Part shown: positions 1 through 49,440 of the stretch, piece by piece
How positions within the stretch are numbered: the stretch's first letter is position 1
Layout of the letters: every line of letters starts with the position of its first letter
Virus record (IMG/VR): IMGVR_UViG_3300043448_000780
Location: 1 to 49,440 of that record
Strand: one strand, 5' to 3'
Origin: a virus
DNA: 49,440 nucleotides
Program-made: the position numbers and the translations under genes
The notes under the pieces: generated by a model
Told to the model about the DNA's origin: nothing
Database searches by the model: none
The model's input: only the letters and a program-made list of their open reading frames with translations

Positions 1-88
1 TTATACTAGTGAGCATTTTCAACCTGTCAACTATGTGTTGATTTCAAGAAAGTGCTTAAGACAATCTTAAATTTTGTAATATTCGTAA

Positions 89-174
89 CAGAGAGAGAGG
101 GATTCGAACCCCCGGAGGATATTAACCTCAAACGCTTTCAAGGCGTCCGCTTTCAACCACTCAGCCATCTCTCC
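89..174 (-). tRNA. tRNA-Ser(TGA)
   Basis: The minus strand folds into a cloverleaf with a long variable arm, as expected for serine tRNA. The acceptor GGAGAGA pairs with TCTCTCT with one G-U pair, the T loop is TTCGAAT, and the anticodon loop reads CTTGAAA, giving UGA. No CCA is encoded. It is the last tRNA of the cluster in transcription order. Confidence 0.93.
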
Positions 175-184
175 AAAAAAGTCC

Positions 185-442
185 TCAACGGACTTCAAAG
201 TCTAGTCTTCTTACTTTTCTTTGACGCCTTGCTTCTTGAAAAGCAAGGTCTTCATTTGTAAGAACACCAGTCTTTGTTTTGTTATGATAAGAGTTTAGCA
301 TAACAACATTAGATAAGTCAACTGCTGAAATCTTATCACCACGAATGGATGCCATATTCGGACAACCACATGTTATAGTTTTACTAGGATGCCCCTCTAA
401 CTCCTTACCACAGGAGCGGCATCTGATTCTTAAGTTTTCCAT
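185..442 (-). CDS. Small zinc-ribbon hypothetical protein (85 aa)
   Basis: I do not recognise a named family. The N-terminal 30 residues carry two cysteine pairs, C-R-S-C-G near residues 8-12 and C-G-C near residues 25-27, which look like a small zinc ribbon. The C-terminus is charged (EARRQRKVRR). The gene sits between tRNA-Ser and a Dps-like gene on the same strand, 27 bp after the latter. A nucleic-acid-binding role is possible but is inference only. Confidence 0.6.
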   Translation of the reverse strand: MENLRIRCRSCGKELEGHPSKTITCGCPNMASIRGDKISAVDLSNVVMLNSYHNKTKTGVLTNEDLAFQEARRQRKVRRLDFEVR

Positions 443-469
443 TTCTATTAAATCAATTAAATATCAGTA

Positions 470-1018
470 TTATTGAATTTGAGGTTGTACAGGTGTTTCG
501 GTTGCAACATCCTCTATAGACATCTTTTGAGATTTTTCAGTTATTGATCTCAACATCCACACAAACTTACCGTGAGACTCCATTAAGTCTTGAAGAATGT
601 TTTCGGTTGAGTATGATCTTTGTGATCCTGCCATTTCAGATGCTTCAGTTAAAAGTTCCAAAAAAATTAAATTATCTGCAAGAAGTCTTTTAACCATATC
701 TTCAGATTTCACAACTGGTTTACCTGGAACAATTTGTCTTTGTCCAAGTTGATCAATTTGAACAATATCAGAACCTTGTCCAACTGTAGAAACTTCTACA
801 ATTCTTGTAAGAGTTCCAACTGGACGAATGTTCAGAAATCTCATATGTTCTGCAAGACGATCAATCTCTTCAAACATTGATTCATACTGCTCCCCAAAGA
901 GAGTATGAAGTTGCTGAAAATCAGAACCTATAACATTCCAGTGAAAAACCCAAGTCTTATGAAATAAAACAAAAAGATTTGAATGAATATCACTCAATAA
1001 TTTGTATAAACCTTCCAT
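470..1018 (-). CDS. dps: Dps-like ferritin family protein (DNA starvation/stationary phase protection)
   Basis: The 182-residue protein has the Dps signature. Residues 20-60 read HKTWVFHWNV, then F-QQLH-LF-EQYE, then E-IDRLAEHMR, which supplies the His/Asp/Glu ligands of the inter-subunit ferroxidase site. Dps proteins form 12-mers that oxidise Fe(II) with peroxide and may bind DNA. The length is slightly above the usual 150-180 residues because of a polar tail. It is probably expressed late, because TATAAATA (1039-1046) lies about 20 bp upstream of the ATG. Its role in a phage, such as protecting DNA from oxidation, is inferred. Confidence 0.85.
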   Translation of the reverse strand: MEGLYKLLSDIHSNLFVLFHKTWVFHWNVIGSDFQQLHTLFGEQYESMFEEIDRLAEHMRFLNIRPVGTLTRIVEVSTVGQGSDIVQIDQLGQRQIVPGKPVVKSEDMVKRLLADNLIFLELLTEASEMAGSQRSYSTENILQDLMESHGKFVWMLRSITEKSQKMSIEDVATETPVQPQIQ

Positions 1019-1024
1019 CTAACC

Positions 1025-1046
1025 AAATACTTTTGAAGTATTTATA
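1025..1046 (-). promoter_or_regulatory. T4-type late promoter of the Dps gene, overlapping an inverted repeat
   Basis: TATAAATA reads on the minus strand at 1039-1046, immediately after the 3' end of tRNA-Val and before the Dps start. It overlaps a perfect inverted repeat (AAATACTT-TTG-AAGTATTT, 1025-1043) that would form a hairpin in the 5' UTR. TATAAATA matches the late promoter that T4-like phages recognise with the gp55 sigma factor. Confidence 0.65.
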
Positions 1047-1047
1047 A

Positions 1048-1119
1048 TGGGCGATACTGGATTCGAACCAGTGACTTCACACTTGTAAGGAGCGCACTCT
1101 ACCTCTGAGTTAATCGCCC
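1048..1119 (-). tRNA. tRNA-Val(TAC)
   Basis: Cloverleaf on the minus strand with acceptor GGGCGAT/ATCGCCC, T loop TTCGAAT and anticodon loop CTTACAA, giving UAC. The anticodon stem contains one mismatch (T-T), so it is slightly degenerate. No CCA is encoded. Confidence 0.9.
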
Positions 1120-1125
1120 GAAAAG

Positions 1126-1290
1126 TCAGTATTGACTCATCAGATATTCGACTGTATTTGCTACATCATTCATAGCATCACGAAGATTTTCCCGTTGACC
1201 AGATTCTTGTTTAATGATAGATCTATGATCGTCAGTCAAAGTCCAACGCCATTGATTCATATCCTTACAAAACCAAAGATTAATTTTCAT
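1126..1290 (-). CDS. Small hypothetical protein (54 aa)
   Basis: An open frame from ATG at 1288-1290 to TGA at 1126-1128 encodes 54 residues. It begins MKINLWFCKDMNQWRWTLTD and ends in an acidic/polar helix (EYLMSQY). It overlaps the end of the preceding gene by 11 bp, which suggests coupled translation. It fills the space up to tRNA-Val. I recognise no family. The support is the intact frame, the tight packing and the absence of any competing feature. Confidence 0.6.
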   Translation of the reverse strand: MKINLWFCKDMNQWRWTLTDDHRSIIKQESGQRENLRDAMNDVANTVEYLMSQY

Positions 1291-1438
1291 TCTTAGAATA
1301 TTCTAGTTTAATCCAATTAATAAGAGCATTAACTTCCATTCTATCTTGCTCAGACCAATCTAGAGTTTCTTTAACTCTAGCATAACAAGTAAGTGCATCA
1401 ATGGCAAGTTGCCTATCTCGTTGGGAAATAAGAGACAT
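1280..1438 (-). CDS. Small hypothetical protein (52 aa)
   Basis: I chose the ATG at 1436-1438 because it is preceded by a very strong Shine-Dalgarno, TTAGGAGG, four bases upstream. A longer frame starts at 1468 but lacks such a site. The protein begins MSLISQRDRQLAIDALTCYA and is helical and polar. It lies downstream of the promoter at 1460-1488 and overlaps the next small gene by 11 bp. Function unknown. Confidence 0.65.
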   Translation of the reverse strand: MSLISQRDRQLAIDALTCYARVKETLDWSEQDRMEVNALINWIKLEYSKNEN

Positions 1439-1459
1439 AAACCTCCTAACTCGTTTCTT

Positions 1460-1488
1460 ATAATACACTAAGAAGGGGGTTTTGTCAA
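1460..1488 (-). promoter_or_regulatory. Early-type promoter (TTGACA-17-TATTAT)
   Basis: On the minus strand TTGACA (1483-1488) is separated by exactly 17 bp from TATTAT (1460-1465). It would drive the two small genes and possibly tRNA-Val and dps. The -35 box lies in the loop of the terminator hairpin of pstS, so the two signals share bases. Confidence 0.65.
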
Positions 1489-1495
1489 CCCCCCA
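1473..1495 (-). terminator. Rho-independent terminator after pstS
   Basis: On the minus strand a stem GGGGGGTT...AAACCCCC closes a short loop and is followed by TTCTT, eight bases after the pstS stop codon. It separates pstS from the small-gene/tRNA unit. Confidence 0.7.
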
Positions 1496-1503
1496 TATGT
1501 ATA

Positions 1504-2469
1504 TTAGTTACCGATACGTCCAACGGCAATCCTTGCACGGTTCAGAATAGAACCAGACAGAGGAACATATCCAAGGTCATCTGCAAGAGATTGTGCCTTA
1601 GAACTCAGAGCATAGTTCAGAGCAGCACGAATATCGGCAGTCTTAGCACCATTACCAGTGCGATATGCAAGAACCCAAGTCAGAGTAGAAATAGGATATG
1701 CATTTGCACCAGCAGGATTTGGGTTTTCACCAGCAAGGTTTGCATCCAGTTTGATGTTATTCAGAGCAGCAGCACCAGTTGCAGCGGTGGGAAGAACAAA
1801 CTTACCTGCCTTATTTTGGATTGCTGCTGCCTGGAGTTTGTTTGCTTTTACAAATCCAGTGTTCACATATCCAATAGAACCAGGAGTTTGGCGAATAGTA
1901 CCTGACACACCTTCATTACCTTTGGAACCAATGCCAGTAGGCCATTTAACTGCCTTACCTACACCTGCTGTCCACCCACCAAAGGCATCCAGAGAGTTAG
2001 TGAAAGCAAAGGTGGTTCCAGAACCATCGGAACGATAAACAGTACGAATTGGACCATTACCACAGTTAGGAAGTTGTTTCCAATCCTTAATACGACCAGC
2101 AAAGATATCTACGGTCTGCTTCTGAGTGAGTTTCAGAGTACAACCAGGTTTGTTATAAGCAACAGCAATCGTTCCACCCACCATAGGGATCTGAACGACA
2201 CCACGATTTACTTTTGCCGCTTCTGAGGATTTGATTGGTTCATCGCTTGCTCCAAAGTCAACTGTGCCCGCAATAAATTGACGAACACCAGCACCAGAAC
2301 CAACGGACTGATAATTAACCCTACTCCCAGAAGTTCGTGCATAATCTTGGAACCATCGTTGATAAATTGGTGCAGGGAAAGTGGCACCTGCACCATTCAA
2401 AGCAGGTCCAGCGAAAGAAGCAGCAGGAGCAACAACCAGACCAACAGCAATAAAGTTTTTGAGTTTCAT
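1504..2469 (-). CDS. pstS: Phosphate ABC transporter periplasmic substrate-binding protein PstS
   Basis: The 321-residue protein has an N-terminal signal peptide (MKLKNFIAVGLVVAPAASFA). The PstS pattern follows: GAGATFPAPIYQRWF, then SVGSGAGVRQF, DFGASDEP and SDGSGTTFAF, the phosphate-binding loops. PstS binds inorganic phosphate in the host periplasm and delivers it to the PstCAB importer. Cyanophages are known to carry pstS and to express it through the host PhoB/PhoR system during P starvation. Repeats resembling a Pho box lie upstream at 2517-2549. It follows the porin gene on the same strand but has its own terminator. Confidence 0.97.
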   Translation of the reverse strand: MKLKNFIAVGLVVAPAASFAGPALNGAGATFPAPIYQRWFQDYARTSGSRVNYQSVGSGAGVRQFIAGTVDFGASDEPIKSSEAAKVNRGVVQIPMVGGTIAVAYNKPGCTLKLTQKQTVDIFAGRIKDWKQLPNCGNGPIRTVYRSDGSGTTFAFTNSLDAFGGWTAGVGKAVKWPTGIGSKGNEGVSGTIRQTPGSIGYVNTGFVKANKLQAAAIQNKAGKFVLPTAATGAAALNNIKLDANLAGENPNPAGANAYPISTLTWVLAYRTGNGAKTADIRAALNYALSSKAQSLADDLGYVPLSGSILNRARIAVGRIGN

Positions 2470-2516
2470 AAAAAGTTTTTAGAAGTAAATCGACTTCGTA
2501 AGTAATAATACTGGAA

Positions 2517-2549
2517 GATAATCTTAAAGTCCACTAAGATTTGGTTAAG
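2517..2549 (-). promoter_or_regulatory. Putative Pho box upstream of pstS
   Basis: On the minus strand three units spaced 11 bp apart read CTTAACCAAAT, CTTAGTGGACT and TTAAGATTATC, ending about 50 bp before the pstS start. Cyanobacterial PhoB sites are tandem CTTAACC-like octamers separated by 3 bp, which is the same 11-bp period. The porin upstream region has nearly the same first two units. Confidence 0.7.
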
Positions 2550-2564
2550 GTTTTCATTACCTAA

Positions 2565-2588
2565 CAAAAAAGCACCCCAAAGGGGTGC
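2565..2588 (-). terminator. Terminator after the porin gene
   Basis: On the minus strand GCACCCC-TTT-GGGGTGC is followed by TTTTTTG, 26 bp past the porin stop codon. It isolates the porin transcript from the pstS promoter region. Confidence 0.85.
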
Positions 2589-2613
2589 CTTCACTCATAT
2601 TATGAGTATATTA

Positions 2614-4128
2614 TCAGAACTTGAAAGTGGTCTGAATCACACCACCAAAGTTAGAAGAGGTGTCTGCAAGTGCCTGATTATTAGACACATAGAATACTGC
2701 GGGAGTAATAGTAATGTTATCGCTTACACGATACTTATAGAACACTTCCCACATCGTTGCATCTTTCTCCAGACTTTCGGCATTACCAGGAGCACCGATA
2801 GCAAAACCAGCGGAGTTACCCTTAGCAAACACATCAGACCACTGAAGACCAGCATACCAAGTCTGAGAATCAGTAGCACCATTAGGAGTTGCTTTTCCTT
2901 CTGCATCCAGACTTACGGTGTTCCAACCATAACCAGCACTCACAGAAGGAATAATACCAGACTTAGAGGGTTGCCAGTAACCACTCACAGAGTAACCGTT
3001 TGAGGTTTGACCAGCAACAAGAGCACCAGACTTACCACCAACAGCATTGAAAGTACGAACACGAGTGCCTTCAGTACCATAACGGTAACCGAATGCAATA
3101 CCGTAGTTAGGAGCACGGTAACCCAGTTGAGCAAGAGCATTCAGAGCACCAGCTTCGTTGAACTCACCCTTAGTAGAATCAGAACCACTTTGAGCAACAT
3201 AGTTCACACCAGCAACGAAACCACCCTTACCTTTCTTGGTAGGTTGTGCCCATTGAGCACCAAAACCAGCACCAGTTGCCTTGTTATAAACACCAGGAGC
3301 ACCAGCAAGTTGGAAGAAATCCAGAACATCAGACTTGTATGCAGTAGGCACCCAAGTCATTTCAGTATTACGAACCAAAGGACCAGCAGTGAGAGTTACA
3401 CCCTTAGCGAGTGCAGGGAACTGATAGTACAGACGGTCAATCTGAGCGTTGTTGGAAGTGTTCTCTGCCTTATCCAGTTTGAACAGGGAGGAAGAAGAAC
3501 CGAAGGGTTGACTGGAGAAATTACCAGAACGCAGACGAGTACGAAGCAGGTCTTTACCAGTGAATGAAGTATCAAAGTTCAGACGAACATCGTAGTTGAA
3601 TGCAGTGTTACCAACATTCGTGCTAGCAGGACTCTTAGAAGTACCAGGAGTCCAAGCATTATCCACACCACCAAGAACGAAAGATGCTTCACCACGCAGT
3701 TTGGTAGTGGTGGAGAATTGAGTTGCTTCGAGAGAACTTACTTTTGCTTCCAGAGTTGATACGCGACCACGAATAACAGCAAGTTCATTAGAAAACTCAT
3801 TAGCAAGACGCTTGAGTTCATCGGTAACTTCAGTCACGCGGTCAAGGCAAGCATCCAGGAGTGCTGCTGCCTCATAACGGGTCATTGACGAACCACCAGC
3901 AAAAGTGCCGTTGGGGTAACCAGCAACGCAACCATAACGCTCTACGAGGTTGCTGAGTGCCTGATATGCCCAGTCGGTAGGACGGACATCAGAGAATTGG
4001 GTGACGCTTGTGACCTGTTCCGAAGAATATTGGTTGACTGCTGCCATATTAAGATCTGCCGCATTCGCAGCAACAGGAGCAACCATTCCCAGAGCAACAG
4101 GTGCAAGCATCAGTTGTTTGAGTTTCAT
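2614..4128 (-). CDS. SLH-domain outer-membrane porin (cyanobacterial Som/OprB-like)
   Basis: 504 residues. A signal peptide (MKLKQLMLAPVALGMVAPVA) is followed by an S-layer homology domain: FSDVRPTDWAYQALSNL, then GYPNGTFAGGSSMTRYEAAA, about residues 45-100. A short coiled coil follows (residues 100-140), then a long glycine/serine-rich beta-strand region ending in the porin-type C-terminus TTFKF. This is the architecture of cyanobacterial SomA/OprB porins, where the SLH domain anchors to peptidoglycan. The gene has repeats resembling a Pho box upstream, as pstS does. I infer that both raise phosphate uptake in the infected host; the pore's substrate cannot be read from sequence. Confidence 0.88.
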   Translation of the reverse strand: MKLKQLMLAPVALGMVAPVAANAADLNMAAVNQYSSEQVTSVTQFSDVRPTDWAYQALSNLVERYGCVAGYPNGTFAGGSSMTRYEAAALLDACLDRVTEVTDELKRLANEFSNELAVIRGRVSTLEAKVSSLEATQFSTTTKLRGEASFVLGGVDNAWTPGTSKSPASTNVGNTAFNYDVRLNFDTSFTGKDLLRTRLRSGNFSSQPFGSSSSLFKLDKAENTSNNAQIDRLYYQFPALAKGVTLTAGPLVRNTEMTWVPTAYKSDVLDFFQLAGAPGVYNKATGAGFGAQWAQPTKKGKGGFVAGVNYVAQSGSDSTKGEFNEAGALNALAQLGYRAPNYGIAFGYRYGTEGTRVRTFNAVGGKSGALVAGQTSNGYSVSGYWQPSKSGIIPSVSAGYGWNTVSLDAEGKATPNGATDSQTWYAGLQWSDVFAKGNSAGFAIGAPGNAESLEKDATMWEVFYKYRVSDNITITPAVFYVSNNQALADTSSNFGGVIQTTFKF

Positions 4129-4242
4129 AAAGATTTGTTTTTAGTACTAAACGACATTATACACTAAGGTCTATGAACCTCAGTGATTGATTCACAAGAT
4201 TGATGCGAGTAGTTGAGGCATCAATCAAGTCTCACTATTTAG

Positions 4243-4319
4243 AAGATCTTAAGGAAACCTTAAGACTGGATAGTATCTTAGAGTACTTTTGGTCTTTTGT
4301 CAACTAAGATTTGATTAAG
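4243..4319 (-). promoter_or_regulatory. Two putative Pho-box clusters upstream of the porin gene
   Basis: On the minus strand the distal cluster (4298-4319) reads CTTAATCAAAT-CTTAGTTGACA, almost identical to the first two units before pstS. The proximal cluster (4243-4264) reads CTTAAGGTTTC-CTTAAGATCTT. Both have an 11-bp period. The distal repeats abut the 3' end of tRNA-Gly. The remaining 110 bp to the porin start contain no gene. Confidence 0.65.
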
Positions 4320-4391
4320 AGCGGCTGACCCGATTCGAACGGGCGACATCTAACTTGGAAGGATAGCGTTCTACCACTGAACTACAACCGC
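4320..4391 (-). tRNA. tRNA-Gly(TCC)
   Basis: Regular cloverleaf on the minus strand: acceptor GCGGTTG/CAGCCGC, anticodon stem CTATC/GTTAG around loop CTTCCAA (anticodon UCC), T loop TTCGAAT. No CCA is encoded. Confidence 0.94.
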
Positions 4392-4396
4392 AATGT

Positions 4397-4465
4397 GAGA
4401 GTGGAAGGTTTCGCATCCTTCTACTGTATCCCTTGTCGGGGTGCCTTACTTTTGGCATCACTCTC
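4397..4465 (-). ncRNA. tRNA-like cloverleaf with defective anticodon arm
   Basis: The 69-nt minus-strand element has a perfect 7-bp acceptor-like stem (GAGAGTG/CACTCTC), a D-like stem TGCC/GGCA and a 5-bp T-like stem GAAGG/CCTTC with loop ATGCGAAA. The middle arm is only CCC-CGACAA-GGG, so no normal seven-base anticodon loop with U33 forms. It lies between tRNA-Thr and tRNA-Gly and behind its own promoter-like sequence. It could be a decayed tRNA or a tRNA mimic. Confidence 0.4.
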
Positions 4466-4492
4466 AGCACTTCACTTCACACGGACATATGA

Positions 4493-4521
4493 AGTGTAAG
4501 ACATAATAAGTATTATGTCAA
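4493..4521 (-). promoter_or_regulatory. Promoter-like sequence upstream of the tRNA-like element
   Basis: TTGACA (4516-4521) and TACACT (4493-4498) are separated by 17 bp on the minus strand. The spacer contains a near-perfect inverted repeat (GACATAATA-CT-TATTATGTC). Downstream, before the cloverleaf, a hairpin CACTTCA...TGAAGTG can form. The -35 box overlaps the end of tRNA-Thr. Confidence 0.4.
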
Positions 4522-4594
4522 GCCCCCAGCGAGGATTTGCACCCGCGACTATCGCTTACAAGGCGATTATTTTAACTGCTATAACTATGGGGGC
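4521..4594 (-). tRNA. tRNA-Thr(TGT), with irregular T arm
   Basis: Acceptor GCCCCCA/TGGGGGC and anticodon stem ATCGC/GCGAT around loop CTTGTAA (anticodon UGU) are perfect. The T arm is unusual. To keep a full T stem (GCGGG/CTCGC with one G-U) the loop must be eight bases, TGCAAATC, with G instead of the conserved U55. It is probably still a threonine tRNA gene, but its function is less certain than that of its neighbours. Confidence 0.75.
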
Positions 4595-4603
4595 AGTAAA
4601 GAT

Positions 4604-4632
4604 ATTATAACGAAATAAAAACTACTTGTCAA
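4604..4632 (-). promoter_or_regulatory. Consensus early promoter for the Thr/Gly tRNA unit
   Basis: TTGACA (4627-4632), 17 bp and TATAAT (4604-4609) on the minus strand form a perfect sigma70-type promoter 10 bp upstream of tRNA-Thr. The -35 box lies in the last codons of the HNH gene (Leu-Asp-Lys-stop). Confidence 0.85.
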
Positions 4633-5218
4633 GAGAACGGTGGTAATCTTTTTTTGCCCGTTCTCTTCTTTCTACTCTACCATTTCCCATATTTTTTCCC
4701 TTATATGTGGGAGTTTGAGAATGGCAATTGGGACATAACAGAGAAAGATTAGTTTTAGAATTATTGTAAGCATTTCCATCAATATGCTCCAATTCCAAAA
4801 CTATTGGTTTATTCATCCAATCAGTAATCCCACAATTCCAACATCCAGACTTTTGTTCGGACAAATATCTTTTTATCAAAGTTTTTCCTGGATATATTCC
4901 AGCATCTTCCCACATAGAAAGACTTACTTGATTTTTATTTTTAGATTGACATTTTGCTCCACAATATGTAGAGTTTTTTGATTTACATTCAACTCCACAT
5001 ACTATACATTTTGGTTTTGCCTTTGCCTTTTTTTTGTTATTATAAGAAGCAGAGCAACTAGAAGAGCAAAAAACATTTATATTTCTTTTTTCATATGGCA
5101 CTACTCCATTACATTCTTTACAATATTTTGGAGAATTTAAATATTTTTCCAAATATTTTTGTTTATGTTTTTCTCCCCATTCCAACATTGCTTCTTTATG
5201 TTTATTAGAAGTGCCCAT
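4622..5218 (-). CDS. HNH homing endonuclease
   Basis: 198 residues. Three treble-clef or zinc-finger cysteine pairs occupy the first 130 residues (C-KEC, CSSSC, C-VC, CGAKC, CWNC). The HNH core follows: LELEHIDGNAYNNSKTNLSL, then CPNCHSQ. HNH enzymes of this type make a nick or double-strand break in related genomes and so spread by homing. It is free-standing between tRNA-Asn and tRNA-Thr. A late promoter TATAAATA lies 24 bp upstream. The basic C-terminus (GRVERRERAKK) probably contacts DNA. Confidence 0.9.
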   Translation of the reverse strand: MGTSNKHKEAMLEWGEKHKQKYLEKYLNSPKYCKECNGVVPYEKRNINVFCSSSCSASYNNKKKAKAKPKCIVCGVECKSKNSTYCGAKCQSKNKNQVSLSMWEDAGIYPGKTLIKRYLSEQKSGCWNCGITDWMNKPIVLELEHIDGNAYNNSKTNLSLLCPNCHSQTPTYKGKNMGNGRVERRERAKKDYHRSLDK

Positions 5219-5241
5219 AAACTATATCAAGTGCTCATTAC

Positions 5242-5249
5242 TATTTATA
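5242..5249 (-). promoter_or_regulatory. Late promoter of the HNH gene
   Basis: TATAAATA on the minus strand, followed by GTAAT and, 24 bp downstream, the HNH start codon. The same arrangement occurs before the endonuclease genes at 7402 and 26138. Confidence 0.65.
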
Positions 5250-5258
5250 AAAAGGCAA

Positions 5259-5331
5259 CTCCCCCAGTCCGACTCGAACGAACAACCCCAGTGTTAACAG
5301 CACCGTGCTCTGCCAATTGAGCTATAGGGGA
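5259..5331 (-). tRNA. tRNA-Asn(GTT)
   Basis: Cloverleaf on the minus strand: acceptor TCCCCTA/TGGGGGA (one G-U), D arm GCTC...GAGC, anticodon loop CTGTTAA (anticodon GUU), T loop TTCGAGT. No CCA is encoded. A GC-rich hairpin with a GCAA loop lies just upstream at 5339-5354. Confidence 0.93.
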
Positions 5332-5362
5332 ATACTAACGGGGGTGTTGCCACCCCACTATT

Positions 5363-5560
5363 TTACCTGGAACTTACAAAGTTATTAATTTTTTCAGCAA
5401 GTTCTTCAATTTTTTCATAAGATGGAAATGGTGGATAATTCCATTTACTTCCAGTATTTTGATTATGACTATCAACTATATTATATCGAGCAAGATATTC
5501 ATCATTAGCATGAGCATATGCTTGCTTAAAAATTTCAAACCGTAATTCGTAAGGTGTCAT
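5363..5560 (-). CDS. Conserved small hypothetical protein (65 aa)
   Basis: It starts MTPYELRFEIFKQAYAHAND and continues with aromatic and helical segments (YPPFPSYEKIEELAEKIN). ATG is preceded by AGGAG, a good ribosome binding site. I recall similar short proteins from T4-like cyanophages but know no function. It lies between two tRNA-type genes. Confidence 0.75.
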   Translation of the reverse strand: MTPYELRFEIFKQAYAHANDEYLARYNIVDSHNQNTGSKWNYPPFPSYEKIEELAEKINNFVSSR

Positions 5561-5590
5561 TTGTTTACTCCTGTGCTGTATGTTGTGTGT

Positions 5591-5662
5591 ACCGCTGGTC
5601 GGGAATCGAACCCGAACTCCAAGTGCATTGTCTGCCTGTCCTGACCACTAGACTACCAACGG
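5591..5662 (-). tRNA. tRNA-like gene, anticodon undetermined
   Basis: On the minus strand the acceptor (CCGTTGG/CCAGCGG), D arm (GTCT...GGAC, Glu-like) and T arm (TCGGG-TTCGATT-CCCGA) are all regular. The anticodon arm is not: the only pairing is GGCA...TGC around GACAA, and no 5-bp stem with a 7-base loop exists. The element is 71-72 nt, one or two bases short. Either the tRNA has decayed, or the arm is altered on purpose. The other tRNA-like element at 4397-4465 has the same GACAA in its middle arm. Confidence 0.6.
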
Positions 5663-5728
5663 TGTGATGGAGTAAGTGTGATATATCTCATAAGGATATA
5701 ACAGGGACTTACCCTCTATCAGTTTTAT

Positions 5729-5757
5729 ATATTACACCAGTTCTGAGATTATGTCAA
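5729..5757 (-). promoter_or_regulatory. Early-type promoter (TTGACA-17-TAATAT)
   Basis: TTGACA (5752-5757) and TAATAT (5729-5734) with a 17-bp spacer on the minus strand, directed at the tRNA-like gene and the 65-residue protein gene. The TGA inside the -35 box is the stop codon of the upstream HNH gene. Confidence 0.6.
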
Positions 5758-6224
5758 GTCCAAAGGTTATGGTCATATTCCCAATGGCAATTTGGGCACA
5801 AAGGCATTATATTTTCACGGGCATTAATTACACTTATCATAACCTCATCACTAAAAGAAGATATTGGTTTAATATGTGCTATTTCTATGTGTTTATCATA
5901 TCCACATTTAACACATTCGTTAAAATCAAGTTTTTTAGCAACTGCTCTTGCTCTTGTTCTCACTAAGGCGAATGCTGATGATTTGTGATGTTTTTCATAT
6001 ATTGCTTCTTTAAGAGTCATATCTTTTACTTCTCTATTCTTAGTCCATACCAAATAGTGTTCCATACAACGAGCGCGATTTGCTGTTATGGGTTTCCCAC
6101 AATCAATACATTTATGTTCTGGTTTTCTTTTAGGAACCTTTTTATTATTATAAGAAGCAGCACAACTTCTACCGCAAAATTTTGGATTAGAAGTCTTCTC
6201 TCCACAAAATAAACATTTAACCAT
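5754..6224 (-). CDS. HNH homing endonuclease
   Basis: 156 residues. The N-terminus has a C-x2-C...C-x3-C finger (CLFCGEK, FCGRSCAASYNNK) that is clearly related to the finger of the HNH protein at 4622-5218. A second finger is CIDCGKP. The HNH nuclease core is CVKCGYDKHIEIAHIKPIS followed by NIMPLCPNCHWEYDH. It is free-standing between tRNA-Arg and the tRNA-like gene. A late-promoter-like CATAAATA lies about 25 bp upstream. The related fingers point to a shared ancestor for the two HNH genes. Confidence 0.9.
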   Translation of the reverse strand: MVKCLFCGEKTSNPKFCGRSCAASYNNKKVPKRKPEHKCIDCGKPITANRARCMEHYLVWTKNREVKDMTLKEAIYEKHHKSSAFALVRTRARAVAKKLDFNECVKCGYDKHIEIAHIKPISSFSDEVMISVINARENIMPLCPNCHWEYDHNLWT

Positions 6225-6273
6225 AATGGAACCTTTTAGTTACTATTATTTATGCATTAAAAGGTTCAAAAAA

Positions 6274-6550
6274 CGTCTCAGGAGGGACTCGAACCCCCGA
6301 CCAACTGCTTAGCTTACCACTACGGATTTCTCCGCCATTTCTGTTTGTGGTCTGGACTTTCTCTTTACCATATCCCAAAGGACTTAGGCACTTCCCGTAA
6401 AGTCTCTACACCTTCATCTAACGATGCTTGGCTCGGGATTGCCATTTTAAAGGGTTCCCCGAATTTGAGAAGTTACATTCATAAAGTTTCCTTTATGACG
6501 CTCCATTTATGTTTAAGGCAGATGCTCTATTCCGACTGAGCTACTGAGAC
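6274..6550 (-). tRNA. tRNA-Arg(TCT) interrupted by a group I intron
   Basis: The 5' exon (6515-6550) and 3' exon (6274-6312) join into a complete 75-nt cloverleaf: acceptor GTCTCAG/CTGAGAC, D stem GCTC/GAGC, anticodon stem CTGC/GCAG, loop CTTCTAA, T loop TTCGAGT. The split lies in the anticodon, after U34, and gives UCU when the exons are joined. That arginine tRNA is common in T4-like phages. The promoter at 6637-6666 lies 87 bp upstream. Without splicing the tRNA cannot form its anticodon loop. Confidence 0.85.
6313..6514 (-). other. Self-splicing group I intron (202 nt) in tRNA-Arg
   Basis: In transcript order: a P2 hairpin CATAAAG-GAAA-CTTTATG (6480-6497); a P-like element with TTCGGGG; a Q element AATCCCGAGCCAAGC (6426-6440), which pairs as P4; an R element GTAGAGACTTTACGGG (about 6394-6409); an S element AGAAAGTCCAGA (about 6351-6362), giving P7; a P9-like hairpin CGGA-GAAA-TCCG (6323-6334); and a terminal G at 6313. 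The 5' exon ends in U. These are diagnostic group I features resembling cyanobacterial tRNA introns. It encodes no endonuclease. I could not settle the P1 pairing. Confidence 0.85.
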
Positions 6551-6636
6551 AAGAGACCTCCAGGTTTGTGCATCGTTGAGAGGCATAGGAGGGGCAGGAC
6601 TTACAAGAGGTTTGGACCCCCTTTGCCCATGAGAGT

Positions 6637-6666
6637 ATTATAAGGGATTAGACCCCAACTCGTCAA
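6637..6666 (-). promoter_or_regulatory. Early-type promoter (TTGACG-18-TATAAT) of tRNA-Arg
   Basis: TTGACG (6661-6666) and TATAAT (6637-6642) with an 18-bp spacer on the minus strand. The -35 box contains the TGA stop codon of the gene at 6663. The 86 bp between this promoter and the tRNA (6551-6636) hold no gene that I can see. Confidence 0.75.
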
Positions 6667-6845
6667 GCCGCCTTACGGGCGTTTTTTTCTTCAGTGATCT
6701 CAGTCCTACGGGCTTTGACCAGTTTAGCAATCTCTTGAAGTGCTTTGCGAGCACGGGTGCCTGCTGCGTTGTTTCCACTAGCAAACTTTTCGTCTTCTAC
6801 TTTCCATGCTTCAACTGCATTAAGTAGTTCTTCTGATACGGACAT
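6663..6845 (-). CDS. Small histone H1-like (Hc1-type) basic protein, tentative
   Basis: 60 residues starting MSVSEELLNAVEAWKVEDEK. I chose the ATG at 6843-6845 because GGAG lies six bases upstream; a TTG four codons earlier is unsupported. The second half (TRARKALQEIAKLVKARRTE, then ITEEKNARKAA) resembles the Hc1 family of small bacterial histone-like proteins, which would suggest DNA or RNA binding. The assignment rests on the ARKAL...IAKL pattern only. It could equally be a cyanophage-specific helical protein. Confidence 0.6.
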   Translation of the reverse strand: MSVSEELLNAVEAWKVEDEKFASGNNAAGTRARKALQEIAKLVKARRTEITEEKNARKAA

Positions 6846-6884
6846 AATAATCTCCAAAAAATAAGATATGTTTATATAGTAGTT

Positions 6885-7292
6885 TTAATTACAGGTTTCT
6901 ATCCAAGGAGCACAGATTCTCATTGGTGGTGCAAGTTTCTTACATTCATCAGTATAGCACAAATTCTCATCATTCTTTTCATCAATGTATTTTGGTTTAT
7001 ACTTTTTATCTGCTTCTTGAATAATTCTATCATACTCTGGTGTAACTTGGTCTATTGCTCTAGTTACATCTCTTTCGACCCTGCGATTTATTTTGTCAGG
7101 ATCTTTAAGTATAACATCATTAATGATAGTTTGTGGAAAAAATTCTCTTTGAATTTCGTCCAATAAGTCCCAAAGTGTATTTTCTGATATCTTAGTACAT
7201 TGTGAGAGTGCTGCGATAATAGAGGATAATATAATTCCTACTATAATAAGTTGTTTTTTATCTGGTCTCTTTCCGAAGTTAAAATTAAACAT
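6885..7292 (-). CDS. Single-span membrane-anchored hypothetical protein (135 aa)
   Basis: I start at ATG 7290-7292 (MFNFNFGKRPDKKQ), because the longer frame would begin at TTG and run through a hairpin. Residues 15-32 (LIIVGIILSSIIAALSQC) form a membrane anchor or lipoprotein-like signal. A charged helical region follows, then a C-terminal segment with four to five cysteines (LCYTDECKKL...ICAPWIETC) that would form disulfides in the periplasm. It lies next to lysis-like genes, so a spanin or envelope role is conceivable but unproven. Confidence 0.65.
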   Translation of the reverse strand: MFNFNFGKRPDKKQLIIVGIILSSIIAALSQCTKISENTLWDLLDEIQREFFPQTIINDVILKDPDKINRRVERDVTRAIDQVTPEYDRIIQEADKKYKPKYIDEKNDENLCYTDECKKLAPPMRICAPWIETCN

Positions 7293-7296
7293 TAGA

Positions 7297-7322
7297 AAGG
7301 GGAGGTCTGCAGCACTCCCCTT
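7297..7322 (-). terminator. Hairpin after the lysozyme remnant
   Basis: On the minus strand AAGGGGAG and CTCCCCTT pair around a 10-base loop and are followed by TCTAAT. It lies between the lysozyme-like C-terminal remnant and the membrane protein gene, probably a weak terminator. It may have served the original lysozyme-like gene. Confidence 0.5.
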
Positions 7323-7327
7323 ATATA

Positions 7328-7399
7328 TCAAACTTCTACCGTGATCAGTTTGGAAGCATACTCATGAGCATATGATGTACGAGCACCATGATGCCCCCA
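7328..7399 (-). pseudogene. C-terminal remnant of a second tail-lysozyme-like gene
   Basis: The minus strand from 7399 to the TGA at 7328-7330 reads WGHHGARTSYAHEYA, then SKLITVEV-stop. The intact protein at 8088-8753 ends WGHHGARTQYAHDYAKRLVL, then ADV-stop. Only these last 23 codons remain, and they begin two bases after the stop codon of the GIY-YIG gene. This indicates that a paralogous or allelic copy was replaced or truncated by the endonuclease gene. Confidence 0.75.
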
Positions 7400-7401
7400 T
7401 A

Positions 7402-7980
7402 TTAAACTTCTATTTTAATTCTTTTAGAAGTATCTATTCCTCTTGCTTTTTGATATTGAGTAAGATTTCCTGGATTAGTAATAAACCCAGTTTCCAAACA
7501 TTTCCACTTTTGTTGATTTGTTTTTATAGCACCTCTTTTACCAAGATTAGATTGTAATGAGGAATTCCAAAAACCTGCACTATTTTCTTTGTTTAATTTT
7601 GCTGCCTTTATTCCTGCGTTTTTAGCAAGAACACTTTGCCCCGTTTCATTTTTATCTTGATTTAATTTTATCATATTATTACTCAATATTTTTCTAATAT
7701 CTTCATTTAAGTTAGAAGAACCTTCACCGCCATCAGTTTTGTTCACCAATATTCCAGTGTTCAAATCCTTTCTACCAAACACAGAAATCATATAAATTTC
7801 GTGTTTGAATGCTTCTTCTTCGGTTAAATTTTTTTTCAACAATAAAATTTTATTTTTATCTTTTGGTGGTTTTACACCAACTCTATTTTTTCTATATGCT
7901 CTTACACCCTTACCTTTACCAATGTAGTAAGGTGTCCCATCCTCACGCAAATATGCATAAGTATAATAAATGTTAGTCAT
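7402..7980 (-). CDS. GIY-YIG homing endonuclease
   Basis: 192 residues. The N-terminal GIY-YIG-type module reads YYTYAYL, then [15 protein letters not shown], then the catalytic-type E in [17 protein letters not shown]-binding tail follows ([18 protein letters not shown], an NUMOD-like helical region). It is closely related to the GIY-YIG protein at 33969-34493 (both have LTEEE-F-HE-YMI-V-GRK). It sits between an intact lysozyme-like gene and a remnant of another. A late promoter (8009-8016) lies 28 bp upstream. Confidence 0.88.
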
Positions 7981-8008
7981 AGTTCTACTCTAACTTGTGT
8001 GGTATTAC

Positions 8009-8016
8009 TATTTATA
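8009..8016 (-). promoter_or_regulatory. Late promoter of the GIY-YIG gene
   Basis: TATAAATA on the minus strand, followed by GTAATA, just downstream of the lysozyme-like gene's terminator T-tract. Confidence 0.65.
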
Positions 8017-8017
8017 C

Positions 8018-8044
8018 AAGAAAAGGGGCATCTTGCGACACCCC
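8018..8044 (-). terminator. Terminator after the tail-lysozyme-like gene
   Basis: On the minus strand an 8-bp stem GGGGTGTC/GATGCCCC with a GCAA tetraloop is followed by TTTTCTT, about 40 bp after the stop codon of the gene at 8088. Confidence 0.85.
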
Positions 8045-8087
8045 AAATCTAACCTGAAAAGTTACCACACAAGTCAGGTAAAGTTAT

Positions 8088-8753
8088 TTAGACATCAGCA
8101 AGAACCAATCGTTTAGCATAGTCGTGAGCATATTGTGTTCTTGCTCCATGGTGTCCCCATCCTATCCACTGATATGCATAATTCATATACCTATCAATAG
8201 ATTTTCCAGAAACTCTCATTCTGTTTTCAATACTCTTCCATTGTGGTTCAGTAGTAATATACCGAAGTTGAGTATCAGCAGTAGAAGGATTACCTCCTAT
8301 TTTTTTAGCAAAAGCACCCAGTCCATAATAACGAGAAGCAGAAGTAAATTGTATCAAACCATAACCTCTTCCACAATTATAGTATGAGGTTCTGCTACCA
8401 CCTTCGCAAATATTAGGAACAAAAGTAGATTCCTGTTTAATATTGCCCATGATGGTAGCAAGGGCGTTTCTGTCTTTAATACCACGATCCTGGAAAAATG
8501 CCAGGGTAACATTTTCGTGTTCATTACACCCTTTACAAATTAGCCTTTTTTCTTTTGGCTTTGGTGGTGCAACCTCGCGGATTGCTGTCTTCTTTTCATC
8601 TACAAGGTCAAACTCTTTAATAACTGAGAAAGGTGCTTGTCCAGGAACTGGAGGAGGCGGACCTTGCATCTTGTAGTTGACGAATGGCAGTGATGCCGTA
8701 CTGGTTGTAACCGTTGCCAAGAGAGGCAGGGCTACTGTAAAGATAGATTGCAT
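8088..8753 (-). CDS. Secreted phage tail lysozyme-like protein
   Basis: 221 residues. An N-terminal signal-like segment (MQSIFTVALPLLATVTTSTA) leads into a proline-rich linker (GPPPPVPGQAP). A phage tail lysozyme-type domain follows: NALATIMGNIKQESTFVPN, then GYGLIQFTSASRYYGLG, with the Glu of KQES as the likely catalytic acid. The conserved end is WGHHGAR...YAHDYAKRL. Such domains cleave peptidoglycan. The signal segment suggests export to the periplasm, so a role in lysis or wall remodelling is plausible. A 220-bp structured leader with early and late promoters precedes it. Confidence 0.8.
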   Translation of the reverse strand: MQSIFTVALPLLATVTTSTASLPFVNYKMQGPPPPVPGQAPFSVIKEFDLVDEKKTAIREVAPPKPKEKRLICKGCNEHENVTLAFFQDRGIKDRNALATIMGNIKQESTFVPNICEGGSRTSYYNCGRGYGLIQFTSASRYYGLGAFAKKIGGNPSTADTQLRYITTEPQWKSIENRMRVSGKSIDRYMNYAYQWIGWGHHGARTQYAHDYAKRLVLADV

Positions 8754-8851
8754 TAATTTTAATTGAACTCTACATCCGTATAGGCAAAGGAGAGGTTCCC
8801 CTTCTCAGGGGCAGCGCCCACGGCTCTAATTTCAAGTCAAAGACTCATTAT

Positions 8852-8875
8852 AAAAAAACCCTGCTCATAACAGGG
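8852..8875 (-). terminator. Leader terminator/attenuator-like hairpin before the tail-lysozyme-like gene
   Basis: On the minus strand CCCTG-TTATGAG-CAGGG is followed by TTTTTTT, a full intrinsic terminator. It lies about 20 bp downstream of the -10 box and 100 bp before the start codon. The upstream bases can instead form AACAGGGATCCCTGTT (perfect palindrome), which uses the same CCCTG. The two structures exclude each other. Between here and the gene (8754-8851) another hairpin CCCC-TGAGA-AGGGG can form. Confidence 0.6.
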
Positions 8876-8894
8876 ATCCCTGTTGGGATTTTAC

Positions 8895-8923
8895 ATAATA
8901 AGTGAATATTTATAATTTGTCAA
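8895..8923 (-). promoter_or_regulatory. Dual early/late promoter
   Basis: On the minus strand TTGACA (8918-8923), 17 bp and TATTAT (8895-8900) form an early-type promoter. Its spacer contains TATAAATA (8907-8914), the T4-type late box. Both would transcribe leftwards into the tail-lysozyme-like gene. Confidence 0.65.
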
Positions 8924-8979
8924 GAAAACCAATTTTTTAAGCGTCCTATACCTAAATAATGTGTTATTGTAACAGTCCA

Positions 8980-9093
8980 ATGTCTAAGTCACCAAATAAG
9001 GGTAAGAAGGGTTCTGCTGGTGGCAAGCAATCCAAACAAAATCAAGGTAATGCGACTGCGAAAAAGGCAAAGAATGGCGGCAAGAAAAAGTGA
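8980..9093 (+). CDS. Very small basic protein (37 aa)
   Basis: ATG at 8980 to TGA at 9091-9093 encodes MSKSPNKGKKGSAGGKQSKQ followed by NQGNATAKKAKNGGKKK. More than a third of the residues are Lys, the rest mostly Gly, Ser, Asn and Gln, so it should be disordered and bind nucleic acid. It is the first of three plus-strand genes, 6 bp before the next. No clear ribosome binding site is visible, which lowers confidence. Confidence 0.5.
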   Translation: MSKSPNKGKKGSAGGKQSKQNQGNATAKKAKNGGKKK

Positions 9094-9099
9094 GGTATT

Positions 9100-9291
9100 A
9101 TGCCACGAGAGTGGAACACTCCAAAGCGTGAACCTTGGAACGCTCCGATTCATAATATTCTAAAAGCAATAGATAATCACACTCAAGAATACTTCAAGAG
9201 TGGTGATTTGTGGCACCTAGAAAAAGCAGATATGTTGAGGAAATATCTTCACGAACTTAAGACTTGGATACATAAACAAGAAGGCAAATAG
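9100..9291 (+). CDS. Conserved small hypothetical protein (63 aa)
   Basis: It starts MPREWNTPKREPWNAPIHNI and continues as an amphipathic helix (LEKADMLRKYLHELKTWIHK). Tryptophan- and proline-rich start, helical end. Similar short proteins occur in cyanophages as far as I recall, with no known function. It is followed after 4 bp by the membrane protein gene on the same strand. Confidence 0.7.
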   Translation: MPREWNTPKREPWNAPIHNILKAIDNHTQEYFKSGDLWHLEKADMLRKYLHELKTWIHKQEGK

Positions 9292-9295
9292 CAAA

Positions 9296-9502
9296 ATGGA
9301 ACTCAATATGGGAACTATAGCAACTTCAATTATTGGTGCTGCAATCATTGGAGGTTTCACCAGTTTTTGGGGACTGCAACAAAAAACTATGGTACAAGAA
9401 CAAAAAATCTTGCAGATGGAAAAGACTCTGCAAGAAATAAAACAAGATTCCCAAAAACAAGAAGACTTAATGATTCAAATTTTAAGAGAGGTTAAGAAAT
9501 AA
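9296..9502 (+). CDS. Small membrane protein with coiled coil (68 aa)
   Basis: It starts MELNMGTIATSIIGAAIIGG. Residues 5-25 form one membrane helix, rich in Gly, Ala and Ile. Residues 30-68 form a charged coiled coil (EQKILQMEKTLQEIKQDSQK). The layout, a short N-terminal anchor with a cytoplasmic or periplasmic coil, is seen in holin and spanin accessory proteins. Its stop codon is 2 bp from the converging lysozyme gene. Whether the start is 9296 or ATG at 9308 is uncertain. Confidence 0.68.
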   Translation: MELNMGTIATSIIGAAIIGGFTSFWGLQQKTMVQEQKILQMEKTLQEIKQDSQKQEDLMIQILREVKK

Positions 9503-9504
9503 CT

Positions 9505-9999
9505 TCAGGAAGACCAAAGTTTACCTTCTGCAACTCTTCTCCTCTTCAATCCCACTTCTACACTTGTTCCTGGATTATGGTAAAGATATAAAGCATCAGG
9601 AACTTTGGACCATTCCTTATTCCTAAGAACTCGGGTTATGGTATTAAAATTGGCAGACCCGTAGAAACGAGCACCAAGATTATAAGCAAAAGATAGCAGA
9701 GCTCCTTGTTGATTTTCATTCATCTCACTCCAGTAGGGAATACTTTGAAGTGATGGAAGAAATCTATGTCTCAAATCAAACTCTAAGAGAGTATCAGCAT
9801 ATTTTTGAGTGATGACTCTTCCAAGTTTAAAGAAATTTCCATCAAAATCTCTAGTACTTCCCCATCCAATTGTAATCGGAAGTCCACCAGTTAGTGGGTC
9901 TGGATAAGCATTCAAATGACATCCTTCAAATTCTTTTATAAGTTCTACTCCTTTTACAGATACATCACTTTTGGTTGAACTGGGAGTAGAACTTTCTAC
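9505..9999 (-). CDS. GH24 (T4-type) lysozyme domain, in the -1 frame of the C39-like peptidase
   Basis: The open frame from 9999 encodes 164 residues. A Ser/Thr linker (VESSTPSSTKSDV) leads to GVELIKEFEGCHLNAYPDP, then GGLPITIGWGSTR and the C-terminal lysozyme part ending EVGLKRRRVAEGKLW. The family's catalytic Glu (in FEG), Asp (YPD) and Thr (TIG) are present. No ATG or GTG start exists in this frame. The only normal alternative is TTG at 9913-9915, which lies after the catalytic Glu. The upstream peptidase gene ends A AAA AAG TAG, and slipping back one base there enters exactly this frame. I therefore read it as the second half of a 393-residue frameshift product. A sequencing error or mutation in the A-run is the alternative. 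Confidence 0.75.
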   Translation of the reverse strand, partial: VESSTPSSTKSDVSVKGVELIKEFEGCHLNAYPDPLTGGLPITIGWGSTRDFDGNFFKLGRVITQKYADTLLEFDLRHRFLPSLQSIPYWSEMNENQQGALLSFAYNLGARFYGSANFNTITRVLRNKEWSKVPDALYLYHNPGTSVEVGLKRRRVAEGKLWSS

Positions 10000-10685
10000 T
10001 TTTTTGCATCAAAAATTCTTCCCCAACCAGTCTTATCCTTTCCTCTTTCTAACCAACGATAAGTCAAATCTGACTTCTTATATACTGCACCCTTGCCATT
10101 TGTTACAGGTCCAGTATAACCATCGTTCAGAGAACCATAAGGATCATTGACAACATAATCTTCACCCCTCTTACCAATAACTACAACCATGTGCCCACCA
10201 GTAGGTGCAGATAAAGTACCCCTATGATAAATACCAATAACAACAGGCCTCCCAGCGGATAACTCACGATCAAGATCAGCAAACCCAAGATTGTAACTAA
10301 ATCGTGACTTAATACCATAATTCTCCAGAACTTTTGTCTGGACGGTGTGATCAGTTGAATCACCGATCGCAAATACTTTTTGAACATAGGCATCATCGCC
10401 CTTTGCTCCTTGAAGAGTACCTGGTTTAAAATACTCTAAACACATTGCACAAGCAGATGAATTACATGTTCTTTGTGCATCTCTGTAATTATCTGTCTGT
10501 GGATAATAAGGAACAGGCAAAACTCCAGGAACAGTTGGTTTTGTTCTATAAATTTTTACCCAATTAGAACTATCATCAAGTAGAGGAGAATCCTTAAGAT
10601 CTACTTCCAGTTGTTCAACTGCAGCAACATGTTTAGGATTCTTTGGATCATAATATTGAAAAAAGTTATGAAGATCAATTTTCAT
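9996..10685 (-). CDS. C39-like (family 2) cysteine peptidase domain protein, probable endolysin
   Basis: 229 residues. After a 50-residue helical N-terminus the papain-like C39 pattern appears: VPYYPQTDN, RTCNSSACAMC (first Cys likely nucleophile), GGHMVVVIG (catalytic His) and VVNDPYGS (Asp/Asn). Such domains cut peptide bonds in peptidoglycan or act on tail and wall proteins. There is no signal peptide. The last codons are GCA AAA AAG TAG. The heptamer A AAA AAG just before the stop allows -1 frameshifting into the GH24 lysozyme frame, giving a two-domain wall-degrading enzyme. Without the shift a free peptidase is made. Confidence 0.8.
   Translation of the reverse strand: MKIDLHNFFQYYDPKNPKHVAAVEQLEVDLKDSPLLDDSSNWVKIYRTKPTVPGVLPVPYYPQTDNYRDAQRTCNSSACAMCLEYFKPGTLQGAKGDDAYVQKVFAIGDSTDHTVQTKVLENYGIKSRFSYNLGFADLDRELSAGRPVVIGIYHRGTLSAPTGGHMVVVIGKRGEDYVVNDPYGSLNDGYTGPVTNGKGAVYKKSDLTYRWLERGKDKTGWGRIFDAKK
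9999..10005 (-). promoter_or_regulatory. Candidate -1 ribosomal frameshift slippery site
   Basis: The minus-strand heptamer A AAA AAG is in the register of the peptidase frame (GC-A AAA AAG-TAG) and is followed at once by the stop codon. This is the most efficient bacterial -1 slippery sequence known, as in dnaX and many IS elements. A small hairpin GTAGA-AAGT-TCTAC begins right at its last base, and GGGGA lies 14 bases upstream. Confidence 0.65.
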
Positions 10686-10721
10686 ATTTATTATCCTTAT
10701 ACATTTAACTTGAAATATTTA

Positions 10722-10946
10722 TTATTCTTCACCAATATATTCCAATGAAAATACATCATGCTCTGGAATATCCGGATTCAACCATTCACTAAATTCAGAT
10801 TGAATCGCATGAGCATTTTCAATATTTTTTTGTTCACACAGAAAATGCATCCTGTCAACTGCCCAATCATGAGAATCACGAAGAGTCTTTTCAAGTGTAG
10901 TCATAGTATTTAAAAAATCATCATCCTTGTCAAGTCTACCACTCAT
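10722..10946 (-). CDS. Small hypothetical protein (74 aa)
   Basis: I start at ATG 10944-10946 (MSGRLDKDDDFLNTMTTLEK), because GGAG lies just before it and the longer open frame runs antisense into the divergent gene at 10989. The protein is acidic and helical (TLRDSHDWAVDRMHFL) and ends EHDVFSLEYIGEE. I know no family. It is divergent from the GIY-YIG gene with 42 bp between them. Confidence 0.6.
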   Translation of the reverse strand: MSGRLDKDDDFLNTMTTLEKTLRDSHDWAVDRMHFLCEQKNIENAHAIQSEFSEWLNPDIPEHDVFSLEYIGEE

Positions 10947-10988
10947 TGACTCCAAACGCAAATCTAAATAGTCAAATAAAGAATTCTT

Positions 10989-11414
10989 ATGGATTGGCAA
11001 TATAATGGATCGGTCTTTACCGATGTTCCCAAAGGAATGGAAGGGTTTGTTTACATAATTACGAATCTTACGAATAATAAAAAGTATATTGGTAAAAAAC
11101 ATTTCTGGACAAGACAAAAAAATAAAAAAACAGGACGAAGAAAGACAGAAGAATCTGATTGGAAAAATTACTTCGGTTCTTGTGATGAACTTAATGAAGA
11201 TGTAAAAAAATTAGGTAAGGAACATTTTCTTCGTGAAATTCTTTACCTATGTCCTCATAAGAAATCTATGAGTTATTATGAAACTTATGAACAATTCAAT
11301 CGTAATGTCTTAATGAGTGAAGAATATTACAACACAAATATTGGTGGAACCTTTTATATGAGCGAATCTGAAAGAATTTATGGTGTGGTTCTTAAGTCTT
11401 CTAAGATTAGCTAA
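10989..11414 (+). CDS. GIY-YIG-like endonuclease, plus strand
   Basis: 141 residues. The N-terminus shows the GIY-YIG core as GFVYIITNLTNNKKYIGKK, followed by a basic segment (TRQKNKKTGRRKTEES), W-NYFGSCDELN and a helix KLGKEHFLREIL. A late Glu occurs in YYETYEQF. It resembles the Seg-type proteins of T4-like phages, which can be homing endonucleases or domesticated nucleases. Unlike the other endonuclease genes here it is on the plus strand and has no obvious late promoter. Confidence 0.75.
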   Translation: MDWQYNGSVFTDVPKGMEGFVYIITNLTNNKKYIGKKHFWTRQKNKKTGRRKTEESDWKNYFGSCDELNEDVKKLGKEHFLREILYLCPHKKSMSYYETYEQFNRNVLMSEEYYNTNIGGTFYMSESERIYGVVLKSSKIS

Positions 11415-11450
11415 AGCCTCATCTTCAACCGGGACAAAGGTAGTCTAGAC

Positions 11451-11476
11451 AAAAAAAGGGGACTTGTCAAGCCCCC
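11451..11476 (-). terminator. Terminator after the 493-residue virion protein gene
   Basis: On the minus strand GGGGGCTTG and CAAGTCCCC form a long stem, followed by TTTTTTT. The loop region also contains TTGACA (11465-11470), with a weak TAGACT 17 bp further on, so a leftward promoter may overlap it. Confidence 0.82.
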
Positions 11477-11497
11477 TTCGAAGATGTTATAATAAGA

Positions 11498-12979
11498 TTA
11501 ATTCTGAGTTACATAATACTCAACCATATCATCCCAAGTATATTGTGAAAGATCATAACCTTCGTCTACAAGATTATTCACCCACTCTTGAATTTCTTCA
11601 GCAAGTAAATAGTCATTATACTGCTCAACAATTGTGCAAATTGCATTTTCATCCATTTCTAACATGATGTAATTTGCTTCTTCTAAGGTATCTGCGTGAC
11701 CCTCAGACAGTAAGTAATTTAAAACAATATCATAAGGTTCATACGATTCTTTTGCAGTTACAGGGGTTTTATTTTGCTGTTCCAATTTTTTCTGTTGTCT
11801 TTCTTGTTCTGCCTTTAAAGCATCTTCTACTGCTTTAGTATCAATTTTTCCTGGACCTTCAGGTCCTCCCATTAAAGCACCTTGTCTCTGCTTAGATGTA
11901 TTTTGCATCTTACGGAGTTCTTCAGCACTCTTTTCCATTTCACTTTCACCAGTACCTTTCTGAGAACCATCTGGTTTTAGATTTTTAGCAAGTTCTGGGA
12001 AATTTTTTGCCCACTGTTCTTTTCCTAATTTTTCTGCCTCTTTAGTCTTCCCTTTTTTAATTAATTCTCTATATTGTGCATTTCCCTGTGTTGGTTTTGG
12101 TTTTGCTGGTGTTCCGGGAGTTCTTGTACCTGCTCCTCCAGCACCGCCAGATCCAGAAGGTGCTGCAGGTGGTTTCGGCGCTACAGGTGCTTCTGCTGGT
12201 CTTGATGTTTCGGTTGGTTTTGATCCAGAACCTGCTCCTGCAAGTTTTGCTCCCATATATCCACCAATACCTCCAGCAAGACCAGCAGCACCTAATCCAG
12301 CAGCACCTAATGCTATTTTCTTTGCAGTAGGACTTGTTAATGCTGCTTTTGCACCTTTAGCAATATCTTTTACTTTTTGAGTTGCTTGACTTAGTTTTGC
12401 CTTTGAAAGTAATTCTGCAGACTGCTTACCAGTCATTGGTTTTCCACCATCAATTGGTGATTTTGTTGGACTATATCCACCAACATTTCCTTTTCTCGCT
12501 TCCCTTTGAGCAAGATTTTGTATTCTTCTTCTTGCTACTTCAGGTCTTTTGGAATTTTGAATTATATTTGCAACTTTTTTTCTTGCAGGTTTTGATGCTA
12601 TTCTTCCCGCAAGTTTAATGGCACCACCTAACAATTTATCTGCCAAACCCTCATCAATTGCAACATCAAAAAGTTCTAATTGTTCTTGAATATAATCTTC
12701 AGAAACTACATTTTCGGTAAGAATACTTTCATCAAAACTCAAATACTTTTCAATAATTGTTTCTTCCGAAGAATCTGCAAGAAATCCAATGATACCTTCA
12801 GCACTATACCCTTCATAAACCATTGAAGTTGAAATAGTAGAAAGAATATCCTCTACTATTTCTGCTGCTTCCGCATCATAATATTGAGAATCTTCATTCA
12901 AAAAATCTTCCTGTTGGATATTGATTTCTTCATACAAATACCCAACAGAATTAATGAAGTCTTGCGAAATTCTAGACAT
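11498..12979 (-). CDS. Putative virion/internal protein with low-complexity middle (493 aa)
   Basis: Three parts are visible. An acidic helical N-terminus (residues 1-110). A basic middle with a Gly/Ala hydrophobic stretch (LGAAGLGAAGLAGGIGGYMG, about 224-243) and a Pro/Ala/Gly-rich linker (about 255-300). A C-terminal acidic part (414-493) carrying two short modules, DIVLNYLLSEGHADTLEEA and EWVNNLVDEGYDLSQYTWDD. Both modules also occur in the protein at 14646-15725, and the first occurs twice in the one at 45059-46897. Behind a late promoter, so probably structural. I know no biochemical function. Confidence 0.82.
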   Translation of the reverse strand: MSRISQDFINSVGYLYEEINIQQEDFLNEDSQYYDAEAAEIVEDILSTISTSMVYEGYSAEGIIGFLADSSEETIIEKYLSFDESILTENVVSEDYIQEQLELFDVAIDEGLADKLLGGAIKLAGRIASKPARKKVANIIQNSKRPEVARRRIQNLAQREARKGNVGGYSPTKSPIDGGKPMTGKQSAELLSKAKLSQATQKVKDIAKGAKAALTSPTAKKIALGAAGLGAAGLAGGIGGYMGAKLAGAGSGSKPTETSRPAEAPVAPKPPAAPSGSGGAGGAGTRTPGTPAKPKPTQGNAQYRELIKKGKTKEAEKLGKEQWAKNFPELAKNLKPDGSQKGTGESEMEKSAEELRKMQNTSKQRQGALMGGPEGPGKIDTKAVEDALKAEQERQQKKLEQQNKTPVTAKESYEPYDIVLNYLLSEGHADTLEEANYIMLEMDENAICTIVEQYNDYLLAEEIQEWVNNLVDEGYDLSQYTWDDMVEYYVTQN

Positions 12980-12990
12980 GGTTATGAATT

Positions 12991-13017
12991 AAATACCTTT
13001 ATATAAAGGTATTTATA
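12991..13017 (-). promoter_or_regulatory. Late promoter overlapping a perfect 24-bp palindrome
   Basis: TATAAATA (13010-13017) on the minus strand runs into AAATACCTTTATATAAAGG-TATTT, a perfect 24-bp palindrome (12991-13014), about 12 bp before the start codon of the 493-residue protein. The palindrome would sit in the 5' UTR. Confidence 0.6.
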
Positions 13018-13021
13018 AAAA

Positions 13022-14566
13022 TCACTTACCAGGAAGTGCCTTTACCCCAAGTTTTTTATTGCGAGCAGCATCATTTTGTCTTGCTTTTTGAAGTGCTTGC
13101 TGTGCTTTTGCAGCATCATGCTTCTTGTATGCACCTGCAAACATAGTTCTTCCAATTCTTTCTAATGGATTAGAAGAAGTTTTAGCAAGAGATTGAGCAC
13201 TTGGCCCTGCCTTATAAACTGCTTTACCATCCTTAAACGCAAGATGTCCTGCTGTTGATTGCCCACCTCTTTGAACTACACCAGTTTTAGCAAGTTGAAC
13301 AGTTTTTCTTTGTGATCCAGAACCAGTTGACATAAATGCAGGACCACCTGGTTTTTTCTGACTAAATGATGTTTGTCCACCAATACCTTTAATAGCAGTT
13401 CCTGCTTGCTTTTGACGATTTGCTGTTGCCATTGCTTTTCTTTCAACCGCATTAGCACCAGCAGCAACATCAAATGCCTTAGATGCTGCAATTGATCCTG
13501 CTGTTGCGCCACCAATTGATCCAACTGGACCAGCAATGCTACCAGCAGCACCACCTAAAGCGCCGCCAGCAGCGACTGTAGCACCTTTGGCAAGTGATCT
13601 CAACAAACCAGAACCCTTCGCTCTTTCATCAGCAACATCAAGTGCTGCTGCTGCAGGTCCAAGAAGTTTTCCACCGATTCTTCCAGCTCGTTTAAGTCCT
13701 GATGGAATTTTAATTTTTGGTCCAGTAGGTGGTTTTCCTCCAGTTTGTCCAACCGCAGGAAGTGCTGGTGGTTTTCCTCCAGAACCTCCAGAAGATGTTC
13801 TGGGTGTAGACGCTTTATCATATGCACCTCTCATCATAGCTTCTGGGGGTGCCTGTGGATTAGTTCCACGAGTTGCTAATTTGCCGGCAAGTTGCTTGGC
13901 ATCGTATGCTGCTGCTCTTGCTTCTTTTGCTGCTGCTCTGTTTCTTCGCTCAGCTGCTTCAAGTTCTGGAGTAAATTCTCGCCTACCACGACTACTAGTT
14001 GATCCTGAAGCAGGTAAAGCAAGTCTTGAAGGAGTTCCAGAAAGTGTTCTGTTTCCATAAGGAACTCTACTTGAAGGTGGTTCTGGAGTTCCATATTTTT
14101 TTGGCGGGTTTCCAGGAAACTGTTGCCAAGCATCAGCAGCAGCTCCTGACGGTTTTCTTGCAGGACTTGCTACTGTAGTTGTTTTTCCTTGAGGACTTAC
14201 TTCTGGTTGAGTTGTTTGAGATGCAATTTTATTAGTTTGCGAAACTTCTGGTGCTGCATTTGCCGATGCTCTTGCTCTTGCACTTCTAATTGCAGGAGCT
14301 CCTGCAGATCCTCGCAATGGTTGTCTCTGTCTCCCTAAAGCAGAAGGACCACCTAATCTTTGCTTGCTTCTGTTTGGTAGACTATTATATGTATCTCTAT
14401 CTAATCTATCATCCAATCTTTTTAATGGATCATTATTACCTAAAGCAACTGATCCTGCAAGAGGGGTAGTTGCAGCTGCTAATGCTGCTGCAGCTTCAAG
14501 ATCTCTTTTCTTTTTTTCATCTTCATTCAAATATGACTCTTGCAAAAACTGACTAAAGGACTTCAT
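13022..14566 (-). CDS. Basic low-complexity internal head protein candidate with capsid-targeting-like N-terminus (514 aa)
   Basis: The start MKSFSQFLQES closely matches the T4 capsid-targeting peptide MKTYQEFIAE-A, which is cleaved by the gp21 prohead protease after (L/I)xE. The rest is rich in Arg, Lys, Ala, Gly, Ser and Pro. A Gly/Ala hydrophobic stretch (residues 315-370, ALGGAAGSIAGPVGSIGG) resembles those of membrane-active or ejected proteins. A segment LSGTPSRLALPASGSTSS is shared with the protein at 45059-46897. The family is unknown. I infer a DNA-associated internal protein ejected with the genome. A terminator-late promoter composite precedes it. Confidence 0.8.
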   Translation of the reverse strand: MKSFSQFLQESYLNEDEKKKRDLEAAAALAAATTPLAGSVALGNNDPLKRLDDRLDRDTYNSLPNRSKQRLGGPSALGRQRQPLRGSAGAPAIRSARARASANAAPEVSQTNKIASQTTQPEVSPQGKTTTVASPARKPSGAAADAWQQFPGNPPKKYGTPEPPSSRVPYGNRTLSGTPSRLALPASGSTSSRGRREFTPELEAAERRNRAAAKEARAAAYDAKQLAGKLATRGTNPQAPPEAMMRGAYDKASTPRTSSGGSGGKPPALPAVGQTGGKPPTGPKIKIPSGLKRAGRIGGKLLGPAAAALDVADERAKGSGLLRSLAKGATVAAGGALGGAAGSIAGPVGSIGGATAGSIAASKAFDVAAGANAVERKAMATANRQKQAGTAIKGIGGQTSFSQKKPGGPAFMSTGSGSQRKTVQLAKTGVVQRGGQSTAGHLAFKDGKAVYKAGPSAQSLAKTSSNPLERIGRTMFAGAYKKHDAAKAQQALQKARQNDAARNKKLGVKALPGK

Positions 14567-14587
14567 CTTCTTTCTTACTTTTTTAGT

Positions 14588-14621
14588 TATTTATAAAAAA
14601 AGAGGGTTGGTTAGACCCTCT
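14588..14621 (-). promoter_or_regulatory. Fused terminator and late promoter
   Basis: On the minus strand AGAGGGT...ACCCTCT is followed by TTTTTT, whose last bases form TATAAATA (14588-14595). The hairpin ends the upstream transcript, and the late promoter starts the 514-residue protein gene 22 bp further on. Confidence 0.8.
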
Positions 14622-14645
14622 GATAAACTATTTAAAAAATAGTAT

Positions 14646-15725
14646 TCAGACTCCCTTCACACCAGGAAATCCATTAGGGTACGCTTTCATTTTATCTAAA
14701 GCATCTCTTGTACCTTTAAGATCTTTATCTCTGGTAGATCCTCTTCTCTGATCATCAACAACCCCAGCAGTTTTTACTCCAAGAGGAGTTAATCCTTCAA
14801 CAATACTTTGTCTCCACTCATCACTCATATTTGCCATAATGACTGCTGCTGCTTCTTCAGTTTCAGCATAACCTTCGTCAATTAGATAACCTTTTACAAT
14901 ATCAAAAAGGTCCAAATCCATATTCAATCTGCGTTGTCTGATTTGTTGCTGAGTATTTGGTTTTGGTGCAGATGCTGCAGGCGCAGGTGCAGGAGTTGCA
15001 GGTCTAGTTGCAAGTGCTCCAGTACCAGTCAAGTTGCTTGCAGCAGTAGTGGTTGCTGCTCTAGTTGAAGCAACTTGACTAGGTGCTTGTCCAGTTTGAT
15101 AACCAAAAGTTCTCTGCATCAGAGGGTTTGGTGTTCTTGTTGCAGGAGCAGTAGCAGTAGGAGCAGGTGCAGGTGCAGAAACGGGTCTTGCAGATGTTTG
15201 TGCTACAGGTCTTGCAGGTGCAGGAGCAGTAGGTCTTGTAGGTGCAGGTGCTGCAACTCTTGGACCAACTACAGGAGATCCTTGGATTTGTCTTGCTCTA
15301 TCAAAAGCAGCGTCACGGGCACCAGCAAATCTTGATTGGTATGGTGCATTCGTAGGTTGTACTCTAAGTGCTCCCGGAGAAGAACTAGTTTGATAGGAAG
15401 TTCTATCTCTTCCACTACCTCGCATACCTCCCATTCCACCTCCACCAGGTCTATAGGTTGATGCTGCTGTTGGTTTTGGAGATGCTGGTGGAGCATTACG
15501 AGGTGCGGTCAGTTGTCCTGTAGTAGGTCTGACGATCTCATTCAAATACTCTTCATACATATCTTCCCAAGTATACTCACTCAGGTCATGACCCTCTTCT
15601 ACAAGCGAATTTACCCATGCTTCAACTTCTTCCCAAACTTGCTCTTCTGTGAGTTCTTGTGGAGCATAAACCGCATTGTATGCTTCCATCATGTTAAGAG
15701 CATCAGTGCCAGTAATTCTAGACAT
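14646..15725 (-). CDS. Putative virion protein with Pro/Ala-rich linker and shared terminal modules (359 aa)
   Basis: Starts MSRITGTDALNMMEAYNAVY. The N-terminal module (residues 30-62, EAWVNSLVEEGHDLSEYTWE) equals the C-terminal one of the 493-residue protein. The middle (70-265) is Pro/Ala/Thr-rich. Residues 270-312 (DIVKGYLIDEGYAETEEAA, then MSDEWRQSIVEG) repeat the other module. The C-terminus is basic. Modules appear in reversed order relative to the 493-residue protein, as after domain shuffling. The late promoter upstream suggests a structural role. No homologue with known function comes to mind. Confidence 0.8.
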   Translation of the reverse strand: MSRITGTDALNMMEAYNAVYAPQELTEEQVWEEVEAWVNSLVEEGHDLSEYTWEDMYEEYLNEIVRPTTGQLTAPRNAPPASPKPTAASTYRPGGGGMGGMRGSGRDRTSYQTSSSPGALRVQPTNAPYQSRFAGARDAAFDRARQIQGSPVVGPRVAAPAPTRPTAPAPARPVAQTSARPVSAPAPAPTATAPATRTPNPLMQRTFGYQTGQAPSQVASTRAATTTAASNLTGTGALATRPATPAPAPAASAPKPNTQQQIRQRRLNMDLDLFDIVKGYLIDEGYAETEEAAAVIMANMSDEWRQSIVEGLTPLGVKTAGVVDDQRRGSTRDKDLKGTRDALDKMKAYPNGFPGVKGV

Positions 15726-15753
15726 TTTTTCTTTTATGATTTTTCTATAATTT

Positions 15754-15787
15754 TATTTATAAAAAAAGAGGGTCTTAACGACCCTCT
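15754..15787 (-). promoter_or_regulatory. Fused terminator and late promoter
   Basis: On the minus strand AGAGGGTC-GTTAA-GACCCTCT then TTTTTTT runs into TATAAATA (15754-15761). The terminator serves the nrd operon; the promoter serves the 359-residue protein. The stop codon of the 48-residue gene lies in the hairpin loop. Confidence 0.82.
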
Positions 15788-15921
15788 AACCATTCTTTCT
15801 TAAAATCGTAATCACCAAACAGAAACTCGTCAGATTCTGCTGCTTCTCGATATGCGTTCAGGATTTCCTGCTCACACCATTCATCATAGTTGGAATCATC
15901 TTTGAGTATTTTGGGATTCAC
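15775..15921 (-). CDS. Small acidic hypothetical protein after nrdB (48 aa)
   Basis: GTG at 15919-15921 overlaps the nrdB stop codon, and the frame runs to TAA at 15775-15777. It encodes MNPKILKDDSNYDEWCEQEI followed by LNAYREAAESDEFLFGDYDF and KKEWLEGR. The overlap implies translational coupling to nrdB. The last codons and the stop are inside the terminator hairpin. Function unknown; the frame is too short for a family call. Confidence 0.6.
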   Translation of the reverse strand: MNPKILKDDSNYDEWCEQEILNAYREAAESDEFLFGDYDFKKEWLEGR

Positions 15922-17099
15922 AATTTAAATCCAGCAAAAGTATCATTTTTCATATCTTGTTTAATACCACCAATCAAATATTGCTCAACCTCCACTTCTT
16001 GAGGGGCTACTTGCAATCCCTTAGATTCAATCCAATGAGAAGTCCAGGGAAGTGGATTGTTCTTTGCTGGAATATCATAGAGTGGTTTGAGTCCAATTGC
16101 CTTCATTCTACGATTTGCAATCCATTCGACATACTGCTGTAACAGTTTGTCGTTCAGACCAATCATCGAACCATCCTTGAACAGATATTCTGCCCAAAGT
16201 TTTTCTTGATTTACAGCATTCTCGAAAGTCTTATAAACCCACTGCTCTTCCTCTTTAGAAATTCGTGCCATCTCTGGGTCATCACCTTCCTTCCATTTGT
16301 TCATAATATTCTGGGTGATAACCAGATGCTGGTTCTCATCACGAGCAATCAGTGAGATGATTTTTGCACTTCCTTCCATAAGTTTGAGTTCGCCAAATGC
16401 AAAACTGCAAGCAAAACTGACATAAAAGCGAATACCTTCAAGAATATTAACGTTTGCAACTGCTCTGAACAGTTTACGTTTGAGTTCATACCTTGCCTCT
16501 TGTGCGTATGGGACTTGTTCTAATGCGTGAACCCATTCATTAGATATACCATAATGTTGAGCACTATTAATAAAGTCATTGTACGCCTGAGTAACACTCA
16601 CGGCACGTTCTAGAATTCTATCATCTCTGAGAATAGTATCAAAAACTTCAGATGGGTCTGAATATACGTTTTTGATGATATAGGTGTATGAGCGAGAATG
16701 AATCATCTCCATAAACTCCCACACTTTCATACATGCTTCCAGTTCGGGAAGGGAACAGTATGGTGCAAATGCCATACCAGGACCTCTTCCTTGAACGGAA
16801 TCTAGCATAATCTGATACTTCAGATTGCTAGTAAAAATATGCTTTTGTTCTGGACGAAGAGATTGATAATCTCCACGATCTTTCTGTAATGAAATTTCCT
16901 CAGGTCTCCAGAAGTACCCCAATTGTTGTTGAGTTAATTTATCGAAAACTGGATATTTGTAAGAATCATATCTTTGAATTCCTAGTGGTTGACCGAAAAA
17001 CATGGGTTGCTTTTTGGTGTCTACTTCTTGAGAATTAAAAACGGTCATTGATTCGACCATTGGTTTCTCCTCTGAATTTTTTTTGAAACTAAATGTCAT
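15918..17099 (-). CDS. nrdB: Ribonucleotide reductase class Ia, beta subunit
   Basis: 393 residues, the usual length for NrdB. The radical-cofactor ligands are visible: EACMKVWEFMEMIHSRSYTY (Glu, Glu, His) and the later EGIRFYVSFACSFAFGELK and ARDENQHLVITQ (Glu, Glu, His). The protein houses the diferric-tyrosyl radical that starts reduction of ribonucleotides by NrdA. It follows nrdA by 45 bp in the same direction. T4-like cyanophages use the pair to turn host nucleotides into phage dNTPs. Confidence 0.97.
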   Translation of the reverse strand: MTFSFKKNSEEKPMVESMTVFNSQEVDTKKQPMFFGQPLGIQRYDSYKYPVFDKLTQQQLGYFWRPEEISLQKDRGDYQSLRPEQKHIFTSNLKYQIMLDSVQGRGPGMAFAPYCSLPELEACMKVWEFMEMIHSRSYTYIIKNVYSDPSEVFDTILRDDRILERAVSVTQAYNDFINSAQHYGISNEWVHALEQVPYAQEARYELKRKLFRAVANVNILEGIRFYVSFACSFAFGELKLMEGSAKIISLIARDENQHLVITQNIMNKWKEGDDPEMARISKEEEQWVYKTFENAVNQEKLWAEYLFKDGSMIGLNDKLLQQYVEWIANRRMKAIGLKPLYDIPAKNNPLPWTSHWIESKGLQVAPQEVEVEQYLIGGIKQDMKNDTFAGFKL

Positions 17100-17144
17100 G
17101 ATTTTTTTCTTACTAAACTAACTCAACTGTTATATTTAACTTGA

Positions 17145-19445
17145 TTAAATTTTGCAACTCTCACAATCTTCCTCTTCAGTGTTCATAATATCATTAAGAA
17201 GAGATTCAAGTTTTTCTTTTTTATCTTCAAACATTTCATCATTCTTCATGTCATTGGTGTTTTGATAATAACTTGTTTTCCAACCCATTTTGTAAGTCAT
17301 CAAAAGATCTTGTGCCATTACAGAAACAGGAACTTCATTATCAGGGTAATTTTCTGGATTATAAGACCAGTTTCCAGAAATTGCTTGATCGAAAAACTTT
17401 TGCATCACAGCAACAATATTGATATAACCACGGTTGCTAGGCATATCCCAAAGAAGCGTATAGTTGTTCTTGAGAGTTTGATATTGTGGGACAATCTGCT
17501 TAAGAGGCCCCTTCTTCGATTTCTTAATGGACAAGTATCCACGAGGAGGTTCGATTCCATTGGTTGCGTTTGACACAACGGAACTGCTCTCCGATGGCAT
17601 CTGTGCGGACAGTGTTGAGTTTCTAACCCCATACTGTTTAACCTGTACTCTAAGACTTTCCCAATCATACTTCAGTTCATTTGGAACGATTTCATCCACA
17701 TCCTTCTTGTATGTATCAATTGGGAGAATACCTTGAGAATACTTAGTGCGATCTGAGTATTCACAAGCACCCCTTTCTTTTGCAAGATTTACTGTTGATT
17801 TAATCAAGTAATATTGAAATGCTTCAGTGAGGTCATGCACCAGTTTCCAGGCACCAGGATCATCGTAGTGCTCTCCGTGCTTGGCGAGATAGTGTGCTAA
17901 ACCAATAAAACCTATACCAAGAGAACGACGCGCTCTAGTGGCGATTTCTGCTGCTCTGATGGGATATCCTTGAAAATCAATAAGTTCATCCAAAGAGCGC
18001 ACAGAAAGATCACAGAGTACTTCAAGGTCTTCAAGGTCACGGATTTTCCCAACATTAATAGCACTCAAAATACAAAGAGCAATTTCACCATCAGTGTCGT
18101 CAATATGTTGAAGAGGTTTAGTGGGAAGAGTAATTTCCTGGCAGAGATTACTCATCTCAACTTTATCCAAGAATGATGAGTGAGAGTTACAATGGTCAAT
18201 ATTCATAATGTAAATACGACCAGTTTCTGCTCGCTCTTTCAGGAGGTCCAGAAAGAGTTCTTGAGCACTGATAATTTTTCTTGGAATAGACTCATCTCGT
18301 TCATAACTAACATATAAGTCGTCAAATCCATCAGTGCCAAAAGCATCATACAGACCAGGAACGGAGTGAGGAGAGAAGAGGGAAATTTCTTCGTTACGGA
18401 TGAATCGCTCATAGAAGAGTTTAGAGATTTGGATACTGTAGTCTAACTTACGAACACGGTTATCTTCGGTTCCTTTATTATTTTTTAGTACTAGGATGTC
18501 TTCGATTTCTTGGTGCCAGATTGGGAAGTGTACCGTCGCGCTTCCTCCTCGTATACCATTTTGCGTACAGCAACGGACAGTTGCTTCAAACTTTTTGAGA
18601 AACGGTACAACGCCAGTGTGCTGGACTTCCCCACCTCTAATTTTACTGTTGATACCACGGATTCGACCTGCGTTGATACCGATACCCGCCCTTTGTGCAA
18701 CATATCTGCCAATAGCCATATCGCTAGTAAAGATACTATCGAGGGTGTCATCAACATCAACCAGAACACAACTAGCGTATTGTCTAAGTGGCGTTCGCAC
18801 TCCCGCCATGATGGGAGTGGGGATGTTGATTTTGTGCTTTGAGATTGCGTCATAATACCTCTTAACGTAATCTAGACGGGTTTCCTTAGGATACTTGGAG
18901 AAAATAGTTGCCGCAATCAAGAGATACATGAATTGGGGAGTTTCATACAAAGCACCTGTGCTGCGGTCTTGTACCAGATACTTATCAACTACCTGACGAA
19001 GACCAGCATAAGTGAAAAGATAGTCCCGACCATGATCGATGAAAGACTGAAGTTTTTCAAATTCTTCATCAGTGTAAAGATCAAGAATTTCTGGGTCATA
19101 AACTCCTTTTTCTACACAATTTAGAGTGTGCTCTTTTACGGTCGGTGCCTCATGCATACGACCAAAAATCTGTTTACGAATTGCAAACAGAAGCAAACGT
19201 GCTGCGACGAATTGATAATTGGGATGATCCAGGTCAATCAGGTCAGAGGCAGAACGAATCAGGATCTCTTGAATCTCTGCCGTTGTAATGCCATCATAGA
19301 ATTGAATACCAGATTGCATCTCAACTTGACTTGCGGAGACCCCAGCAAGGTCCTTACATGCCTCTTCTACCATTACATGAAGTTTATTCAACTCCAACAC
19401 TTCAGTGGCACCATTTCTTTTAACGACTTTTGTTCCGTTACTCAT
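17145..19445 (-). CDS. nrdA: Ribonucleotide reductase class Ia, alpha subunit
   Basis: 766 residues. The N-terminal ATP-cone begins GTKVVKRNGATEVLELNK. Catalytic features: the first active-site Cys in YASCVLVDVDDT, the LCQEITLP segment with active-site Cys, SLGIGFIGLAHYLAKHG, and the C-terminal redox pair in EEEDCESCKI. I start at ATG 19443-19445, which has GGAAGA upstream and overlaps the primase stop as ATGA; a TTG four codons earlier is unlikely. It forms the reductase with NrdB. Confidence 0.97.
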   Translation of the reverse strand: MSNGTKVVKRNGATEVLELNKLHVMVEEACKDLAGVSASQVEMQSGIQFYDGITTAEIQEILIRSASDLIDLDHPNYQFVAARLLLFAIRKQIFGRMHEAPTVKEHTLNCVEKGVYDPEILDLYTDEEFEKLQSFIDHGRDYLFTYAGLRQVVDKYLVQDRSTGALYETPQFMYLLIAATIFSKYPKETRLDYVKRYYDAISKHKINIPTPIMAGVRTPLRQYASCVLVDVDDTLDSIFTSDMAIGRYVAQRAGIGINAGRIRGINSKIRGGEVQHTGVVPFLKKFEATVRCCTQNGIRGGSATVHFPIWHQEIEDILVLKNNKGTEDNRVRKLDYSIQISKLFYERFIRNEEISLFSPHSVPGLYDAFGTDGFDDLYVSYERDESIPRKIISAQELFLDLLKERAETGRIYIMNIDHCNSHSSFLDKVEMSNLCQEITLPTKPLQHIDDTDGEIALCILSAINVGKIRDLEDLEVLCDLSVRSLDELIDFQGYPIRAAEIATRARRSLGIGFIGLAHYLAKHGEHYDDPGAWKLVHDLTEAFQYYLIKSTVNLAKERGACEYSDRTKYSQGILPIDTYKKDVDEIVPNELKYDWESLRVQVKQYGVRNSTLSAQMPSESSSVVSNATNGIEPPRGYLSIKKSKKGPLKQIVPQYQTLKNNYTLLWDMPSNRGYINIVAVMQKFFDQAISGNWSYNPENYPDNEVPVSVMAQDLLMTYKMGWKTSYYQNTNDMKNDEMFEDKKEKLESLLNDIMNTEEEDCESCKI

Positions 19446-20413
19446 ATTTTCTTCCAATTGTTAAACTTGATTTTTGCTTCTAAACCAGAGTAGGTATTTG
19501 ATTTTAACACATCCATAACATTAAGTCCAGCAAGCACACAGTCATTAATATCCTTGTGCTGAATGGTTATGGGCCAAATTACTACTTTGTCACCTCTGTC
19601 GATGGTTTTTGATATTCGGTTGACGATTTCTCGATTACGTGGTTCGTTATCAAAAACGTAAATATAATCGCACCAACCAAACGACCCAATATCAAGGTCG
19701 GACCCACACATAGCAACAGAATTTTGTATAAATGTGGAATCGAAGGGTCCTTCAACGATGTAAATGGGTTTCGTAGAATCGATTTTCTCCATCCCATAGA
19801 TTTTTGGTGCGTCATCAGAAAGCATCACAGTGATATATTTAACAGGGTTTGGACCGAGTGCTCTTCCCTGAAAACCGATGAGATTACTCTCACTATCATA
19901 CATTGGTATAATAATGCGACTCTCATCCCTACCAATGGTGCTAAAAGTGACCTTTTGAGTATTCACCCACTCCTTGAATTTGTCAGCATAATAAAACTTT
20001 TCAGGATTCAGTTTCCTTTTTTCCAGATATTCTCTGGCAACAAGATTCTCTGATGCCTTTGGTAAGTCCAGTTTCTTTTTGAAGACAGGTTTAGAAAACT
20101 CAAACTTTGGTTCTTCAACCACGAAGTTTTTGCCAGTATATCCTTCCTTAAACTTCTCAAGTGTGTATTGCTTATGAAGCATCGGGTCCAACTCCTTCAA
20201 GAAGTTATTGAAGGACATACTGGCACCACAATTATGGCACTTGAAGTTAGTGTTACTCTTTACAGGGTATAAGTATCCCCTAGTCTTGCTTTTATTGCGT
20301 TTAGAGTCTCCGCAAAAACAACACCTAAAATTATACAAATTTTGTTTAACCTTTTTAAATTTTTGTAATCTAGAAGAAATTAGATTTATATATTTCGAAT
20401 CAATAAAGTCCAA
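19442..20413 (-). CDS. 61: DNA primase (gp61-like)
   Basis: 323 residues. The N-terminal zinc finger (FRCCFCGDSKRNKSK...FKCHNCGASMSF) and TOPRIM-like elements in the second half (PIYIVEGPFDSTFI, then IYVFDNEPRNREI) match T4-like primases. It makes RNA primers for the lagging strand together with gp41. The start is TTG (MDFIDSKYINLISSRLQ) with AGAGG five bases before it, directly after the stop codon of a GIY-YIG gene. The N-terminus agrees with what I recall for cyanophage gp61, so the gene seems intact. Confidence 0.92.
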   Translation of the reverse strand: MDFIDSKYINLISSRLQKFKKVKQNLYNFRCCFCGDSKRNKSKTRGYLYPVKSNTNFKCHNCGASMSFNNFLKELDPMLHKQYTLEKFKEGYTGKNFVVEEPKFEFSKPVFKKKLDLPKASENLVAREYLEKRKLNPEKFYYADKFKEWVNTQKVTFSTIGRDESRIIIPMYDSESNLIGFQGRALGPNPVKYITVMLSDDAPKIYGMEKIDSTKPIYIVEGPFDSTFIQNSVAMCGSDLDIGSFGWCDYIYVFDNEPRNREIVNRISKTIDRGDKVVIWPITIQHKDINDCVLAGLNVMDVLKSNTYSGLEAKIKFNNWKKI

Positions 20414-20414
20414 A

Positions 20415-20936
20415 TCAACCTCTTCTACAGTTTTTTCCGTGCCATCTGGAGTAGTTTCCAGGAGATACCATTATGCCACACTTTTCACATTCCATCAACC
20501 TGTGATTAATATGATCAAAACATCCTTTTTTACCATAATTTGGATTTTTTTCTCCCATCTTTGATTGACTTACTTTTTTATTTCTTTCCTCAGTAATTTT
20601 TGGTTTGTTTCCTTTTTTGAAACTTCCTCTATTAGTCATCCCAGGTTTCATAGGATTATTATTTTTCATATACTCAGATATTTTTTCCCTAACCTCAGGC
20701 ATGTCACAATTATTGTGTATAACTTTATTTTCTCCATTATTGAGAGTATTAAGTTGATTTATCCAATACCTTTCTCTTTCATAAAGAGTATCATTAGTAG
20801 TCTCTTCTAATATCCGATATTCGCAATCTAGAAACCTACCAAGATACTTATGTTGATTTTTTCGCCTTTCAAGGTCTATGCTACATCCAACATAGATTGG
20901 ATTCCCATCTCTATAATAACAATATACCCCTACCAT
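20415..20936 (-). CDS. GIY-YIG homing endonuclease
   Basis: 173 residues, starting at ATG 20934-20936 (MVGVYCYYRDG). The core is VGVYCYYRDGNPIYVGCSID, then LERRKNQHK and the catalytic Glu region YERERYWINQLN. A DNA-binding tail has NUMOD3-like residues (NPMKPGMTNRGSFKKGNKPK...GEKNPNYGKKG) and a C-terminal finger (CEKCGIMVSPGNYSRWHGKNC). It lies immediately upstream of primase, a typical site for free-standing homing genes in replication loci. Confidence 0.88.
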   Translation of the reverse strand: MVGVYCYYRDGNPIYVGCSIDLERRKNQHKYLGRFLDCEYRILEETTNDTLYERERYWINQLNTLNNGENKVIHNNCDMPEVREKISEYMKNNNPMKPGMTNRGSFKKGNKPKITEERNKKVSQSKMGEKNPNYGKKGCFDHINHRLMECEKCGIMVSPGNYSRWHGKNCRRG

Positions 20937-20950
20937 CACATAAAAGGTTA

Positions 20951-21364
20951 TTACTTCGTACTCTGTACTCTAACAGGTGCTTGGTCTGGTGTCAAGATGT
21001 CCACAACCATATGAGATTGAGAGACGACAAAAGATAAAAGAATTGCTGCTCCTGCGATTATCCAACGAAACTTACCAAGTTCTTCTACTTTTGTTTCTAA
21101 TGATTGAATTTTCTCAGATACTTTTTTATGCTGCTCCTTATTTTCTTCCTTCATCTCATGAATCATGTTTGATATCATATCATCAGTCTTACCACAATGC
21201 TCTATCTTTTCCTCATGAACTGCCAGCATCTTACTGATGTTTTGACTGGTTTTCCCCATTATTTGAATTGCTTCGTCTATTTTTCTCATCATAACTTCAT
21301 AGGATGAGAGTCTCTCTTCTAAGACGGCAATTTTAGTGTCGGATGAGGTGTTTTGATTAAACAT
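20951..21364 (-). CDS. Coiled-coil protein with C-terminal membrane anchor (137 aa)
   Basis: Residues 10-95 form a long coiled coil (VLEERLSSYEVMMRKIDEAI, then EKIQSLETKVEELG). Residues 98-115 (FRWIIAGAAILLSFVVSQ) form one membrane helix, followed by a short polar tail. Proteins with this layout are common in cyanophages and have been likened to holin or haemolysin-XhlA-like proteins. The function is not established here. Confidence 0.72.
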   Translation of the reverse strand: MFNQNTSSDTKIAVLEERLSSYEVMMRKIDEAIQIMGKTSQNISKMLAVHEEKIEHCGKTDDMISNMIHEMKEENKEQHKKVSEKIQSLETKVEELGKFRWIIAGAAILLSFVVSQSHMVVDILTPDQAPVRVQSTK

Positions 21365-21425
21365 TGACGGAGGATATGAGATTTATTACATTTAATCATA
21401 ACAAATCTACTAATATTTATTTTTC

Positions 21426-21635
21426 TTATTTTTGCTTAAGATATTGCAACCACCACTTACGGGACCCTTTTCCACCTTTAGCATATTTCTTTTTACCTTT
21501 CCAGACAGGAGGAGTCCCAGTCTCAATATTATATCCAAGAGACTTTTCTCCATTACCAACTACATTGGCGATTGATCCTTCACCTTCTTCTTTGATATTA
21601 TGAATAATTTGAATTAACTTATCTAACTTATTCAT
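21426..21635 (-). CDS. Small basic hypothetical protein (69 aa)
   Basis: I start at ATG 21633-21635 (MNKLDKLIQIIHNIKEEGEG), which overlaps the upstream stop codon as TGATG. A GTG start nine codons earlier is the alternative. The C-terminal half is Lys/Gly/Trp-rich (WKGKKKYAKGGKGSRKWWLQ). Unknown function; probably translationally coupled to the 123-residue gene. Confidence 0.65.
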   Translation of the reverse strand: MNKLDKLIQIIHNIKEEGEGSIANVVGNGEKSLGYNIETGTPPVWKGKKKYAKGGKGSRKWWLQYLKQK

Positions 21636-22006
21636 CAGATTGCTTGTAATTGTTTTAGACACTCTTCATCTTCTTTAACATTATGCATTTGAGTTTTTGG
21701 GTATTCTGGAAATCTATTTAAAAATAATAAAAAACTTTTCAATGAAGACCACAGATCTTTATCCAAATTATAAAATAATAAAGGAACTGTGGCATCATTG
21801 AAAACATTAAAAAGTATTATAATATGATTTAAAATAAGGTGAATTTTAAGGTCACCTGTATTTTTATATCTTTTTAACAATCTTTTAACATATCGTATTC
21901 TCTTCAAATCAGATTCAAAATCCTCCATTGTAACTGCTTGAGGATTATCATAAAATTTTATAGCGAATAACAAATAGTTATCTTCATTCAATTCATCAAA
22001 TTTCAT
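21635..22006 (-). CDS. Conserved hypothetical protein (123 aa)
   Basis: It starts MKFDELNEDNYLLFAIKFYD and contains LKRIRYVKRLLKRYKNTGDL and LILNHIIILFNVFNDATVPL. The overall look is that of a cytoplasmic all-alpha protein with a conserved KRLLxRY...LRxxLILNHxIxLxNxF pattern found in T4-like cyanophages, where it commonly lies near structural genes. No biochemical role is known to me. Confidence 0.75.
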   Translation of the reverse strand: MKFDELNEDNYLLFAIKFYDNPQAVTMEDFESDLKRIRYVKRLLKRYKNTGDLKIHLILNHIIILFNVFNDATVPLLFYNLDKDLWSSLKSFLLFLNRFPEYPKTQMHNVKEDEECLKQLQAI

Positions 22007-22015
22007 ACCATATTA

Positions 22016-22582
22016 TCAGGCATCTGGGAATCTTGAGTCGTCTTCTGCATCACTTGTAATCATACTTCCGGCAACAAGAGTTTCTGACTTAACTCTAAAG
22101 TTTCCATGATTATCAACGTATGTAGTAACACCTACCCAACCAGCATGTGCTACTGCGTAAGCAGCATTCTTACCACCAACAGTTGTTCCAGCAGCAACAC
22201 CTGCTTCAGTTGTATCTACACCAAAGACAGCAGAGAATCTGTTTGATTTTACGTCAGGAGCGCCATACTGACCATCTTCAAGAGTATACTTTGGTTTCTG
22301 AGTTACTGTGTAAGCAACTCCAACTGTTGCACCAAATCCAACAGTACCAATTCCAGTAATGAATTGTGTAGATCCGATTGATAGTTGAGTAGCAGAAGTT
22401 ACTCCGCTAATAACTGCTTGTCCATATGTAGCACCAACACCAATTACAAGAATATCGCCTGTTGAAATTCCAGCAGTTACGAAAGTCGTTCCACTACCAG
22501 TTACTGTTTCGGTAGCAAGATTGATTGTTATAGTTCCTGTAAGACCCGTGCTAAAAGAATCTTTATTGCCCCAAAGAGCCAT
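22016..22582 (-). CDS. Putative virion structural protein (188 aa)
   Basis: It starts MALWGNKDSFSTGLTGTITI and is rich in Gly, Thr and Val with alternating beta strands (VTGSGTTFVTAGISTGDILV). It ends DSRFPDA. Cyanophage proteins beginning MALWG-KDSF are conserved and considered structural as far as I recall. The upstream fused terminator/late promoter fits late expression. Confidence 0.78.
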   Translation of the reverse strand: MALWGNKDSFSTGLTGTITINLATETVTGSGTTFVTAGISTGDILVIGVGATYGQAVISGVTSATQLSIGSTQFITGIGTVGFGATVGVAYTVTQKPKYTLEDGQYGAPDVKSNRFSAVFGVDTTEAGVAAGTTVGGKNAAYAVAHAGWVGVTTYVDNHGNFRVKSETLVAGSMITSDAEDDSRFPDA

Positions 22583-22613
22583 GTTTCCTTACCTATAATT
22601 CTTTGTATACAGA

Positions 22614-22650
22614 TATTTATAAAAAAAGGAGACCTTATAAAAAAGTCTCC
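22614..22650 (-). promoter_or_regulatory. Fused terminator and late promoter
   Basis: On the minus strand GGAGAC...GTCTCC is followed by TTTTTTT running into TATAAATA (22614-22621), about 30 bp before the start of the 188-residue protein. Confidence 0.82.
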
Positions 22651-22671
22651 ATAAAGTTATTTTAATTTAAC

Positions 22672-22857
22672 TCAAGGAGTTAAATCTTTTGCTCCTTTTT
22701 TCTTCAGATGTGCCTGAGCTTGAAGAAGAAGGAATGAAAGAATACCATTTGATTTAAACTTAGGATTTGCACCAAGTGCTTCTGAAAGTAGAAAGAGAAT
22801 GGTAGCAACCAATCCTTCGTTTGCAGCAAGCCAGGCACCAATAGCTGCGAGTGTCAT
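22672..22857 (-). CDS. Small hydrophobic protein (61 aa)
   Basis: MTLAAIGAWLAANEGLVATI begins one hydrophobic helix (residues 3-27), followed by a second amphipathic helix and a basic tail (AHLKKKGAKDLTP). GGAGGAC precedes the ATG. It could be a small membrane protein, perhaps holin-like, but a soluble virion accessory protein is also possible. Confidence 0.72.
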   Translation of the reverse strand: MTLAAIGAWLAANEGLVATILFLLSEALGANPKFKSNGILSFLLLQAQAHLKKKGAKDLTP

Positions 22858-22899
22858 AATGTCCTCCGTGTGAAGAGTATCCTGTATTATTTATGATTT

Positions 22900-24633
22900 T
22901 TATCTTAAATTTGGATTTCTTTCACGAGCAGATAATGATGGATGATCTTCTTCTGGTTCTCTTTCTTGTCTTTGTTTTGCCTTTTGTTTTGCAACTTTAA
23001 CACCCTTTTGCCTTTCTAGATCAGCATCAGAAGTTTCTTGCGCTCTTGCAGTTGAAGAACCTCTTTTTCCTTTTGCCTGCAATTTATAAAAAAGGCGAGT
23101 TGCTTCATCAACTAAATCACCTTCTGGTTCATAATGTGCTTTTTGTACTGGGAGAGATACTCCCGATCCACCCATTCTACGAATTGCATCACTAGCAGCA
23201 CCAGATTCAGAACCAGTTGTTTTATTTCTAAGTTCCGTTGCTTTTTCAATCCTTTGCAATTTTCTATGTGCAGAAGGATTAATCTCATAACTACTCTCTT
23301 TTACATTCTCGGATGCAGTAACCATCATAATGGGGTTCTTAATGCCCATTGCTCTTACTTTATTTTTTGCAAGATTAATTGCAGTTGCAAGAGGACGACG
23401 ATCTACCTTATCTTCTTCTTTAGAACCACACTCCGCTTCTTCTTTTTGAACTTTTTGCTTGGGAATTCCTTCATGCTTAGTTTTAGCAAACTTACGAATT
23501 TCCTTTTCACTCATCGAATCTACAATCTTAAGAACTTCATCACTTACTTCAGATCTTGAAGTCTTTCCTCTTTTAACGGAAAGGGCAAGTCCAAATAGTT
23601 TTTGCTGTTGCTCACTTTCTGCTTTTTCTTGGAGAGAGTGAACTTTTTTTAAAAATTTTGAGTATCCATTTTCAACAATCACTTCACCTTTCATTTCATG
23701 ATGTGACATTAATTTTGATTGTGAATTATCAGTTGGATTTACAACTATTTTATTTTTTTTAGTAGTAAAATCAATCTGAGTAGAATTTGTGTCAGGATTT
23801 ACATTTTGAGGAGCATCAGTTTGTGGCAAATTTGCAGTTGCTGACACCTCACCTAAAAAACCTTCTTTTACACTTGAAGTGTCCTTACCATCTGGAACTC
23901 CACCTTTTTTACGTTGAATAGCATTATGGACTGAACCACGATATTCTTTAGCACCACTTTCTACTTTACCATCACCATCATAATCTCTTTTTGCTTTCCC
24001 ACCACCTAAAGCAGCAGAAGTTTGTTCACCTCTTTCTCTTTCACCTTCATATGGAGTTCCATATTCCGTCATTTCAACTTCAAGACCTTTTGCTCTTAGT
24101 TGACTAATCTTTTCACGAGTTGCATATCTTACATAAGTAACTCCACTTTGTCTATCTCTAACTCTTACTTTATATTTTTTGCTTTCAGAAGTTTCATTTA
24201 CTTTTTCCCCCAATTCATACTTAAGTTGATCTACATCAACAATTTCTTCCTTTTTCTCCAAGAAAACTTTAAATAATGCTTTAGAAACTGCATTAGAAGC
24301 GGAATCTTTCATGTAATTAGTAAAGTCTTCTGCTTGCATTCCACCACCTTCTTTACCAAAAAGTTTTTGTCTTACTACTGACTTTTCAGATTCTCCCATT
24401 GAACTATTTTGCATATACTGAGAATATGCTGTACGAAGAGGGACATTTTCTCTTCTTGCACGATAACGAATATCATAAACCGCTTGTCTGATTCTTTGTT
24501 CAGGAGTCTTTTCACCCTTATCATCATCCCCACCAGACTTTCTTTCAGATCTTTCTGGTGCTTTTGATTGTGCAGACATTTGTGCCTGTGGGTGCTTTCT
24601 TGCGGGAAGATCCTCAGCAATATGCTTTTTCAT
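22900..24633 (-). CDS. Putative internal/structural protein with DUF3008-like and Asp-rich segments (577 aa)
   Basis: A highly charged protein starting MKKHIAEDLPARKHP; IAE-D resembles the (L/I)xE site of the T4 prohead protease. Residues 213-235 include KRDYDGDGKVESGAKEYRGS, an EF-hand-like loop often seen in cyanophage virion proteins. Residues 340-395 (QQQKLFGLALSVKRGKTSR ... MSEKEIRKFAKTKHEGIP) match the DUF3008 pattern. The gene is 9 bp after the capsid-targeted nucleotidyltransferase-like gene, so both may be packaged. Confidence 0.8.
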   Translation of the reverse strand: MKKHIAEDLPARKHPQAQMSAQSKAPERSERKSGGDDDKGEKTPEQRIRQAVYDIRYRARRENVPLRTAYSQYMQNSSMGESEKSVVRQKLFGKEGGGMQAEDFTNYMKDSASNAVSKALFKVFLEKKEEIVDVDQLKYELGEKVNETSESKKYKVRVRDRQSGVTYVRYATREKISQLRAKGLEVEMTEYGTPYEGERERGEQTSAALGGGKAKRDYDGDGKVESGAKEYRGSVHNAIQRKKGGVPDGKDTSSVKEGFLGEVSATANLPQTDAPQNVNPDTNSTQIDFTTKKNKIVVNPTDNSQSKLMSHHEMKGEVIVENGYSKFLKKVHSLQEKAESEQQQKLFGLALSVKRGKTSRSEVSDEVLKIVDSMSEKEIRKFAKTKHEGIPKQKVQKEEAECGSKEEDKVDRRPLATAINLAKNKVRAMGIKNPIMMVTASENVKESSYEINPSAHRKLQRIEKATELRNKTTGSESGAASDAIRRMGGSGVSLPVQKAHYEPEGDLVDEATRLFYKLQAKGKRGSSTARAQETSDADLERQKGVKVAKQKAKQRQEREPEEDHPSLSARERNPNLR

Positions 24634-24642
24634 GAGAAGAAT

Positions 24643-25977
24643 TTAATGTTTTACTTTTTTCCTATTTTTATTTATCAAATTAATACCATAAGGTTTTCCA
24701 CCAACTTGAAGATTTTCAGAACCAGTTCCAATAGCACCTGGTGTCATTTTTGATGCGTATATAAAAGCACCCAAAGTTCCTACCAAAGTATTAGGTTTTC
24801 CCGGAAGTCGCATCATTCTATCCATATGTTTTTCAGAATAAGATTCTTTTACATCTTTAATCCAAGATTTAAACATCATTCCATTTTCAGTTACACAAAT
24901 TAAATAGTTGGTTCCTCTACGAATAATTTTACCATTCAATCCAGTATTTAAATTTTCAACAAAAGTTCCAACTTTAAAAATATTTTTATCAATATAATTT
25001 TCACGTAGAGATTGTAGATCAAATTTTGGAGCAATTTCCCAAGTATTATATCCTTCTTGCTGTATTTCTTGAATACCCATCCCTTGACGAACAAGATCAA
25101 ATAGTTGAAGCGCCTCTTTATTTTTTACCCCTTGAGGAAGTGCCGAACGGAAAGTCATAAAATCTCCCTCAGCTGCAGCAAGTCTAAGTCTTGATGCAGA
25201 TACACCTTCTACACCTTTATTACTATCAGGATCTCTATCACCAGAAGACACAACATCAATTACATCAAATTGATATAGTTGTCCATTATAATCATTTGAT
25301 AATCTTTCAAATTCTTTGACACGATCTGCACCGCCAACAATTCTTACATTAGTATACCCATCATTGTGTGCTTTTTTGAGAACATCAAAAATAGTTCTAA
25401 AGTTTGGATCATTCACAATTCTTTCACTATGATCTGGAAACATCTTTCTCATGAATGATATTTTACTATCAGGATCTAATGGGTTTTTCTTTTTATCCTG
25501 ACTGCGTGAAGGAACAATAATATAGTCTCCACCATCTTCCATTGCTGACATTGCAGCAGTATCCATCAATTGTTGATGTCCAACTGTTGGAGGATTAAAG
25601 CGACCAAAAGCAATTGTAAGAGTTCCTTTTGTTTTAGGAACATCTGGTGGAGTTGCTACTGGTTCTTCTTGAGGAATTTCTTGTTGCGCTACATCTTGCG
25701 ATTGTTGCTCTACAGGTGCTTGTTGTTGTGGAGCAGGTTGTTCTGGATATGAAGATCCCAAAGGAATATTCTTTTCAAACTCATTTTGCTTTGGATCCTT
25801 TCCACCAATAACCTGTCGCTTGTTGAAATACTTTAATTGACCACCCACGGTCTTTGCCTCAAATTCACCAGTGGCCCTATTATACCATCCCCCATGCCCA
25901 TCACCAACAAGTCCAAGTCGTTTTGCTTGAACTGAGGCAGAGGTTGCTTCGGTTATGAATTGGTTAAATTTTTTCAT
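24643..25977 (-). CDS. Cytidylyltransferase/NMNAT-like protein with capsid-targeting-like N-terminus (444 aa)
   Basis: The start MKKFNQFITEA resembles the T4 capsid-targeting peptide MKTYQEFIAEA. A Pro/Gln-rich linker (residues 75-115) leads to a nucleotidyltransferase domain: LTIAFGRFNPPTVGHQQL (HxGH-like motif, residues 117-135), IVGGADRVKEF, and VEGVSASRLRLAA (the SxxxR motif of NMN or pantetheine-phosphate adenylyltransferases). The C-terminal 150 residues are unassigned. The family transfers a nucleotidyl group from NTPs. I infer that the enzyme may be packaged in the head and injected; its substrate is unknown. Confidence 0.82.
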   Translation of the reverse strand: MKKFNQFITEATSASVQAKRLGLVGDGHGGWYNRATGEFEAKTVGGQLKYFNKRQVIGGKDPKQNEFEKNIPLGSSYPEQPAPQQQAPVEQQSQDVAQQEIPQEEPVATPPDVPKTKGTLTIAFGRFNPPTVGHQQLMDTAAMSAMEDGGDYIIVPSRSQDKKKNPLDPDSKISFMRKMFPDHSERIVNDPNFRTIFDVLKKAHNDGYTNVRIVGGADRVKEFERLSNDYNGQLYQFDVIDVVSSGDRDPDSNKGVEGVSASRLRLAAAEGDFMTFRSALPQGVKNKEALQLFDLVRQGMGIQEIQQEGYNTWEIAPKFDLQSLRENYIDKNIFKVGTFVENLNTGLNGKIIRRGTNYLICVTENGMMFKSWIKDVKESYSEKHMDRMMRLPGKPNTLVGTLGAFIYASKMTPGAIGTGSENLQVGGKPYGINLINKNRKKVKH

Positions 25978-26043
25978 TATTTACTTACTACTTTTGTAAA
26001 AAGTATTTACGGCAACTGTATTAGAATTATTTATTTATTTCAA

Positions 26044-26123
26044 TGCCCAAGAGAGGAATCGAACCTCCACGCCGAAGCACATGATCCTAAGTCATGCGTG
26101 TATACCAGTTTCACCACTTGGGC
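26044..26123 (-). tRNA. tRNA-Leu(TAG)
   Basis: Cloverleaf with a class II variable arm on the minus strand: acceptor GCCCAAG/CTTGGGC, anticodon stem ATGA/TCAT around loop CTTAGGA (anticodon UAG), T loop TTCGATT. No CCA is encoded. Confidence 0.93.
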
Positions 26124-26137
26124 ATATTCTTATTATA

Positions 26138-26674
26138 TCATAGTGTAGCGCACATTTCAATTAAATTTAATAAAACCTTTTCATCATATTTGTTTTTAGC
26201 AAAATTTAAAGTTGTGCTAATAAATTGTATATTTCCCTTTACATATCCTTTTGAACTATCAATTCTATCTAAACTAGCAATTAAATTTGGATTTGTTTTA
26301 TCATGAGATTGGTCAGTCAAAGGAAGAACTAATTTTCTTTTTAAATATGGACATTTACCTTCTTGAATTTCCCATACTTCTTTCAAATATTTTAAATCAA
26401 TATTACACTCTCTATTTTTAGATTTACTTCTACTTTTAACTTTTTTTAGTGTTTCCCTAAAAGGAGAATACTCATCTCTGTCACTTCCACTAAATTGTCT
26501 TATAAAGTTTCTATTTTCATCACTTTTTCTCCAGATATCTAAATGCGAAGTATCAAAACTACTAGAACATTTTAAACTACAAAAAAATGGAGTTCCTAAT
26601 TTAATTTTTCTATTATATTCACTTTTAATTTTTTCAAATTGCAGTCCACAATTTTTACAAACACAACTAACCAT
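26138..26674 (-). CDS. HNH-type homing endonuclease
   Basis: 178 residues, starting at ATG 26672-26674 (MVSCVCKNCGLQFEK) with GGAG six bases before. The N-terminal finger is CKNCG...FFCSLKCSSSF. The nuclease part shows EIQEGKCPYLKRKLVLP, ASLDRIDSSKGYVKGNIQFI and FAKNKYDE, an HNH-related pattern with a modified core. It lies between tRNA-Ala and tRNA-Leu and has its own late promoter. Substrate probably a tRNA-region sequence of related phages. Confidence 0.82.
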   Translation of the reverse strand: MVSCVCKNCGLQFEKIKSEYNRKIKLGTPFFCSLKCSSSFDTSHLDIWRKSDENRNFIRQFSGSDRDEYSPFRETLKKVKSRSKSKNRECNIDLKYLKEVWEIQEGKCPYLKRKLVLPLTDQSHDKTNPNLIASLDRIDSSKGYVKGNIQFISTTLNFAKNKYDEKVLLNLIEMCATL

Positions 26675-26695
26675 AGTGCTCTCCACAACTATAGT

Positions 26696-26703
26696 TATTT
26701 ATA
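26696..26703 (-). promoter_or_regulatory. Late promoter of the HNH gene
   Basis: TATAAATA on the minus strand, 21 bp before the ATG of the HNH gene; the spacer includes the Shine-Dalgarno GGAG. Confidence 0.62.
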
Positions 26704-26725
26704 ATATTCTCTTACTCTCCACTAA

Positions 26726-26798
26726 TGGAAGCATCGAGCCTCGAACTCGAAACCTCTTGAATGCAAATCAAGTGCTCTTCCAATTGAGCTATGCCCCC
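26726..26798 (-). tRNA. tRNA-Ala(TGC)
   Basis: Cloverleaf on the minus strand with acceptor GGGGGCA/TGCTTCC (two G-U pairs), D stem GCTC/GAGC, anticodon stem CTTGA/TCAAG around loop TTTGCAT (anticodon UGC), T stem TCGAG/CTCGA. No CCA is encoded. Confidence 0.92.
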
Positions 26799-26813
26799 AG
26801 AAAAAGAATCATA

Positions 26814-27212
26814 TCACCTAATTGGCATCAGGTCAAATAATTCTGGATGAAGTTTTCCATACTTTCTCACAATCTCGCCCGCTTTTGCATTTGCTTCATT
26901 TTCAGCGGAACTTCCAGGATTTGATGAGATTTTCTTTCCATCCATAACTTGTTTATAATGAACGAACTCATGAGATACTGTTCTTAGAATATCTATAGGA
27001 TGGCGATTAATAATACTAATATAAAGTATTTCTCCGGACATCATACCAAAAGTCATATTGATTTTAGCAAAATCAGAGTCATCTATGAGGACATATGGAA
27101 TATCATATGTTAAACGAAGTTCTCTTTTAAGGAAGACAATAAATCTTTTAAGAATAGTATCAAACTGTATTCTTGTAGTTGGTCTTCCTTTTCTTTTGCC
27201 AATCAAAGACAT
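26814..27212 (-). CDS. Putative zinc metallopeptidase (HExxH, 132 aa)
   Basis: Starts MSLIGKRKGRPTTRIQFDTI. The zinc motif is VSHEFVHYKQ (about residue 81), with ENEANAKAGEIVRKYG further on, which may give the third ligand (Glu), as in gluzincin or SprT-like minimal proteases. No signal peptide, so it would act in the cytoplasm or in the virion. It lies between tRNA-Ala and the 61-residue gene of the replication operon. Confidence 0.75.
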   Translation of the reverse strand: MSLIGKRKGRPTTRIQFDTILKRFIVFLKRELRLTYDIPYVLIDDSDFAKINMTFGMMSGEILYISIINRHPIDILRTVSHEFVHYKQVMDGKKISSNPGSSAENEANAKAGEIVRKYGKLHPELFDLMPIR

Positions 27213-27227
27213 TTTTTGAAATATTTA

Positions 27228-27413
27228 TTATACACCAAGAACTGTACCAATACTACTATCAATATCTCGAATAACATTGCGAATATCATTAATACGAGGA
27301 GGAACACTTACTTCATCATAAGTATATCCTTTTTGTGCATCAAAAAGAATTTGACGAACTGCGGCAGCGCAGCGAGCATCCATTTTAAGAGTTACTTGTT
27401 TTTCTTTAGTCAT
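27228..27413 (-). CDS. Conserved small hypothetical protein (61 aa)
   Basis: Starts MTKEKQVTLKMDARCAAAVR and continues QILFDAQKGYTYDEVSVPP, then RINDIRNVIRDIDSSIG. It overlaps the mazG-like gene by ATGA and so is translationally coupled. I recall similar proteins in this position in other cyanophages, without function. Confidence 0.75.
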   Translation of the reverse strand: MTKEKQVTLKMDARCAAAVRQILFDAQKGYTYDEVSVPPRINDIRNVIRDIDSSIGTVLGV

Positions 27414-27826
27414 CGGTCGTCAGCAGCACGGTTTTCAGAGAAGTAAACATCAAACGCACCCTCAGGATAACGCTTGAGAAGTTTTTGAACATTTTTAGCA
27501 ACAACATCATCAAGGGTCACTCCAAGTGCCATACAGGCTTGGGCAACATACCACATAATATCGCCAAGTTCGATAATCAGGTGCTCACGATTATCTTCAT
27601 TGTAAGGTTTTCCTTGGAACACCATCTTTTTGACAATTTCCATAAACTCACCACCTTCAGCATTGATACCAACAGAGGCAGTAAGGAGACGCTCAATATT
27701 CGCACCTTTCTCATCAAGGGCAACAAGACGATCAGATAGAGCAAGGAAGTCTTTGGACGCATCAGAAGTTACTGCATCCACAAACTCAGCATACTTATCA
27801 AAATTTACATGTTTAGCGGTTTCCAT
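27410..27826 (-). CDS. MazG-like nucleotide pyrophosphohydrolase
   Basis: 138 residues. The helical MazG pattern is visible: EGGEFMEIVKKMVFQGK (ExxE metal-binding part) and HLIIELGDIMWYVAQACMAL (ExxD part), then a conserved KR YPEG end. This family hydrolyses NTPs or dNTPs to NMP and pyrophosphate. In a phage it may recycle nucleotides or affect host alarmone-like signalling; the substrate is not evident. It overlaps the gp41 gene by TAATG. Confidence 0.88.
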   Translation of the reverse strand: METAKHVNFDKYAEFVDAVTSDASKDFLALSDRLVALDEKGANIERLLTASVGINAEGGEFMEIVKKMVFQGKPYNEDNREHLIIELGDIMWYVAQACMALGVTLDDVVAKNVQKLLKRYPEGAFDVYFSENRAADDR

Positions 27827-29202
27827 TAAAATTTAAATCCTTCAAACGACTTTTTGGGTTTCTTGTCTTCATCATTATACTCATCATTCTGCCCACTGTC
27901 AAGTATATCTTTTTGGGCAGTCTGTTCGCAATCATAAAGACGCATTTTGGCACGATCAATACCTACAATAAAACGTTTGTAGATAGTAGGGTCATTATAA
28001 CGGTTTTTTAGTTGTTTGACCATAATCTGCCCCAATCCCTCAAGTTCTTCTGTAGAAATGAGGGCAAACATAAGGTCAGCAGTAGCAGGAAGACCAAAAG
28101 ACTCACTAGTATCAGTAAGTTCAACATCAGAAGAACCATAACCACTTCGCGTGGTTTGAGTGGCAGAAACAATAGGAACATTGAATTCCACCGCTAATCC
28201 ACGCAATTCTTCCGCAATTGCCTTGATATAAGAATAAGAATTCACAGAAAGGTTTGACTTATACCTACTGGAGGCGCAGATATTCAGATAATCAATAAAG
28301 ATAATGTCTGGTTTGAATGACTTTTTCAATGATAATTCATTCAGAAGTGCCTTGAAGTGTCCACTATGTGCCGAAGCAGTTGGATACTCTTTAATAATAA
28401 GAGTACCTTGTGTTTTCTTAGCAAGGTTTGTCACCTTACTTTCAAACATTTGTCTAGGCAAATCTGTAATGTTTTGAATTGGAACATTCAGAAGGTTTGC
28501 GTCAATTCTTTCAGCAATGCGTTCTTCTGCCATTTCCAGCGTAATGTACAAAACGTTCCGTCCTTGGAGCAAGACGGAGCTAGCCACATGGCACATGAAT
28601 AGAGATTTCCCGACACCCGTACCAGCAAGAGCGATGTTAAGAGTTTTGTTAGGGAGACCACCTTTCGTGATTTTGTTAAAGTATTCAAGATCAAATTCGA
28701 TTTTGTCTTCTTGTCTGTGATAAAACTCATATCGTTCTTCATAGTTCTGTAAGTAATCATGTCCAATGTTGTTGTCAAAAGATACTGCAAGAGCATCCGA
28801 AAGAATACTAGGAATCGCATCACGATTCTTTTTTTCATTGTTTCCATCAGCAATATGAATAGATTCCATAAGTGCCAAATAGATAGCACGGTCTCGGCAC
28901 CATTTTTCAGTAGTATCAAGTAACCATTGATTTTCAACAGGAAAGTCATTCAGAGACTTATTAATTTCCCTGACTTCTTTTACCTGATCCTCTGTCAAGT
29001 CCGTGCGATTTTCTATCTCAATGTTGAGTGCTTCGATGGTGATTGCTGAACCATATTTAACAATAAATTGGACAATCTCCTCAAAAATGACTTTTTCGGA
29101 TTTGCTCTCAAAATAATCTGGTTGTATGAAAGGAATGACTTTACGCGAGTAATCTTCATTGTATATCAGGTTTCTAAGGATTGTAGTTTCAATTCTTTCC
29201 AT
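27826..29202 (-). CDS. 41: Replicative DNA helicase (gp41-like, DnaB family)
   Basis: 458 residues, typical for T4 gp41. Walker A is ALAGTGVGKSLFMCHVAS, Walker B is DIIFIDYLNICASSRY, and the RecA-fold end has LTDTSESFGLPATADLM and KQLKNRYNDPTIYKRF. It unwinds the fork as a hexamer on the lagging strand and works with the gp61 primase. It overlaps the oxygenase gene as TAATG and is followed by mazG. Confidence 0.95.
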   Translation of the reverse strand: MERIETTILRNLIYNEDYSRKVIPFIQPDYFESKSEKVIFEEIVQFIVKYGSAITIEALNIEIENRTDLTEDQVKEVREINKSLNDFPVENQWLLDTTEKWCRDRAIYLALMESIHIADGNNEKKNRDAIPSILSDALAVSFDNNIGHDYLQNYEERYEFYHRQEDKIEFDLEYFNKITKGGLPNKTLNIALAGTGVGKSLFMCHVASSVLLQGRNVLYITLEMAEERIAERIDANLLNVPIQNITDLPRQMFESKVTNLAKKTQGTLIIKEYPTASAHSGHFKALLNELSLKKSFKPDIIFIDYLNICASSRYKSNLSVNSYSYIKAIAEELRGLAVEFNVPIVSATQTTRSGYGSSDVELTDTSESFGLPATADLMFALISTEELEGLGQIMVKQLKNRYNDPTIYKRFIVGIDRAKMRLYDCEQTAQKDILDSGQNDEYNDEDKKPKKSFEGFKF

Positions 29203-29759
29203 TACTTATAATGTAAATATGTGCTCATAATATATTTTGACTCACCTATCGGAGCATTTCCTTTGTGTGGAAACATCCAAAGTGGTGGGAATATCAATAA
29301 TGTACCCTTTTTAGGTTGAATAATCAAATCTTTAAACACAGTCTCTCCACCAGTTTCAACATCATTTAAATACCACATAAAAGATAAAAATCTTCGTGCT
29401 GATGGATAGTCTAGCACATCAACATGAGTATCAAAACGATCTTCACCACCAGGATTATACTTCTTTATACGAAATTGCTCAAAAGCATGATCTTTTGGAA
29501 ACACTCTAGTATCCACAAATTCATAATACTTATCACGGTAAGTGAATACATTTTTAATAACATGGTTATGAATTTGATTTACTTCTGAAGAGATCTCTCT
29601 ATTTTCGGTAAAATTAAACTGAGTAAAATTAGGTTTACCTTCATTCTCAAACCTCTCATGCTTATCAGAAGTCTGGTCAAATAATGAAATCAAAAGATCG
29701 CAAATATTTGACTCTAGAGCATTTTCATAAATGCGAATAAAATCATTTAATTCATCCAT
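29202..29759 (-). CDS. 2-oxoglutarate/Fe(II)-dependent oxygenase (prolyl 4-hydroxylase-like)
   Basis: 185 residues, starting at ATG 29757-29759 inside the uvsX end. The iron site is FDTHVDVLDYPSARR (H-x-D), and MFPHKGNAPIGESKYIMSTY supplies the distal His and the Lys/Ser that hold 2-oxoglutarate. LSFMWYLNDVETGGETVF and GTLLIFPP are typical of the family. It hydroxylates an unknown target. Such genes are frequent in cyanophages. Confidence 0.9.
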   Translation of the reverse strand: MDELNDFIRIYENALESNICDLLISLFDQTSDKHERFENEGKPNFTQFNFTENREISSEVNQIHNHVIKNVFTYRDKYYEFVDTRVFPKDHAFEQFRIKKYNPGGEDRFDTHVDVLDYPSARRFLSFMWYLNDVETGGETVFKDLIIQPKKGTLLIFPPLWMFPHKGNAPIGESKYIMSTYLHYK

Positions 29760-30753
29760 AAGAGAATTGTTGTTTTGCGGCAGCATCAAGTTGCTGCATT
29801 ACTTCTTCGGTAAAATATTGGTCTGGATTTTTTAGAATCTCCTTACCATAAATTTTCTTACCATTAATCTCATATCGTCCTGCGACATTCTTCCACATTC
29901 CTGCTTCTTCACCAAGTTCGAGAAGACCATAATATCGGTCAAGACCTCTCTCATCATAATAGAGACGCACTTCTACTTCTTGGTTTTCTTTACTCAGACG
30001 TGATTTAGCAGTCTTTGCCTTGATAATGTTTCCAACGATTTCTGTACCATCCTTTTCTTTCTTCTTAGAAAGATAGATGATAGTAGAAGCAGCATACTTC
30101 AAACCACTACCACCACCCATTTCTTTAGTGGGTACATAAGCGCCGATAACATCATAGGTGTGGTTGGTTACAATCATAGGAATACTTGCCTGACCCAGTT
30201 TAAGAGTAAGCATACGGAAAGCACCTTTGACAAGTTGTGATTTAGTCATATCACGAACTTGCTTATCATTCAGAGCGTCAGTAATCTCCTTCTCTGTAGA
30301 AAGCATACCCAAAGAGTCTAGCACAAACATACAGGGTTTTCGTTCTGCTTCAGGTTTTTTTAGGTAGATATCCACTGCCTTGAGTGCTTTACCACGAAAC
30401 TCTTCAATGGTTACAACATTTACTACAACAAGACGACCAGTATCAATACCACGCGATTCTAAGAGAGACTTAGTAATGGCAGCCTCAGTATCAAAATAGA
30501 GACAATAACCATCGGGATTATTATCAAGAAAATTCTTAACAACGGCGAGACTGAAGAAAGTTTTTCCAGTACTAGACTCTCCAGCAATAGCAGTAATCTT
30601 ATTCCCAGATACACCACCAAATATGCTACCTGAAACCAGTGCATTAAAAATGTATGAACCCGTATCAACATAAGTCTCAGTCTCATCAATATCAGATGCT
30701 AGTTTGGTGTACTCTCCACCAACTTCTTTTACTACTTCTTTAAGAAAATCCAT
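29752..30753 (-). CDS. uvsX: UvsX RecA-like recombinase
   Basis: 333 residues. Walker A is AIAGESSTGKTFFSLAVV, Walker B is CMFVLDSLGMLST, and VTNHTYDVIGAY and GGGSGLKYAASTIIYLSKK match RecA/UvsX. It promotes strand exchange for recombination-dependent replication. It overlaps the oxygenase gene downstream and a 44-residue gene upstream. Confidence 0.96.
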   Translation of the reverse strand: MDFLKEVVKEVGGEYTKLASDIDETETYVDTGSYIFNALVSGSIFGGVSGNKITAIAGESSTGKTFFSLAVVKNFLDNNPDGYCLYFDTEAAITKSLLESRGIDTGRLVVVNVVTIEEFRGKALKAVDIYLKKPEAERKPCMFVLDSLGMLSTEKEITDALNDKQVRDMTKSQLVKGAFRMLTLKLGQASIPMIVTNHTYDVIGAYVPTKEMGGGSGLKYAASTIIYLSKKKEKDGTEIVGNIIKAKTAKSRLSKENQEVEVRLYYDERGLDRYYGLLELGEEAGMWKNVAGRYEINGKKIYGKEILKNPDQYFTEEVMQQLDAAAKQQFSYG

Positions 30754-30874
30754 TGTCCTTTTCCTTTAAATTGTTTACTTTATAAGACCAAAGTTTACTA
30801 TAAAGTCGTGGATTAATAAACTTTACAGTTTTTATAATAATTTCTAACTCATCTTCAGTTATAGGTAATTCCAT
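30740..30874 (-). CDS. Small hypothetical protein between gp43 and uvsX (44 aa)
   Basis: ATG at 30872-30874 overlaps the polymerase stop codon (TAATG), and the TAA stop (30740-30742) lies inside the first codons of uvsX. The product is MELPITEDELEIIIKTVKFI, then NPRLYSKLWSYKVNNLKEKD, NGFS. The double overlap strongly suggests a translated, coupled gene. Function unknown. Confidence 0.7.
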   Translation of the reverse strand: MELPITEDELEIIIKTVKFINPRLYSKLWSYKVNNLKEKDNGFS

Positions 30875-33375
30875 TAAGCAAAAAATGACTCAAGATTTAC
30901 AGTTTTTTCTACAGACCATCCTATAGAATCAAGAATGGACTTGAGTGGATCAATAAAACTCTTTTCAAATTGTAGTTCATAATCAATGTATTTGTCAAGA
31001 CCAAGTTCCTTTGGGAAGTCCTGAATAAAGGAGATAATATTCTCTTGAATAATATTTGGTTTTTTCAAATATACAAACTTAATTTTTTCACCATTACCAA
31101 TCAATGAATACTTATTCGTGAGTTTCTTCTCTTTTATATAATGATTAAAAAGAAGTGCTCCCCGAATATGAATGGGAGTTTTGTGGGCATAAATTGCGGA
31201 TGAAGAATGATACTTACGCACATCAGAAGCAGTTCTTGGAAAAGCAATTTGCTCTGGAGGAAGTTTCTTAAATTCTTCACGACATTTATCAATAAAGTGA
31301 ATCACATCGTCTTCAGATCCACTCATCATCAGTTTGAGTGCATCTTTAATCATCTTACGACAAGGTGCTGGTGTAGAAGATTTAACTGCCTCAATACCCA
31401 TCATTTTCAGTTTGGGTTCTTCATATTGAACACCTTCACTATTCCAAACATTAAGAATGTAACGCTTTTTAGCAGTCCAGATTCCACGCTCAGCAATGTT
31501 CTCACGCTTCATCTGCATTTTTTGATCATAAGCATTCACATACTCAGCCAATTCTTGGTAGCAACCTTCAATATACTTTTCAAGTTCCACCTTACAGACC
31601 TTATCAAGGAACGAAACAATGCTTTGAGTAGTTTTCTCTCTTCCCTTGTATACAGTTTCAACCAAAGGGCCCATATTAAGATAAACAGAGTCGGTATCAG
31701 AAGCAATAACATAGTCAACTTCTTGTGTTTTTAGTAGTTTATTGAGATATTGATTGAGTTTATTTTCAATCCAACGAATTGCAACTTGACCAGATAAAGT
31801 AATTGCTTCTGCGTTTGCTAACTTATAATAACGAAAATACTGATTGCCGATAGCACCATAAGCAGAATTAAGTTGAATCTTTCGTGCCATTTGGATATTA
31901 TTACAGCGAGCAATCTCCTTTTCTAGTTCCTTTGTTTTTTTCTTCTCATACTGCTGTTTAGCAGCAAGCATTTTCTTCTTGTAAATGGTTCGATCCTGAT
32001 ATATTTTATCCATCAATTCTGGAAGAAACCCTCTCACATCTTTACGATACATAGCACCATTGGCACAAACAGCATAGTCTTTATAAAGTTCAAATGTAAT
32101 TTCTTGATTGAGAATCTTATCAACTGTCACTGTTGGATGTCTTTCTTCAGCAAGAGTTTCTGGACTTACATTAAACTGCATGATCAAATGAGGATACAGT
32201 GAGTTTAAGTCAAAGTTAACAACCCAATCATACATTCCCGGAACAGGTTCCTTTACATAAGCACCAGCATACTTTGAATCTTTTTCAGTTTTTTCTTTTG
32301 GAGGAATAACAATGTCCCTTTTTTTAAGATAGTTGTAAATGATTGTATCCCACATCCGCACCTGCGAAAACACATCAGCATAGTTTGCTTTAGCATCATA
32401 TGCCATTGTAATTGCAAGTTCAATCAGTTTCATTTTGTCTTCCAAACGGTCAACAAGTTCCACGTCAATAATGTTGTATTCTACAAACTTCTGCCAACCC
32501 TTTGTATAAAAGTCCTTAAAAGTATCAAACTCAGAGTGGTCTAGTTTCTTCTGACCCAACTCAACACTTGCGATATAGTCTAGACGATAGGATTCCTGTG
32601 CTTTATATGTAAACTTTTTATAAAGGTTAAGATAATCAAGTTGAGTAATACCACCGACATCATAAGAAATATGTTTGCGACCTGCAATATATGTTTCCCT
32701 CTCAGTCACAAGACCCCAAGGTGACATTCTTTTCATCAACTTTTCACCAAGAATCCTATCAATCCTACGAACAAGATATGGAATATCATACAATTCACTA
32801 TTCCATCCAGTCACGACTTCTGGGGTATTTTCCTCAATCATCCACCAATTGATAAAATCATCAAGTAATTCTCTTTCCGTTCTAAATCCTTTATAGATGA
32901 CGTTATTTTGTTTGTTGATGAATTGACCTTTACCCCAAGTTCTAATTTGTTTGGTTGAATAATCCTGAATTGTAATTAGAAGCACTTCTTCAGCAGCAGA
33001 TTCCACATCAGGAAATCCATTTTCAGAAGCAACCTCAATATCTAAGGTTGTAATTTTAATTTTACTGGTATCAAACCTAATTTCATCCTCTGGATATAAT
33101 TCAGAAATATACTGATAAATGTAATAAGTGTTTCCAGAAATTTTAAAATTTTCTACACCCTCATATTTTTTGATAAATTCCCGACAGTCCCGAACAGATC
33201 CAGGTTGAATTGATTCAACATATTCTCCATCTAAAGTTTGATATTTAGTTTTTTTATTTGAAGGAATAAAAAGAGTCGGGTTAAACTTCTCACGGGTCAT
33301 AAAGTGATTACCATCTTCATAACCACGGACTAGGAAGTGATCCCCGACCATCTGAACGTTTGTGTAAAATCTCAT
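30874..33375 (-). CDS. 43: DNA polymerase (gp43-like, family B)
   Basis: 833 residues. Exonuclease motifs: TTLDIEVASENGFPD (Exo I), VTGWNSELYDIPYL (Exo II), YNIIDVELVDRL (Exo III). Polymerase motifs: NFDLNSLYPHLI (A), KIQLNSAYGAIGNQYFRYY (B), ASDTDSVYLN (C, two catalytic Asp). The C-terminal tail (ESFFA) is the usual clamp-binding peptide. It copies the phage genome with the gp45 clamp. Slightly shorter than T4 gp43, as normal in cyanophages. Confidence 0.97.
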   Translation of the reverse strand: MRFYTNVQMVGDHFLVRGYEDGNHFMTREKFNPTLFIPSNKKTKYQTLDGEYVESIQPGSVRDCREFIKKYEGVENFKISGNTYYIYQYISELYPEDEIRFDTSKIKITTLDIEVASENGFPDVESAAEEVLLITIQDYSTKQIRTWGKGQFINKQNNVIYKGFRTERELLDDFINWWMIEENTPEVVTGWNSELYDIPYLVRRIDRILGEKLMKRMSPWGLVTERETYIAGRKHISYDVGGITQLDYLNLYKKFTYKAQESYRLDYIASVELGQKKLDHSEFDTFKDFYTKGWQKFVEYNIIDVELVDRLEDKMKLIELAITMAYDAKANYADVFSQVRMWDTIIYNYLKKRDIVIPPKEKTEKDSKYAGAYVKEPVPGMYDWVVNFDLNSLYPHLIMQFNVSPETLAEERHPTVTVDKILNQEITFELYKDYAVCANGAMYRKDVRGFLPELMDKIYQDRTIYKKKMLAAKQQYEKKKTKELEKEIARCNNIQMARKIQLNSAYGAIGNQYFRYYKLANAEAITLSGQVAIRWIENKLNQYLNKLLKTQEVDYVIASDTDSVYLNMGPLVETVYKGREKTTQSIVSFLDKVCKVELEKYIEGCYQELAEYVNAYDQKMQMKRENIAERGIWTAKKRYILNVWNSEGVQYEEPKLKMMGIEAVKSSTPAPCRKMIKDALKLMMSGSEDDVIHFIDKCREEFKKLPPEQIAFPRTASDVRKYHSSSAIYAHKTPIHIRGALLFNHYIKEKKLTNKYSLIGNGEKIKFVYLKKPNIIQENIISFIQDFPKELGLDKYIDYELQFEKSFIDPLKSILDSIGWSVEKTVNLESFFA

Positions 33376-33629
33376 CAGGAAGTCAATTCAAGATACTTTT
33401 TAATAATTTCTTCTTTTGGATCAACAATGGTTAAAATACTATCAGAGTGAATCATCATTTCTCTTTGATCAGTCACATCAGGCCAAGGTGTTAGGTTTCC
33501 CTCTGTATCAATTTCAAAAGGATTAATTAATTTACAATCAGGTTCACCTAACTCAGACCCAATTTCAATAATTTCTGTCACAATGACATTATCAACTTTC
33601 AGTAAAAGACACTTGATTGTTTTCTCCAT
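33375..33629 (-). CDS. Small protein, paralogue of the next upstream gene (84 aa)
   Basis: Starts MEKTIKCLLLKVDNVIVTEI. It shares with the 109-residue product upstream the pattern K-LLLK, a strand pair, INPFEI versus NPYKV, LTPW and TIVDPKEEIIKKYLE versus TLVDPIKSLKQMYEE. Both look like small beta-barrels, perhaps Sm-like. Overlaps the polymerase gene by one base and the paralogue by 38 bp. Confidence 0.75.
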   Translation of the reverse strand: MEKTIKCLLLKVDNVIVTEIIEIGSELGEPDCKLINPFEIDTEGNLTPWPDVTDQREMMIHSDSILTIVDPKEEIIKKYLELTS

Positions 33630-33921
33630 TTACTTTCTCCTCATACATTTGTTTAAGTGATTTAATTGGGTCTACTAAAGTTACAACCCAGTCTGTTGTT
33701 ACTAACATATGTGTATCTTCGGTTAGTATAATCCAAGGAGTTAGAGATACTTGTATTTTAGCATCATAGTCAGTTTGTTCAGAAAGAACTATACTTCTTT
33801 CAGAAATTACCTTGTATGGATTTTCGAAGATATACCCACACACTTTTTCTTCAGAAACAAGTTCCTTTACATTGGAAATAAGTGTTTCTCCAGATTTTAA
33901 TAATGCAAGTTTGATTGACAT
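33592..33921 (-). CDS. Small beta-rich conserved protein (109 aa)
   Basis: Starts MSIKLALLKSGETLISNVKE. Alternating strands with FENPYKVISE, SLTPWIILTED and VVTLVDPIKSLKQMYEEKVN. Paralogous to the downstream 84-residue gene. T4-like cyanophages have similar proteins near gp43, and I think some have been likened to LSm RNA-binding folds. It is first in a unit with a consensus promoter (33944-33972) and may be co-transcribed with DNA polymerase. Confidence 0.78.
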   Translation of the reverse strand: MSIKLALLKSGETLISNVKELVSEEKVCGYIFENPYKVISERSIVLSEQTDYDAKIQVSLTPWIILTEDTHMLVTTDWVVTLVDPIKSLKQMYEEKVNGENNQVSFTES

Positions 33922-33943
33922 CTTTTATTTTCTCCCTCATGAC

Positions 33944-33972
33944 ATTATAGTCAAAAAAAGGGGAGGTGTCAA
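33944..33972 (-). promoter_or_regulatory. Consensus early promoter for the gp43/uvsX/gp41 operon
   Basis: TTGACA (33967-33972), 17 bp and TATAAT (33944-33949) on the minus strand, a perfect sigma70-type promoter. The TGA inside the -35 box is the stop codon of the GIY-YIG gene. It reads into the paralogue pair, gp43, uvsX and gp41, all overlapping or closely spaced. Confidence 0.88.
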
Positions 33973-34493
33973 CCTTTTCTACGATTTTCCCATCGTTTTT
34001 TGGCAGCGATTCTCATTTTTTCTTTTGTCTCTTCACTACGTTTAATCCCCTTTAAAGACTTACTCAACTTATCTTTAGTCTCCTGAGTAAGTGGTCTTCC
34101 CTTCCATAATTTAGATAATTTCCGTTTCTCTTCTTCATTCATACGCGCTTTTGATGCAGCACCTATCTTTCTTTTGGTTTCTTCAGAGTGTCTTCTTTGT
34201 CTCATTTTAGACTTAGTTTCTTCAGAGTGTGATGTAAAGATGGGTGGTTGTTTTCCACCTTTGGTCATATTCTCCAATATACCAGTTCCCTGATTCTTTC
34301 TACCCAATACTTCTATCATATAGACTTCATGCCTAAAAGATTCCTCTTCAGTAAGGTTGTCTTTTAGTATTAATATTCTATCTCTGGGTGGGAGAGAAAC
34401 TGAGTGATTAGTATCATATGCCCTATCTCCACTCCCTTTACCAATATAGTAAGGTCTTCTTTGCTCATTCAAATAGCAATAAGTATAATACAT
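33969..34493 (-). CDS. GIY-YIG homing endonuclease with NUMOD3 repeats
   Basis: 174 residues, start ATG 34491-34493 (MYYTYCYLNEQRRPYYIGKG). The catalytic Glu is in FRHEVYMIEVLGRKN. The C-terminal 80 residues hold four repeats of the type HSEETKSKM...G, the NUMOD3 DNA-binding motif. Related to the GIY-YIG protein at 7402-7980. Its stop codon forms part of the downstream operon's -35 box. Confidence 0.9.
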   Translation of the reverse strand: MYYTYCYLNEQRRPYYIGKGSGDRAYDTNHSVSLPPRDRILILKDNLTEEESFRHEVYMIEVLGRKNQGTGILENMTKGGKQPPIFTSHSEETKSKMRQRRHSEETKRKIGAASKARMNEEEKRKLSKLWKGRPLTQETKDKLSKSLKGIKRSEETKEKMRIAAKKRWENRRKG

Positions 34494-34511
34494 TTTTAAC
34501 ACCCTACTTAT

Positions 34512-34562
34512 TATTTATTCATAAAAAAGGGAAGTGTTACTGGATTGTGCCAGTTACCTCCC
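34512..34562 (-). terminator. Terminator of the Hsp20 unit, fused to a late-type promoter
   Basis: On the minus strand GGGAGG-T-AACTGG...CCAGT-AAC-ACTTCCC forms a long hairpin (34529-34562), followed by TTTTTT and then GAATAAATAA (34512-34520), a variant late box that serves the GIY-YIG gene. Confidence 0.7.
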
Positions 34563-34587
34563 TAGCGCCGACGATATTCAAAAGTAT

Positions 34588-34767
34588 TTAGTCACCACCA
34601 GAATCACCAGAAGAACCACCAGAACCACTGTCAGTATCTAAAGCACATATTTTCTTTTTTGGTGCCATAGCATACTTCACGGTTCTACCATAACAATTTT
34701 CTTTAGTTGGTAAAGGTGGGTTTCCAAAGTCACCCACTTTTTCCATAAACTGCTGAAAGGTTTTCAT
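34588..34767 (-). CDS. Small protein with capsid-targeting-like start and Gly/Ser/Asp tail (59 aa)
   Basis: ATG 34765-34767 to TAA 34588-34590. Starts MKTFQQFMEKVGDFGNPPLP, so the first seven residues match MKTYQEF of the T4 capsid-targeting peptide. The prohead protease Glu would be at position 9 rather than 10. The tail (DSGSGGSSGDSGGD) is flexible and acidic. A packaged or accessory head protein is possible. It follows hsp20 by 18 bp on the same strand. Confidence 0.62.
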   Translation of the reverse strand: MKTFQQFMEKVGDFGNPPLPTKENCYGRTVKYAMAPKKKICALDTDSGSGGSSGDSGGD

Positions 34768-34785
34768 CTGGCGTTTTTCTTTTAT

Positions 34786-35226
34786 TTAGAGATAGTCTTT
34801 CCTAGAGTGATGCTCTGGGACAATCTTACCAAGTTTTACAGTAAGTAGTCCGTCTTCAAATAGGACTTCTCGTACTTCCGTGTCGTCTGATAGTGTCCAT
34901 GCTCTCTTGAAAGATCGTTGAGCCAGTCCCTTATGGACGTAGTTGGCATCAGATTCCCTATCTTCCTTTTGTCCTTCGACAAAAAGTTTTCCATACTCCG
35001 TGTATACATGTACTTCCTCCTTTTTAAATCCAGCAAGTGCAAGTTCAAGTCTAGACTCTACATTACTGACTTGAACAAGGTTGTATGGGGGATAATTAGA
35101 AGTTGTTTCGTGAAGATTGAAAAGACGATCAAAGTATTCGTCCATTCCAATACTATTGCGATTAATTCTTTCCAATAAGGCAGGAAGATCCGCATGTGTA
35201 AACCGTGAGGTTACAAGGTTAGTCAT
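34786..35226 (-). CDS. hsp20: Small heat-shock protein, Hsp20/alpha-crystallin family
   Basis: 146 residues, starting at ATG 35224-35226 (MTNLVTSRFTHADLPALLER) with GGAG eight bases before; longer starts are unsupported. The alpha-crystallin domain runs from YPPYNLVQVSNVESRLELAL through GFKKEEVHVYTEYGKLFVEG to the conserved end VREVLFEDGLLTVKLGKIVP. It binds unfolding proteins without ATP. Conserved in T4-like cyanophages, often near RegA or gp43. Confidence 0.93.
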   Translation of the reverse strand: MTNLVTSRFTHADLPALLERINRNSIGMDEYFDRLFNLHETTSNYPPYNLVQVSNVESRLELALAGFKKEEVHVYTEYGKLFVEGQKEDRESDANYVHKGLAQRSFKRAWTLSDDTEVREVLFEDGLLTVKLGKIVPEHHSRKDYL

Positions 35227-35301
35227 TATGGTAGCTCCTTTAAAAGCGAGTTTGTGTTTTGTGGATCCTTTCGGCATCCGTATATAATTATAATAAATCA
35301 T

Positions 35302-35327
35302 AAAAAAAGACGGGTAGGAAACCCGCC
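35302..35327 (-). terminator. Terminator after regA
   Basis: On the minus strand GGCGGGT-TTCCT-ACCCGTC is followed by TTTTTTT, seven bases past the regA stop. It continues into ATGATTTATTATAAT, a -10-like sequence for hsp20. Confidence 0.83.
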
Positions 35328-35333
35328 CTCTTT

Positions 35334-35774
35334 TTATTCGGTATCCTCTACCTTTTTCTTCTTTGCACCAATATTGTATTTGGTTTCAAGAATCCAGTCC
35401 CCCTTATCTTTATAAGCAAGAACTTTAATTTGATTCAAAGGAGCAATGTCCTGAATTTTAGTAACATCTACGATTGTAATTAAACCCCAATCGGCAAGTA
35501 ATTGGACAATACGATTACGACGCTGAACATCATTCACAGTCAGGTTAGCGTGTTTACCATCGAGGGCAAACAGTTCCTTAAAATGAACAAGATAATATCT
35601 ACCTTGCTTATGCAGAATATGGCAAGATTGATAGATTTTCTTTTCCTTTCTTGAAGCAACTCCGATGCGAGTCAAAGTTTCACGAACCTTAAGAAAATCA
35701 TCAGGTTCATTAAGAATCACTTCAACCATTTGGTCGGGCGTCCACTTCACTTCAGGTTCTTGAACGACACTCAT
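35334..35774 (-). CDS. regA: RegA translational repressor
   Basis: 146 residues. The RegA pattern is clear: FLKVRETLTRIGVASRKEKK, SCHILHKQGRYYLVHFKELF, then NDVQRRNRIVQLLADWGLIT. RegA binds the ribosome binding sites of its own and other early mRNAs to stop their translation. It overlaps gp62 as ATGA. The order gp44-gp62-regA is that of T4, except for the inserted genes. Confidence 0.95.
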   Translation of the reverse strand: MSVVQEPEVKWTPDQMVEVILNEPDDFLKVRETLTRIGVASRKEKKIYQSCHILHKQGRYYLVHFKELFALDGKHANLTVNDVQRRNRIVQLLADWGLITIVDVTKIQDIAPLNQIKVLAYKDKGDWILETKYNIGAKKKKVEDTE

Positions 35775-36157
35775 TTTGTTCCTCCAGTTTCAAATTTTGA
35801 TTTAATAAAAGTAAGTTGTTCTTTAGTAAGAATCCTCAAAGCTTGTTTTGCCTTTTCATTACTATAACCATAATAACGCTTGACATAATCAAGATCTTTG
35901 ATTTTATCTTGTCGGATCCAGGGAGAAAATCTCTTCTTTTTCCTCAGACTATTTAGCAAAAAATCATATTGCATCTTTTTTGGAAGGAAATGATATTGAT
36001 TCACTTCGTTCGCAAACATAATACAATCAATATGTCCAGATAGACAGCGATTGATAATGTAAGAAGGATATTCCTTCTCAAGTAAAGGATCTTCGTCAAT
36101 TAGATTTTGTTTCGTTTGATTGATTGAGTTTAACCAATCCTTCAATTCCATAGTCAT
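35771..36157 (-). CDS. 62: Clamp loader small subunit (gp62-like)
   Basis: 128 residues. Starts MTMELKDWLNSINQTKQNLI. Contains INRCLSGHIDCIMFANEVNQ and FLLNSLRKKKRFSPWIRQDK, both typical of gp62, and WI..D..K..D...YYGYS at the C-terminus. With gp44 it loads the gp45 clamp onto primer ends. Overlaps the DruA-like gene upstream and regA downstream as ATGA. Confidence 0.95.
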   Translation of the reverse strand: MTMELKDWLNSINQTKQNLIDEDPLLEKEYPSYIINRCLSGHIDCIMFANEVNQYHFLPKKMQYDFLLNSLRKKKRFSPWIRQDKIKDLDYVKRYYGYSNEKAKQALRILTKEQLTFIKSKFETGGTK

Positions 36158-37212
36158 CGAATAATCTCCAAATCATTACCATGTTTCCACAATTCAAGTT
36201 CAGTTCGTAAACGACCTTCAAGTTTTAATTTTTCATATCTCTTAGATGCCTTTTTTTTCCACCATTCAATAACTTCCTGTGGTTCATATCCAAATCTTGA
36301 AATATAATATCTTTTCTTTTCAGTCAAAGATTTGGCATGTTCAATACAAGAATTGAATTCATCCAACTTAGAATGTCCTTTTAAAGAATTTCTAACAATA
36401 GAAATCATCTTAGTTTGAATCTTCAATTTTTTTGAAGACTTATCTGCAGAAATAAGTCTTTCACCACCATTAGCAGTATTATTAAACCACCAGAACATTT
36501 CTTTGAAATAATCATCATGGAAAAGTGGAAGAAAATTACTTTCAGTATCTCCTATGTGTCGAATATAAGGTTTAAGACCATCATACATGGATACTCCTTT
36601 CGTTGTACCGTATAGTGAAGTTGTTTCAAAGTATTGAAGATCAATTCCATACTTACTGTCAAATTGTCTTTTGAGTTCATTAGAAGATGCTAAAAGAGCA
36701 AGAAGTTTACCACCAAGATAATTATATCCAAATGGTTGTACTGGAACGATATTAAATCCCATTACAAACTCACTATTAATTCTGGAAAGAGAAAGAACCT
36801 CTCCAAAATAATCATTTCTTGGTTTTGAATTAATAGTTGGAGATCCAAATCGAACCACTCCAATTATTTTATTTGTAGTATTCTCAGTTACAATCCACTT
36901 CAAGGTTCTACCTGGAATTGCTTCTTCAATAGGATTTGAAGCAGTATCGTTTAAAATTTCCGAATAAAGATCTTGATTATACTTAGATGTTGTTTTTGGA
37001 TTAGTATCTACTTCATGAATAGAAAAAGACATATCATTCGGATGAATACTAAAATCCGAAAATATTTCATCTTCTGGTCCAAATAGTTTCCCAGATGCAT
37101 TGTCCATTCTACTATTTTTAACGTAACGAAGATAATCATCGATACGATTAAACTTAGAATAATATTCTATAAATTGATCTGCCGCCCAAATTGCATCTTC
37201 AATAGATAACAT
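36154..37212 (-). CDS. DruA/DUF4338-like protein (352 aa)
   Basis: Residues 95-245 resemble the DUF4338 family, named in the Druantia anti-phage system as DruA: RTLKWIVTENTTNKIIGVVR, GFNIVPVQPFGYNYLGGKLL, YGIDLQYFETTSLYGTTKGV and SMYDGLKPYIRHIGDTESN. The C-terminal third (KRYYISRFGYEPQEVIEWWK) is basic and may bind DNA. Biochemistry unknown. It is inserted between gp44 and gp62 with an ATGA overlap to gp62, so it is co-translated with the clamp loader. The match is by pattern only. Confidence 0.6.
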   Translation of the reverse strand: MLSIEDAIWAADQFIEYYSKFNRIDDYLRYVKNSRMDNASGKLFGPEDEIFSDFSIHPNDMSFSIHEVDTNPKTTSKYNQDLYSEILNDTASNPIEEAIPGRTLKWIVTENTTNKIIGVVRFGSPTINSKPRNDYFGEVLSLSRINSEFVMGFNIVPVQPFGYNYLGGKLLALLASSNELKRQFDSKYGIDLQYFETTSLYGTTKGVSMYDGLKPYIRHIGDTESNFLPLFHDDYFKEMFWWFNNTANGGERLISADKSSKKLKIQTKMISIVRNSLKGHSKLDEFNSCIEHAKSLTEKKRYYISRFGYEPQEVIEWWKKKASKRYEKLKLEGRLRTELELWKHGNDLEIIR

Positions 37213-37220
37213 ATTTTTAA

Positions 37221-37910
37221 CTATTCAAACTTTTTAACTAAAAATTGAGATTCATATTCATCATAACCTTCGGGAGTTTTAAGTGTCGCATCTACTTCAA
37301 TCATATCTTTATTATACCACCCTCTACCATTTTCCCTTTTAAGAATTTTAATACCACAATAATTGTATCTTTGAGATAATGGAGTCAAAATCTGAACATT
37401 ATTGTACTTTTTACCATTCACAACTTTTCCAGTTTTTACACATTGAGACAATTTTATATTTTCTTCATTTGTAACTTCTCGCGTTTGGCAACATTCATAA
37501 TATAACTCAAAAAATTTGTTAGGATCTGCAAGATATTTTTCATGGTTGTCTAACACCATTTTTATCATAAATTGTGGTGTAAAACAATGCTCTTTGGTCA
37601 AAGAATATTTTGAATCTTCTCTTTTTTTCTTGACAGCCTCTTCAGAAATATATCCCGTAAAAATACTGTTTGAGTGAACCGAATCATAAGATGAATGAGT
37701 TATTGATCTTCCCATATTAAAACAATTTGGATTTACTTGCCAATTTTCAAGATTAGATACAAGCATGTTATAAGTGCTTACTGCATATACAACTATTTTT
37801 GGGTAATCAATTGAATTATTCAAAACAATACTTGGATACTTTTGTTTTGAATACCTGAAAGGGACATTCGTGTTTTTAAGATCTTCAAGAGTTAGTTTCA
37901 TTTTTTTCAT
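37221..37910 (-). CDS. Hypothetical protein, partner of the DruA-like gene (229 aa)
   Basis: Starts MKKMKLTLEDLKNTNVPFRY. Notable segments are FNMGRSITHSSYDSVHSNSI, SKYSLTKEHCFTPQFMIKMV and ELYYECCQTREVTNEENIKL. Several conserved-looking Cys and His (EHCF, YECC) could be catalytic or structural. I recognise no family; a nuclease-like role is only a guess. It lies 8 bp upstream of the DruA-like gene and overlaps the 73-residue gene by 26 bp, so the three are one transcript. Confidence 0.65.
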   Translation of the reverse strand: MKKMKLTLEDLKNTNVPFRYSKQKYPSIVLNNSIDYPKIVVYAVSTYNMLVSNLENWQVNPNCFNMGRSITHSSYDSVHSNSIFTGYISEEAVKKKREDSKYSLTKEHCFTPQFMIKMVLDNHEKYLADPNKFFELYYECCQTREVTNEENIKLSQCVKTGKVVNGKKYNNVQILTPLSQRYNYCGIKILKRENGRGWYNKDMIEVDATLKTPEGYDEYESQFLVKKFE

Positions 37911-38106
37911 AATCTTTAGGATGATATTTCAAGTATTCAAAAAATGTAAGTTTCATTTCTTTCTGAGTCATACCACAATGCTTTGCGGCAGCGGGAAGAG
38001 TCATTTTAGCATGGAATAAACCTTCATTTGCTTCTCTCACGTTCTCAGGAGTTGTCTTAATAGGTTCTTCCTTTAAAGACTTATAATCAATTTTGTATAA
38101 ATTCAT
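37885..38106 (-). CDS. Conserved small protein downstream of gp44 (73 aa)
   Basis: Starts MNLYKIDYKSLKEEPIKTTP. The middle (HAKMTLPAAAKHCGMTQKEM) looks like a helix-turn-helix of 20-25 residues, followed by KLTFFEYLKYHPKDY. A similar short gene lies after gp44 in many cyanophages as I recall. Overlaps gp44 by 4 bp. Possibly DNA-binding. Confidence 0.75.
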   Translation of the reverse strand: MNLYKIDYKSLKEEPIKTTPENVREANEGLFHAKMTLPAAAKHCGMTQKEMKLTFFEYLKYHPKDYEKNETNS

Positions 38107-39062
38107 TTGAACTCACATTCCACCATAATTTCAGTTAATGCTGCTAAGAGGTTAATTTCTTGGTCAGCAACGAAACAACATTGGTATTGATACTTAGCAA
38201 TAACAAGAACGGCAGCAGGGATAGACTGGGGCGAAAGGCAATCATAACAGGAGTCATACACCCTACGAAGTAGACTAGAAGCATCGTTGTCCAAGTTGGA
38301 GACCACCCACTTGCGTACTTCGGGAAAGTTTTTATCTTTGAGATTCTTAATGAGTTCATTTACTGAGATGTCTGAGAATGATGCGAGAATTCCTGAGTCA
38401 ATTTTACCCCCTGTAGAATATCGCTGAAGAGTATTAAGAAGTTGTCTTGTATCTGGGAAGTAATTTTTAATTAGTTCTGCTACAACTTTTTTATCATACT
38501 CAACTTTTTCCTCATCAAGAATATAGGACATTCTATTAAAAATAGAAACCATCAACTGGGATTTTTCATTCTTTGGAATAGGCGTGTATTTAAGAACAAC
38601 ACACCTTGATTGAATTGGTTCAATAATCTTGTTTAGATTATTACAAGTAAAAATAAAACAAACATTATTGTGAAGTTGTTCAATTACACCACGAAGACAT
38701 AGCATCACATCATTAGTTGTCCCATCAAACTCGTCAAAAAATACCACCTTTTTCTTATCATTAAACATAGAAACAGTTGTTCCAAAGTTAATGACTTGAT
38801 TGCGAATAGTATCCAAATACCTACCCTCAGATGAACCATTCAAAAACAAAACATCTTGTTTGGTAATCTTACAGAGAGTTTTGATTGTTTGAGTTTTTCC
38901 ACATCCTTGAGAACCTTGAAGAATAAGATTTTGATTTAGTTGTCCTTCATTTACCACATTAGTAAAAAACTCTTTTACGCTTTTAGTAAGAATCAAATCT
39001 TCAACAGATTCTGGTGCCCATTTTTCAACCCAGAGAAATGGTTTGTTATCAGTCAGTTCCAT
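38103..39062 (-). CDS. 44: Clamp loader large subunit (gp44-like, AAA+ ATPase)
   Basis: 319 residues. Walker A is ILQGSQGCGKTQTIKTLC, Walker B KVVFFDEFDGTTNDVML, sensor 1 CFIFTCNNLNKII, arginine-finger region EPIQSRCVVLKY. It forms the clamp loader with gp62. Starts MELTDNKPFLWVEKWAPESV, typical for gp44. A GIY-YIG gene lies 15 bp upstream. Confidence 0.96.
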   Translation of the reverse strand: MELTDNKPFLWVEKWAPESVEDLILTKSVKEFFTNVVNEGQLNQNLILQGSQGCGKTQTIKTLCKITKQDVLFLNGSSEGRYLDTIRNQVINFGTTVSMFNDKKKVVFFDEFDGTTNDVMLCLRGVIEQLHNNVCFIFTCNNLNKIIEPIQSRCVVLKYTPIPKNEKSQLMVSIFNRMSYILDEEKVEYDKKVVAELIKNYFPDTRQLLNTLQRYSTGGKIDSGILASFSDISVNELIKNLKDKNFPEVRKWVVSNLDNDASSLLRRVYDSCYDCLSPQSIPAAVLVIAKYQYQCCFVADQEINLLAALTEIMVECEFK

Positions 39063-39077
39063 ATTAAAAAATAAAAA

Positions 39078-39611
39078 TCAAATGTAATAATAATTTGGGA
39101 ACGATTTACTTCTCATTCTCCAACTTGCAGTATCCCTGTGGATATCAAGTATTTTAGCACACTCTTTTACAGATTCATAAATGACTCCATCAACACAACA
39201 TTTTTTGCCCATAGATTTTGAAAGATTTTTTCTGTGCTCTTCAGTAAAAGGAACTCCTTTTCTTGGGTGAGAATTTTTAGACCAATATTCTCTTTGCGAT
39301 TTACGCATTTTATCAATAGAATCTTTAGTATGTTTTGTACCCCATAGAGAATTCAATGAAGGTTTTAACCACTCACAATATTGTCGTTCTACTGATTTAA
39401 TTTCTTCATCTTCGTGAATCCACTTAACTACTTCAATAGTAAAATTATGATATCCATACTTTAAAAAATTTTCATAAAGTTTAGGGCAATCCATTTTATT
39501 AGAAGCACACATAGTTATATGTTTAGCAAATCTAAGCATATAATTTTTTTCAGTAGAACCTATGTAATTTTCTCCTGTTATTTTATTTCGTATTTGATAA
39601 ACGCAGTTCAT
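39078..39611 (-). CDS. GIY-YIG homing endonuclease
   Basis: 177 residues. The core is MNCVYQIRNKITGENYIGST, with a catalytic-type Glu in EIKSVERQYCEWLKPSLN. A DNA-binding tail has NUMOD-like HTKDSIDKMRKSQ and PRKGVPFTEEHRKNLSK, and ends with a NUMOD1-type helix-turn-helix (SVKECAKILDIHRDTASW). Located between the 170-residue gene and gp44. A CTAAATAG sequence about 30 bp upstream may be a degenerate late promoter. Confidence 0.9.
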   Translation of the reverse strand: MNCVYQIRNKITGENYIGSTEKNYMLRFAKHITMCASNKMDCPKLYENFLKYGYHNFTIEVVKWIHEDEEIKSVERQYCEWLKPSLNSLWGTKHTKDSIDKMRKSQREYWSKNSHPRKGVPFTEEHRKNLSKSMGKKCCVDGVIYESVKECAKILDIHRDTASWRMRSKSFPNYYYI

Positions 39612-39654
39612 TTACTAAACCTCGTAGTATAATACTATTTAGCAAATGAGTTAT

Positions 39655-40167
39655 TTACACCCAAGATGGTCTCCTTTCTGGCATACGAAGATAATTAGAT
39701 GCAACCCAAGGTTTTGAAGCAATGTACCTTTTATATGCAGTAAAGGTATCAATGCTCTCATCAAATTTCCATTCTTCTGGCATTGCCCTTGCGAATGGTG
39801 TCACTTCTGGTATCTTGCCCCTTGGAAACAAGTAGAAAGCATCTACAAGAGTCTTGTAGCAGGAGTGAGTCTTATTATACCGCAAAGTGTACTCATCGCA
39901 CAAGTTGAGACCCCACTTAATCAACCAATAGGCATTATGAATGTTTTCCATTGCCCATTTGGTGCAGGGATGATTACGGAATGCACCTTTTTCAGTTTTG
40001 TAAGGGGTATGGTCAGTTTTGTACAAGTAACCATATCCGTGCCCCCATTTCTCTGATGCCACGATAGAAAGCATTTGACAACATTCTAAGGGCATCTTGA
40101 CGATGTGCTTGTCAGGAAGACAAATAGCACTCTCTGCTGGCCAAGGAGAAGTAACGAAGATGTTCAT
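39655..40167 (-). CDS. Conserved phage protein of unknown function (170 aa)
   Basis: Starts MNIFVTSPWPAESAICLPDK and continues HIVKMPLECCQMLSIVASEK, KGAFRNHPCTKWAMENIHNA, then LCDEYTLRYNKTHSCY. This pattern recurs in many T4-like phages, with conserved His/Cys/Asp residues in HIVKM.LE and NHPC. I do not know its activity. The start overlaps the stop codon of the metallopeptidase-like gene (TGATG), so I use that ATG instead of one three codons earlier. Confidence 0.78.
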   Translation of the reverse strand: MNIFVTSPWPAESAICLPDKHIVKMPLECCQMLSIVASEKWGHGYGYLYKTDHTPYKTEKGAFRNHPCTKWAMENIHNAYWLIKWGLNLCDEYTLRYNKTHSCYKTLVDAFYLFPRGKIPEVTPFARAMPEEWKFDESIDTFTAYKRYIASKPWVASNYLRMPERRPSWV

Positions 40168-40595
40168 CAGAAGCAATACTTTTGAACTACATACTTTACT
40201 TTTTCTGGTTTATCTTCCATCCAAAATGCTTCCCTATCAACATTTTTAAGTCTGGAATCGAAAGCAATCACTTTCTTTAGATCTTGTTCTTTTTGATAAC
40301 TTAAAGGCATAAGAGAAGGATTGATACCAAAAGAATCTAAAAAAGTAAATCTAGTTTTGCAAGATTGAGCAACATGAACAGACTCATGCATTAGAGTCTC
40401 ATTAACACTAGTGTGCGGATTTCCAAATTTTTTCAGAGTATCCGTACACATTGTTAGAACTCTTTTTGTACTGTCGTAGAATCCAAAAATCTGATACTTT
40501 TTACAAATTGGAGCATTTTCAACTACTCGAACTTTGTTAGATACCATTTTATAGATATCCATCTGTTGAGTAGAAAGATAAAGAAGAAATTCCAT
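40167..40595 (-). CDS. Putative zinc metallopeptidase (HExxH, 142 aa)
   Basis: Starts MEFLLYLSTQQMDIYKMVSN; the ATG overlaps the gp45 stop (TGATG). The zinc motif is ETLMHESVHVAQSCKTRF, a short zincin motif; EREAFWME-like segment DREAFWMEDKPEKVKYVV follows and may hold the third ligand. It sits directly after the clamp gene. A second small HExxH protein lies at 26814-27212. Target unknown. Confidence 0.75.
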   Translation of the reverse strand: MEFLLYLSTQQMDIYKMVSNKVRVVENAPICKKYQIFGFYDSTKRVLTMCTDTLKKFGNPHTSVNETLMHESVHVAQSCKTRFTFLDSFGINPSLMPLSYQKEQDLKKVIAFDSRLKNVDREAFWMEDKPEKVKYVVQKYCF

Positions 40596-41281
40596 CAACC
40601 GAAAGTAGAATCAGGTTCCAGAGCAATATAATAAGTCAGATTGTATTTGGTATTCGTGAATTGTGACAAAAGTTTAGAAGACACAACCACATCATAGGCA
40701 CCAGGAATAATCTTAATGTTTTCTACTTTGAAGTTGAAAGTAAACTCATCATCAGTCTCACCAACCACAATGGCATATTCATTAGAAGTATCATTCTTTT
40801 TGTCACGCACCACCAGTTTGATGACACCTGCCTCACCAATCGCAGAGAGGTCTGGCAGTTGATATACTGCTGCCGCCTTCACCAGTTTTTCCAAAGAAGT
40901 GCTATCCAGTTGGAAACAAACATCCTGAGAAGGAAGTTGAATATCTTTATCGGGAGGAGAGATAATCACATTGGGGTCGGCAAAGAAATACTTCACACGA
41001 CGCTTACCTTCTTTGATACTCAGATAAGAATCTTCTTTGAAATCAAGGTCAGGGTCGTTATGAAGACTCAGACCATTAAGAAACTGATTGAGGTCATAGA
41101 TAGCAAAGTCACGGGGGAACTCTTCAGTGATATCTGCTTCTGCCAGGATATTCTTGGCAACAGAAATCGTGCGGAGTTTGTTACCCTGCTTCACAAGAAT
41201 AGAGTTATTGATTCCAGCAAAGTTCTTGAGGATAGTCAGGGTGTTGTCAGAGAGTTTCATAGTTTTGTCTTGGAGTTTCAT
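40595..41281 (-). CDS. 45: Sliding clamp (gp45-like)
   Basis: About 228 residues with the gp45 pattern: MKLSDNTLTILKNFAGINNS, KNILAEADITEEFPRDFAIY, DLNQFLNGLSLHNDPDLDFK, and YQLPDLSAIGEAGVIKLVVR. A trimer that tethers gp43 and also activates late transcription with gp33 and gp55. The start may be ATG 41281 (MKLQDKTMKLSDNT) or ATG 41260, which matches other gp45 starts; neither has a clear ribosome binding site. Confidence 0.94.
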   Translation of the reverse strand: MKLQDKTMKLSDNTLTILKNFAGINNSILVKQGNKLRTISVAKNILAEADITEEFPRDFAIYDLNQFLNGLSLHNDPDLDFKEDSYLSIKEGKRRVKYFFADPNVIISPPDKDIQLPSQDVCFQLDSTSLEKLVKAAAVYQLPDLSAIGEAGVIKLVVRDKKNDTSNEYAIVVGETDDEFTFNFKVENIKIIPGAYDVVVSSKLLSQFTNTKYNLTYYIALEPDSTFG

Positions 41282-41283
41282 AA

Positions 41284-41637
41284 TCAACGGAATTCGGTCA
41301 AACCATTATCTTTACGAGAATAATGCCCATCAAAGTGAAGCAGAAGCATAGCATAATGAATCACTTTGAGAAGATCACGCTTGTTGCGACCATCCTTATC
41401 ACCATAGCGACTTCCATACTTCAGGATGTTCGCCTGGCAGAATCCAGGAGCAAGGTCTTTAGCAGCCATCAAGTCAATCGTTTGAATGTCCTGATACTGC
41501 TGATTGTGACCACAATAGTGACTTCCGTAGGTGCTAGTCACATAGTCTTCAATATCTTTAAGAATTTTATCTTCGTTGTATTTCCAGAGATGATTAGTGT
41601 TTTCAGGCATAGTAATAGTAAAGGTTGAATCACTCAT
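41284..41637 (-). CDS. DUF3310-like protein (117 aa)
   Basis: Start chosen at ATG 41635-41637 (MSDSTFTITMPENTNHLWKY), because an earlier ATG lies in a terminator hairpin. The pattern HNQQYQDIQTIDLMAAKDLA then GFCQANILKYGSRYGDKDGR and DLLKVIHYAMLLLHF matches DUF3310, a family of small phage proteins sometimes annotated as nucleotide kinases. Role unknown. Lies 2 bp before gp45. Confidence 0.75.
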   Translation of the reverse strand: MSDSTFTITMPENTNHLWKYNEDKILKDIEDYVTSTYGSHYCGHNQQYQDIQTIDLMAAKDLAPGFCQANILKYGSRYGDKDGRNKRDLLKVIHYAMLLLHFDGHYSRKDNGLTEFR

Positions 41638-41640
41638 AAA

Positions 41641-41665
41641 GGGAAGGCACATTTTTTACCTTCCC
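41641..41665 (-). terminator. Terminator after the CobS-like gene
   Basis: On the minus strand GGGAAGG...CCTTCCC followed by TTTATG, 9 bp past the stop codon of the AAA+ gene. The T-tract is short, so some read-through into gp45 is likely. Confidence 0.6.
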
Positions 41666-41673
41666 CAATTATA

Positions 41674-42765
41674 TCAGGATTGTGCTTTCTGGTCAACAGG
41701 CATTTGGAAGTCAGCATCTACTTTATCGTACAGTTCCAGAAAGGACTGTTTGGTTTCGTCATCAAATCGATTGACGCACACTTGGATTGCCTTTGCCTTG
41801 TCTTGGAAGATGCTGTAGGCACGGATAATGTGGACCAGACGACGGGTGCTGATGATCTCCTCAATACCACCATCGTAGAATGTTTTCCGGATGATGTCCG
41901 CCCAATCGCAAAGTCGCTTGCAGAAGTCTCGGTCTTCCACACCAAGGTCCAGAGCAATACCTTCCAGGATCTTCTGCTCGGTCGCAGGGGCAGGATAAGA
42001 CTGCTCGAAGGTCACAGGGAAACGCTCAAGGAATGCTTCGTTCAAAACATTGGTGCCGATGAAACGACCATCATCAGAACCTTTACCTTTGGTGTTGGCG
42101 GTAGCGAACACATTGAAACCAGAAGCAGGTTTCACGAAGCGACCAATCTTCTTAAGGAATACACCTTTACCTTCCAGAATGGATTGCAGGCACAGGATCT
42201 TGTTAGAAGCAAGGTCAATCTCATCCAGCAAGAGAATAGCACCACGCTCAAGTGCCTCAATCACTGGACCATTGTGCCATGCAGTTTCACCATTCACCAG
42301 ACGGAAACCACCGATCAGATCATCTTCGTCAGTTTCGATAGTGATGTTGACACGAATCAGTTCACGCTTCAGTTGAGCACATGCTTGCTCCACACCGAAC
42401 GTTTTACCATTACCCGAAAGACCCGTAATGAACGTAGGATAAAAGAGATTGGACTGAATAATTTTTTTGATATCGTTAAAATTACCAAACTTGACGAAGG
42501 TATCATCTTTATCAGGAATGAGATTTTGTTCCATAGTAGGAAGGGCCGCAGGTGCTTGATAAGAACGCTCAATCTCTTCAACACGTTCTTGCGTCACTTC
42601 AAGGTTCCAACGACCACGAGCAGTCTTGTAGTTAGCAAGCTTATTGGAGATTGTCTGGTAGTTAGCACCATTCATCGCACACCAAGCACGAATATCCGCA
42701 GCAGTCACAGAGTCTCCATACAGACTTTGGAGCGAAGTGCGAATGTAATCAGCAGAGAGTGACAT
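41674..42765 (-). CDS. cobS: MoxR/CobS-like AAA+ ATPase
   Basis: 363 residues, start ATG 42763-42765 (MSLSADYIRTSLQSLYGDSV). Walker A GLSGNGKTFGVEQACAQL, Walker B GAILLLDEIDLASNKIL, sensor 1 FNVFATANTKGKGSDD, arginine region NEAFLERFPVTFEQSYPAPA. Annotated as CobS (cobaltochelatase subunit) in many cyanophages. Together with the VWA protein encoded upstream it would form a MoxR-VWA chaperone/chelatase pair. Actual chelatase activity is unproven. Confidence 0.93.
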   Translation of the reverse strand: MSLSADYIRTSLQSLYGDSVTAADIRAWCAMNGANYQTISNKLANYKTARGRWNLEVTQERVEEIERSYQAPAALPTMEQNLIPDKDDTFVKFGNFNDIKKIIQSNLFYPTFITGLSGNGKTFGVEQACAQLKRELIRVNITIETDEDDLIGGFRLVNGETAWHNGPVIEALERGAILLLDEIDLASNKILCLQSILEGKGVFLKKIGRFVKPASGFNVFATANTKGKGSDDGRFIGTNVLNEAFLERFPVTFEQSYPAPATEQKILEGIALDLGVEDRDFCKRLCDWADIIRKTFYDGGIEEIISTRRLVHIIRAYSIFQDKAKAIQVCVNRFDDETKQSFLELYDKVDADFQMPVDQKAQS

Positions 42766-42809
42766 AATCAAAGTGAAGTTGTTTCGTTTCAACAAAGTAA
42801 TTATACAAG

Positions 42810-42835
42810 AAAAAAGGGGGCAACCAAGTACCCCC
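42810..42835 (-). terminator. Terminator between the CobT-like and CobS-like genes
   Basis: On the minus strand GGGGG-TACTTGGTTG-CCCCC then TTTTTT, 22 bp after the CobT-like stop codon; followed by CTTG-TATAAT, a -10 box for the CobS-like gene. Confidence 0.83.
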
Positions 42836-42856
42836 TGTGACAGTTTGGGAAGTGGT

Positions 42857-45001
42857 TCAAGCGACCAATTCCACAAACTCTCCCAGAATTTTTTTGTTCA
42901 TTTTCTTGGACTTCAGACTCTTAGCAAATGCAGATTTGATTTGAGACTTAGTTGCACACTCAGCAACCTCAAACTCAGCATCTTGAGAAAGGGCACTTGC
43001 AGACAAACCAAAGTAAGAATGATAACCAGAAGACTTGATAGTAAATGCCCTTTCCTTTTTCCAGGCATTCATCGTCTTATCATAGGTTTCACCATAAAAC
43101 CCACAATAGCGGCGAATAAAACTACCAGCATCACGGGATTCAAGAACACGAATACCGATGAAGTTGATATCAGTAAACCTATCCCGAAGATTGCGAAGCA
43201 GAACATCGGTGAACTCGTGATAATCACAATCACAAGAATAAGTCATACCAGTCTTACGGTCACGGATGAAAGCACTAGGACCGATATGTGCAGTACCCAT
43301 AAAAGGTTCTTCCTCCCAACGGCGTTGAACCTCACGGTGATACTTGAGTAGAGCACCCTCACCATCAGTCAGAATCACACACTGAACTTTCTGGAGTTTG
43401 TTTTCCTTCTGGAACTTAGGAAGAATCTGATGAAGAGAAATCAGTGCCTCATTCAGGGGAGTACCCGAAAGACTCATACCCATAGGAGCAGAGTAGTAAA
43501 CATGAGAATTATAGCGGAAAGAAGATGCAAGACGGAAGATATTCTTCATTTGCTCATCTAGAATCTTACTGTTCACTTTGCTGGTGAGAAGATTCATCAT
43601 AGAGAACCATTCACCAACCTGAACAAGACCATCCTTTTTCTTATAAGCAAGTTCTCGGATATTTGCCTTACCATCCTCACCATACTTCACCAGAGGATAA
43701 TCAGTGGTGAAAGCATAAACCTCAAAAGGAATTGCAACTTTCTTACAGAACCAAACAAGGTTGAACAGTTGCTTAACCGTATCCATCATCACTTCACTCA
43801 TAGAACCAGACCAGTCCAGAACAAACACCAGACCGTGATTCTTACCATCAGAAAGAGTAGTAACTTTCTTGAAAAGGTCTTCGTTGTATTTGTAAGTATG
43901 AAGTTTGGTGCAGTCCAGAACACCAGTGCGAGCAGTTGTAGCACGGGCATAGGAATCTGCTGCCTTGCGACACTCAAATTCTTTCACCAGATAGTTGACT
44001 TCTTTCTGAGCAGAACGCTTGAATTCTACAAAATCCTTATCAACTTCACCAAATACATCCTCAGATTTCCACTCACGGTCTACAAGGAAAGAATTCCAAG
44101 ATTCTTTACACTTATCGTGAATTTCAGAGTTAGAAACAATAATTTTATTCAGGTCAAGTTTGGGCAGTTCCAGATAGACATTCTCATGCCCATCATTGTT
44201 GATAAGATCTTTCAGTGCCTCTTCTAAAGATTCCATTGTCTTGACTTCTGGATCTTCATTATTCTCGGCACCCTGAGAAGTGGGTTGCTTCTCCTGTCCA
44301 GTTTCACTCGTTGTGGGAGGTTGAGATTCACTATCAGATCCAGGTTGGTCATTCTCACCTTCCTGCTGGTCAGAAAAATCAGAGGCAGGTTGCTGACTTG
44401 CACCAGAATCTTGCGATTCCAGATTGTCCATCGGAGTCTTAGTTTGTTCCTCTTGCTTGTGCTTGCAATACTTGTAAAGTGCCTCTGCAGCAATCAGAAC
44501 ATCAGCAAAGGTCTCAGTATCGGCAATCAGATTGATAATTTCAGTCTCCTCACCACGCTCAATCGGTACATCAACATAGTTACCAACCTTGAACCACAGG
44601 TTTGCACGGTCGGCAAGATTATAAGTATCCAGATTGTCGTCTTTGATTTGGAAGAAATCATCATCAGCAAGTTCTTTATATCCGTTATAGAAGGTCTTGG
44701 CGAGACCAGCATAACGACGCTTCATCAGTTTCTCAATACGAGCATCCTCCACCACATTCACAAACTGTGGAGGAATCTTGTGCTCCTTCAACCAGTCAAT
44801 ATTAGGGGTTTCTCTTGAGTGCCCAACTTCGTGTGCTACAAGGAGATCTACAACAGTGCTACTCGCCTTCCACATAGGAAGAGTCAATACACGAGTATGG
44901 ACATTAAAGCAAGCAGTATCTACTTTTTTATGTTCAACAACAATGTCTTCTTCCGCCAAAAGTTTGGCGAGCATTCCCTTGATTTCGTAATTAACAGTCA
45001 T
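42857..45001 (-). CDS. cobT: CobT-like VWA protein with HExxH motif (714 aa)
   Basis: The N-terminal part has a zinc-type motif VVDLLVAHEVGHSRETP (residues 48-65) and VNVVEDARIEKLMKRRYAGL, as in CobT and in VWA-metallopeptidase proteins. A Gln/Ser/Glu-rich linker (200-260) follows. The C-terminal VWA domain has the MIDAS motif VLDWSGSMSEV and ILTDGEGALL. With the CobS-like AAA+ ATPase it resembles the CobS/CobT chelatase pair; a remodelling chaperone or host-protein modification is an alternative. Confidence 0.9.
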   Translation of the reverse strand: MTVNYEIKGMLAKLLAEEDIVVEHKKVDTACFNVHTRVLTLPMWKASSTVVDLLVAHEVGHSRETPNIDWLKEHKIPPQFVNVVEDARIEKLMKRRYAGLAKTFYNGYKELADDDFFQIKDDNLDTYNLADRANLWFKVGNYVDVPIERGEETEIINLIADTETFADVLIAAEALYKYCKHKQEEQTKTPMDNLESQDSGASQQPASDFSDQQEGENDQPGSDSESQPPTTSETGQEKQPTSQGAENNEDPEVKTMESLEEALKDLINNDGHENVYLELPKLDLNKIIVSNSEIHDKCKESWNSFLVDREWKSEDVFGEVDKDFVEFKRSAQKEVNYLVKEFECRKAADSYARATTARTGVLDCTKLHTYKYNEDLFKKVTTLSDGKNHGLVFVLDWSGSMSEVMMDTVKQLFNLVWFCKKVAIPFEVYAFTTDYPLVKYGEDGKANIRELAYKKKDGLVQVGEWFSMMNLLTSKVNSKILDEQMKNIFRLASSFRYNSHVYYSAPMGMSLSGTPLNEALISLHQILPKFQKENKLQKVQCVILTDGEGALLKYHREVQRRWEEEPFMGTAHIGPSAFIRDRKTGMTYSCDCDYHEFTDVLLRNLRDRFTDINFIGIRVLESRDAGSFIRRYCGFYGETYDKTMNAWKKERAFTIKSSGYHSYFGLSASALSQDAEFEVAECATKSQIKSAFAKSLKSKKMNKKILGEFVELVA

Positions 45002-45058
45002 TAGGAGTTGTGTGATATGTGAGTATTATAGACGCCCACGACGCCCAGTAGAGCATCG

Positions 45059-46897
45059 TTAGGACACTTTTACAACTGCACCACCAGAACTTGATACTGT
45101 CGATGCTTGCTCAACAATACTTTGCACCCACTCTTCACTCATTGCACCAGCAATTGCTTGTGCTGACTTTTCATCAGAAGCAAAACCTTCCCCAAGAAGA
45201 TAATCCACAAGAAGTTCTTCACGAACTGAGCGAATATTCTCATGTTCGGATCCATGACCTCTACTGCCAGTCATTCTATGTTGAGAAAAAGTATCCCCTA
45301 CTCTTTCATCTCCACGCTTCTTTCTTTCTACTCTTCTTTTCTTTTCAAATTCATGTCTTTTTTTAGGACTCATTTTTTTCTTTGGTATTGGAAGTCCCGT
45401 AATACCCTCTTCAGTTTCGTCTTTTGCTTCGTACATTGCGTTTTCTTTCATTTTAGTAGTGTACTCCTTTCCAGCGTATTTAAAAGTTTTATCACCTCGT
45501 TCTTTATAAAATTTAAAAGCATCTTCAAAACTACTACCAATTTTGGCAACGCCAACTTTTTTTCTCTGAGCGAATCTCTGAGATGTTCCTATTCTAGTAT
45601 TAGGATCATAATAAGTTTGCCCTTTCTTAACTTCCTTAGCAGTTGTTGGGAATTTAGGCGCTTTATCTGGAGTTCCAGGTGCAGTTGATCTTGGGGATGC
45701 CATATCAGCACCAACTCCCAAAGCGGTAGCACCAGCAACAGTTGCACCCAATCTCTTCAATCCTTTGAAAGACTTTGGAATATTAGTAGATCCACCAGAT
45801 GAGTTTTCTGTAGGTTTAGGTGCCTTTGTACGAACTAGTGCTCCTGCTGGTTCAGCAGACTTAGTTGCCTTAGGAATTGCTTCAGGTTTAAAAGTTGGTT
45901 TAGGTGCTCTTGTGGAAACTAGTTCTCCTGCAGGTTCAGCAGATTTTGTTGCCTTAGGAATTGCTTCAGGTTTAAAAGTTGGTTTAGGTGCTCTTGTGGA
46001 AACTAGTTCTCCTGCAGGTTCAGCAGATTTTGTTGCCTTAGGAAGTGCTTCTGGTTTGAAGGTTGGTTTAGGTGCCTTTGTACGAACCAATGCTCCTGCA
46101 GGTTCAGCAGACTTTGTTACCTTAGGAAGTGCTTCAGGTTTAAAGGTTGGTTTAGGTGCTCTCGTAGAGACCAATGCTCCTGCAGGTTCAGCAGACTTTG
46201 TTACCTTAGGAAGTGCTTCAGGTTTAAAGGTTGGTTTAGGTGCCTTTGTACGAACCAATGCTCCTGCTGGTTCAGCAGATTTTGTTGCCTTAGGAAGTGC
46301 TTCTGGTTTGAAAGTTGGTTTTGCACTTGCAGATGTTTTTCCTGCAGAAGGAAGTGCTGGTCTAGATGGTGTACCAGATAATGCCTTAGTAGAAGATACT
46401 TTAGGTCCAGAGGGTTTAGATGGATTTATACGACTGCTAGGTGCTGTTGGTTCATTCCAAACATTAGTTGTAATCTTATTTGCACCTTTTGGAGCAGTTC
46501 TAACAGGAGTTGCTTTTACTGTTCTAACTATTGGTGCTGGAGATGGCGTAGACTTTGCAATAGTTTTTGCAATTTTAGCAGTCGATACTGGATTTAATGC
46601 TGTACTAGTAATAAGAGAATCAGTAGCTGCAGTTCTTAATGGTGTTTTTGCTCTTTTTGCAACAAATCCTGCTAATGCTTTTGCACCCTTAATTAAGGAT
46701 CCCAGACCTGCCTCATTAATAATTTCAATCATGATCTGTTTGGATTCTTCTTCAGAGTATCCTTCATTTAGAAGATATTCTAGAACCTGATCATAGATAT
46801 CAACTTCTTCCTGAACATTATTTTCCGAATGTACATCAACATGCTCATAAATCTGTTTATAAGCATCGCTTAAATCTACAAATTCCTTATCTCTCAT
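45059..46897 (-). CDS. Repeat-rich putative virion protein (612 aa)
   Basis: The N-terminus contains the shared module IYDQVLEYLLNEGYSEEESK (34-64) followed by a Gly/Ala/Lys-rich helix. A Pro/Ser/Thr linker has LSGTPSRPALPSAGKTSAS, shared with the 514-residue protein. Six copies of a 28-residue repeat (KPTFKPEALPKATKSAEP...) occupy residues 193-360. The C-terminus has LLVDYLLGEGFASDEKSAQA, then MSEEWVQSIVEQ, a second copy of the module. A late promoter precedes it. Probably a structural or packaged protein with an extended, PEVK-like spacer. Confidence 0.82.
   Translation of the reverse strand: MRDKEFVDLSDAYKQIYEHVDVHSENNVQEEVDIYDQVLEYLLNEGYSEEESKQIMIEIINEAGLGSLIKGAKALAGFVAKRAKTPLRTAATDSLITSTALNPVSTAKIAKTIAKSTPSPAPIVRTVKATPVRTAPKGANKITTNVWNEPTAPSSRINPSKPSGPKVSSTKALSGTPSRPALPSAGKTSASAKPTFKPEALPKATKSAEPAGALVRTKAPKPTFKPEALPKVTKSAEPAGALVSTRAPKPTFKPEALPKVTKSAEPAGALVRTKAPKPTFKPEALPKATKSAEPAGELVSTRAPKPTFKPEAIPKATKSAEPAGELVSTRAPKPTFKPEAIPKATKSAEPAGALVRTKAPKPTENSSGGSTNIPKSFKGLKRLGATVAGATALGVGADMASPRSTAPGTPDKAPKFPTTAKEVKKGQTYYDPNTRIGTSQRFAQRKKVGVAKIGSSFEDAFKFYKERGDKTFKYAGKEYTTKMKENAMYEAKDETEEGITGLPIPKKKMSPKKRHEFEKKRRVERKKRGDERVGDTFSQHRMTGSRGHGSEHENIRSVREELLVDYLLGEGFASDEKSAQAIAGAMSEEWVQSIVEQASTVSSSGGAVVKVS
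45818..46321 (-). repeat. Six tandem 84-bp repeats
   Basis: In-frame repeats of 84 bp, each coding KPTFKPEA(L/I)PK(A/V)TKSAEP then AG(A/E)LV(R/S)T(K/R)AP. Copies differ at few positions, and variants alternate (R-T-K versus S-T-R; L versus I), which suggests recent unequal crossing-over. Confidence 0.9.
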
Positions 46898-46917
46898 CTT
46901 TATAAAGACTTTTTAGA

Positions 46918-46956
46918 TATTTATAAAAAAGAACCGCCCCGTGAGAGGCGGTTCTT
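46918..46956 (-). promoter_or_regulatory. Fused terminator and late promoter
   Basis: On the minus strand AAGAACCGCC...GGCGGTTCTT (46929-46956) is followed by TTTT, whose end forms TATAAATA (46918-46925). It lies 20 bp before the 612-residue protein and after gp46; the stop codon of the 44-residue gene is inside the promoter. Confidence 0.85.
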
Positions 46957-47055
46957 GAGTGCTTGGCGTCTTGCCTTTGCTTGTCGGAGTGCTTGCGGTT
47001 TCAGTTTACGCTTCTGCTCCTTCTTGCTGTGATGTTGCCAGTTTGGGACTTTCAT
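46921..47055 (-). CDS. Small basic protein after gp46 (44 aa)
   Basis: ATG 47053-47055 to TAA 46921-46923. The product is MKVPNWQHHSKKEQKRKLKP, then QALRQAKARRQALKNRLSRG and GSFL, 36% Lys/Arg. The last 10 codons are the terminator hairpin, and the stop codon is part of the late box TATAAATA. It may be a real DNA- or RNA-binding peptide or a fortuitous frame; no strong ribosome binding site. Confidence 0.5.
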   Translation of the reverse strand: MKVPNWQHHSKKEQKRKLKPQALRQAKARRQALKNRLSRGGSFL

Positions 47056-47066
47056 CGGTCTTGTGC

Positions 47067-48782
47067 TTATGGGGATATCATACGGGAGAAACCCTTGACC
47101 TTCTCAAATCGTAGGACACTTTCAAATTTGTCATGCAAGTCTGCCTTATGAGAAATCACGAAGATATTAGCATCCTTGATGACGTAACGAATGATTTTCA
47201 GAAACTCATCAGTTCCGAAACCATCGAGAGAAGAATCAAATACCTCATCCATAATCAGCAGATTAGTATTGACAGAATTCTTGACTCGTGCCACTTCTCT
47301 CCAGGTAAAGAGAAGAGAAAGGTCGATTCTCATTTTTTCACCCTCACTGAAAGAACTATAAGAAAAGTCTTCGTGAATGGGTGATTTTACTGTTTCGTTA
47401 AATTCTTCATCAAGATGGAAATTAATATAAAAATCCATCATCTGAAGATAACGATTCACCTGCTGATTTATGAACGGAAGATACTTCTTGATGATCTTCG
47501 TTTTTACACCATCATCCTTAAGTAAGGAATAGGCAAAATCGTAATAAACGATTTCTTCTTTTTTCTTTGAGAGGTCTTCGAATGTTTTTTGGAGATTGTC
47601 CCGAAATTCTTCTAACTTTTCATGTTCAGTATTTCGGTTTTCAAGTTGATTGGTAATTGTTTGAATTTCAGTTTCAAGATCTCGGATTTGTCGCTGGTTA
47701 AGTGATATCCGAGTATTGTTTTGAGAAATCTCATGGTTGAGTTTTGTAATCTCCTTTGATAGAGCAATGAATTGACGCTCTCGTTCCTGTTCTATCTTTA
47801 TGGTCTCTTCCAGGTCATCATAACCTTTCTTGAGTTCCTTTGCTTTATTTTGAGCGTCTTCAATTCTATTTAACCGAAACTCTTCTTCTATAGTTTGAGT
47901 ACAAGTGGGGCATACCGTATTTTCAGTGAAAAACTTATGTTCTTTGGTAATAGCAGATACTTTCTGAGAAATTTTACCCTTAAGGTTATTGAGTTTTACT
48001 AACTTATCTCCGGCACCCAAAACTTCCTCTTGCTCCTTCGTAAACTTGAAGACATCTTCCTCAATCTTGGCATTCTCAGTCAAGTAAACACCAACTTCAC
48101 CATCTAACTTGGCAATTTTTTCTTTGTTGGCATTAATATTGGCATTACCACGATTCTCCAACTCATCGATGAAATTTTGTTGCATCTTCATCTTTTCTTT
48201 GAGATTCTCTTTACGCAACTCAAGAGATTTGACCTGATCTTTCTGAGTGCGAATCTTATCCTTAATGAGATTATTCATCGCAGAGAAGATACGAATATCC
48301 AAAAGATCTTCAATCACTTCACGACGATGTGCTGTCGGAAGTTGCATAAAAGGTACAAAAGTGCTACTACCAAGAATAACAACTTGTGTGAAAGACTTAT
48401 AATTTACCCTAAGAATATTCTCTTCAAGAATTCTCTGATTTGCACGATCATCTGCTTCCTTGTGAAGTGCTTCTCCATTCACCTCAATATCAAAGACATT
48501 AGGTTTGATACCGCGACGAACAAGATAATCACGATTATTCACAGAAAACTCAATCTCAACCAAACAATCCCTTTCGTTGGTTGTGTTTACAAGTTGAGGT
48601 TTGTTGATTTTACGAAATGGTTTATTGAATAAAGCAAAAGTCAGAGCATCAAGTAAAGTGCTTTTGCCTGCACCATTCGTCCCGATAATTAGATTTGTAT
48701 TATGTTTTTCAAAGTCAATTTCTGTAAACTGATTCCCAGATGAGAGAAAGTTTTTGTATCTAATCTTGTGAAATAGCAACAT
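47067..48782 (-). CDS. 46: Recombination endonuclease subunit gp46 (Rad50/SbcC-like)
   Basis: 571 residues. Walker A NLIIGTNGAGKSTLLDALTF at residues 30-49; long coiled coils on both sides of a zinc hook ENTVCPTCTQTIEEEF (residues 280-295); signature FSEGEKMRIDLSLLF and Walker B NLLIMDEVFDSSLD near the C-terminus. With gp47 it resects DNA ends for recombination and host DNA degradation. Overlaps the DUF3110 gene by 23 bp. Confidence 0.96.
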   Translation of the reverse strand: MLLFHKIRYKNFLSSGNQFTEIDFEKHNTNLIIGTNGAGKSTLLDALTFALFNKPFRKINKPQLVNTTNERDCLVEIEFSVNNRDYLVRRGIKPNVFDIEVNGEALHKEADDRANQRILEENILRVNYKSFTQVVILGSSTFVPFMQLPTAHRREVIEDLLDIRIFSAMNNLIKDKIRTQKDQVKSLELRKENLKEKMKMQQNFIDELENRGNANINANKEKIAKLDGEVGVYLTENAKIEEDVFKFTKEQEEVLGAGDKLVKLNNLKGKISQKVSAITKEHKFFTENTVCPTCTQTIEEEFRLNRIEDAQNKAKELKKGYDDLEETIKIEQERERQFIALSKEITKLNHEISQNNTRISLNQRQIRDLETEIQTITNQLENRNTEHEKLEEFRDNLQKTFEDLSKKKEEIVYYDFAYSLLKDDGVKTKIIKKYLPFINQQVNRYLQMMDFYINFHLDEEFNETVKSPIHEDFSYSSFSEGEKMRIDLSLLFTWREVARVKNSVNTNLLIMDEVFDSSLDGFGTDEFLKIIRYVIKDANIFVISHKADLHDKFESVLRFEKVKGFSRMISP

Positions 48783-49035
48783 TTTTAGGAGGAATTACGA
48801 TATCGTCAGGAGTGATCACAGCATACTTGTAATTATACAACTTACAAGTCTTTATGGCAAGGTCGTCGTCAACCTCAATAACATCCATTTCTTGGTCTTC
48901 TTGGTCTTCTAGCATCAAAGCATAACGGGTAGCATCATCCTCATCCTCAAAAAGAAATAAAACTTTATGTCCGTATTGATCTTGGACGGCATAAGCACCA
49001 TCGTCTTTTCTATCTTTGAGAGTAAGGAGAAACAT
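48760..49035 (-). CDS. DUF3110-like protein (91 aa)
   Basis: Starts MFLLTLKDRKDDGAYAVQDQ and continues YGHKVLFLFEDEDDATRYAL, MLEDQEDQEMDVIEVDDDLA, IKTCKLYNYKYAVI. The FEDEDDATR(Y/F)ALMLE motif is the mark of DUF3110, a family known from cyanobacteria and cyanophages, so it was probably taken from the host lineage. Lies between gp47 and gp46, overlapping the latter. Confidence 0.82.
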   Translation of the reverse strand: MFLLTLKDRKDDGAYAVQDQYGHKVLFLFEDEDDATRYALMLEDQEDQEMDVIEVDDDLAIKTCKLYNYKYAVITPDDIVIPPKNVAISQD

Positions 49036-49036
49036 T

Positions 49037-49440
49037 TTATTCTACCTCGCAAGCTTGTCGATAAAGATCTTGAAAAATGCCTTTGATAATGTTTTTATCA
49101 AATTCAAATTCTGCTTCGTCAATATAACGATTTAGAATAGACATTGTATTTTCTTCTTCATCAATCTCAAAATCTTCGTTCTCTTGAATATCAAAGTTTT
49201 CTACGATTTTGAGATCTTGGATTCCTGCCGTATAAAGTTTATCAATAAACTTTTCAAAATCTTTGGGTTTAGATTTCTTACGGACAATGACCTTTACAAT
49301 TTTGTTTTCATACTCTGTAGTATCAAACAATTGATAAGGGGTATCCTCATAGTAAATGTTATAGAATAATTTATAAGGATTGTTGATTGGAGTATGCTCT
49401 AATGTTTCGGTATCAAAAATATGAAATCCCCGAGTATCAT
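49037..49440 (-). CDS. 47: Recombination endonuclease subunit gp47 (Mre11/SbcD-like), C-terminal part
   Basis: The frame is open to the window edge, so this is a 3' fragment of at least 134 residues: DTRGFHIFDTETLEHTPINN, PYKLFYNIYYEDTPYQLFDT, then KVIVRKKSKPKDFEKFIDKL. The TTG at 49328-49330 is not a start. The fragment lacks the phosphoesterase motifs, which lie outside the window. Identification rests on position next to gp46 and on the gp47-like C-terminus. Confidence 0.85.
   Translation of the reverse strand, partial: DTRGFHIFDTETLEHTPINNPYKLFYNIYYEDTPYQLFDTTEYENKIVKVIVRKKSKPKDFEKFIDKLYTAGIQDLKIVENFDIQENEDFEIDEEENTMSILNRYIDEAEFEFDKNIIKGIFQDLYRQACEVE

Follow-up and report, generated by a model that had tools for sequence, protein, structure and literature searches.

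A predicted adenylyltransferase with a T4-type capsid-targeting sequence as probable head cargo of a T4-like cyanophage

The internal proteins of phage T4 are small inhibitors of type IV restriction enzymes (PMC12373910), and T4-type leaders in the T-even phages are old knowledge, as cited in the same paper. Mutational work in T4 has assigned targeting by this capsid-targeting sequence (CTS) mainly to residues 4 and 7, and its processing to residues 8 and 10 (PMC9026906). In cyanophages, mass spectrometry has found one enzyme family in the virions of S-SM1 (as T4-GC190; PMC3037559), S-SCSM1 (ORF91; PMC9602691) and S-CREM2 (ORF154; PMC10665884), with S-CBWM1 cited as a further case in PMC9602691; the virions behind the first three detections were CsCl-purified or purified. 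The GenBank record of S-SCSM1 likewise marks the homologue as a virion protein. Both virion presence and speculation on injection are already in print for this family. Here we describe a member of the family whose N-terminus resembles the T4 leader.

The window, that is the whole stretch of DNA analysed, is a 49,440-base IMG/VR record and represents a fragment of a T4-like cyanomyovirus. Its closest relative is Synechococcus phage S-SRM01 (84% DNA identity across 78% of a 12 kb stretch), whose counterpart of the enzyme is 90% identical. The earlier note had given the coordinates of the open reading frame exactly, and had missed that it lies on the minus strand (Table 1); a plus-strand reading of 24643-25977 is ruled out by many stops throughout. 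An in-frame TAA lies two codons 5' of the ATG, so that the N-terminus is well fixed. The gene is flanked by gp41/mazG on one side and nrdA/nrdB on the other, and its product ends, after the beta domain, in a basic tail. Both motifs named in the earlier note, GRFNPPTVGH and SASRLR, are present, while the strand, the second leader module, the C-terminal beta domain, the other CTS proteins of the window and the prior proteomics go beyond it. Upstream of the enzyme, positions 26814-27212 encode a peptidase-like protein; a similar-looking protein at another locus (L219:590-1051) starts with the CTS MKTFQEFLNEA.

Table 1. Features of the enzyme gene and other CTS-bearing genes in the window.
Feature	Position	Strand
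CTS-tagged adenylyltransferase-fold protein, 444 aa, phrog_395 ('cytidyltransferase' annotation in relatives)	24643..25977	-
Capsid-targeting sequence MKKFNQFITE/A, predicted cleavage after Glu10	25945..25977	-
Second leader module, aa 13-53, AKRLGLVGDGHGGWY...EAKTVGGQLKYFN, common to unrelated virion cargo (by sequence similarity)	25819..25941	-
Variable linker rich in Pro and Gln, aa 54-112, modelled with low confidence	25642..25818	-
Adenylyltransferase-fold domain (predicted), aa 113-304, model pLDDT 90.7	25066..25641	-
T/HxGH motif GRFNPPTVGH, aa 125-134	25576..25605	-
SxSxxR motif SASRLR, aa 260-265	25183..25200	-
Small C-terminal beta domain of phrog_4808 type, about aa 320-380, SH3-like in appearance	24838..25020	-
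Second CTS-bearing protein of the window, MKSFSQFLQES..., 514 aa, without Pfam family	13022..14566	-
59-aa protein with MKTFQQFMEK at its N-terminus, loosely matching the CTS; S-SRM01 has the same start	34588..34767	-

The proposed likeness of the enzyme's N-terminus to the T4 targeting peptide holds: in the T4 record, IPII and IPIII both begin with MKTYQEFIAEA, to which MKKFNQFITEA is identical at 6 of 11 positions, with F instead of Y at position 4. A strict CTS pattern at a start codon occurred 0 times across 40 Markov shuffles of the window. Searched as a DNA pattern, the decapeptide gave 16 matches in 13 phage records (2.5 Mb), compared with 0 for the reversed control; the matches in T4 were ipII, ipIII and gene 61.1. 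The product of this last gene (L292:1467-1631; 54 aa, hypothetical) has the CTS-like N-terminus MKTFKEFIKED and may be a T4 head protein that has gone unrecognised.

For conservation, 73 relatives were picked by catalytic-domain patterns, leaving the N-terminus unused, and from loci L082-L157 only, because statistics on loci selected by an N-terminal pattern would be circular. The CTS is kept in 71 of these 73, a set made up of the query's top-ranked relatives, the most distant ones being unsampled. Among the 71 aligned sequences, the targeting positions are nearly or fully invariant (F4 in 70, F7 in all), as are the processing positions (L, I, F or V at position 8 and E10, each 71/71), while positions 5, 6 and 9 vary; position 11 is Ala in 50 and Ser in 15, giving a small residue in 65 of 71. 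The window enzyme has F4 and F7 for targeting, I8 and E10 for processing, and A11 after the cut, so that its prohead-protease-like site, as suggested before, would be Glu-Ala as in T4. Similar putative sites are found in the major capsid precursors of S-SRM01 (SFLSE/A), S-SCSM1 (SFLAE/A) and S-CREM2 (GLLTE/A). The decapeptide is kept in more distant relatives without the module that follows it in the window enzyme (L064-066, S-CREM2 gp154), and in the Syn9 and S-SM1 homologues, where this next module is divergent; the leader is absent from the relatives L069, Cr30 gp66, PBECO4, phi30-3, MED4-213 gp179 and S-PM2 p139. The CTS thus appears to outlast changes in the domain that comes next, which we count in favour of a role in carrying cargo.

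The earlier note had named absence from virions as telling against a packaged enzyme; by the published proteomics, homologues are present in virions of S-SM1, S-SCSM1 and S-CREM2, and all three carry a CTS (MKKFSAFLNEA, MKSFLQFLKEA and MKNFSSFLTEA, respectively). S-CREM2 allowed a comparison, as its published table lists 52 of the 219 ORFs as virion proteins. The CTS ORFs of this phage are the SAM hydrolase gp6, gp13, the kinase gp14, gp136 and the cytidylyltransferase gp154, the last with 3 unique peptides only in the virion data of PMC10665884. All five are virion proteins, compared with 52/219 of all ORFs (p=6.5e-4 by Fisher's test, and 0.0067 when stratified by length), and among annotated non-structural proteins this holds for 3/3 with a CTS versus 1/56 (p=1.2e-4). 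These p-values are optimistic, since Gln at 2, Leu at 4 and Phe at 8 were admitted to the motif once the N-termini had been seen. The narrower family pattern leaves three ORFs, namely gp6, gp14 and gp154, all in the virion; the same N-terminus, which the earlier note had proposed to look for, is found on other cyanophage proteins such as gp6 and gp14. S-SCSM1 has two strict CTS matches, of which one is a virion protein and the other, S-SCSM1_30 (106 aa), is not in the virion list. The genes around the enzyme in this phage, S-SCSM1_89, 90, 92 and 93 (L166), carry virion-protein annotations too, so that the region from mazG to nrdA looks like a head-cargo cluster.

A profile of aa 13-53, the stretch behind the CTS, matches the S-CREM2 kinase gp14, in two copies of which the second is preceded by SFDQFQEHALMEGG, and gp12, where the match lies near the N-terminus, after RFASFMAEAA. 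Conversely, an independent tblastn with the kinase leader retrieved the cytidyltransferase leader of S-SSM7 (4e-7), and with the gp12 leader that of P-TIM68 (2e-6). Judged by these similarities, aa 13-53 is a second leader module that also occurs in two virion proteins, a kinase and a nuclease-like protein. The latter, gp12 (L072:7704-10313), carries this module and a CTS-like leader, and is annotated as CRISPR-associated Cas9/Csn1; Pfam found no family and no support for a Cas9 domain in it, and the name is thus the record's annotation only.

The nucleotidyltransferase-like domain that had been read from the motifs is borne out by a Pfam match above cut-off (CTP_transf_like, PF01467, 28.7 bits vs 21), by the predicted fold and by the intact motifs. 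In structure comparison the domain model is closest to phosphopantetheine adenylyltransferase (PPAT; 3otw_A, Z 14.0, rmsd 2.7 over 150), followed by NadD (12.7) and archaeal or bifunctional NMNAT (12.4). The modelled Rossmann-type fold, together with both signature motifs, places the enzyme in the T/HxGH superfamily, and by predicted fold it is an ATP-type adenylyltransferase, PPAT, NadD and NMNAT alike; the annotation 'cytidyltransferase' derives from the family name, the close folds being adenylyltransferases (PPAT, NadD, NMNAT, FAD synthetase). These fold scores are too close to fix the substrate. The NCBIfam equivalogs for NMN/NaMN (TIGR01526, 19.6 vs 341; TIGR00482, 16.3 vs 112) and PPAT (TIGR01510, 12.5 vs 103) stayed below their cut-offs, and searching the PDB by sequence, with the full protein or a domain profile, gave nothing useful (best relevant MJ0541, E 0.14, and NadM-Nudix, E 0.21). 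The earlier note had also drawn an analogy to T4 Alt, of which the idea of delivery stands. A reading as an ADP-ribosylating enzyme is rejected, as Pfam finds CTP_transf_like only, at E up to 1, and no ADP-ribosyltransferase domain.

What, then, would such an enzyme do in a phage head? We consider it probable that it is head-packaged cargo, for which docking, cleavage, injection, activity and substrate are the parts that we infer. The decapeptide would dock the enzyme in the prohead scaffolding core, and the phage prohead protease would cut after Glu10. The mature protein of aa 11-444, with the module, a flexible linker, the adenylyltransferase domain and the C-terminal beta domain, would stay in the DNA-filled head, and enter the cell along with the phage genome. 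There it could use ATP to adenylylate a small phosphorylated acceptor, supporting NAD at time zero, ahead of phage gene expression. The same proteins could instead be structural internal head proteins: the scaffold core or DNA condensate would then be where the CTS, module and beta domain work, and the enzyme domain would be an insertion, either optional or vestigial. Indeed, among 53 distinct full-length CTS-bearing family members about four have altered active sites (the domain is present but degraded in L229 and L273), and three (L184, L205, L288) keep CTS, module and C-terminal domain with no enzyme domain at all. The active site is thus degraded or missing in roughly one in eight, indicating that catalysis is not needed everywhere and that the delivery parts are separable from it; in MED4-213 gp178 the C-terminal domain stands apart from the enzyme, behind an IPI-like leader. 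However, both catalytic motifs are found by pattern in 44 of the 53, and in at least one more by eye, and 23 columns of the domain, active-site motifs included, are invariant across 37 sequences (a set partly chosen by one motif), and we regard a purely structural role as unlikely. Far less probable still is an ordinary intracellular enzyme carried over into virion preparations as a contaminant, with an N-terminal likeness that is coincidental or serves another role. Co-purified protein is raised by the authors themselves in PMC9602691 and PMC10665884, but the excess of CTS matches over the reversed control, the way in which the CTS tracks virion presence in S-CREM2, and position-specific conservation that agrees with the T4 mutational data all argue against this. 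As an observation apart, one protein (L213:1909-3024) joins a CTS, an adenylyltransferase-like domain and an HNH-like C-terminus.

For the acceptor, NMN or nicotinate mononucleotide (NaMN) is our leading guess, and a tentative one. A packaged and injected enzyme could also act on another acceptor, for example phosphopantetheine, FMN, a sugar phosphate or, together with the neighbouring DUF6267 protein of relatives, a nucleic-acid end, and we hold this variant to be a real possibility that falls somewhat short of even. PPAT is the top structural match and the enzyme's motif reads TxGH, as in PPAT, while the weak sequence scores lean towards NadR/NMNAT (E 4e-4 vs 0.11 for PPAT, none of them anywhere near its cut-off). 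In marine relatives, the gene adjoining the enzyme carries a ligase-like KWDGAPA motif (L158:330-1292, L159:755-1333, L160:284-1489, L162:1320-2576), with Pfam assigning DUF6267 in L158 and L162. In S-PM2 the DUF6267-type gene looks split, with the cytidyltransferase carrying its second half, and some DUF6267 proteins bear a CTS themselves (L178). Against an involvement here, no DUF6267 gene was seen at the window locus and none is annotated there in S-SRM01, and 'ligase-like' is a reading of the motif.

Scanning IMG/VR for the decapeptide gave at least 124 matches, and among the matches listed a single one was a trivially short closed ORF. The enzyme family forms the largest group (59 of the 124 among those listed), and other cargo among them includes DUF6267, a GNAT acetyltransferase, a DPBB protein and DUF192. 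In Caulobacter phage Cr30, gp60 (L293:3016-3336) starts with MKTFKQFFNES, followed by weak PARP and KptA matches under the Pfam cut-offs, and is a possible candidate for an injected ADP-ribosyltransferase like T4 Alt. Taken together, we think it quite probable that T4-like cyanophages and many uncultured relatives have a CTS-coded injected set, in which CTS and the module of about 40 aa are swapped between adenylyltransferase, kinase and nuclease-like protein, and the CTS alone is placed on SAM lyase, acetyltransferase, PARP-like protein and DUF6267. If true, the N-terminus alone would predict cargo from sequence.

Few viruses in water are as abundant as cyanophages, and to our knowledge almost nothing is known of what cyanophages inject other than DNA. 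Should the leader be a true packaging signal, injected proteins would become readable from genomes, several puzzling virion enzymes would be explained as cargo rather than contaminants, a simple tag would be at hand to test by mutation, and one could ask by experiment whether an adenylyltransferase adjusts the cofactor pools of the host during the opening minutes of infection. The terms 'capsid targeting sequence' and 'cyanophage' occur together in one T4 review only in the open-access literature, the scope of this search. As far as that literature shows, the CTS on this enzyme family, the two-part leader and the broader set of CTS-tagged cargo are new, which does not prove priority.

Compared with known systems, the enzyme shares with T4 IPII and IPIII the N-terminal decapeptide, its key residues and the Glu-Ala site, while the cargo here is an enzyme of 444 aa and has a second leader module, none being visible in the T4 proteins. 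Like T4 Alt, it would be an enzyme that travels in the head and is injected, Alt being an ADP-ribosyltransferase and the present protein having no such domain. The virion 'cytidyltransferase/NMNAT' of cultured cyanophages (T4-GC190, S-SCSM1 ORF91, S-CREM2 ORF154) belongs to the same gene family, and in S-SM1 and S-SCSM1 lies at the same locus, between mazG and nrdA; the excerpted accounts describe no capsid-targeting leader on it, and the window copy stems from an uncultured relative of S-SRM01. With NadM, NadR, NadD and PPAT (CoaD), finally, it has the predicted fold and the T/HxGH and SxSxxR motifs in common, and it differs from them in its identity of only 12-20%, in reaching no equivalog cut-off, and in the leader and C-terminal domains that flank the enzyme.
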